Of a DNA stretch of 35,464 bases, positions 1 through 35,464 are shown piece after piece. The notes beneath the pieces were generated by a model that did no database searches, was not told where the DNA came from, and was given only the letters and a program-made list of their open reading frames with translations. Every line of letters begins with the position of its first letter. Positions within the stretch are counted from its first letter, which is position 1. Position numbers and translations under genes: made by a program. Source of the stretch: Bacillota bacterium (GTDB taxonomy: Bacteria; Bacillota; Sulfobacillia; Symbiobacteriales; ZC4RG38); contig JAKKUO010000020.1 of NCBI GenBank assembly GCA_021890795.1, positions 1-35,464 of the forward strand. Direction: 5' to 3'.

Positions 1-84
1 TCCGTCTGGAACCCTGGATCTTTTGACCATTTTAGTTGATCGTCAGCAGGAGATCCGTCCGGTGGAGCGAATAGCCCCAGTAAG

Positions 85-109
85 TGGGGAAGTGTGGGGG
101 AAAGTGGGG
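85..109 (+). promoter_or_regulatory. MraZ operator: three TGGGG repeats
   Basis: Three TGGGG boxes begin at positions 85, 95 and 105, exactly 10 bp apart, so they lie on one face of the helix. This is the layout known for MraZ (TGGGN boxes separated by 5 bp upstream of mraZ), and the mraZ gene follows 50 bp later. It implies autoregulation of the dcw cluster. The -35 and -10 of the mraZ promoter are not clear: TTGACC at 23-28 is a -35-like hexamer without a good -10 partner. Confidence 0.85.
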
Positions 110-158
110 CAAACGCCCATACCCGACCCGGATCCTGGGGTGAGGGGGGTGAGCCGGC

Positions 159-584
159 GTGTTTATGGGGGAATACCACCACAACATCGACGCCAAGGGC
201 CGGCTCGCCATTCCCGCCCGGTTCCGGGAGGGGTTGGGGGAGCGGTTTGTCGCGACCAAGGGCCTGGACAACTGCCTCTTTGTCTTCCCCATGGACGAGT
301 GGACCCGGCTGGAGGAGAAGCTGAAGGCCCTGCCCTTCACCCGGGCCGACGCCCGGGCCTTCGTCCGGTTCTTCTTCGCCGGGGCCGCGGAGTGTGAACT
401 GGATGCCCAGGGGCGGATCCTGATCCCGGAGCACCTGCGCACCTACGCCAAGCTCGAGAAGGAGTGCGTCATCCTCGGGGTCTCGAACCGGGTGGAGATC
501 TGGGCCAAGTCCGAATGGGAAGCCTACCAGGCAAAGGCCGATGCGGCCTACGAGGAGATCGCGGAGAAGATCATCGACTTCTGA
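159..584 (+). CDS. mraZ: Transcriptional regulator MraZ
   Basis: MraZ is a DNA-binding, AbrB/SpoVT-fold regulator and the customary first gene of the dcw cluster, where it controls its own operon. The 141-aa product has the usual length and both half-domains: residues 4-50, with the DAKGR motif at 11-15 and the pattern of hydrophobic and basic residues after it, and about 75-125, with the matching DAQGR motif. The GTG start at 159 gives MFMGEY, the standard N-terminus of the family, and follows a G-rich Shine-Dalgarno (GAGGGGGG). The next gene, rsmH, starts 30 nt after the stop. The upstream TGGGG repeats are its expected operator. Identification is secure. Confidence 0.97.
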
Positions 585-614
585 GTCCGCTCCGCGCCGG
601 GAGGTCCGGGGCCT

Positions 615-1553
615 GTGTTCCACCATGTCCCGGTCATGCTCGAAGAGGTGCTTACTGCCCTCGCCATCCGCCCCGACGGCACCTACGTGGACTGCACCGT
701 CGGCGGCGGCGGCCACAGCGCCGCCATCTGCGCCCGCCTGGGCCCCGGCGGCCGGCTCCTGGCCCTGGACCAGGACCCGGCGGCCGTGGCCGCCGCGGCG
801 GAGCGCCTGGCCCCCTTCGGGGACCGGGTCCGGCTGCGCCGGACCAACTTCGAGCGGGTGGCGGAGGTGGCCCAGGCAGAGGGGCTGGTGCCGGTGGACG
901 GCATCCTGATGGACCTGGGGGTCTCCAGCCCCCAGCTCGACACTCCGGAGCGGGGGTTCAGCTACCGGGAGGACGCGCCCCTGGACATGCGGATGGACCC
1001 GGACCGGCCCGTCAGCGCTGCGGACATCGTCGCCACCGCCAGCGAGGAGGAACTCGCCCGGATCCTCCGGGAGTACGGGGAGGAGCGGTACGCCCGGCAG
1101 ATCGCCCGGGCCATCGTCCGCACCCGGGAAAGGACGCCGATCCGGACCACGGGGCAGCTCGCGGAGGTGGTGCGGTCGGCCTTGCCCGGCCGGGCCCTCC
1201 GGGAGCCCCAGCACCCGGCCCGACGGACCTTTCAGGCCCTGCGGATCGCGGTCAACGACGAGCTCGGGGCTCTGGAGCGGGGACTGAAGGCCGCCCTCTC
1301 CATCCTCGCCCCCGGGGGCCGGCTGGTGGTGATCACCTTCCACTCCCTCGAGGACCGGATTGTCAAGCGCACCTTCGCCGACTGGGCCAAGAGCTGTGTC
1401 TGCCCTCCCGGGACCCCGGTCTGCATCTGCGGCCGCCGGCCTCTGGTCCGGCCAGTGGGCAAGCAGCCGTGGCTCCCGTCGGAGGCGGAGGTAGCCGCCA
1501 ACCCCCGGGCCCGGAGCGCCAAACTCCGGGTGGTCGAGCGGCTCGGGGGGTAG
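615..1553 (+). CDS. rsmH: 16S rRNA (cytosine(1402)-N(4))-methyltransferase
   Basis: RsmH (MraW) uses S-adenosylmethionine to N4-methylate C1402 in the decoding centre of 16S rRNA in the cytoplasm. The 312-aa product has the usual length. The SAM-binding glycine motif GGGGHS is at residues 30-35, the acidic LDQDP strand at 51-55, and the family segment TFHSLEDRIVK is in the C-terminal third. The GTG start at 615 gives the family N-terminus MFHHVPVM; no better start lies upstream before the mraZ stop. It sits second in the dcw order, as in most bacteria. A cysteine-rich stretch (CVCPPGTPVCICG) near the C-terminus is usual for Firmicute members. Confidence 0.97.
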   Translation: MFHHVPVMLEEVLTALAIRPDGTYVDCTVGGGGHSAAICARLGPGGRLLALDQDPAAVAAAAERLAPFGDRVRLRRTNFERVAEVAQAEGLVPVDGILMDLGVSSPQLDTPERGFSYREDAPLDMRMDPDRPVSAADIVATASEEELARILREYGEERYARQIARAIVRTRERTPIRTTGQLAEVVRSALPGRALREPQHPARRTFQALRIAVNDELGALERGLKAALSILAPGGRLVVITFHSLEDRIVKRTFADWAKSCVCPPGTPVCICGRRPLVRPVGKQPWLPSEAEVAANPRARSAKLRVVERLGG

Positions 1554-1629
1554 GGCCGACCCGGATGGGCTTCCGCCCCACACGCCTTTGTGCGCCTCAA
1601 CTCTTCTAAGTGCCGAGGGGGGTCATACC

Positions 1630-2169
1630 ATGCAGGTAGCGAGAGAGTGGTCCCTGGGCCCGTATGCGCCCGCGCCCCGGACCCCGTACCGGGAGCCTGA
1701 CCGGAGCCGCCGGCCCGCTGAACTCCGCCGGCGCCGGAGCCGCCCCCCTCTGGCGGTCCTTGGGCTTGCCTTCCTTTGCTGGTCTTTTCTGGTGGGGCTG
1801 GGTGTGGTATACGTAAACCGGGAGGCGAACATCGTCCGGCAGGGCCGGGAGCTCCAGGAGCTGCGGAACGCGGTCGAGAAGCTGGAGGAGGAGAACCGGG
1901 CCCTGGAGGCCCAGGTGGCCTCCCTCTCCAGTGTCCAGCGCATCGCCCAGGAGGCCCGGCGGCTGGGGCTGGTACCGCCCTCAGAGCTGAAGGTGGCCGC
2001 GGTGGACCGGGCCGCGGTCATGGCCGCGATGGCCCAGCCCGAGGACCGGGAGCCGGAGCCGGTCCAGATGGCGGCGGCTTCCCGGCCGGCGGGGCTGTGG
2101 GACCGGGTCCGGGGGTACCTGGCCCGCTGGTGGATGCACCCGGCCCAGGAGCAGGCCTCCGGGCGGTGA
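1630..2169 (+). CDS. ftsL: Cell division protein FtsL-like (septum formation initiator family)
   Basis: A small bitopic membrane protein of 179 aa with a basic, proline-rich cytoplasmic N-terminus (residues 1-40), one transmembrane helix (about 41-62) and an extracellular leucine-zipper-like coiled coil (about 63-105). A family-typical segment (IAQEARRLGLVPP) follows, then a tail of about 60 residues. FtsL partners with DivIC and DivIB to activate FtsW/FtsI at the septum. The ATG at 1630 is preferred over the upstream in-frame start at 1588 because GAGGGGGGT lies 6-10 nt before it. Sequence in this family diverges quickly, so the name rests on topology and on position between rsmH and the class B PBP gene. 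The N-terminal region is longer than in many FtsL proteins. Confidence 0.85.
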   Translation: MQVAREWSLGPYAPAPRTPYREPDRSRRPAELRRRRSRPPLAVLGLAFLCWSFLVGLGVVYVNREANIVRQGRELQELRNAVEKLEEENRALEAQVASLSSVQRIAQEARRLGLVPPSELKVAAVDRAAVMAAMAQPEDREPEPVQMAAASRPAGLWDRVRGYLARWWMHPAQEQASGR

Positions 2170-2206
2170 GAACCCTCCCAGTCGGATCCATGCAGGGGGG
2201 AGCCGC

Positions 2207-4189
2207 GTGGCGGTACCGGGCCGCGCCACCCGCCGGCGAATCGTGGCGCTTCTGGCCCTCTACCTGGCCGCGGCTGCGGGCCTCACCGGCCGGATCGCCT
2301 ACTGGCAACTGGTCCGGGGCGAGGAACTGAGCCGCAAGGGGGAGGCGATTCGCCGGACGGAGTCCCGGATCCGGGCCCACCGGGGCCCGATTGTCGATCG
2401 GAACGGTCAGCCTCTGGCGGTGACGGTGACCGCGGAGGCCATCTGGGCCAATCCCCGGGACGTGGAGGACAAGGAAGGGACGGCCGCCATTCTGGCGGCT
2501 ATTCTTCAGCGGGATGTATCCGATATTTTACAGCTATTACAGAAGAAAACATTTCACGTCTACATCGCCCGCCGGCCGACGGAAGCCCAGGTGGCCCAGG
2601 TGCGGGCCTACAAGGCCAGGGGGCAGCTCAAGGGGATCGAACTGGAGCCCGGGGCCCGGCGGGTCTACCCGGAAGGGGACCTCGCAGCCCACATCCTGGG
2701 CTTTGCCGGCATCGACAACCAGGGGCTGGAGGGGCTGGAACTCCGGTACGATGAACAGCTCCGGGGCCAGGACGGCGCGGTCCTCTACGAGAAGGACGCC
2801 CGGGGGTACCAGATCCCCGAAGCGCCCCGGACCATCGAGCCGCCGGTCCCCGGCCTCACCCTGGTGCTAACCATTGACAAGTCGCTGCAGTTGGTGGTAG
2901 AGCAGGCACTGGACCGGACCCTGGACCTCACCCAGGCGAGGCGGGCCGCGATCATGGTGATGGAGACGGCCACCGGGGGGCTTTTGGCCGTCGCCGCCCG
3001 GCCGGCCTTCGACCCCAACGCCGGCGGGAATTCGGACCCGGCCCTCCGGCGGATGTGGCTGGTGGCGGACCAGCTGAGCCCGGGCTCCGTCTTCAAGCCG
3101 GTGACCATGGCCGCTTACCTGGAGGAGGGGCTGGGCACCCCGGACACCCCCTTCTCCGACCCCGGGTGCTTCCTGGTCCTCGGGGAGCAGATCTGCAACT
3201 GGAACCACCAGGGGTTCCACGGGACCCTGACCGACGTGATGCGGAACTCCTCCAATGTCGGCTTCGCGACCCTGGGGATCCGCCTCGGGCGGGACCGGTT
3301 CTACAAGTGGCTCGACCGGTTCAACCTCACCCGGCCGACGGGGATCGACCTGCCCGGGGAGGCCCGGGGCGCCCAGGTGCCCAAAGAGCGGGCGACGGAC
3401 CTGGACCTGGCGGTGCAGGCCTTTGGCCAGACCCTGACGGTGACCCCGGTGCAGATGCTGGCGGCGGTCAACGCGATCGCCAACGACGGCTGTTGGGTCC
3501 AGCCGCATCTCGCCCGGGAGTTCCGCACCCCCGATGGGGAGGTGGCCTTCCGCCCCCAGCCGGTGCGCCGGTGCATCCTCTCCCCGGAGACGGCCCGGCA
3601 GGTCCAGCGGATGATGACAGAAGTGGTGCGGGCCGGCACCGGCCGGAGCGCGGCGGTGCCGGGCCACGAGGTGGCAGGGAAGACCGGCACCGCGGAGAAG
3701 TTTGAAGGGGGCCGAAAGGTCGAGGGTAAGTACATCGCCTCGTTTCTGGGTTTTGCCCCCGTACCCAACCCCCGGGTGACCGTACTGATTATGATCGACG
3801 AACCCCAGGGACTGACCTACGGCGGGCAGGTGGCGGCCCCGGTCTTCAGCCAGATCATCGGCGACATCCTCCGGTACCTGGAGGTGCCCCCGACCGCGGG
3901 CCCCGGGGAGAGCGGAGCGCTCTCCGGGTCGGGGGCGGGCCGGGCCCAGGACCCGGGGACGCCGGCCGGGGCCGCGCCCGCGACGGTCGGGGTGAGGGTG
4001 CCGGACCTCCGGGGCCGGACCCTCCGGGAGGCGGCAGACCTGCTGGCGGGCCTGGGGCTCTCTCTCGAGCTGACCCCCGGCGGCAGCGGGGTGGTGATGC
4101 GGCAGGAGCCCGGCCCCGGGGTGACGGTGGCGCCGGGGGGGCGGGTGCGGGTCTGGCTCGGTTCATCGGGGGGACCGGTTTCGGGTTAA
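2207..4189 (+). CDS. spoVD: Class B penicillin-binding protein, SpoVD/FtsI type with PASTA domain
   Basis: A peptidoglycan transpeptidase anchored by an N-terminal transmembrane helix (residues about 11-28), followed by a PBP dimer domain and a transpeptidase domain. The three active-site motifs are present: SVFK with catalytic Ser294, SSN at 348-350, and KTGT at 492-495. One PASTA domain (about 597-655) ends the 660-aa protein. It cross-links septal or spore-cortex peptidoglycan with FtsW-family partners. The PASTA tail and the place right before murE fit spoVD of Firmicutes. Here it is the only class B PBP in the cluster, where Bacillus has both pbpB and spoVD, so it may also serve as the division PBP. 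The GTG start at 2207 follows GGGGGGAG. An A+T-rich patch at 2500-2560 (codons for ILQRDVSDILQLLQKKTF) stands out from the rest of the gene. Confidence 0.92.
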   Translation: MAVPGRATRRRIVALLALYLAAAAGLTGRIAYWQLVRGEELSRKGEAIRRTESRIRAHRGPIVDRNGQPLAVTVTAEAIWANPRDVEDKEGTAAILAAILQRDVSDILQLLQKKTFHVYIARRPTEAQVAQVRAYKARGQLKGIELEPGARRVYPEGDLAAHILGFAGIDNQGLEGLELRYDEQLRGQDGAVLYEKDARGYQIPEAPRTIEPPVPGLTLVLTIDKSLQLVVEQALDRTLDLTQARRAAIMVMETATGGLLAVAARPAFDPNAGGNSDPALRRMWLVADQLSPGSVFKPVTMAAYLEEGLGTPDTPFSDPGCFLVLGEQICNWNHQGFHGTLTDVMRNSSNVGFATLGIRLGRDRFYKWLDRFNLTRPTGIDLPGEARGAQVPKERATDLDLAVQAFGQTLTVTPVQMLAAVNAIANDGCWVQPHLAREFRTPDGEVAFRPQPVRRCILSPETARQVQRMMTEVVRAGTGRSAAVPGHEVAGKTGTAEKFEGGRKVEGKYIASFLGFAPVPNPRVTVLIMIDEPQGLTYGGQVAAPVFSQIIGDILRYLEVPPTAGPGESGALSGSGAGRAQDPGTPAGAAPATVGVRVPDLRGRTLREAADLLAGLGLSLELTPGGSGVVMRQEPGPGVTVAPGGRVRVWLGSSGGPVSG

Positions 4190-4242
4190 CCGGTCGCCCG
4201 AATGGCAAGAATTGCTGGTAGTGCCGGCAGGGAGGCGAAGGC

Positions 4243-5745
4243 ATGCAGGTCCGGGAACTCCTTGACCTCGGGGTGCTCCTGCAGGGAGACCCGGAGGTGG
4301 TGGTGACGGGGGTGGCCTACGACTCCCGGCGTACCCGGCCCGGAGACCTCTTCGTGGCCATCCGGGGCTTCCGGGACAACGGTCACCGCTACCTGGAGGA
4401 GGCCCTCCAGAACGGGGCCCGGGCCCTGATGGTGGAGGAGCCCCTGCCGGTGCCGGTGCCCCTGTCGGTCCCGGTGATTCGGGTGCCCTCTGCCCGGCAG
4501 GCCCTGGCCGATGCCGCTTGCCGGCTCCACGGTCACCCCTCCCGCCGGCTGCGGGTGATCGGGGTGACCGGCACCAACGGCAAGACCACCACCACCCACC
4601 TGATCCGGTCGATCCTGATGGAGCGGGGGGACCGGGTGGGCCTGGTGGGCACCGTCCACAACTACATCGGCGATGACATCCTCCCGGTGGAGCACACCAC
4701 TCCGGAGTCTGCAGACCTCCAGCACTACCTGGCCCGGATGGTGGCCGCGGGCTCCCGGTACGCGGTGATGGAGGTCTCCTCCCACGCCCTGGCCCTGCAC
4801 CGGGTCCGGGGGGTGGAGTTCGACGTCGGCGTCTTCACCAACCTCACCCAGGATCACCTGGACTTCCACCGGGACATGGACGACTACCGGGAGACCAAGG
4901 GCCGGCTCTTCGCCAGCCTGGGGGTGGGGGCGACCAAGCCCGGCCCCCGGGCGGCGGTCCTCAACGCCGACGACCCGGCCAGTGCCCGGTACCGGGAGCT
5001 GTGCCAGGTGCCGGTGGTGACCTACGGCCTCCGGCCCGGCGCCGACCTCTGGGCCCGGGACGTGGAGGTGCGCCGGGAGGGGGCGGCCTTCACCCTGGTC
5101 AGCCCCCAGGGGGAGGTCCGCCTCCGGCTCCGGCTTACCGGCCTCTTTAACGTCTACAACGCCCTGGCCGCGGCGGCGGTGGGGCTGGTGGAGGGGGTGG
5201 ACCTGGCCACCGTCCGCCGGGCCCTGGAACGGACCCAGGGGGTGGCGGGCCGGCTGGAGCCGGTGGACGCCGGGCAGCCCTTCGGGGTCTTCGTCGACTA
5301 CGCCCACACCCCCGACGGGCTGGAGAACGTCCTCCGGACGGTCCGGGCCTTCACCGAGGGGCGGATCATCCTGGTCTTCGGCTGCGGCGGCGACCGGGAC
5401 CCGGCCAAACGGCCAAAGATGGGGGCGGTGGCCGGCCGGCTGGCGGACTACGTCATCGTCACCTCCGACAACCCCCGAAGCGAGGACCCGGAGCAGATCA
5501 TCGCCCAGATCCTGGCCGGGGTCCGAGCTACGCCCCTGCCGCCGGACCGGTATGAGGCGGAGGTGGACCGGGCCCGGGCCATCGCCCGGGCCATCGCCCT
5601 CGCCCAGCCCGGGGACGTGGTGCTCATCGCCGGCAAGGGGCACGAGACGTACCAGATCTTCAAGGACCGGACCATTCCCTTCGACGACCGGGAGGTGGCC
5701 CGGCAGGTCCTCGCAGAACAGATGGCACGGAGGCGAAGCACTTGA
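4243..5745 (+). CDS. murE: UDP-MurNAc-L-Ala-D-Glu:meso-diaminopimelate ligase
   Basis: This cytoplasmic Mur ligase adds the third stem-peptide residue in an ATP-dependent step. The 500-aa product has the usual length. The ATP-binding loop GVTGTNGKTTTT is at residues 107-118. The DNPR motif at 409-412 is the signature of meso-diaminopimelate-specific MurE, so the wall is predicted to be of the meso-DAP type rather than lysine. The ATG at 4243 follows AGGGAGG. The last four bases (TTGA) overlap the start of murF, suggesting translational coupling. Confidence 0.97.
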   Translation: MQVRELLDLGVLLQGDPEVVVTGVAYDSRRTRPGDLFVAIRGFRDNGHRYLEEALQNGARALMVEEPLPVPVPLSVPVIRVPSARQALADAACRLHGHPSRRLRVIGVTGTNGKTTTTHLIRSILMERGDRVGLVGTVHNYIGDDILPVEHTTPESADLQHYLARMVAAGSRYAVMEVSSHALALHRVRGVEFDVGVFTNLTQDHLDFHRDMDDYRETKGRLFASLGVGATKPGPRAAVLNADDPASARYRELCQVPVVTYGLRPGADLWARDVEVRREGAAFTLVSPQGEVRLRLRLTGLFNVYNALAAAAVGLVEGVDLATVRRALERTQGVAGRLEPVDAGQPFGVFVDYAHTPDGLENVLRTVRAFTEGRIILVFGCGGDRDPAKRPKMGAVAGRLADYVIVTSDNPRSEDPEQIIAQILAGVRATPLPPDRYEAEVDRARAIARAIALAQPGDVVLIAGKGHETYQIFKDRTIPFDDREVARQVLAEQMARRRST

Positions 5746-7166
5746 GCCGGATGACGGTGGGTGAACTCGCCGGCTGGGTCGAGGGGGAGATCCTGGCCGG
5801 CGACCCTGGCACGCCCCTTGCGGGGGTGGCTTACGACAGCCGCCAGGTGCGGCCCGGGGACTGTTTTATCGCTCTCCCGGGTTCCCGGGCGGACGGGCAC
5901 GACTTCGTCGGGGAAGCCGCGGTCCGGGGGGCCGCCTGCGCCCTGGTGAGCCGCCCGGTGCCGGTGCCGCCGGGGCTGGCGGTCATCCGGGTGCCGGACA
6001 CGCTCCTGGCCCTGGGGATGGCTGCGGCCCGGTACCGGCAGCGGTTCGACCTGCCAGTGGTGGCGGTGACCGGCAGCGTGGGCAAGACCACCACCAAGGA
6101 GATGGCCGCGGCGGTGCTGAGCCGCCGCTACAACACCCTGCGGAACGCCGGCAACCTCAACTCCGAGGTGGGCCTGCCGGTGGTGCTGCTGAACGAGCTC
6201 GGGCCGGAGCATGAGGCCGCGGTGCTGGAGATGGGGATGCGGGGGCTCGGGGAGATCGCCTATCTCTGCAGCATCGCCCGGCCCCGGGTGGCGGTGGTGA
6301 CCAACGTGGGGCCGACGCACCTGGAGCTCCTCGGCAGCATCGAGAACATCGCCCGGGCCAAGTCCGAGGCGGTCCAGGCCCTGCCCCCGGACGGGGTGGC
6401 GGTGCTCAATGGGGATGACCCCCGGGTCCGGGCCATGGCGGCCCTGGCCCCGGGGGAGGTGATCCTGTACAGCCTCGAGGGGGCCCTGGGACCCCGGTTT
6501 GTCACCGTCCAGCACCTGCGGCCCGCAGAGGTGCCAGGGTTGCCGGTGCCGGGCACCGCCTTCACCCTGGTCACCCACCGGGGGGAGGCGGAGGTGGTGT
6601 TGCCCGCCCCGGGCCGGCACCACGTCCAGGCCGCGCTGGCGGCGGCCGGGGTGGGCCTCGCCCTGGGGCTCAACCCGGCGGAGATCGCCGCGGGGCTGGC
6701 GGCGTACCGGCCCGCGGGGAGCCGGCAGCGGTTTGTCGCCGTCGGCGACGTGCTGATCCTGGATGACACCTACAACGCCGCCCCGGCTTCGGTGAAGGCC
6801 GCCCTGGCGGTGCTGGCGGAGCTGCCCGGGCCTGGCCGGCGCCTCGCGGTCCTGGGGGACATGTATGAACTCGGGGAGTACACCGAGGCCGGCCACCGGG
6901 AGGTGGGGCAGGCGGCAGCCGGGGTCGCGGACCGGCTCTGGGCCGTCGGGGAGCTGGCCCGCTGGATCGCGGAGGGCGCCCTCGACGCCGGGATGGACCC
7001 AGGGGCGTTGGAGTGGCACCGGGAGAAGGGGGAGGCGATCCAGAGCCTCCTGGCGGCGCTTCGGCCGGGGGACCGGGTGCTGGTAAAAGGCTCCCGGGGC
7101 ATGCGGATGGAGGAGATCGTAGCCGCCATCGAGAATCACCTTTCCCGTTTGCCCGACGGGAGGTAG
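5742..7166 (+). CDS. murF: UDP-MurNAc-tripeptide:D-Ala-D-Ala ligase
   Basis: MurF joins D-Ala-D-Ala to the UDP-MurNAc tripeptide in an ATP-dependent step and completes the soluble pentapeptide precursor. The 474-aa protein has the Mur ligase P-loop VTGSVGKTTTKEM (from residue 109), followed by the MurF-typical RNAGNLNSEVGLP segment and a C-terminal domain with LKGSRGM-type (VKGSRGM) residues. The TTG at 5742 overlaps the murE stop (TTGA) and has GGAGG 8 nt upstream. The ATG at 5751 would have 17 nt of spacing, so TTG is preferred. mraY follows after 6 nt. Confidence 0.96.
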   Translation: MSRMTVGELAGWVEGEILAGDPGTPLAGVAYDSRQVRPGDCFIALPGSRADGHDFVGEAAVRGAACALVSRPVPVPPGLAVIRVPDTLLALGMAAARYRQRFDLPVVAVTGSVGKTTTKEMAAAVLSRRYNTLRNAGNLNSEVGLPVVLLNELGPEHEAAVLEMGMRGLGEIAYLCSIARPRVAVVTNVGPTHLELLGSIENIARAKSEAVQALPPDGVAVLNGDDPRVRAMAALAPGEVILYSLEGALGPRFVTVQHLRPAEVPGLPVPGTAFTLVTHRGEAEVVLPAPGRHHVQAALAAAGVGLALGLNPAEIAAGLAAYRPAGSRQRFVAVGDVLILDDTYNAAPASVKAALAVLAELPGPGRRLAVLGDMYELGEYTEAGHREVGQAAAGVADRLWAVGELARWIAEGALDAGMDPGALEWHREKGEAIQSLLAALRPGDRVLVKGSRGMRMEEIVAAIENHLSRLPDGR

Positions 7167-7172
7167 CACCCG

Positions 7173-8159
7173 ATGACCCCTGCGATGCGCCTCACCTTCG
7201 CAGCTCTCCTCTCCTTCCTCCTGGCCCTGGTCACCGGCTGGTGCGTGATTCCCCTCCTCCGGCGCCTGAAGGCCGGCCAGACCATCCGGTCCGACGGCCC
7301 CCGGCACCACCTGGCCAAGGCCGGCACCCCGACCATGGGCGGCATCATCTTTGCCCTCCCGGCAGCGGTGGCTGCCCTGGCCTTCACCCCCCGGGACGGC
7401 GGGGGCCGGGACCTGGTGCCGATGCTGGTAGCCCTGGGGACGGCTCTGGGGCACGGGGCCGTGGGCTTCGCCGACGACTACATCAAGGTGGCCTTCCGCC
7501 GGCCCCTGGGGCTCCGGGCCCGGGAGAAGCTCTTCTTCCAGACCTTCCTCGCCCTGGTTCTTGCCTGGGCTGCCGTCCGTCTGCTGGGGCTGGGCACCTG
7601 GGTCTGGGTGCCCTTCGTCAACCGCACCTTCGACCTGGGGATGCTCTACTACCCCTTTGTGCTCTTCCTGGTCCTGGGCACCGGCAACGCGGTCAACCTC
7701 ACCGACGGGGTGGACGGCCTTTTGGCCGGAGCGTCGGTGACCGTCTTCGCCTTTTACACCTACGTGGCCGCGATCCAGGGCCAGGTAGGACTGGCGGTGC
7801 TGGCCGCCGCCATCGCCACTGGCTGCCTGGGCTTTCTCCGGTACAACGCCCACCCGGCCCGGGTCTTCATGGGGGACACCGGCTCCCTCTTCCTGGGCGG
7901 GGCCCTGGCGGCCCTGGCGGTGCTCACCAAGACCGAGTTCCTCCTGCCCCTGAGTGGGCTGCTCTTTGTCCTGGAGACCCTTTCGGTCATTCTCCAGGTC
8001 CTGGCATTCCGGCTCACCGGGCGGCGTATCTTCCGCATGAGCCCCCTGCACCACCACTTCGAACTCGGGGGCTGGTCGGAGAACGAGGTGGTCTACCGGT
8101 TCTGGCTGGTGGCCCTGGCGGGGGTCCTCCTGGCCCTCTGGGGGCTGGGGACGGCCTGA
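7173..8159 (+). CDS. mraY: Phospho-N-acetylmuramoyl-pentapeptide-transferase
   Basis: MraY is a polytopic membrane enzyme that transfers phospho-MurNAc-pentapeptide to undecaprenyl phosphate, giving lipid I. The 328-aa sequence shows about ten hydrophobic helices and the family motifs: DGPRHHLAKAGTPTMGG near the N-terminus, the catalytic GFADDYIK, NAVNLTDGVDGLLAG, and PLHHHFELGGWSE near the C-terminus. The ATG start follows GGGAGGT. The gene is normally followed by murD; here only 37 nt separate its stop from the proposed ftsW start. Confidence 0.97.
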   Translation: MTPAMRLTFAALLSFLLALVTGWCVIPLLRRLKAGQTIRSDGPRHHLAKAGTPTMGGIIFALPAAVAALAFTPRDGGGRDLVPMLVALGTALGHGAVGFADDYIKVAFRRPLGLRAREKLFFQTFLALVLAWAAVRLLGLGTWVWVPFVNRTFDLGMLYYPFVLFLVLGTGNAVNLTDGVDGLLAGASVTVFAFYTYVAAIQGQVGLAVLAAAIATGCLGFLRYNAHPARVFMGDTGSLFLGGALAALAVLTKTEFLLPLSGLLFVLETLSVILQVLAFRLTGRRIFRMSPLHHHFELGGWSENEVVYRFWLVALAGVLLALWGLGTA

Positions 8160-8196
8160 GGACGGGCCGGGGCCGGGCGGGAAAGGGGGCGTCAAC

Positions 8197-9300
8197 CTGC
8201 AGTTCGAACCGAGCCGCCGGTCCGGGGACCCGGGGCTCAGCCTGGCGGTCATCGCCCTCCTGTCCATCGGCGTGGTGATGGTCTTCAGCGCCAGCATGGC
8301 CCGGGCCGAGGACCAACTGGGGGATCCCTTCAGCTACCTCAAGCGGCAGGCCCTTTTCGTCGCCCTGGGGCTGGGGGTGATGTGGCTCACCTCCCGGGTG
8401 CCGTACAGCCAGTGGCGCCGGCTGGCCCGGCCGCTCCTTTTGGCCGGGTTGGCGCTGCTGGTCCTGGTGCTGATCCCCGGCATCGGCCAAGTTCGCAACG
8501 AGGCCCGGCGCTGGATCGGCTTCGGTCCTGCCAGCTTTCAGCCCTCGGAGTTCATGAAGTTTGCCATCGTGGTCTTCATGGCGGACTACCTGGCCGGGGT
8601 GCGGGACTTCCGCCGGCTCCGAACCCTCTTTCTCCCCGGGGCCGTGCTGGGGCTGGTCTTCGTGCTGATCATGCTCGAGCCGGACATGGGGACGGCTCTG
8701 GCCATTGCGGGCACGGTCTTCGTCCTCCTCTTCGCCGCCGGGGCGGAGCTCTGGCACCTGGGCGGGCTCTCCCTGGCGGGGGCGGCGGCGGCCACCTACT
8801 ACGCGTTCAGCGCCGAATACCGGCGGGATCGGATCCTGAACTTCCTCAACCCCGAGCGGGACCCCCTGGGATCGAGCTACCAGGTGCTCCAGGGGCTCTA
8901 CGCCCTGGCCTCGGGCCACCTCTTCGGCGTCGGGGTGGGACGCAGCCGGCAGAAGTTCTGGTACCTCCCGGAGCCCCACACCGACTACATCTTCGCGATC
9001 ATCGGGGAGGAACTGGGGTTCCTGGGCGCCCTGGTCACCCTGCTCCTCTTCCTGCTCTTCACCTGGCGGGGATACCGGACCGCTGCGGCCGCACCGGACC
9101 GGTTCGCCTCCCTTCTGGCCACCGGCATCACCACCATGATCGCCCTGCAGGCGGTGATGAACATCGCGGTGGTGACCGCCTCCATGCCGGCCACCGGCAT
9201 CCCCCTGCCCTTCATCAGCTACGGCGGATCCTCCCTCCTGGTCACCCTGGCCGGGGTCGGGATCCTCCTGGGGGTCAGCCGCTACCGGACTTACGGCTGA
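8197..9300 (+). CDS. ftsW: Septal peptidoglycan polymerase FtsW (SEDS family), CTG start proposed
   Basis: FtsW is the SEDS-family glycosyltransferase that polymerises lipid II at the septum with its class B PBP. The protein is rich in transmembrane helices and ends with the SEDS signature GIPLPFISYGGSSLL. The first canonical in-frame start (GTG 8272) would cut the first transmembrane helix in half. The frame is open upstream, and the codons from 8197 read LQFEPSRRSGDPGLSLAVIALLSIG in two parts (LQFEPSRRSGDPG, then the helix SLAVIALLSIGVVMVFSAS), a typical FtsW N-terminus. GAAAGGGGG lies 7 nt before CTG 8197, and no ATG, GTG or TTG occurs in frame between the mraY stop and 8272. With CTG the protein is 367 aa, the usual length. 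The gene identity is secure; the start is an inference. Confidence 0.93.
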   Translation: MQFEPSRRSGDPGLSLAVIALLSIGVVMVFSASMARAEDQLGDPFSYLKRQALFVALGLGVMWLTSRVPYSQWRRLARPLLLAGLALLVLVLIPGIGQVRNEARRWIGFGPASFQPSEFMKFAIVVFMADYLAGVRDFRRLRTLFLPGAVLGLVFVLIMLEPDMGTALAIAGTVFVLLFAAGAELWHLGGLSLAGAAAATYYAFSAEYRRDRILNFLNPERDPLGSSYQVLQGLYALASGHLFGVGVGRSRQKFWYLPEPHTDYIFAIIGEELGFLGALVTLLLFLLFTWRGYRTAAAAPDRFASLLATGITTMIALQAVMNIAVVTASMPATGIPLPFISYGGSSLLVTLAGVGILLGVSRYRTYG

Positions 9301-9328
9301 GACCCTGGAAGGAGGGCTGGCCTATCCG

Positions 9329-10447
9329 ATGCGTGTTCTCCTCACCGGGGGCGGGACCGGCGGACACGTCTACCCTGCCCTCGCCATCGCCGATGAGATC
9401 CGCAGGCTTGAGCCCGGCGCCCGGTTTCTCTTCGTGGGAACGGCCCAGGGCATTGAGGCCGACCTGGTCCCCCGGGCGGGGCTGCCCTTTGCCACCATCG
9501 CCGCGGGCGGGCTGGTGGGGACCTCCCTGGTCCAGCGGCTCCGGGGGGCCTTGAAGATGGCTGTCGGGGTCTGGCAGGCGGTCCGGCACCTGCGCCGGTT
9601 CCGCCCGGATGTCGTCCTGGCCACCGGCGGCTACGTCAGCGGGCCTGTGCTCCTGGCCGCCCGGTTCCTGGGGATTCCCTACGCCCTCTGGGAAGGGAAC
9701 GCCTTTCCCGGGGCCACGGTCCGGCTCTTCAGCCGCTGGGCCCGGGCGGTCTTCATCCCCTTCCCGGAGGCCGGGCGGCACTTCCCGCCCGGGGTGAAGC
9801 TCTTCCCTCTGGGCAATCCGGTGCGCCGGGAGGTGCTGGAAGCGGACCGGGAGGCGGCCCGGGCCGCCCTGGGCCTCGGGCCCGGGGACCGGCTGGTGCT
9901 GGTGGTGCCCGGGAGCATCGGCGCCCGGGGACTGAACCGGGCGATGGTGGAGGCGGCGCCCCGGCTCCTGGCCCGGCCGGAGGTGCGGATCCTCCACGTC
10001 ACCGGCGCCCGGCAGCACGGGGAGGTGATCGGCCTCTACCGGCAGGCCGGGATGGACCCGGAGGGGACCCCGGGGCTCATGGTGCGGCCTTACCTCCACG
10101 AGATGCCCCTGGCCCTCGCGGCGGCGGATCTGGCGGTCACCCGGGCCGGGGCCACCACCACTGCGGAGCTGGCGGTCCGGGGCCTGCCGGCGGTGGTGAT
10201 TCCCTTCCCCTACGCCACCCACAACCACCAGGAGTACAACGCCCGGGCCCTGGCCGACCGGGGCGGGGTGGTGATGATCCGGGAGGCGGAACTCAGCGGG
10301 ACGCGCCTCGCCGAGACCCTGCTGGAGCTCCTCGACAACCCGGACCGCCGGGCGGCCATGGCCCGGGCGCTCCGGGAGGTGGCTCGGGACCGGGCCGGGG
10401 AGGAGATCGCCGCCCAGGTCCTCGCTCTGGCCCGGAGCCGGCGGTAG
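9329..10447 (+). CDS. murG: UDP-GlcNAc:lipid I N-acetylglucosaminyltransferase
   Basis: MurG is a peripheral membrane GT-B glycosyltransferase that adds GlcNAc to lipid I at the inner face of the membrane, forming lipid II. The 372-aa protein starts with the lipid-binding glycine loop GGGTGGHVYP at residues 7-16. It has the second G-rich loop (PGSIGARGLN) and the C-terminal nucleotide-sugar site (TRAGATTTAEL ... PFPYATHNHQEYNA). The ATG at 9329 follows GGAAGGAGG. murC commonly follows murG but is absent here; murB comes next after a 119-nt gap. Confidence 0.96.
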   Translation: MRVLLTGGGTGGHVYPALAIADEIRRLEPGARFLFVGTAQGIEADLVPRAGLPFATIAAGGLVGTSLVQRLRGALKMAVGVWQAVRHLRRFRPDVVLATGGYVSGPVLLAARFLGIPYALWEGNAFPGATVRLFSRWARAVFIPFPEAGRHFPPGVKLFPLGNPVRREVLEADREAARAALGLGPGDRLVLVVPGSIGARGLNRAMVEAAPRLLARPEVRILHVTGARQHGEVIGLYRQAGMDPEGTPGLMVRPYLHEMPLALAAADLAVTRAGATTTAELAVRGLPAVVIPFPYATHNHQEYNARALADRGGVVMIREAELSGTRLAETLLELLDNPDRRAAMARALREVARDRAGEEIAAQVLALARSRR

Positions 10448-10566
10448 GGGCGGTCCCGGCCGGTGGACAAGCCTTGGCCGGCCATCCCTGGCATAGCATG
10501 AAACGCAGAGCGGTAATCTCACGGGATTCTGGCGCCCTGGGGCGCCCGGAAAGGGACGGAACAGCA

Positions 10567-11493
10567 GTGAAGTCACCGGTGGAAGCGGCCCTACGTAACA
10601 TAGTGCGGGACCCGGACCGGGTGCGCCCGCAGGAGCCCCTGGCGCCCCGCACCACCTTCCGTATCGGCGGCCCGGCGGAGTTTCTGGTCGAGGTCCATAC
10701 GATGGCGGAACTCCTCGGCGTGCTGGAGGTCGTGACGAAGTACGGGCTGCCGCTACACATCCTGGGCAACGGCTCCAACGTCCTCGTGCCCGATGAAGGG
10801 GTACCGGGGGTGGTGCTGATCCTCGGCGGCGAGCTTGCCGGCCGGCGGATCGAGGGGACCCGGGTGGTGGCCGGCGGCGGGTGCAACCTGCCCCGGCTGG
10901 CGGTGGAGGTCTCCCGGATGGGGCTTGGCGGGCTGCACTTCGCCTGCGCCATCCCCGGCACCGTGGGGGCCGGCCTGGTGATCAACGCCGGGGCCCACGG
11001 CGGGGAGATGAGCCAGGTGGTCGCCGAGGCCGAGGTGGTCTGGCCGGAGGACGGCCGGGTGCAGCGGCTCCGCCCGGAAGAGATCGGCTTTGGCTACCGG
11101 ACGACCAGGCTCCTGGGGACCTCCGCCGTCGTGACCGAGGTGGTCTTCGACCTGTACCCGGCGGACCGGGACGAACTGGCGGCCCGGATCAAAGAACTCC
11201 TGGAGCGGCGCAAGGCCACCCAGCCCCTGGGGCTGCCCAACGCTGGCAGCATCTTCCGGAACCCGCCGGGGGACTACGCCGGCCGGCTGATCGAGGCGGC
11301 CGGGTGCAAGGGTTGGCGGGTGGGCGACGCCCAGGTCTCGGAGAAGCACGCGAACTTTATCGTCAACCTGGGGCGGGCCACAGCCCGGGACGTCATTGCC
11401 CTGGCGCTTAAGGTCCGGGATGCGGTCGAAAGCCGGTTTGGGGTGCGCCTCGAGCCGGAGGTCCGGATCTGGGGGCCGAATCCTTTCCGGTAG
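10567..11493 (+). CDS. murB: UDP-N-acetylenolpyruvoylglucosamine reductase
   Basis: MurB is the FAD-dependent enzyme that reduces UDP-GlcNAc-enolpyruvate to UDP-MurNAc with NADPH. The FAD-binding motif GNGSN is at residues 67-71, the PGTVGAGLVINAGAHGGEM segment follows, and NAGSIFRNP at 225-233 carries the proton-donating Ser228. The Ser-containing, loop-lacking form is type II. The GTG at 10567 gives 308 aa, the common length, and has AAGGGACGGA 6 nt upstream. The in-frame TTG 10474 and ATG 10498 would add up to 31 residues unlike the family and have no ribosome binding site. Confidence 0.95.
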   Translation: MKSPVEAALRNIVRDPDRVRPQEPLAPRTTFRIGGPAEFLVEVHTMAELLGVLEVVTKYGLPLHILGNGSNVLVPDEGVPGVVLILGGELAGRRIEGTRVVAGGGCNLPRLAVEVSRMGLGGLHFACAIPGTVGAGLVINAGAHGGEMSQVVAEAEVVWPEDGRVQRLRPEEIGFGYRTTRLLGTSAVVTEVVFDLYPADRDELAARIKELLERRKATQPLGLPNAGSIFRNPPGDYAGRLIEAAGCKGWRVGDAQVSEKHANFIVNLGRATARDVIALALKVRDAVESRFGVRLEPEVRIWGPNPFR

Positions 11494-11531
11494 TCCCAGA
11501 CCGGGAAGGGTTCCGCCAATCCTGGGAGGTC

Positions 11532-12812
11532 ATGGCAGTGGAACAGGGCAGGGATCGGTTCCGGGTGACAGGCGGCCGCCGGCTCACCGGAACCGTGCGG
11601 ATCAGTGGGGCCAAGAACGCGGTGCTGCCCATCCTGGCAGCCGCCGTCCTCTGCCCCGAGGAGGTGGTGATCCGGGGGGTTCCGGCCATCCGGGACGTCC
11701 AGGTGATGCTGACCATCCTCCGGCGCCTGGGGGTCCGGGTGCGGGAGGAGGCAGGGCTTGACGGGCTCACCCTGGTCCTGGACCCCTCCGGCCTGTCGAC
11801 GGCGGAGGTACACGAGGAACTGACCCGGGAGATGCGCTCGTCTATCTTTCTGATGGGGCCGCTCCTGGGCCGGGTGGGCTGGGTGCGGATGGCCTACCCG
11901 GGAGGCTGTGCCATCGGGCCCCGGCCCATCGACCTGCACCTCCGGGGGCTGCAGGAACTGGGTGCGCACCTGGAAGAGAAGGGCGGATACATCGAAGCGA
12001 CGGCCACCCGGCTCCGTGGCCGGGAGATCTACCTCGACTTCCCTAGCGTCGGGGCGACGGAGAACCTGATGATGGCGGCGGTGCTCGCCGAGGGCACCAC
12101 CGTGATCCGGGGCGCCGCCCGGGAGCCGGAGATCGTCGACCTCCAGAGCTTCCTCTGCGCCATGGGAGCCCGGGTCCGGGGGGCCGGCCTGGACGTGATC
12201 CGGATCGAGGGGGTGCGGCGGCTCCACGGCGCGGAGCACACCGTCGCGCCGGACCGGATCGAGGCAGGTACTTTCATGGCCGCGGTGGCGGCAGCCGGCG
12301 GGGATGTCAAGCTGGAGAACGTCATCGCCGAGCACGTGGAGGCGCCGGCGGCCAAGCTCCGGGAGATGGGCGTCTGGGTGGAAGAGGAGGCGGACGGCTC
12401 TCTGCGGGTCCGCTCCCGGGGAGGGCTGCAGGCGTCGGACGTGAAGACCCTGCCGTACCCGGGGTTCCCGACGGACCTGCAGCCCCAGTTCATGGCGGTG
12501 GCTGCGGCGGCGATGGGGACGAGCGTCATCACCGAGACCATCTTTGAGAACCGGTTCCGGGTGGCCGAGGAACTCCGGCGCATGGGGGCCCAGATCAAGG
12601 TGGAAGGCCGGACCGCGGTGGTCAAGGGCGTGCCGCGGCTCTCCGGGGCGCCGGTGACCGCCCCGGCCCTCCGGGAGGGGATGGCCCTGGTCATCGCCGG
12701 GCTGGCCGCGGACGGGGTGACGGAGGTATGCGGGGCCCACCACGTGGACCGGGGCTACGAGCGGCTGGAAGAGAAACTCCGGGGGCTGGGGGCGGAAATC
12801 CTCCGGGTCTAG
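11532..12812 (+). CDS. murA: UDP-N-acetylglucosamine 1-carboxyvinyltransferase
   Basis: MurA transfers enolpyruvate from PEP to UDP-GlcNAc, the committed step of peptidoglycan synthesis. The 426-aa protein has Lys28-Asn29 in SGAKNAVLP, the PEP-binding Cys126 in YPGGCAIGPRPIDLHL (the residue attacked by fosfomycin; the Cys form is the sensitive type), and PYPGFPTDLQPQFMA in the second half. The ATG follows GGGAGGT. Its place between murB and ftsQ is common in Clostridia. A small hairpin (12818-12838) lies directly downstream. Confidence 0.97.
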   Translation: MAVEQGRDRFRVTGGRRLTGTVRISGAKNAVLPILAAAVLCPEEVVIRGVPAIRDVQVMLTILRRLGVRVREEAGLDGLTLVLDPSGLSTAEVHEELTREMRSSIFLMGPLLGRVGWVRMAYPGGCAIGPRPIDLHLRGLQELGAHLEEKGGYIEATATRLRGREIYLDFPSVGATENLMMAAVLAEGTTVIRGAAREPEIVDLQSFLCAMGARVRGAGLDVIRIEGVRRLHGAEHTVAPDRIEAGTFMAAVAAAGGDVKLENVIAEHVEAPAAKLREMGVWVEEEADGSLRVRSRGGLQASDVKTLPYPGFPTDLQPQFMAVAAAAMGTSVITETIFENRFRVAEELRRMGAQIKVEGRTAVVKGVPRLSGAPVTAPALREGMALVIAGLAADGVTEVCGAHHVDRGYERLEEKLRGLGAEILRV

Positions 12813-12817
12813 CGGTG

Positions 12818-12838
12818 AGGGCGGCGGCATGCCGCCCT
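12818..12838 (+). other. Hairpin between murA and ftsQ
   Basis: AGGGCGGC (12818-12825) pairs with GCCGCCCT (12831-12838) over a 5-nt loop. No T-run follows, so it is more likely an RNA-processing or attenuating hairpin than a full terminator. A second, weaker inverted repeat (TGCCTG / CAGGCA) follows before the ftsQ start. Confidence 0.45.
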
Positions 12839-12873
12839 TGCCTGGCCTGGTTGGACAGGCAGGGTGGTGAAGG

Positions 12874-13632
12874 GTGAGAGGCGAGGGCGACTCCCGGGTC
12901 CGCAAGGGGATGGCAGGGATTGTCCTCCTGGCGCTTCTGGGCCTTGGCCTTCTGGCCGGGTACGCGGCGCTCTACACGGGGTACTTCCGGTACCAGGGGC
13001 TGGAGCTGGTGGGTGCCTCCCGGATCACGCCGGCGGAGGTGGAGCAGATCCTGGGCCTCCGAAAGGGGGAGCCCCGGTGGCGCTACCCGGTGGCGGTCCT
13101 GCGCCGGGAACTGCTGCGGTTGGAGCCCTGGGTAAAGGAGGCTGAGGTGACCTGGCAGGGGGGCCTTCTGCGGATCGCGGTGACCGAGCGCCGGCCGGTG
13201 GCCCTCCTGCCCTACTACAACCTCTACGCGGTCCTCGATGCCGAGGGGGTCGTCCTGGATGCGGCGACCCTGGACGAGTACCGGCTCCCGGTGATCTCCG
13301 GGATCTCCCTCCCCCGGGCCCTCAGGGGGGAGCGGGTCCAGCATCCCGACCTCGCCGGGGCCCTGCGGGCGGCTGCCCTCCTGCCCCGGGAGGTGGCGGA
13401 CCAGGTGTCGGAGATCCACGTTACGCCCCTCGGGGAACTGGAGCTGATACTGGAGGGCCCGGTGACCGTCTTCCTGGGGCCCCCCCAGCGGCTGGAGGAG
13501 AAGCTCGCGACCCTGCCGGCCGTCTGGGAGGACGGCCTGCCGCTGCTGGAGGTGGCCCGGCGGCAGGGGTATGACCTGAACCTGGTCAACCCCGACCGAC
13601 CGACCTTCCAGCCCTGGTCATCGGGCCGCTGA
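12874..13632 (+). CDS. ftsQ: Cell division protein FtsQ/DivIB
   Basis: A bitopic divisome protein that bridges FtsL/DivIC and the septal synthase. The 252-aa product has a short cytoplasmic part, a transmembrane helix at about 12-34, a POTRA domain (about 40-110; YFRYQGLELVGASRITPAEVEQ is its first strand and helix, given here in words: aromatic-rich strand then RITPAEVEQILGL), and the beta domain with VTERRPVALLPY and the LDAEGVVLD motif. The GTG start at 12874 follows AGGGTGGTGAAGG. This is the last gene of the wall-synthesis run; the next gene has its own promoter. Confidence 0.9.
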   Translation: MRGEGDSRVRKGMAGIVLLALLGLGLLAGYAALYTGYFRYQGLELVGASRITPAEVEQILGLRKGEPRWRYPVAVLRRELLRLEPWVKEAEVTWQGGLLRIAVTERRPVALLPYYNLYAVLDAEGVVLDAATLDEYRLPVISGISLPRALRGERVQHPDLAGALRAAALLPREVADQVSEIHVTPLGELELILEGPVTVFLGPPQRLEEKLATLPAVWEDGLPLLEVARRQGYDLNLVNPDRPTFQPWSSGR

Positions 13633-13806
13633 ACCCCGGGCCGGGGAACCGGCTCCTTCAGGCCTTTGGGGTGCCCGGCCGCGCCCGGGGGGCTGCGGCA
13701 GGGCCCGGATGCGAGGGAAGGACCCCAATCGCCGCGGCGGCCTGGGGGCGGCTTTTGGCTGCTGCCGCAGCAGCCGGGCGGGCAGGTGGTCCGGCAGGGG
13801 GCGTGC
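13633..13806. other. Intergenic region upstream of the DUF881 promoter
   Basis: No convincing gene. The in-frame extension of the downstream DUF881 frame runs back to 13666, but its translation is low-complexity and has no ribosome binding site. A GC-rich inverted repeat (CCCCGGGCCGGGG) lies just after the ftsQ stop, without a T-run. Confidence 0.5.
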
Positions 13807-13812
13807 TATAAT
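13804..13812 (+). promoter_or_regulatory. Extended -10 promoter for DUF881-sbp
   Basis: TGCTATAAT is a perfect extended -10 element (TG at 13804-13805, TATAAT at 13807-13812), followed at once by GGGGG. No good -35 hexamer lies 16-18 bp upstream, as is usual for extended -10 promoters. It would give a leader of about 40 nt before the DUF881 start. Confidence 0.7.
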
Positions 13813-13857
13813 GGGGGCAGTCCTGGCCCTACTGGGCCAGAAGGGGTGAGCGGAGGG

Positions 13858-14565
13858 GTGAAGCGCAGCGCTTACTGGCCCCTGGCCCTGGTGACCGTCG
13901 TGCTGGGGTTCATGCTGGCGATGCAGTTGAAGGTACAGGAGCGGGTGGCGGCCCAGAACGTCTCGGTGCAGCGCGCCGAGGACCTCACCGCCCAGCTCCG
14001 GCAGGTGGAGCAGGAGCGGGAGGCCCTGGCCAAGGAGGTAGAAACCCTCCGGCAGCAGGTGGCCGACCTCACGAGCCAGCAGGCGGTCTACACCGGCCTG
14101 GCCGAGCAGTTGGAAGAGCTCCGGGCCGCCGCGGGGCTGACGGCGCTGAAGGGTCCCGGGGTGCGGGTGGTCCTGGATGATTCCGACCGGCCCTGGCGCC
14201 CGGGGGAGAACCCGAACGCTTTCATCATCCACGACGAGGACATCCTGCGGGTGGTCAACGAACTCCGGGCCAGCGGCGCCGAGGCCATTGCCGTCAACGG
14301 GCAGCGGCTGACGGGCCGGTCCGAGATCCGCTGCGTCGGCCCGGTGGTGATGGTCAACGGGGTCCGGACCACCACCCCGGTGGAGATCCTGGCCCTGGGG
14401 GATCCCCACAACCTGGAGCAGGGGCTGCGGCTCCGGGGCGGTGTGGTGGACCTCCTGACCATGTACAGCATCCGTGTGACCATCGAGCGCAAGCCGGAAC
14501 TGGTCATCCCTCCGTACAAAGGGAGCCTGCAGTTCGAGTACGGCAAGCCCGTGGTGAACCCCTGA
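13858..14565 (+). CDS. DUF881 (YlxW/YlxX-like) membrane protein
   Basis: A 235-aa protein with one N-terminal transmembrane helix (about residues 6-22), a coiled coil (about 30-85) and a conserved extracellular DUF881 domain. The domain signatures are GVRVVLDDS, the NAFIIHDEDILRVVNELRA stretch, EAIAVNGQRL and EIRCVGPVVMVNG. In Firmicutes such genes sit between divIB and ftsA, as here; the function is not established, though a link with division or sporulation is suspected from position. The GTG at 13858 begins the basic segment KRSAYW before the helix. GTG 13846 is a four-codon-longer alternative. Ribosome binding sequences AAGGGG and GGAGG are both upstream at less than ideal spacing. Confidence 0.85.
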   Translation: MKRSAYWPLALVTVVLGFMLAMQLKVQERVAAQNVSVQRAEDLTAQLRQVEQEREALAKEVETLRQQVADLTSQQAVYTGLAEQLEELRAAAGLTALKGPGVRVVLDDSDRPWRPGENPNAFIIHDEDILRVVNELRASGAEAIAVNGQRLTGRSEIRCVGPVVMVNGVRTTTPVEILALGDPHNLEQGLRLRGGVVDLLTMYSIRVTIERKPELVIPPYKGSLQFEYGKPVVNP

Positions 14566-14602
14566 TCCGATCCTGACAGGCCGGGAATCCGACCCTGACA
14601 GG
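14565..14602 (+). repeat. Direct repeat with CCTGACAGG palindromes
   Basis: ATCCGATCCTGACAGG (14565-14580) and ATCCGACCCTGACAGG (14587-14602) are two 16-bp copies with one mismatch, 22 bp apart (two helical turns). Each contains the odd palindrome CCTG-A-CAGG. They fill the gap between the DUF881 gene and sbp and resemble a paired operator. Confidence 0.7.
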
Positions 14603-14636
14603 TTGGGGTCGCACGGCCGGAAAGCAGGGATGATCC

Positions 14637-15074
14637 TTGAGGTGGATGGTGATTGCAGCCGTCGGTCTGTTGCTGGGGTTCGCGGCCGGCTTTGCCATGC
14701 CGCTGGTCCCCAGTGTGGCTTATGCCCGGTACCTGTCCATCGCGGTGCTGGCAAGCCTGGATTCTGCCCTGGGCGGCCTGCGGGCGAGCCTGGAGGGCAA
14801 GTACGACAGCGCGATCTTCGTGACGGGCTTCTTCACCAACATCTTCTTGGCGGCGGGCCTGATCTTCGTCGGCGACCGGCTGGGGGTGCGGGACCTGTAC
14901 CTCGCCGCCGTGGCAGGCATGGGGATCCGCCTCTTTCAGAATATGGGTATTATTCGTCGGTTGCTCTTCCAGCGGTGGGGGGTGATCCGGTCGGCGACAG
15001 GCCGGGAGGAGCCCGGCCCCTCGTCCACCGGCTCTCCCGAGGCTCCTTCCCCGCCCCAGCGGCCGGCGGGTTGA
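14637..15074 (+). CDS. sbp: Small basic protein Sbp family (DUF1290) membrane protein
   Basis: A 145-aa membrane protein with four predicted helices. The DUF1290 core is clear: GLLLGFAAGF, then VAYARYLSIAVLASLDSALGG, the EGKYDSAIFVTGFFTN segment, and GDRLGVRDLYLAAVAGMGIR. In Bacillus the equivalent gene (sbp) lies immediately before ftsA; the role is unknown. TTG at 14637 is chosen because AGGGA lies 6 nt upstream; ATG 14646 is possible. The C-terminal 40 residues are hydrophilic and proline-rich, a lineage-specific extension. A strong terminator follows 17 nt after the stop. Confidence 0.88.
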   Translation: MRWMVIAAVGLLLGFAAGFAMPLVPSVAYARYLSIAVLASLDSALGGLRASLEGKYDSAIFVTGFFTNIFLAAGLIFVGDRLGVRDLYLAAVAGMGIRLFQNMGIIRRLLFQRWGVIRSATGREEPGPSSTGSPEAPSPPQRPAG

Positions 15075-15091
15075 CCGCGTACACAACCCCA

Positions 15092-15128
15092 CCGCCTTCC
15101 GGCCAGTTCCGGAAGGCGGATTTTGTGT
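15092..15128 (+). terminator. Terminator after sbp
   Basis: A perfect 11-bp stem, CCGCCTTCCGG (15092-15102) with CCGGAAGGCGG (15109-15119), has a 6-nt loop and is followed by ATTTTGTGT. It closes the DUF881-sbp unit and separates it from ftsAZ. Confidence 0.9.
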
Positions 15129-15168
15129 CTGCTTCTAACCCCTCATCCTAGATTCTGTCAAGGCCGCG

Positions 15169-15197
15169 GCAGGATTCCCATTCACGGCGTTGAATTG
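15169..15197 (+). promoter_or_regulatory. Sigma-H-type promoter for ftsAZ
   Basis: GCAGGATTC (15169-15177), an 11-bp spacer and GTTGAATTG (15189-15197) match the sigma-H consensus (RnAGGAwww, N11-12, RnnGAATww) with one mismatch at the end of each element. In Bacillus subtilis the ftsAZ P2 promoter is sigma-H dependent, so the position is biologically expected. The ftsA start is about 100 nt downstream. Confidence 0.7.
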
Positions 15198-15300
15198 AAT
15201 AGGTTGACCCAGAAAGTGGCTCCCGAGGCTTCCCGGTCCCGAAGGTTCCAGCTTCTACCGGGCAAGCGCCTCTCCCGGAAGTGACAGGGAGGCCGGAACG

Positions 15301-16542
15301 TTGGCCAGGAGACACCAGTTGCGCGAGGCCGTTGTCGGACTGGACATCGGCAGCACCAAAGTGGCGGTGGTGGTCGCGGAGATCGCCGGCGGGCAGGAGC
15401 CCAGCATCATCGGGCTGGGGGTGGCCCCCAATAGCGGCCTCCGCAAGGGGGTCGTGGTGGACATCGAGGGCACCAGCCGGGCCATCCTGCAGGCGGTCGA
15501 GCAGGCCCAGCGCATGAGCGGGGTTGAGATCACCAGTGCCGTCGTCAGCGTTTCCGGCAGCCACATCAGCAGCCTCAACAACCGCGGGGTGGTTGCGGTC
15601 AGCCGCCCCGATCACGAGATCACCGGCGAGGATGTCCACCGGGTGCTGGACGCCGCCCGGGTGATCAACCTCACCCCGGACCGGGAGGTACTCCACATCA
15701 TCCCCCGGGAGTTTGAGGTGGACGGGTACGACGGCGTCAAGGACCCGGTGGGGATGGTGGGAGGCCGGCTGGAGGTGGAGGCCCATATCGTCACCGCCGC
15801 CTCCGCTTCCCTCCAGAACCTGATGCGGGCCGTCGCCCGGGCCGGGATCGTGGTGGAGGGCCTATGGCTCAGTAGCCTGGCCGCGGGCGAGGCGGTCCTC
15901 ACCCCCGCCGAGAAGGAACTGGGCGTCGTGCTGGTGGACATCGGCGGCGGCACCATGGATATCAGCATCTACGACCGGGGGACTCCCTGGTACAGCGTCG
16001 TGATCCCCATCGGGGGCGAGCACATCACCAGCGACATTGCCGTCGGGCTCCGGGTGCCCCTGCCCCTGGCGGAGGAGATCAAGGTGACCCGGGGTGTGGC
16101 GGCTACCTCCATGGCCGGGGACGGGTCCTTTGAGCTCCCCAATCCCTCCGGCCGTGGCAGCCGCCAGGTGCCGGACAAGGTGCTGGCGGGGATCATCGAG
16201 CCCCGGGTGCAGGAGATGGTCAGCCTCCTGGCCCGGGAGATCAAGCGGTCGGCCTATCCCGGCATCCTGCCTGGCGGGGTGGTCTTCTGCGGGGGCACGG
16301 CCAACCTGCCGGGGCTGACGGACCTGACCGCCGACCTCCTCGACCTGCCGGTGCGGGTGGGGCAGCCCGGCGGCCTTGCCGGGCTCAACGATATCGTCGC
16401 CGGCCCGGCCTTTGCCACCGCCGTGGGGCTGGTGCAACTGGCCGGGCGCAGCGCCGCCGCGGCGGTGGCTGCGACCGGCGAGCGTTCCCAGCCGGCAGGA
16501 TTGTGGAGCCGGCTGCGGAACTGGTTGGAAGAGCTTTTCTGA
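15301..16542 (+). CDS. ftsA: Cell division protein FtsA
   Basis: FtsA is the actin-like ATPase that tethers FtsZ to the membrane and recruits later division proteins. The 413-aa product has the phosphate-1 motif VVGLDIGSTKVAVVVAEI near residue 10, the 1C/SHS2 region (about 90-165), the phosphate-2 motif LVDIGGGTMDISIY, and the adenosine motif GGVVFCGGTANLPGL. It ends with an amphipathic membrane-targeting helix (LWSRLRNWLEELF). TTG at 15301 has AGGGAGG 8 nt upstream. ftsZ follows 75 nt later in the same transcript. Confidence 0.96.
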   Translation: MARRHQLREAVVGLDIGSTKVAVVVAEIAGGQEPSIIGLGVAPNSGLRKGVVVDIEGTSRAILQAVEQAQRMSGVEITSAVVSVSGSHISSLNNRGVVAVSRPDHEITGEDVHRVLDAARVINLTPDREVLHIIPREFEVDGYDGVKDPVGMVGGRLEVEAHIVTAASASLQNLMRAVARAGIVVEGLWLSSLAAGEAVLTPAEKELGVVLVDIGGGTMDISIYDRGTPWYSVVIPIGGEHITSDIAVGLRVPLPLAEEIKVTRGVAATSMAGDGSFELPNPSGRGSRQVPDKVLAGIIEPRVQEMVSLLAREIKRSAYPGILPGGVVFCGGTANLPGLTDLTADLLDLPVRVGQPGGLAGLNDIVAGPAFATAVGLVQLAGRSAAAAVAATGERSQPAGLWSRLRNWLEELF

Positions 16543-16617
16543 TCTCCGCTCGGACAGCCGGGCAGGACCGGGCAGTGGTGAAGGTCGCCCGCCTGGGCGA
16601 AGGAGGCTGCATAGGGT

Positions 16618-17685
16618 ATGGAATTCGATGCGGGCATTGAGAATCTGGCTACAATCAAGGTCATCGGGGTGGGCGGCGGCGGCAACAACGCGGTGAACCG
16701 GATGATCAGCACCGGCCTCAAGGGCGTGGAGTTCATCGCGGTCAACACCGACGCGCAGGCCCTCGCCACCTCCCTGGCCCCGACCAAGGTGCAGATCGGC
16801 CCCAAGCTGACCAAAGGCCTCGGGGCCGGAGCCAACCCCGAGATCGGCCAGAAGGCGGCGGAGGAGAGCCGGGAGGCCATCGCCGAGGTGCTGAGCGGGG
16901 CAGACATGGTCTTCATCACCGCCGGCATGGGTGGCGGTACGGGCACCGGCGCCGCTCCGGTGGTGGCAGAGGTCGCCAAGGAGCTCGGCGCCCTGACGGT
17001 GGCGGTGGTCACCCGCCCCTTCACCTTTGAGGGCAAGCGGAAGGCGCTGGTGGCGGAAAAGGGCATCGCCAACCTCAAGGAAAAGGTGGACACCCTGATC
17101 ACCATTCCCAACGACCGGATCCTCCAGGTGGTGGACAAGAAGACCTCCCTCACCGAGGCCTTCCGGATTGCCGACGACGTCCTCCGCCAGGGCGTCCAGG
17201 GCATCTCCGACCTGATCGCAATCCCGGGGCTGATCAACCTGGACTTTGCCGACGTCAAGACCATCATGTCCAACCAGGGGTCGGCCCTGATGGGAATCGG
17301 CATCTCCAGCGGCGAGAACCGGGCAGCGGAGGCGGCCCGGATGGCCATCTCCAGCCCGCTTTTGGAGACCTCCATCGAGGGGGCCAAGGGGGTGCTCCTC
17401 AACATCACCGGGGGCAACGACCTCTCCCTCTTCGAGGTGAACGAGGCCGCCGAGATCATCTCCCAGGCCGCGGACCCCGACGCCAACATCATCTTCGGGG
17501 CGGTCATCGACGAGAGCCTCCAGGACGAGATCCGGGTGACGGTGATCGCCACCGGCTTCGACCGGGAAAGCCGGCTGAAGCGGTCCGCCGGCTCGATGAT
17601 CGGCGGGGAGCTGGACCTGAAGCCGTTTAGCGATGACCTGGAGATCCCGGCCTTCCTGCGCCGGCGGGGGCCGGGGAGCAACTGA
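16618..17685 (+). CDS. ftsZ: Cell division protein FtsZ
   Basis: FtsZ is the tubulin-like GTPase that forms the Z ring. The 355-aa product has the N-terminal [13 protein letters not shown] loop, the tubulin signature GGGTGTG at residues 105-111, the T7 loop with [11 protein letters not shown], and the C-terminal conserved peptide [12 protein letters not shown], which binds FtsA, SepF and other partners. The linker is short. ATG at 16618 follows AAGGAGG. Downstream are a tandem repeat and a terminator. Confidence 0.98.
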
Positions 17686-17694
17686 GGTCCGCTG

Positions 17695-17746
17695 CTAAGG
17701 GGAGCACCTGAGGCGCGCCGCTCCAGGGAACACCCGCGGCGCGCCG
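17695..17746 (+). repeat. 26-bp tandem repeat after ftsZ
   Basis: Two back-to-back 26-bp units, 17695-17720 and 17721-17746, agree at about 20 of 26 positions. Both end in GGCGCGCCG and share GGGAnCACC in the middle. They lie between the ftsZ stop and its terminator; no function is known. Confidence 0.65.
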
Positions 17747-17755
17747 CCGTGGTGC

Positions 17756-17784
17756 AGCGCCCGGACCTTCTCGGTCCGGGCGCT
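17756..17784 (+). terminator. Hairpin terminator after ftsZ
   Basis: A perfect 12-bp stem, AGCGCCCGGACC (17756-17767) and GGTCCGGGCGCT (17773-17784), has a 5-nt loop TTCTC. The tail CGTCGCGTCTTG is only weakly T-rich, so termination may be partial or factor-assisted. Confidence 0.7.
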
Positions 17785-17896
17785 CGTCGCGTCTTGATAG
17801 GTGGAGCCCCCGGCTTCTCCAGGAGATGGCGGCCAGGAGCGAGGGGCCGGTCCCTCGACACACGAAGACATAGATAGTGAAAAATTGCGGACTTAC

Positions 17897-17930
17897 TTCG
17901 ACATGTCCGGCGGCCCCGGGGATGTACAAT
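17897..17930 (+). promoter_or_regulatory. spoIIG-type promoter with Spo0A box
   Basis: TTCGACA (17897-17903) is the exact reverse complement of the Spo0A box TGTCGAA. It overlaps a -35-like hexamer TTCGAC. The -10 TACAAT (17925-17930) lies after a 22-bp spacer, the unusual spacing known from the Spo0A-activated spoIIG promoter of Bacillus subtilis. A weaker inverted half-box TGTCCGG is adjacent at 17904-17910. The predicted leader to spoIIGA is about 50 nt. A further TATAAT at 17957-17962 has no -35 partner. Confidence 0.75.
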
Positions 17931-17988
17931 GGGGCATAGCCCCAGGACGGGCTTCGTATAATCCGGTACCCCTGGGGAGGGAGCCGGC

Positions 17989-18930
17989 GTGCCGGTGCTG
18001 CGGGTGAGCGTAGACCTGCTTTTCGGTCTGGCGCTGCTAGTGGATAGCGCCTGGCTCTGGGCTGCGGGCGTACTCGCCGGGGTGCCGGTGCGCCCCCTGC
18101 GGCTGCTGGCCGCTGCTGCCCTGGGGGCGGCCGCGGACGTCCTCGCCTTCTTCCCCGGCGGAAGGTGGCTGCACCTGGGTGGAACCCGGGCCCTGGGCAC
18201 CCTGGCCCTGGTGGCCCTGGCCTTCGGCGGCCGGGGCCGGTGGCGGGCCGTGCCCCGGGCCTTGGTGGCTTACCTGGTGCTGGGGGCGATGGCTGCGGGG
18301 CTGGATCTGGCCCTGGGCCCGGCAGGGCCCGGGGTGGCGGCGCCGGCGGACGGGAGCCGGTGGGTGGTCTACGGGGCCACCCGGGCTCCGACCCCGCTGG
18401 TCTTGGCAGGCGTCCCCCTGGCCCTGGCCGGTGCCCGGTTGCTGGCGACGGGGCTGGGGGCATGGTGGCAACTGCGGCGGGGGCTAGTGGAGGTGGTGGT
18501 GGACCTGGGCTGGGGTCCCCGGCGGCTCCAGGGGCTGGTGGACAGCGGGAACCGGCTCCGGGATCCCCTCTCGGGGGACCCGGTGGTGGTGGTAGAGGAG
18601 GCGGCCCTGGTAGGGGCGGCTCCGGCGGATTTTCTGGCCCTGGCCCGGACCGGGCCGGCGGATCCGGGGCTGCCGGAGCCGGCGGCGGCCTGGGCCGGCC
18701 GGACCCGATGGCTCACGTACCAGGCTGTGGGCGGCCAGGGCTGGCTGCCGGCCATGCGGCCCCTCGCCCTGGCGGTCGCCGGCCAGCCGGTCCGGGCCCT
18801 GGTGGCGGTCAGCCCCGGGGAGCTGGGCAGCGGCGCTTTCCAGGCCCTGGTTCCGGCGGAGTTGACGGTGATGGGCGTGGCGGGCGTCCGACCCGCCCTG
18901 GGCGCGGGCAACGGTGGGCAGGGGGGATGA
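17989..18930 (+). CDS. spoIIGA: Sporulation sigma-E factor-processing peptidase SpoIIGA
   Basis: SpoIIGA is a membrane aspartic protease of the mother cell that removes the pro-sequence of sigma-E after the forespore signal SpoIIR. The 313-aa product has an N-terminal half with about five hydrophobic helices (residues 1-160) and a C-terminal protease domain. The catalytic motif is LVDSGNRLRDPLSGDP, with Asp185 in DSGN. GTG at 17989 has GGGGAGGG about 7 nt upstream. sigE starts 3 nt after the stop codon, so the two are co-translated. Sequence in the membrane half is poorly conserved in the family, as usual. Confidence 0.95.
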   Translation: MPVLRVSVDLLFGLALLVDSAWLWAAGVLAGVPVRPLRLLAAAALGAAADVLAFFPGGRWLHLGGTRALGTLALVALAFGGRGRWRAVPRALVAYLVLGAMAAGLDLALGPAGPGVAAPADGSRWVVYGATRAPTPLVLAGVPLALAGARLLATGLGAWWQLRRGLVEVVVDLGWGPRRLQGLVDSGNRLRDPLSGDPVVVVEEAALVGAAPADFLALARTGPADPGLPEPAAAWAGRTRWLTYQAVGGQGWLPAMRPLALAVAGQPVRALVAVSPGELGSGAFQALVPAELTVMGVAGVRPALGAGNGGQGG

Positions 18931-18933
18931 GGC

Positions 18934-19689
18934 GTGACCAGGGTGACGGCCTACGTTCGGGTGCGCTGGCGGCTCTGGCGGTGGGCCTGGCAGGTCCGGC
19001 TGGCTCGCCTCGGGGTGCGGCTGGGGCTGATGCCGCCGGAGGTGATCCACTATATCGGTTCCAGCGAAGCGCTACCGCCCCCGCTCTCGGTCCAGGAGGA
19101 ACTGGCCCTCCTGGACCGGTTGCAGTCCGGGGACGAATCGGTCAAGAACACCCTCATCGAGCGAAACCTCCGGCTGGTGGTCTACATCGCCCGGAAGTTC
19201 GATAACACTGGCATCTGGGTCGAGGACCTGGTCTCCATCGGCACCATCGGGCTCATCAAGGCGGTGAAGACCTTTGACCCGACCAAGCGGATCAAGCTGG
19301 CCACCTATGCCTCCAAGTGTATCGAGAACGAGATCCTGATGTTCCTGCGGCGGACCAGCCGGCTCCGGTCGGAAGTCTCCTTCGAGGAGCCCCTCAACAA
19401 GGACTGGGAGGGCAACGAACTGCTGCTCTCGGACGTGATGGGCACGGAGAACGACATCATCTACCGGGAGCTGGAGGAGCAGGTGGAGCGGGCCCTGCTC
19501 CGAAAGGCCATGGCCCAGCTCACCGGTCGGGAGAAGCGGATCATGGAACTGCGCTTTGGCCTCCGGGACGGCCGGGAGCGGACCCAGAAGGAGGTGGCCG
19601 ACCTCCTGGGGATCTCCCAGTCCTACATCTCCCGGTTGGAGAAGCGGATCTTCAAGCGCCTGCGCCGGGAGATCGCCCGGATGGAATGA
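18934..19689 (+). CDS. sigE: RNA polymerase sporulation sigma-E factor (pro-sigma-E)
   Basis: Sigma-E drives early mother-cell gene expression. The 251-aa protein has an N-terminal amphipathic pro-sequence rich in Arg and Trp, then [16 protein letters not shown], which matches the processing site of Bacillus pro-sigma-E (cleavage expected before Tyr40). Region 2 ([12 protein letters not shown] ... [12 protein letters not shown] ... [12 protein letters not shown]) and region 4.2 ([21 protein letters not shown]) are near-identical to the family. The pro-sequence is about 39 residues against 27 in Bacillus subtilis, so it is longer than usual. GTG at 18934 is used. A terminator follows 54 nt after the stop. 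Confidence 0.97.
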
Positions 19690-19743
19690 GGGCCGGAACC
19701 AGGGAACCCCGACGGGGGAACCCCGGCGAGAAGGACCACAAGG

Positions 19744-19787
19744 ATCCCGCAGCCACGTTGGGCTGCGGGATTCGTGTGTTTTCGTTT
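19744..19787 (+). terminator. Terminator after sigE
   Basis: A perfect 11-bp stem, ATCCCGCAGCC (19744-19754) and GGCTGCGGGAT (19761-19771), has a 6-nt loop and the T-rich tail TCGTGTGTTTTCGTTT. It separates spoIIGA-sigE from the large SLH gene. Confidence 0.88.
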
Positions 19788-19807
19788 GGGTCCCGGGAAC
19801 CACTTTA

Positions 19808-19844
19808 GGTCCAAAGTCTCATTCTGCGAATGAAACAGGAGACC
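19808..19844. promoter_or_regulatory. Dyad upstream of the SLH protein gene
   Basis: GTCTCATTC (19816-19824) and GAATGAAAC (19828-19836) form an inverted repeat with one mismatch around a 3-nt centre. Outer GGTC (19808) and GACC (ending 19844) extend it. The surrounding 19790-19890 is A+T-richer than the rest of the window and holds a -10-like TATACA at 19881-19886, but no good -35. It may be an operator or a leader hairpin for the downstream gene. Confidence 0.5.
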
Positions 19845-20000
19845 AAATGTCAGCGTCTAATGGTGATGATAGGGATGGTATATACAGGAATTGTGCCCGC
19901 GGGGGGGCCGGGAGCGGGGCCTGGCCCAAGTTCGGACCGGGCCCGATGCCGGAACCAGCCCGGGGTCAGACCCGGCCCCGCGGGAAGGGAGGATGTGGGG

Positions 20001-23000
20001 TTGTCAGGTCGGAGCCTGCGCCTCTTGGTCTGGATGGTTGTCCTGAGCCTGGTGCTTACCGCGGCGGTGCCGGTCACCCAGGCCGCGGTGAGCGTCCAGC
20101 CGCTGACCCTGGAGCAGGCGGTCACGCTGCTCCAGCAGCGGGGCGTGGTCCAACCGGGGGCCATGCCCACCCTGCGGCTGGGCGACCCGGTGACCCGGGC
20201 GGAGATGGTCAAGGTCGTGGTGGCGGCCATGGGGCAGAGCGAGGCTGCCGCGGCCCTGGCGGGCAGCGCCACCTTTCCGGACACCCGGGACCACTGGGCG
20301 AGCGGCTATATCGCCATGGCGTACATCACCGGCCTGGTTCGGGGCAGGTCCGACGGGCGGTTTCACCCGGACGCGCCGATGACCGGCCCGGAGGCCCTCA
20401 CCCTCCTGCTGCGGATGCTGGGCCGGGAGGGGGAGGCCCAGGGACCCTGGCCGGCGGGGGTGGTGGAGGCCGCGACCCGGCTGGGCATCGTTCCCCCTGA
20501 CCTGAGCGCAGCCGTCTGGCAGAATCAGCCCATCACCAGGGGCGACGCCTTCACCGTCCTCGCGGTGGCCCTGACCCGGGTGCCGGTCACTCCCGACGGC
20601 CGGACCCTGGCGGAGGTGGTGGACGCGCGCCGGCAGGCGGGCCAGGAGCCGGCTCCGGGGCTCCCCGGGACGGTTCCGGGCGGGGGGACCGGCGCCTGGG
20701 GCCCCGGCGCGGTACCCGCCGGTGAGCCGGCCCAGGTGGCGGTCATCCCCGGCCGGGCCCGGGCGGTGGCCGGCGGGTGGGTGGAGGTGCCCATCGCCCT
20801 CCGGGTGCTGAACGCCGCCGGGGGGCCGGCGGCCGGGGGGCCCTTCGCCATCGCCCTGCAGGCCACGGGAAGCGAGGTGGCCCGGCTGGACCGGACCGAG
20901 GTCCAGGTGGCAGCAGGGGAGGAAGGGGTGGTCCGGCTCACCGCGGTCCCCGGCGGCCCGGCGGGGCTGGTCACCATCCAGGCCCGGCTCCGGAACCGGG
21001 AGGAGGTCCGGGGTTACGGAGCAGTGACCTTTGAGCCCCGGGCCCTGGCAGCGGTGCGCCTGGAAGCCCTCCCCGACGTCATTCCGGCGGGCGGGCCGGG
21101 GGTTCCCCTGCGGGCGGTGGCCCTGGACCAGGACGGCCAGCCCTTCCCGGCTCCCGAGTCCCTGACGGTCTTCCTGGAGAGCAGCGACCCGGGGGTGGTG
21201 GCGGTCCTTGGGGGGCCCCTCACCATCCCCGCGGGCCGGTGGGAGTCCTCCGGCACGGCGACGGTCCGACCGGTGGCGCCCGTCGGTGCGGCGGAGGTGC
21301 GGGGGCGGCTCTCCGGCGGCGGAGCCGGGGTCCCGGTCCTCGCCGCGCCGGTGCGGATCGGGCAGCCGGGGCCGGTGGCCGGGCTGCGGATTACCGCCTG
21401 GAATGCCGGGGCGCCCGCAGACGGGGTGACCCCCGTGATCCTCCGGGTGGAGCGGGTCGACGCCGCCGGCCAGCCGGTGGCCGGTGACACCACCCCGGTG
21501 GTGGTGACCAGCCTCCGGGGCGACGTGGAGGTGGAGCCCCTGGGGGAGCAGGGCGGCGTCGCGTTCTTTGCCGCCCGGACCGCGGTGCCGGGGGAGGTCA
21601 CCTTCGCCGCGCTGGCCCGGGACCGGATCGACCTCACCCCGGGAGACACTACCGTCGCCTTCCGGGCCGGCGTGACCACCCGGGTGGTCCTCCGGGTGGA
21701 GCCGGCGGAACTGACCCTGGGCGGCGATGCGACCGCCGCGGTCCGGGCCTACCTGGAGGACGCCCAGGGGCGGCCGGTGACCAACCAGGGTCTGCCCCTG
21801 GAGGTCCGGGTGGCCCTTTCCGGCGGGACCGGGGAGCTGGGCGGCGACCGGCTGGTGATCCCGCCGGGGGCTGACCGGTCGGAGAATGCGGTCACCCTCC
21901 GGGCCGGGGACCGGACGGGTACCCTGCGGCTCACCGGCACCGCACCCCGGGGGCTGGCGGTGACCGCGGCCACGGTAGCGGTCAAGCAGGCCCCGGTCAA
22001 GCCGGCGACCCCCGGCACCCAGGCCCCTGGTTCTTCCTCCGGCGGGTCCGCCACCGGGGAGGCGCAGCTGGTGGCTCTGCCCCAGGTGGCCACGGCCCAG
22101 GCCGGGGATGAGGTCCGGGTGCGGATCGAAGCCCGGGACCGGCAGGGCAAACTCATCACCGACGGTCAGTACGCCTTCCAGGTGGCCATCCGGGTCGACG
22201 GCCAGCCGTACAGCGGCGACCCGGACCGGCTCCAGGTCACCGTGGGGGGCTACAGCCCCGTGGACGGCAAGGCGACCCCGGCCTTCCGGGACGCGGAGGG
22301 GACGGTGGTGGCCCGGACGGTAAACGGCGTGGCGGACCTGTACGTCCGCTACCTGGGTACCGGCCTCCTGGAGATTGAGCCCCTGGGCAGGTCCCGGCAG
22401 AGCAAGGCCTACGACGACACCGGCCTGGCCGGCCCGGCGGACTCGGCCACCGGCCTCAAGGGCGTGGCCGGCCGCATCCGGTTCAACCCCGGGCCGCCGG
22501 CAGACCTGCGGATCACCCTGGACCCGAACCTGGGCGCTCCCGACGTGGCGGCCCTCAAGGCCGCCGTGGGCCGGACCGCGACCCTGAAGGTGGCCGTGGT
22601 GGACCGATACGGCAACCCGGTCACCGACAGCGTCAGCGTCACCGTGGCCCGTTCGGGCACCAGTGGAGTGACCGAACTGCTCAACGCCCAGGGCAAGGGA
22701 GTATCGAGCCTCTCCCTCAGCCTCCGGGGTACGGAGGGGACCGCGGTGATCCGGGTGACAAGCGACCAGCCCGGCACCGACACCTACACCGTCACCGGCA
22801 GCAGCCAGGGTACCTCCCTGAACACGTTCTTCACCGTTCACACGGTGACCGGCACCCCGCCGGTGCCGGACATCGAATCGGTCCGGGGCAACGTCACCCA
22901 GACGGAAGGGATCGTCACCGCCCTGGACACCGGGGTGGCGGTGGTGCTGGCCCCCAAGCCCCAGGCCACCGGCCCGGTCAAGGTGCTCTTCTACGTGGAC

Positions 23001-25187
23001 GGGCAGCGGGTCGGGGAGGACGGGCCGGTATACCTGAACAGCTCGGATGAGAAGAGCCGCACCGCCACCCTCCCCGTGGAAAAGATTGGCAAGGCCGGCA
23101 CCCGGAAGATCCAGGTGCGGCTGGACAACGGGGCCGAGGTGAGCCCCCTCTCCGGGGCGGTGCAGGTGGTCTACGACCTCTCCGGGCCGAAAGCCGCGAT
23201 CGCGGGGGTGCACATCGACTGGTCCGCCGGAGAGCTGGTGATCCGGGGTCAGTTTGAGACAGCCAAGGGGACTGCGGTCCGGCCGGAGCGCCTGACCATC
23301 GCCATGGGCGACGCCACCCGGCGCCTGGACCGGAACACCCCGTACCGGGTCACCGGGAGCGAGATCCGGCTCACCCTGCGCTTGGCGGACCGGCAGGCCC
23401 TCGAGGACTATCTCAACACCCTGCCGGAAGCTCTCCAGCCAGGCGGGGACGCCGTGGAGATCGCCCTGTCCGGGGAGAAGGGCTGGTTTGTGGACCACCG
23501 GCAACTGGAAGCTGGAGGGTTCACCGGGTTCCGGGTGACCCCGGCGGCGGTCCTGACGAAGGCCCGGTACAGCCCCGGCAATCAGACGCTGGTGCTCGAG
23601 GGCCTCGGCCTGGATACCATCGCCCGGGTGGATCCCCGGAAGATCACCCTGGTGGACGGGAGCGGCCGGCGGTACACCCTCACCACCCCTGCTACCACCG
23701 TCCAGACCGGCGGCGCCCTGCTGCGGATCGTCCTGTCCAAGGCCGACGCAACGGTGCTCCAGGACCCGGCCCGGCTGGCCCACGTGGGGATCAGGCTGGA
23801 GGCGGCCCCCGGGTGGGGGGAGGATGCCGCCGGGTTCCGGACCCCGGCCGCACCGGGGGTGGACGTGATCCGGTTCGAGGGCTTCGAGGCGGCGTACTAT
23901 GATGCCCGGACCGGCCAGGTCTTCCTCCGCCTCTCCCCGGGTTTCCTCGACCCGGAGGGTCGGGTGGATCCCCGCCGGCTGGCGATCCAGGACGCAGACG
24001 GCTCCCCCCGGTACACCCTCACCGGCCTCGCCGGTGAGCCGCTGTGGGTTGGGGACACCCTGATCCTCACCCTCACCCCGGCGGACCGGGACCGGATCAA
24101 CAACAGCGGCCAGTTCCCCGCGGCCCAGGCGGTGCTCCGGGCGGACTTCGGCTGGTATGTGGGTCCCAACGGCCGGGAAGCTCCCGGCACTGCTGGGGTG
24201 CCCCTGCAGCCCTGGCCTCAGGTGACCCAGGCCACCTTCCACCCGGCCACGGAGAGCCTGGTGATCCGGGGGGCCCGGCTCGGGGCCGGGACGCTGGACC
24301 TCAGCCGGCTGCATCTGGGCGGGCAGGCCCTAAAGGAGGCTACCGTGCTGGCCCAGACCGACGGCGAGATCGCCCTGCGGCTGCCGCCGGCGGTGGTCGA
24401 GGCCCTGCAGGGGGCGACCGGGCTGAAGCTGGAGGCCGAGGTGGGCTGGCTCACCCTGGACGGCCGGTATGAGCACCGGGGCTTCAGCCTCTCCAGCGTG
24501 AAGAAGAGCAGCCTCCCGGCACCGGAGCTTACCGCCGCTGAGGTGGACTGGCCCGGCGGACAGCTGATCCTCATCGGCACGGGGCTGCCCACCCGGGTGG
24601 CCGACTGGGACCTGAGCAAGATCCAGCTGGAGGCGGGCACAACTGAACTCTCCCTGGCGCAGGCGACCATTGCCTCCCTGAGCGCCACCCAAGTGCGGAT
24701 CGCCCTCACCCCCGAGCTGAAGGACGCCCTGAAGGACCCCGGCCGGCTTGGTACGCCGCCGGTCACCCTCCGGGCCCAGGACGGCTGGGTGCGGAGCCTG
24801 GACGCCGGCGTGGCCCCGGAGAAGTCCCTGCCTCTGCAGCCCCTGGCCCGGGTAGAGGGGGCGCACTACGACCCGGACACCGGCATTCTGATCCTTTACG
24901 GGACTGGCCTTGGCGGCGGGGTCCGGCTCTCCGGAGCGCACCTGGTGGTGACCGACGACCAGGGCGGTTACGTCCGGCTGGCGGGGCTCCCCGCGGCGAC
25001 CCCGGCCGCCGGCCCGCAGGGGGAGGAGGCCCTGCAAGTCACCCTGACCCCGGACCAGCGGTCGGCCCTCGACCGTCTGGCCCCGGAGGCCGAGTGGCAG
25101 CTCCTCCTCGAGGCCGGGTGGCTCTACACCGACCGGGGCGGCAAGGCGCCCCCGGTGGCGGATGGGGTACCCATCGAGCGACTCTAA
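20001..25187 (+). CDS. Large exported SLH-domain / Ig-like repeat surface protein
   Basis: A 1,728-aa surface protein. A signal peptide (about residues 1-30: basic SGRSLR, hydrophobic core, TQA-A cleavage) is followed by three SLH-type segments (about 35-85, 92-145 and 150-198; FPDTRDHWASGYI is the clearest), which bind secondary wall polymers. Then come Pro/Gly linkers and a series of Ig-like (Big/invasin-like) beta domains (about 245-1060). Six tandem modules of 102-118 residues (nt about 23200-25184) end the protein. TTG 20001 has GGGAGG about 8 nt upstream and begins right at the signal peptide; GTG 19995 is close behind. The longer frame from 19830 gives low-complexity sequence. It probably forms or decorates an S-layer or spore/cell envelope. 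No enzyme motif is seen. Its place between sigE and sigG is unusual. Confidence 0.88.
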   Translation: MSGRSLRLLVWMVVLSLVLTAAVPVTQAAVSVQPLTLEQAVTLLQQRGVVQPGAMPTLRLGDPVTRAEMVKVVVAAMGQSEAAAALAGSATFPDTRDHWASGYIAMAYITGLVRGRSDGRFHPDAPMTGPEALTLLLRMLGREGEAQGPWPAGVVEAATRLGIVPPDLSAAVWQNQPITRGDAFTVLAVALTRVPVTPDGRTLAEVVDARRQAGQEPAPGLPGTVPGGGTGAWGPGAVPAGEPAQVAVIPGRARAVAGGWVEVPIALRVLNAAGGPAAGGPFAIALQATGSEVARLDRTEVQVAAGEEGVVRLTAVPGGPAGLVTIQARLRNREEVRGYGAVTFEPRALAAVRLEALPDVIPAGGPGVPLRAVALDQDGQPFPAPESLTVFLESSDPGVVAVLGGPLTIPAGRWESSGTATVRPVAPVGAAEVRGRLSGGGAGVPVLAAPVRIGQPGPVAGLRITAWNAGAPADGVTPVILRVERVDAAGQPVAGDTTPVVVTSLRGDVEVEPLGEQGGVAFFAARTAVPGEVTFAALARDRIDLTPGDTTVAFRAGVTTRVVLRVEPAELTLGGDATAAVRAYLEDAQGRPVTNQGLPLEVRVALSGGTGELGGDRLVIPPGADRSENAVTLRAGDRTGTLRLTGTAPRGLAVTAATVAVKQAPVKPATPGTQAPGSSSGGSATGEAQLVALPQVATAQAGDEVRVRIEARDRQGKLITDGQYAFQVAIRVDGQPYSGDPDRLQVTVGGYSPVDGKATPAFRDAEGTVVARTVNGVADLYVRYLGTGLLEIEPLGRSRQSKAYDDTGLAGPADSATGLKGVAGRIRFNPGPPADLRITLDPNLGAPDVAALKAAVGRTATLKVAVVDRYGNPVTDSVSVTVARSGTSGVTELLNAQGKGVSSLSLSLRGTEGTAVIRVTSDQPGTDTYTVTGSSQGTSLNTFFTVHTVTGTPPVPDIESVRGNVTQTEGIVTALDTGVAVVLAPKPQATGPVKVLFYVDGQRVGEDGPVYLNSSDEKSRTATLPVEKIGKAGTRKIQVRLDNGAEVSPLSGAVQVVYDLSGPKAAIAGVHIDWSAGELVIRGQFETAKGTAVRPERLTIAMGDATRRLDRNTPYRVTGSEIRLTLRLADRQALEDYLNTLPEALQPGGDAVEIALSGEKGWFVDHRQLEAGGFTGFRVTPAAVLTKARYSPGNQTLVLEGLGLDTIARVDPRKITLVDGSGRRYTLTTPATTVQTGGALLRIVLSKADATVLQDPARLAHVGIRLEAAPGWGEDAAGFRTPAAPGVDVIRFEGFEAAYYDARTGQVFLRLSPGFLDPEGRVDPRRLAIQDADGSPRYTLTGLAGEPLWVGDTLILTLTPADRDRINNSGQFPAAQAVLRADFGWYVGPNGREAPGTAGVPLQPWPQVTQATFHPATESLVIRGARLGAGTLDLSRLHLGGQALKEATVLAQTDGEIALRLPPAVVEALQGATGLKLEAEVGWLTLDGRYEHRGFSLSSVKKSSLPAPELTAAEVDWPGGQLILIGTGLPTRVADWDLSKIQLEAGTTELSLAQATIASLSATQVRIALTPELKDALKDPGRLGTPPVTLRAQDGWVRSLDAGVAPEKSLPLQPLARVEGAHYDPDTGILILYGTGLGGGVRLSGAHLVVTDDQGGYVRLAGLPAATPAAGPQGEEALQVTLTPDQRSALDRLAPEAEWQLLLEAGWLYTDRGGKAPPVADGVPIERL
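23200..25184 (+). repeat. Six tandem C-terminal protein modules in the SLH protein
   Basis: The modules begin near nt 23200, 23555, 23882, 24224, 24530 and 24848. Each opens with a short strand pair ending in G (for example ARYSPGNQTLVLEGLGL, ATFHPATESLVIRGARLG, AHYDPDTGILILYGTGLGG), has a D-L/P-xx-I/L-x-L strand, then an LxIxLTPADRxxL-like helix, and closes with a strand ending in GW (APGWGEDAAG, ADFGWYVGP, AEVGWLTLDG, AQDGWVRSLD). Divergence between copies is high at the protein level. I do not recognise the family. Confidence 0.75.
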
Positions 25188-25190
25188 GCT

Positions 25191-25230
25191 GGCCTGAGGC
25201 CCGGCAGCACGCCGGGCCTCAGGCCTTTTT
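25191..25230 (+). terminator. Strong terminator after the SLH protein gene
   Basis: A perfect 15-bp stem, GGCCTGAGGCCCGGC (25191-25205) and GCCGGGCCTCAGGCC (25211-25225), has a 5-nt loop and TTTTT. It is the strongest terminator in the window and begins 3 nt after the stop codon. Confidence 0.95.
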
Positions 25231-25293
25231 CCGTCCAAAGGGCCGGGGCCCGGTCCCTCCCCTGGCGGTTCTTTCCAGTTCCTGACTTTCCGA

Positions 25294-25325
25294 TGAATAG
25301 CCCCCAGGGCTGACGGAGATAATCA
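25294..25325 (+). promoter_or_regulatory. Sigma-F/sigma-G-type promoter for sigG
   Basis: TGAATA (25294-25299) is followed by a 15-bp spacer and GGAGATAAT (25315-25323). The -10 matches the sigma-F pattern GGnrAnAnT in full, and the -35 is of the sigma-F/G kind. sigG is transcribed by sigma-F in Bacillus, so this is the expected control. A sigma-A-like TACAAT at 25332-25337 is nearby without a clear -35. The leader would be about 95 nt. Confidence 0.7.
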
Positions 25326-25426
25326 GGGTTGTACAATTCTGCACACCTGCGTTCCTGCCCTGGTCGAGCCCGTGCCGGGGCCGAGCCCGGCACCCCGGAA
25401 AGGGATGGGGGAGGATCGGGTCGCGC

Positions 25427-26197
25427 ATGATCAACAAGGTGGAGCTCTGCGGGGTCAACACCTCCAAGCTGCCGGTGCTGACCAACGCGCAGATGCGGGA
25501 ACTGTTCACCCAGATGCACGCAGGCAGCCCGACGGCCCGGGATCAGCTCATCACCGGCAACCTGCGGCTGGTTCTGAGCGTGATCCAGCGGTTCAACAAC
25601 CGGGGCGAGTACGTTGACGACCTGTTCCAGGTCGGATGCATCGGCCTGATGAAGGCCATCGACAACTTCGACCTGAGCCAGAACGTCCGGTTCAGCACCT
25701 ACGCGGTGCCGATGATCATCGGAGAGATCCGGCGGTACCTCCGGGACAACAACCCGATCCGGGTCAGCCGGTCCCTCCGGGACGTGGCCTACAAGGCCCT
25801 GCAGACCCGGGACAACCTGGTGGCCCGGTTCTCCAGGGAGCCCACGGTGCAGGAGATCGCCGACGAGCTGAAGTTGCCGGTGGAGGACGTGGTCTTCGCC
25901 CTGGACGCGATCCAGGAGCCGGTCTCTCTCTTCGAGCCCTTGTACCAGGATGGCGGCGACCCCATCTACGTGATGGACCAGGTCCGGGATGAGAAGGAGC
26001 AGGACAGCTCCTGGGTCGAGGAGATCGCCATCCGGGAGGCCCTCCGGCGGCTGAGCGACCGGGAGCGGACCATCCTGACCCTCCGGTTCTTCCAGGGGAA
26101 GACCCAGATGGAGGTGGCCGAGGAGATCGGCATCTCCCAGGCCCAGGTCTCCCGGCTGGAGAAGGCAGCCCTGGGCCACATGCGCAAGTACGTCTGA
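25427..26197 (+). CDS. sigG: RNA polymerase sporulation sigma-G factor
   Basis: Sigma-G directs late gene expression in the forespore. The 256-aa product has the typical N-terminus (INKVELCGVNTSKLPVLT), region 2 (GNLRLVLSVIQRF ... FQVGCIGLMKAIDNFD ... FSTYAVPMIIGEIRRYLRD), region 3 (SREPTVQEIADELKLP) and region 4 (KTQMEVAEEIGISQAQVSRLEKAAL). No pro-sequence is present. ATG at 25427 begins the family N-terminus; GGGGGAGGATCGGG lies upstream. spoIIR follows 14 nt after the stop. Confidence 0.97.
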   Translation: MINKVELCGVNTSKLPVLTNAQMRELFTQMHAGSPTARDQLITGNLRLVLSVIQRFNNRGEYVDDLFQVGCIGLMKAIDNFDLSQNVRFSTYAVPMIIGEIRRYLRDNNPIRVSRSLRDVAYKALQTRDNLVARFSREPTVQEIADELKLPVEDVVFALDAIQEPVSLFEPLYQDGGDPIYVMDQVRDEKEQDSSWVEEIAIREALRRLSDRERTILTLRFFQGKTQMEVAEEIGISQAQVSRLEKAALGHMRKYV

Positions 26198-26211
26198 GGG
26201 GTCGTGAACCC

Positions 26212-26958
26212 GTGTACCTCCGTAGCCCCTGGTACCTTCAGACCCTGGCCGGTGCCGTGGCGCTCCTGGCCGGCACCGGCCTTCTCGTCGCCGGCGGGGC
26301 GCTGGGCAGGCCAGGCCCCGTCCCGGCCCCCGCCCCTCCCCTGCCCGGTCTCGAATCCCGCCCCCTCCGGTTCCAGGTGCTGGCGAACAGCGATGCCCCT
26401 GGGGATCAGGCCCTGAAGCTCCGGGTCCGGGACGCGGTCCTGCCGATCCTCCAGGCTGCGGGCCAGGAGGCCGCCGACGGGCCCGGGCTGGCCCGGGAAC
26501 TGGCCCGGCGGCTGCCGGAGATCGAGGCGGCCGCGCGGCAGGCCCTGGGGGAGGCGGGATCCCGCCAGCCGGTCCGGGCGGAGTTGGCGACGGTCCCGTT
26601 CCCCACCCGGACCTACGGTCCCCTCACCCTCCCCGCGGGGGAGTATCCCACCCTGCGGCTGGTCCTGGGCCGGGGCGAGGGACGGAACTGGTGGTGCGTG
26701 CTCTTTCCGCCCCTCTGCTTTCCCGAGAGCGCGGTGCAAGTGGAGTGGCGGCCAGCACCCCGCTTCCGGGCGCTGGGGGCAGGCCCCGGCGCGAGGGAGA
26801 CCCAGGACTGGGAGGCCCATCCGGTCGCGGTGGTGGCGGCGCTCCGCCGGGCCCGTTCCCCCTTGATCCTGGATGAGCGGGAGGTGCGGGAACTGCCGGT
26901 GCAGGCCCGGTGGGCCCTGGTGGACTGGCTGCGGTCCCACGGCTGGCTGAAACGGTGA
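26212..26958 (+). CDS. spoIIR: Stage II sporulation protein R
   Basis: SpoIIR is the protein made in the forespore and exported to the intermembrane space, where it triggers SpoIIGA to process pro-sigma-E. The 248-aa product has an N-terminal signal/anchor helix (about 7-28), a Pro-rich linker, and the family core: LRFQVLANSDAPGDQALKLR followed by VRDAVLPIL, the YGPLTLPAGEYPTLRLVLG-like segment, and NWWCVLFPPLCF. GTG at 26212 is close behind the sigG stop. Co-transcription with sigG under the sigma-F-type promoter would give the forespore-specific expression that SpoIIR needs. Confidence 0.93.
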   Translation: MYLRSPWYLQTLAGAVALLAGTGLLVAGGALGRPGPVPAPAPPLPGLESRPLRFQVLANSDAPGDQALKLRVRDAVLPILQAAGQEAADGPGLARELARRLPEIEAAARQALGEAGSRQPVRAELATVPFPTRTYGPLTLPAGEYPTLRLVLGRGEGRNWWCVLFPPLCFPESAVQVEWRPAPRFRALGAGPGARETQDWEAHPVAVVAALRRARSPLILDEREVRELPVQARWALVDWLRSHGWLKR

Positions 26959-27014
26959 ACCCGCCTGGCTTGCCGGGAAGCGAGGGCGCGTCGGTCAGCT
27001 CCGATGAATAAGAT

Positions 27015-27037
27015 CTCCCCGGAACCAGCCGGGGAGG
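27015..27037 (+). promoter_or_regulatory. Hairpin covering the ylmC ribosome binding site
   Basis: CTCCCCGG (27015-27022) pairs perfectly with CCGGGGAG (27029-27036) over a 6-nt loop. The right arm includes most of the Shine-Dalgarno GGGGAGG (27031-27037) of the next gene, so the hairpin would block its translation when folded. Confidence 0.55.
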
Positions 27038-27044
27038 GGTGGCG

Positions 27045-27311
27045 ATGGCCAAGGCATCGGATCTTCGGAAGGAGATCATCAACGTCCGCACGGGGCGGCG
27101 GCTCGGGGAGCTGGTGGATGTGGAGATCGACGAATCCACCGGTCGGATCACGGCACTGGTGGTCCCCGGCCCGTCCCGGTTCTGGGGGCTCCTGGGGACC
27201 GGTCAGGACCTGGTGATCCCCTGGAGCCGGATCGTCCGCATCGGCCCGGACTGCATCCTGGTGGACGTGGAGGAGGGCCCTTCCCCCCGGGAGGCCGGCC
27301 CCGGCGCCTGA
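27045..27311 (+). CDS. ylmC: YlmC/YmxH family PRC-barrel protein
   Basis: A small protein of 88 aa with a PRC-barrel fold, found in spore-formers near sigG and divIVA. Recognisable features are SDLRKEIINVRTGRRLGEL, the DVEIDESTGRITALVV strand pair, FWGLLG and the DLVIPWSRIVRIGPDCILVD end. Its function is not established; a sporulation link is assumed from distribution. ATG 27045 is preferred over GTG 27039 because GGGGAGG ends 7 nt before it. Confidence 0.9.
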   Translation: MAKASDLRKEIINVRTGRRLGELVDVEIDESTGRITALVVPGPSRFWGLLGTGQDLVIPWSRIVRIGPDCILVDVEEGPSPREAGPGA

Positions 27312-27615
27312 CCGGCCCCCATCGGTTGCCTACTTATGCTTTCTGCCCGTTCCTGCGCCTTCTGCCCATTCCTTCTGGCCTGTATCTTCTTCTCTCTGTA
27401 CCGCCTGGCCCCGGCTACAATGGGGGTGTCGGCGGGGGCTTCTGTCCGACCGGAGGCCGTCCCGCCCAGCCGGGTTCCTTTTCCGGGGCGGCTAAACCAG
27501 GACCCAAGACCTAGAGACAACCCTTGTCGCTGTAGCCTTAAACTAGATTTAGAGATGACTGCCGCCCCCCACCATCCTCCAGCATCCGGTGGAGCGAGGC
27601 GAGGGAGGACGACGG
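27312..27615. other. Intergenic region before pgeF
   Basis: About 300 bp with no supported gene. The first part (27330-27410) is pyrimidine-rich. TACAAT at 27416-27421, followed by GGGGG, resembles the -10 elements upstream of the DUF881 gene and spoIIGA, but no -35 is evident. A small A+T-rich patch at 27535-27556 contains CTAGATTTAG. If 27416 is a -10, the leader before pgeF is about 190 nt. Confidence 0.45.
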
Positions 27616-28458
27616 GTGGACCCCTTGTGGCAGTGGATCACCGGAGAGGACGGCGTGCGTGCCCTCTCCTTTCCGTTTCTGGAGCGGCTCGGTGGTGTTC
27701 GGGCCCTCTTCACCTCCCGGCACCGGGGGGCGAGTCGGCTCGTACCCGTCGGCCTGAACCTGGTGGCCGTGGCCGGGGAGGACCCCGGGGCCGTGGCGGA
27801 GAACCGGCGCCGGGCCCTGGCCCTCATCGGATCCACCCCTGACCGGGCCGTGATCGCCGGGCTGGTCCACGGCCGTGAGGTGGCCCGGGTGGACGCACCG
27901 CCCCCGCCGGATCCCCACGGGGTCCGGGCAGTCCCCGGGGTGGACGGGCTGGTGACCGCCACCCCGGACCTCACCTTGATGGTCACCGCCGCGGACTGCG
28001 TCCCCATCTACCTGTACGATCCCCACGTGCCGGCGGTGGGCTTGCTCCACGCAGGATGGCGGGGCACCGCGGCCGGCATCGCCCGGGTTGGGGTCGAGCG
28101 GTTGGCTGCAGAGTACGGCAGCCGGCCGGAGCGGATCTGGGCGGTGATCGGCCCGGCGATCGGTCCGTGTTGCTACGAGGTGGACGAGCCGGTCCGGGCG
28201 GCGATGGCGGCAGCCCCCGGTTTCCGGCCGGGGTGGCTCCGGCCGGGCCGGCGGCCGGATCGGTGGCAGTTGGACCTGTGGCAGGCCAACCGGGACCAGC
28301 TGGTGGCGGCCGGCGTCCCGGTGGAGCAGATCGGGATCGCGGGCATCTGCACGGCTTGCCAGCGGGCGGACTTCTTCTCCCACCGGGGCGAGGGCGGGCG
28401 CACCGGCCGGCAGGCGGCGCTGATTCGGCTGGTAGGGGGCAGGCGCCATGCCGGCTGA
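27616..28458 (+). CDS. pgeF: Peptidoglycan editing factor PgeF / laccase-domain protein (DUF152)
   Basis: PgeF-family proteins (YlmD/YfiH, once called polyphenol oxidases) carry a Cys-His zinc/copper site; Escherichia coli YfiH helps keep non-alanine residues out of the peptidoglycan stem. Purine nucleoside activity has also been reported for the family. The 280-aa product shows the three site residues: His85 in GLVHGREV, Cys128 in TAADCVPIY and His145 in LLHAGWRGTAAGI. GPAIGPCCYEV and GICTACQ...FFSHRGEGGRTGRQAALI follow. GTG 27616 is chosen for GGGAGG 7 nt upstream; GTG 27589 is a longer option. The end overlaps the next start by 11 nt. Confidence 0.93.
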   Translation: MDPLWQWITGEDGVRALSFPFLERLGGVRALFTSRHRGASRLVPVGLNLVAVAGEDPGAVAENRRRALALIGSTPDRAVIAGLVHGREVARVDAPPPPDPHGVRAVPGVDGLVTATPDLTLMVTAADCVPIYLYDPHVPAVGLLHAGWRGTAAGIARVGVERLAAEYGSRPERIWAVIGPAIGPCCYEVDEPVRAAMAAAPGFRPGWLRPGRRPDRWQLDLWQANRDQLVAAGVPVEQIGIAGICTACQRADFFSHRGEGGRTGRQAALIRLVGGRRHAG

Positions 28459-29551
28459 AGGGCGGAACCCCCGGGGGCTCTCCCGGACCCCGGCCAGCGG
28501 CCGGGTGATTCCCCTCTTTCCCCCCGACCGGGGTCGCCGGCGGGCGCCGGCGGGCCAGCCGGACCGGAGCCGGCCCTGGGTCGGCAGCGAGGAATTGGCC
28601 AGCCTGCCTCTCCGGCGCCCCCGGCCCCGGCGCCCGGGGTGGCGCCTCTGGGCGCTCGGGCTCTCCGCTGTTCTCCTCCTGGGCATCGCCGGGGTCCTCG
28701 GCCTGGCAGCCCGGGACGTCCGGGGCGCGCTGGCCAGGCCCGAGCCCCATCCGGTGCGCCGGGGCACCCTCGAACTGGCGGTGGCCGGGGAGGCTCTGCT
28801 GCTTCGGAACGAGTGGGTACAGGTCGCGCCCCGGGGCGGAACCCTGGAGCGGCTGGTCCCCGAGGGGCAGGCGGTGCGGACGGGCACCCCGGTGGTCACC
28901 GTGGCCGGACAGCCCCTGCGGGCGGAGCGGCCCGGCACCCTCAGCTACCAGATCGATGGCCTGGAGACGGAACTCGACCCCGATGCCCTCGGCTGGGTGA
29001 CCGGGGCCCAGGCTACCGGCCCAGGCCCGGATTGGCTGGAGCGGATCCCCTTCCGCCGGGTGGAGCCTCCCAGCAGCCAGGTGGCGCCTGGCCAGCCGGT
29101 CTTCAAGGTGGTGGACAACGCCGGCCTCTGGCTGGCGGTAACGGGCCCGGCCCGGCTCCTGGCCGGGGTGAATCCCGGGGATCCCGCCCGGGTCCAGTTC
29201 CTGGCCCTGGGCACCGGGCTTCACCGGTTCCGGGTGGTCTACAAGTCCGCCCCCGAGGGAGACCAGGTGCTCCTGGCCCTGGCCGCGGATTCCCCCATCC
29301 CGGACACCCTGGCTTTCCTCCGCCGCACCCCGGTCCGGGTGGTCCTCGGCCGGTGGGAGGGGTGGGTGGTGCCCCGGGAGGCTTTGACCGTGGTCGGCGG
29401 CCGGCCGGGGGTGCTGGTCCGAACCCCGGCCGGGGAGCGGTTTGTCCCGGTTACGGTCCTCGGCCAGAACGAGACCGAAGCGGCGGTGGAAGGGGACCTG
29501 GCCCCGGACGCGGAAGTGCTGGTTCCCCCTGGCGACGCCGTTTGGAGTTGA
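28448..29551 (+). CDS. HlyD-like single-span membrane protein
   Basis: A 367-aa protein with a long basic and proline-rich cytoplasmic part (residues 1-62), one transmembrane helix (about 64-86) and an extracellular part with beta-rich, barrel-sandwich (lipoyl-like) strands. VAPRGGTLERLVPEGQAVRTGTPV is the typical hybrid motif, given here by its key residues GGTLERLVPEGQAV. It resembles HlyD-family adaptors, yet no ABC or MFS transporter and no outer-membrane partner is nearby, so export is not supported. Clostridia often have such a gene between pgeF and yggS. It overlaps pgeF by 11 nt and is probably coupled to it. Function unknown; a cell-envelope role is inferred from the neighbours. Confidence 0.78.
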   Translation: MPAEGRNPRGLSRTPASGRVIPLFPPDRGRRRAPAGQPDRSRPWVGSEELASLPLRRPRPRRPGWRLWALGLSAVLLLGIAGVLGLAARDVRGALARPEPHPVRRGTLELAVAGEALLLRNEWVQVAPRGGTLERLVPEGQAVRTGTPVVTVAGQPLRAERPGTLSYQIDGLETELDPDALGWVTGAQATGPGPDWLERIPFRRVEPPSSQVAPGQPVFKVVDNAGLWLAVTGPARLLAGVNPGDPARVQFLALGTGLHRFRVVYKSAPEGDQVLLALAADSPIPDTLAFLRRTPVRVVLGRWEGWVVPREALTVVGGRPGVLVRTPAGERFVPVTVLGQNETEAAVEGDLAPDAEVLVPPGDAVWS

Positions 29552-29597
29552 CGGTAAAAGTTTGCATTGATGTCGGTTCAATGGGAAGGGAAGCGGA

Positions 29598-30308
29598 ATG
29601 CCGATGTCGAACATCGCTTCAAACGTGGCTGCCGTCCGGGCTGCCATCGCCGAGGCAGCCCGGGAGGCCGGCCGCCGGCCGGAGGAGATCCGGCTGGTGG
29701 CGGTTACCAAGGGCCGTACCGTGGAGGAGATCCGCGAGGCCCTGGCGGCGGGGATCACGGACCTGGGGGAGAACCGGGTCCAGGAGGCCATGCAGAAGTA
29801 CCCCGCCATCGGCAAGGCCGCTACGTGGCACATGATCGGGACCCTGCAGACGAATAAGGTAAAGCACGCGCTGCAGTTTGCCGATCTCATCCACTCCCTG
29901 GACCGACTGGCCCTGGCCCAAGAATTGGAGAAGCAGGCCAGCCGCCTGGGGCGGCGGGTGCCGGTGCTGGTGCAGGTGAACGTCTCCGGCGAGGCCACCA
30001 AGCACGGCATCCGGCCGGACGAGCTCTTCCGGTTCCTTGAAGCGATTGCCCCCCTGGAGCACCTGGAGGTCCAGGGGCTGATGACCATCGCTCCCATCGC
30101 CACCGATCCGGAGGAGGTCCGGCCGGTCTTCGCCGCCCTCCGGGAACTGGCGGAAAAAGTACGGGCTCAGGGCTTTCCCCGGGTAGAGATGCGCTGGCTT
30201 TCCATGGGGATGTCCGGGGACTTTGTCGCCGCGATCCGGGAAGGGGCCAACATGGTTCGCATCGGCACTGCGATCTTCGGGCCCCGCCCTGCCAAAGAGT
30301 CGGGCTAG
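29598..30308 (+). CDS. ylmE: YggS/YlmE family PLP-binding homeostasis protein
   Basis: A pyridoxal-phosphate carrier protein with an alanine-racemase-like TIM barrel, involved in vitamin B6 and amino-acid homeostasis; no enzyme activity is known. The 236-aa product has Lys38 in VAVTKGR as the PLP Schiff-base residue, [22 protein letters not shown], and a C-terminal phosphate-binding stretch [11 protein letters not shown] ... [12 protein letters not shown] 29598 is preceded by GGGAAGGGAAGCGGA; ATG 29604 is also possible. It leads into sepF as in most Firmicutes. Confidence 0.96.
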
Positions 30309-30354
30309 GAGGCGCAGCACAGGGGTGTCAAGAGAGATGTCACGGGGGAAGGGG

Positions 30355-31035
30355 ATGAGCAGCGTGGCCCAGGGCGCCTGGGATAAGATGTTGCGTTTTC
30401 TCGGGTTTGGCCCCGACGAGGAGGAGTACGACGAGGGCGGGGCAGAGGAGATGAGCCTGGCCGAGCCGGTCCCGTTGGGGCGTGAGGCCCCCCGCCGGGG
30501 GCTCCGGCCCCTCCGGAACGAACGGGCCGCTGGCTCCTTGTCGGGCGGCCCGGCCAACGTGGTTCCTCTCCACAGCGCCGGTGCCTCCCGGCAGCCCTTC
30601 AAGGTCCTGCTGGTCGAGCCCCGGTCCTTTGACGACGTCCAGGCCATCGTCGACCAGTTGAAGGCCCGGCGTCCCATCATCCTCAACCTGGAAGGGCTGG
30701 ACCGGGAGGTGGCCCACCGGATCCTGAACTTCCTCCACGGCGCCATCTACGCCCTGGGCGGCGAGACCCAGAAGATCGCCTCCGGCATCTTCTTCCTCGC
30801 CCCGCCGGGGGTGGACGTGGCCAGCTTCCACCGGGGGTTGGATGCCGCCAGCGGCAGCGCCTATGACCCCACCAGCCTCGAGACCCTCCTGGCCAACGCG
30901 ACCCGCCTCCCCCTCTCCGGGGACGGCGGCGACCGGGCAGACCGGTGGGACCTGTCCTCTGCTGGCGGCCCGGGGGCCAACGGCCCGGGGCGCAGCCAGG
31001 AGTCCAACTGGGCCGATCCGACCTGGCGCCGGTAA
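30355..31035 (+). CDS. sepF: Cell division protein SepF
   Basis: SepF is a membrane-binding protein that assembles into rings and bundles FtsZ. With the ATG at 30355, the N-terminus (MSSVAQGAWDKMLRFLGFG) is an amphipathic helix as needed for membrane binding. An acidic linker and a variable region follow, and the SepF core starts near residue 80 (KVLLVEPRSFDDVQAIVDQL, then RPIILNLEGLDREVAHRILNF and GGETQKIASGIFFLAP). At 226 aa it is longer than the common 150-aa form because of the linker and a Gly/Ser-rich tail of about 45 residues. GTG 30325, with AGGAGG at 30307-30312, and ATG 30337 are alternative in-frame starts. Confidence 0.93.
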   Translation: MSSVAQGAWDKMLRFLGFGPDEEEYDEGGAEEMSLAEPVPLGREAPRRGLRPLRNERAAGSLSGGPANVVPLHSAGASRQPFKVLLVEPRSFDDVQAIVDQLKARRPIILNLEGLDREVAHRILNFLHGAIYALGGETQKIASGIFFLAPPGVDVASFHRGLDAASGSAYDPTSLETLLANATRLPLSGDGGDRADRWDLSSAGGPGANGPGRSQESNWADPTWRR

Positions 31036-31084
31036 AGACCTGCCCCGGCCCGGCGGCCGGGGCCCCTGGGGGAGGAACGACCCG

Positions 31085-31387
31085 GTGAGCGTGAAAGAGA
31101 CCCTGATCCAGGCGCTGCTCCTCTTCGGCCGGATCATGGACATGTTGATCCTCGTGCGGGTGCTCATGTCCTGGTTCCGTCCCCAGGTCTGGAGCCGGGA
31201 GACCCAGTGGTTCTTCCGGGCGGAGGAGTTCGTGGTGCGGCTGACGGAACCGGTGCTGGCCCCGATCCGGCGGATCCTGCCCACCGGCGGCCTCGGTCTG
31301 GACTTCTCGCCCATCGTCGCCGCGATCCTCCTGGAGATCGTCATTAAGACAGCCATCACCCTGATCGCCGCCCTGCCCGTGCCCTGA
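31085..31387 (+). CDS. ylmG: YggT/YlmG family membrane protein
   Basis: A 100-aa membrane protein of the YggT family with two hydrophobic helices (about residues 8-28 and 75-97). Between them is the conserved TEPVLAPIRRILPTGGLGLDFSPI region, here in two pieces: TEPVLAPIRRILP and LDFSPIVAAILL. Its exact role is unknown; it sits with sepF and divIVA in Gram-positives and is linked to division. GTG at 31085 has GGAGG 9 nt upstream. The longer frame back to 30842 overlaps sepF and is unsupported. Confidence 0.92.
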   Translation: MSVKETLIQALLLFGRIMDMLILVRVLMSWFRPQVWSRETQWFFRAEEFVVRLTEPVLAPIRRILPTGGLGLDFSPIVAAILLEIVIKTAITLIAALPVP

Positions 31388-31447
31388 GGGGGCAGCCCGC
31401 CCGCACCCAGAGGGGTCCCCGGGGCGGGCCGAGGTGCCGACCGGCGG

Positions 31448-31493
31448 GCCGGTATGCCGGGGTTCGAGCCGGCAGGCCCTAGCCGGCATGCCG
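31448..31493. repeat. GCCGGyATGCCG repeat before divIVA
   Basis: GCCGGTATGCCG (31448-31459) and GCCGGCATGCCG (31482-31493) are two 12-bp copies, 34 bp apart, in the 134-bp gap between ylmG and divIVA. The second contains the palindrome CGGCATGCCG. No promoter is evident here. They may be binding sites or form RNA hairpins. Confidence 0.45.
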
Positions 31494-31521
31494 CAGGGGA
31501 GATTCCGAGGGGGGAGTCGCC

Positions 31522-32160
31522 GTGCCCCTGACGCCCATCGACATCCATAACAAGCAGTTCCGCCGGGCTTTCTTCGGTTACAGCCGGGCCGATGTCGATG
31601 AGTTTCTCAACGAGATCATCGACGAGTTCGAGCGGCTGATCCGGGAGAACCACCTGCTCCGGGAGCAGCTCGAGCTGGGGGAGCAGCGGCTGGCGGAGTA
31701 CCGGAACCTGGAGGAGACGCTGCAGCGGGCACTGGTGGCCGCCCAGGAGAGCGCTGACCAGATCAAAGCCAACGCCAGGCGAGAGGCGGAATTGATCTTG
31801 CAGGAGGCCCGGCTCCAGGCGGAACGGCTGATCGAGGCCGGTAAGGCCCGGGCTCAGCGGCTGCTGGCGGAGCACGAGGAGCTGCAGCGGCGGACGGAGC
31901 AGTTCCGGGCCCAGCTCCGGTCCTTGCTCCTCACCCAACTGGAACTCCTGGAGCGGCTCCTGCCCGTCAGCGGGCTGGACCAGGCCGCGCCGACCCGGGA
32001 GGGGGCGGGCCGGCTGGGGCAGGAGGGGCCCGGCCGGCCCGGGCAGGATGCCTTCGCTCCCCACGGCCAGGAGGGCAGCGGCTGGACCGGGCAGGAGGCG
32101 GTGCTCCGACCCCGCCCCGAGGAGGCCGGAGGCCGGCTGGAGGAGTCTCCCTCGCCTTGA
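31522..32160 (+). CDS. divIVA: Cell division initiation protein DivIVA
   Basis: DivIVA is a coiled-coil protein that senses negative membrane curvature at poles and septa and places division and sporulation factors. The 212-aa product has the lipid-binding N-terminal domain (LTPIDIHNKQFRRAFFGYSRADVDEF, of which IHNKQFRRAFFGY is the core), the first coiled coil (about 28-75), a short link, and a second coiled coil (about 75-150) with NARREAELILQEARLQAERL. The C-terminal 55 residues are low-complexity Gly/Pro/Gln. GTG at 31522 follows GGGGGGAG. Its stop codon lies inside the -35 hexamer of the ileS promoter. Confidence 0.95.
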   Translation: MPLTPIDIHNKQFRRAFFGYSRADVDEFLNEIIDEFERLIRENHLLREQLELGEQRLAEYRNLEETLQRALVAAQESADQIKANARREAELILQEARLQAERLIEAGKARAQRLLAEHEELQRRTEQFRAQLRSLLLTQLELLERLLPVSGLDQAAPTREGAGRLGQEGPGRPGQDAFAPHGQEGSGWTGQEAVLRPRPEEAGGRLEESPSP

Positions 32161-32185
32161 CAGCCCGGAGGCGGGGGGCTAGAAT
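32157..32185 (+). promoter_or_regulatory. Sigma-A promoter of ileS
   Basis: TTGACA (32157-32162), a 17-bp spacer and TAGAAT (32180-32185) make a near-consensus housekeeping promoter. The -35 overlaps the divIVA stop codon. Transcription would start near 32192, just before the T-box leader. Confidence 0.88.
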
Positions 32186-32191
32186 AACTGA

Positions 32192-32554
32192 CAAACACGC
32201 CACGATTTGGCCACAGGCGATGAGAAGGCGAGTACCGGGGAGGGTCCCTGCTCCAGCGAGCCGGCGGCGGTGGAAGGCCGGTGCGGGGCGCCCCGGGAAG
32301 ATCCCCTTCGAGCCGCTGTCCGAACGCCCCGGCCGGCAGGCGGACCGGCCGGCGCAGCCAGTAGGCGCAGCCGGTTGCTCCCCCCGTTACCGGGGAGCGG
32401 GTATCGCCGGACCCCCATCCTTGGGTTGGGCCGCGGCTGTACCCGGCGGAGGGCCCCAGGGCCCGGATGCGCTAGCAGCCGGTCCGGGGCTGAAGAAGGG
32501 TGGTACCGCGAGGCTGCGCGCCCTCGCCCCTTTTGTGGGCGAGGGCCGTTTTGG
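32192..32554 (+). ncRNA. T-box riboswitch, isoleucine-specific
   Basis: The leader has the T-box sequence GAAGGGTGGTACCGCG (32495-32510), which pairs with the uncharged tRNA acceptor end. Stem I elements are visible upstream: GGCGAGTA, the AG-bulge/apical pair AGCGAGCCGG ... GGTGGAAGGCCGG, and the specifier loop with ATC at 32301-32303 followed by CCCCTTCGAGCCGC and GAAC. ATC specifies isoleucine, in agreement with the ileS gene downstream. The terminator stem is GCCCTCGCCC (32520-32529) with GGGCGAGGGC (32537-32546), then CGTTTT. Uncharged tRNA-Ile should favour the antiterminator and read-through. Confidence 0.93.
32520..32554 (+). terminator. T-box regulated terminator
   Basis: A 10-bp stem, GCCCTCGCCC (32520-32529) and GGGCGAGGGC (32537-32546), is followed by CGTTTTGG. 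It directly follows the T-box sequence and lies 19 nt before the ileS start; it is the premature terminator of the leader. Confidence 0.85.
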
Positions 32555-32572
32555 TTGAGGAGGAGGGCAAGG

Positions 32573-35377
32573 ATGGACTACAAAGAGACCCTCAACATGC
32601 CCCGTACCGACTTCGAAATGCGGGCGAACCTCCCCACCAAGGAGCCGCAGATCCTGAAGTGGTGGGACGAGATCGACATCTACCGGCGGGTGCAGGAGGC
32701 GACCCGGGGCCGGCCCAAGTTCATCCTCCACGACGGGCCGCCCTACGCCAACGGGGAGATCCACCTGGGCACCGCCATGAACAAGATCCTGAAGGACATG
32801 ATCGTCAAGGTCGCGTCCATGTCCGGCTACGACGCGCCCTACGTGCCCGGGTGGGACACCCACGGCCTGCCCATCGAGCTCCGGGCCTTGAAGGAGATGG
32901 GGATCACCGACCGGCGGGCCATCTCCCCCGTCGAACTCCGCCGCCGGTGCAGGGAGACCGCGCTCAAATACAAGGAAATCCAGAAGGAGCAGTTCAAGCG
33001 CCTCGGCGTCCGGGGCGACTGGGAGCACCCGTACCTCACCCTCGATCCGGAGTATGAGGCCCGGCAGGTAGAGGTCTTCGCCGAGATGGCCCTGAAGGGG
33101 CACATCTACAAGGGCCTCAAGCCCGTCTACTGGTGCCCGGACTGCGAGACGGCCCTGGCGGAGGCGGAGGTGGAGTATCGGCCCAAGCGCTCCGACTCCA
33201 TCTACGTCCGGTTCCCGGTCCGGGACGGCAAGGGCAAGCTTCCCCAGGACGCCTACGTGGTGATCTGGACCACCACCCCCTGGACCCTGCCCGGGAACCT
33301 GGCGGTGGCCCTCCACCCCGAGGCGGAGTACGGCCTCTACCCCACCCCGAAGGGGGACCTGCTCCTGGCCCGGGCCCTGGCGGAGAAGGCCCTGGCGGCC
33401 ATGGACCTGGGCGCTCCGGCGGAGCCCAAAGCCGTCTGGAAGGGGAAGGACCTGGAGGGGGTGGTGCTCCGGCATCCCTTCCTGGACCGGGACTCCCTGG
33501 TGATCCTCGGCGAGCACGTCACCACCGAGGAGGGCACCGGTTGCGTCCACACCGCCCCGGGCCACGGCACCGAGGACTTTGAGGTCTGCCGGCGGTACGG
33601 CATCGCGCCCCTCAACCCGGTGGACGACCGGGGGTACTTCACCGAACAGGGCGGCAAGTTCGCCGGCATGTTCTACGCCGACGCGAACAAGGCGATCATC
33701 GCCGAACTGGAGGCGGTGGGACACCTCCTGAAGGCCGGCACCATCGAGCACTCCTACGCCCACTGCTGGCGGTGCAAGAACCCGGTGATCTACCGGGCCA
33801 CGGTCCAGTGGTTCGCATCGGTGGAGGGGTTCCGGGAGGCGGCCCTCCAGGCCATCGATCAGGTCCGGTGGGTGCCCGAGTGGGGCGTGGAGCGGATCCG
33901 GAACATGGTCGCGGAGCGCTCCGACTGGTGCATCTCCCGGCAGCGGGCTTGGGGCGTGCCGATTCCCATCTTCACCTGCACCAAGTGCCAGGAGCCCCTG
34001 ATGACCCGGGAGGCCTTCCAGGCGGTGGCGGACCTCTTCCGCCGGGAGGGCTCTGACGCCTGGTGGCTCAAGGAGGCCCACGAGATCCTGCCGCCGGGCA
34101 CCACCTGCCCGAAGTGCGGCGGCACCGAGTTTGTCAAAGAAAAGGACATCATGGACGTCTGGTTCGACTCCGGCTCGTCCCATGCGGCGGTGCTGGAGCA
34201 GCGGGAGGACCTCCAGTGGCCCGCGACCCTGTACCTGGAGGGGACGGACCAGCACCGGGGCTGGTTCCAGTCGTCCCTCCTGACCGCGGTGGTCTGGCGG
34301 GGCCGGGCGCCCTATGAGATCTGCCTCACCCACGGGTTCATCGTCGACGAGCAGGGCCGGAAGATGTCCAAGAGCCTGGGGAATGTGGTCCTGCCCCAGG
34401 AGGTGGTGAGCCAGTACGGCGCCGACGTCCTCCGGCTCTGGGTGGCGGCCTCGGACTACCGGAGCGACCTGGCGGTCTCCCCCAACATCCTGAAGCAGGT
34501 GGCGGAGGTCTACCGGAAGATCCGGAACACCATCCGGTTCCTCCTGGGCAACCTCTACGATTTCAACCCGGAGACGGACATGGTGGGGAAGGAGGACCTC
34601 CTGCCCATCGACCGGTGGGCGATGCACCGGCTGCAGGAGGTGATCCGCCGCTGCCGGGAGGCGTACCGGGAGTTTGAGTTCCACGTGGTCTACCACGAGC
34701 TCAACCGGTACGTCACCGTCGACCTCTCGGCCCTCTACCTGGACATCCTCAAGGACCGGCTCTACTGCGGCCTGCCCCAGGGCCGGGAGCGCCGGGCAGC
34801 CCAGACGGTGCTCTACCGGATCCTGGATGCCCTGGTGCGGCTCCTGACCCCGATCCTGGCCTTCACCACCGAGGAGATCTGGCGGCACATGCCCAAGCCC
34901 AAGGGCGCGCCCATCAGCCCCCAGCTCCTCCAGCTTCCCGAGGTAGAACCGGAGTACGTGGACGAGGCGTTGGCCGGGGAGTGGGAGCGGCTCCTGGAGG
35001 TCCGGGAGGCGGTCTACAAGGCTATCGAGCAGGCCCGGAGCCAGAAGGCCCTGGGCAAGAGCCTGGAGGCGGCGGTCCACCTCTACGTCACCGGCGACGA
35101 GCTGTCCCGGCTCCTGGAGAAGTACCTGGGCGACCTGCCGGAGTTTCTGGTGGTCTCCCAGGTCCGGCTCCATGCTGGCGGCGAGGAGGCGCCCGCCGGA
35201 GCCTTCTTCGCCGAGGGGCCGTCGGGGCTGAAGGTGGCCGTCACCCGGGCCGAGGGCACCCAGTGCCAGCGGTGCTGGTACTTCCGGCCCACGGGGCTGG
35301 TGGCGGAGCACCCGCACCTGTGCGAGCGGTGCACTCAGGTGGTGCTGGCCCGGGGCGCCGGGGTGAGCGGCGATTGA
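32573..35377 (+). CDS. ileS: Isoleucyl-tRNA synthetase
   Basis: A class I aminoacyl-tRNA synthetase that charges tRNA-Ile, with an editing domain that clears valine. The 934-aa product has the HIGH motif as HLGT (residues 64-67, in [12 protein letters not shown]), the CP1 editing domain (about 190-400, with [12 protein letters not shown] and [12 protein letters not shown]), the KMSKS motif at 597-601, the anticodon-binding helical domain, and a C-terminal zinc finger (CQRCW ... CERC). ATG 32573 follows GAGGAGGAGGG. The longer frame back to 32207 only reads the T-box leader. The length and form are those of the bacterial IleS (mupirocin-sensitive type inferred from the zinc finger). Confidence 0.98.
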
Positions 35378-35431
35378 GGCCGTCCTGCCCGGGCCCTAAG
35401 GCTGGCCCGGCTCTTGCGGCGGCACGCGTGA

Positions 35432-35464
35432 GCGCCGGCGGCGGTCGGCCGCCGGCGCCTTCTT
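35432..35464 (+). terminator. Terminator after ileS
   Basis: A perfect 11-bp stem, GCGCCGGCGGC (35432-35442) and GCCGCCGGCGC (35448-35458), has a 5-nt loop and is followed by CTTCTT, where the window ends. The T-run may continue beyond the window. Confidence 0.8.

Follow-up and report, generated by a model that had tools for sequence, protein, structure and literature searches.

Probable initiation of ftsW at CTG in an uncultured, high-GC bacterium and its recurrence in a few other conserved genes

Non-canonical starts in bacteria and the ftsW locus

Non-canonical start codons are already known as a kind in bacteria. The closest described case is infC, which begins with AUU, AUC, or AUA, and whose near-cognate start provides feedback by IF3. 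The ftsW gene described here resembles infC in combining a non-canonical start with a strong Shine-Dalgarno (SD) sequence and conservation across relatives, whereas it differs in that infC is subject to IF3 feedback, while the CTG-initiated genes of the present family are functionally unrelated. The common GTG and TTG starts are also comparable, being first-position variants of ATG, and in relatives the aligned codon of the same genes is TTG or ATG; CTG, in contrast, is not a usual start for common gene finders. Reporters and in vitro complexes of Escherichia coli provide a likeness at the level of the ribosome, with the initiator tRNA on a P-site CUG and a C-U mismatch at the first position (PMC11497404). 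Cryo-EM placed the first codon position too far away for strong pairing on CUG, which is uncommon as a bacterial start and inefficiently used (PMC11497404). Unlike in those reporters, CTG is conserved here in essential or housekeeping genes. In a mycobacterial reporter selection, CTG was not enriched (0.03%; PMC4633059). No prior report of a family in which conserved CTG starts recur in housekeeping genes alongside a variant initiator tRNA was found in our incomplete coverage of the literature.

The window, i.e., the whole 35,464-nucleotide stretch of DNA analysed, contains the dcw cluster of an uncultured, high-GC bacterium. The ftsW gene (8197..9300, forward strand; 367 codons plus stop) is located between mraY (7173..8159, forward strand; TIGR00445, 316.9 bits) on its 5' side and murG (9329..10447, forward strand; TIGR01133, 281.7 bits) on its 3' side, both of which start with ATG. 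The product read from CTG 8197 scored 412.8 bits against the FtsW model TIGR02614 (cut-off, 337.5), and its score against the SpoVE model TIGR02615 (419.5) fell under that model's own cut-off (448.8). The PF01098 match begins at residue 16, from which solved FtsW chains in the PDB also align. By these matches and its gene context, the product is FtsW, the lipid II polymerase of the divisome, in agreement with an earlier sequence-only reading, which had described a normal FtsW N-terminus encoded from CTG 8197. Elsewhere in the window, the best start by SD for an FtsL/DivIC-like gene (1630-2169, forward strand) was ATG 1630 (-11.7 kcal/mol), rather than the TTG 1588 given in the list of open reading frames.

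Start signals of ftsW and its relatives

The ftsW reading frame extends back to 8041 without a stop and overlaps the end of mraY, whose stop codon is the TGA at 8157-8159. The first in-frame ATG, GTG, or TTG is the GTG at 8272..8274 (forward strand), and no canonical start was found in this frame between the upstream in-frame stop and that codon, which bears out the same reading's claim that none lies between the mraY stop and 8272. An SD sequence, GAAAGGGGG, was found at 8181..8189 on the forward strand with a computed pairing energy of -11.0 kcal/mol, and the end of GGGAAAGGGGG at 8189 leaves a suitable gap of 7 nt, as had been noted, to the CTG at 8197..8199 (forward strand). This energy was comparable to those of the neighbouring mraY (-11.6) and murG (-10.3), and was attained by just one of 364 codons within ftsW. 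SD strength was defined as the pairing energy with ACCUCCUUU; this anti-SD was assumed because no 16S 3' end from which to read it was found, the sole pattern match lying outside any 16S gene according to Rfam. Genome-wide, strong SD sequences preceded 38% of the ATG codons near coding onsets, compared with approximately 8% for most other codons. RNA folding around the ftsW start was ordinary (z = -0.31), and structural control is therefore not claimed.

GTG 8272, together with GTG 8275 and ATG 8278, would be the obvious candidates for a canonical start, being the first such codons in frame, and they are largely kept in a sister species (GTG, GTA, and ATG, respectively). However, GTG 8272 corresponds to residue 26 of FtsW, halfway through the first hydrophobic stretch (LSLAVIALLSIGVVMVFSAS), such that initiation here would remove half of the first transmembrane helix (TM1), as originally proposed, and no canonical start would yield the complete protein. 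All three codons lie inside TM1 and lack an SD (+1.5, -1.1, and -1.7 kcal/mol, respectively), and the 25 codons upstream of GTG 8272 are conserved with the sister at the protein level. In 106 of the 108 FtsW-family loci judged, a canonical start precedes residue 18, ahead of the first helix, and the remaining two represent one sister sequence counted twice. A start at any of these three codons is thus very unlikely. The near-cognate codons CTG 8242, ATC 8251, and CTG 8260 are also in frame, but their SD sequences are weak (-5.7, -4.7, and -5.5 kcal/mol, respectively) and they are situated at the edge of or within TM1, which leaves them hardly better placed as candidates.

The comparison with relatives relied mainly on two genomes: the sister species, MAG ZC4RG38, which is the only congener among the species compared (96% protein identity), and G002, a single-contig genome from another genus of the same family. 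The sister ftsW has CTG at the identical codon, after GGGAAAGGGGTGGCGTCGAC, with an SD of GGGAAAGGGGTGG (-8.2 kcal/mol); its frame is interrupted by a stop 42 nt before this codon and offers no canonical start. In G002, the aligned codon is TTG (SD, -10.3 kcal/mol). The ortholog comparison that had been suggested as a check thus placed the starts at or near the aligned CTG and not at 8272. In addition, the leaders of the window genome and the sister differ by indels upstream of CTG and by none from CTG onward, so that the conserved ftsW frame begins at about this codon.

The same data bear on two further explanations. Ribosomal frameshifting or coupled read-through might append FtsW to MraY, so that FtsW would have no start of its own, as the open frame reaching back to 8041 into the end of mraY would allow. 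However, mraY carries its own stop, and such a fusion is impossible in the sister, where the in-frame stop 42 nt before CTG lies past the end of mraY; we regard this route as highly improbable. Alternatively, the codon could be an artefact of sequencing or assembly, the real codon being ATG or TTG or an upstream start being masked by an indel, given that the assembly is a draft of metagenome type with 103 contigs. Against this, the independently assembled sister genome has the same CTG behind a different leader, with no other start; several further genes show the same feature in both genomes; and two genes, etfB and ruvC, also begin with CTG in the single-contig G002. Given the results for the sister, G002, and the 108 loci, sequencing error, initiation within ftsW, and fusion of MraY to FtsW by frameshifting are all very unlikely.

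Translation of ftsW from CTG 8197 is thereby the strongly preferred reading, with CTG very probably serving as a rare fourth start in a small conserved gene set of the family. In the proposed mechanism, the strong upstream SD would place CTG 8197 in the ribosomal P site, where the initiator tRNA would read it as formyl-methionine; the strong SD may compensate for the weak first-position pairing on CTG. We infer that initiation occurs at CTG 8197 itself and that methionine is residue 1 of FtsW. It is plausible that the yield of FtsW from CTG would be lower than that from ATG.

Probable CTG starts in other genes

The non-canonical start extends beyond ftsW to other genes of the lineage. The scan covered 1.6 Mb of the 2.79-Mb genome, in which 1,314 genes were predicted by codon usage and 1,154 were well supported, and its strict criterion required ATG, GTG, and TTG to be absent between the upstream stop and a point 60 nt beyond the onset of coding. 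Eleven of the 1,154 well-supported genes lacked a canonical start by this criterion. One of them was prfB, a gene known to need a +1 frameshift (site CTTTGAC), and its recovery indicates that the strict scan works; the site, GGGGGTCTCTTTGAC, lies on the minus strand of the window genome (G000, C29, about 38967). Five of the 11 genes, ftsW among them, had a CTG with an SD of -9.5 kcal/mol or better at the expected N-terminus, and several had no convincing start. The excess of CTG among the 11 genes was modest (CTG with an SD in five genes vs. GCC in three).

CTG starts were assigned to addB (C32:126142; SD, -12.1 kcal/mol), surE (C32:178373; -11.7), etfB (C30:4909, minus strand; -11.1), and rsmA (C25:4593; -9.5), and a looser scan added ruvC (C6:40288; -10.5), in which the first canonical codon follows the GIDPG motif. 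Read from CTG, the predicted N-termini are Met-KIVVCLKQVLDPEI for EtfB and Met-RVLGVDPG for RuvC. In the sister, addB, surE, etfB, rsmA, and ftsW all (5/5) have CTG at the aligned codon. Because 120 of the 154 CTG codons inside these five genes (78%) are also kept in the sister, the identity of the CTG codon alone is weak evidence, and the evidential weight comes from the lack of an alternative start and not from codon conservation. In the sister addB, for example, an in-frame stop at -9 makes CTG the only start ahead of the GRAGTGKT motif. CTG also recurs in G002, both in etfB, whose frame is closed by a stop codon 15 nt before the CTG, and in ruvC, where a stop lies at -45 and no canonical codon follows until +48, past the GIDPG motif. 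The G002 addB has TTG at the aligned codon and its rsmA has TTG one codon earlier, while for addB and surE the order-level relatives show ATG at the aligned position or directly beside it. The strict scan of 0.8 Mb of G002 returned four of 622 genes with no canonical start, of which only one had a CTG candidate, and a weak one (-8.6 kcal/mol).

From the CTG codons with a strong SD in ftsW, addB, surE, rsmA, etfB, and ruvC and their recurrence in relatives, sequence evidence points to CTG as a rare fourth start codon of this genome, used by at least 6 of approximately 1,300 predicted genes. Further CTG candidates with a strong SD were a pepF-like gene (C62:18383, plus strand), a comB-like gene (C32:174720, minus strand), an unknown gene (C32:224418, minus strand), and an azlC-like gene (C10:5655, plus strand). 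A separate observation concerns the alanine racemase gene (L117:15323-16453, minus strand), which has no ATG, GTG, or TTG near the N-terminus and in which ACG 16453 (-11.5 kcal/mol) is the best placed of the codons preceded by a strong SD; the G002 counterpart has TTG with an SD, and the sister contig ends before the start region.

Initiator tRNA, IF3, and start-codon use in the family

The genome has three initiator tRNA genes (L180:12599-12675, plus strand; L185:4832-4908, minus strand; and L198:3144-3220, minus strand) with the usual GGG/CCC stem, two of which carry G37 (loop CTCATGA) where A37 is usual. Each of the other two family genomes, the sister and G002, contains a single G37 copy alongside A37 copies, and the variant gene is thus present in all three; a search for the G37 initiator pattern in 397 other genomes of the phylum gave no match. 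The A37 of the usual initiator takes part in a base triple within the anticodon arm of the free tRNA and, in the P site, stacks on U36 (PMC4611024), and an altered base 37 could therefore shift the tolerance at the first codon position. It is conceivable, but rather doubtful, that the G37 isoform stabilises initiation at CTG and has widened the start-codon set of the family, with CTG as the fourth start in conserved genes. The link between G37 and CTG is a correlation within one family, offered as a hypothesis only, and it is not strongly favoured because the strict count in G002 was low (0.8 Mb). IF3 is also present in all three family genomes. In each of them, infC starts with ATC, a classical near-cognate start of this gene, after GGGAGGTG (GGAGGTG in G002; L114:1492, plus strand; L115; and L116). 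Given the presence of IF3 and the ATC start of infC, IF3-dependent start discrimination probably exists in the family.

Gene finders limited to ATG, GTG, and TTG would shorten or miss such genes; annotation from canonical starts only would cost FtsW half a helix, RuvC a conserved Asp motif, and AddB its Walker A motif. The conservation of CTG in genes for division, DNA repair, and rRNA modification suggests that this start can be maintained by selection or tolerated over genus-level time. Overall, the coincidence of CTG starts with a G37 initiator tRNA may provide a handle on what sets start-codon stringency.
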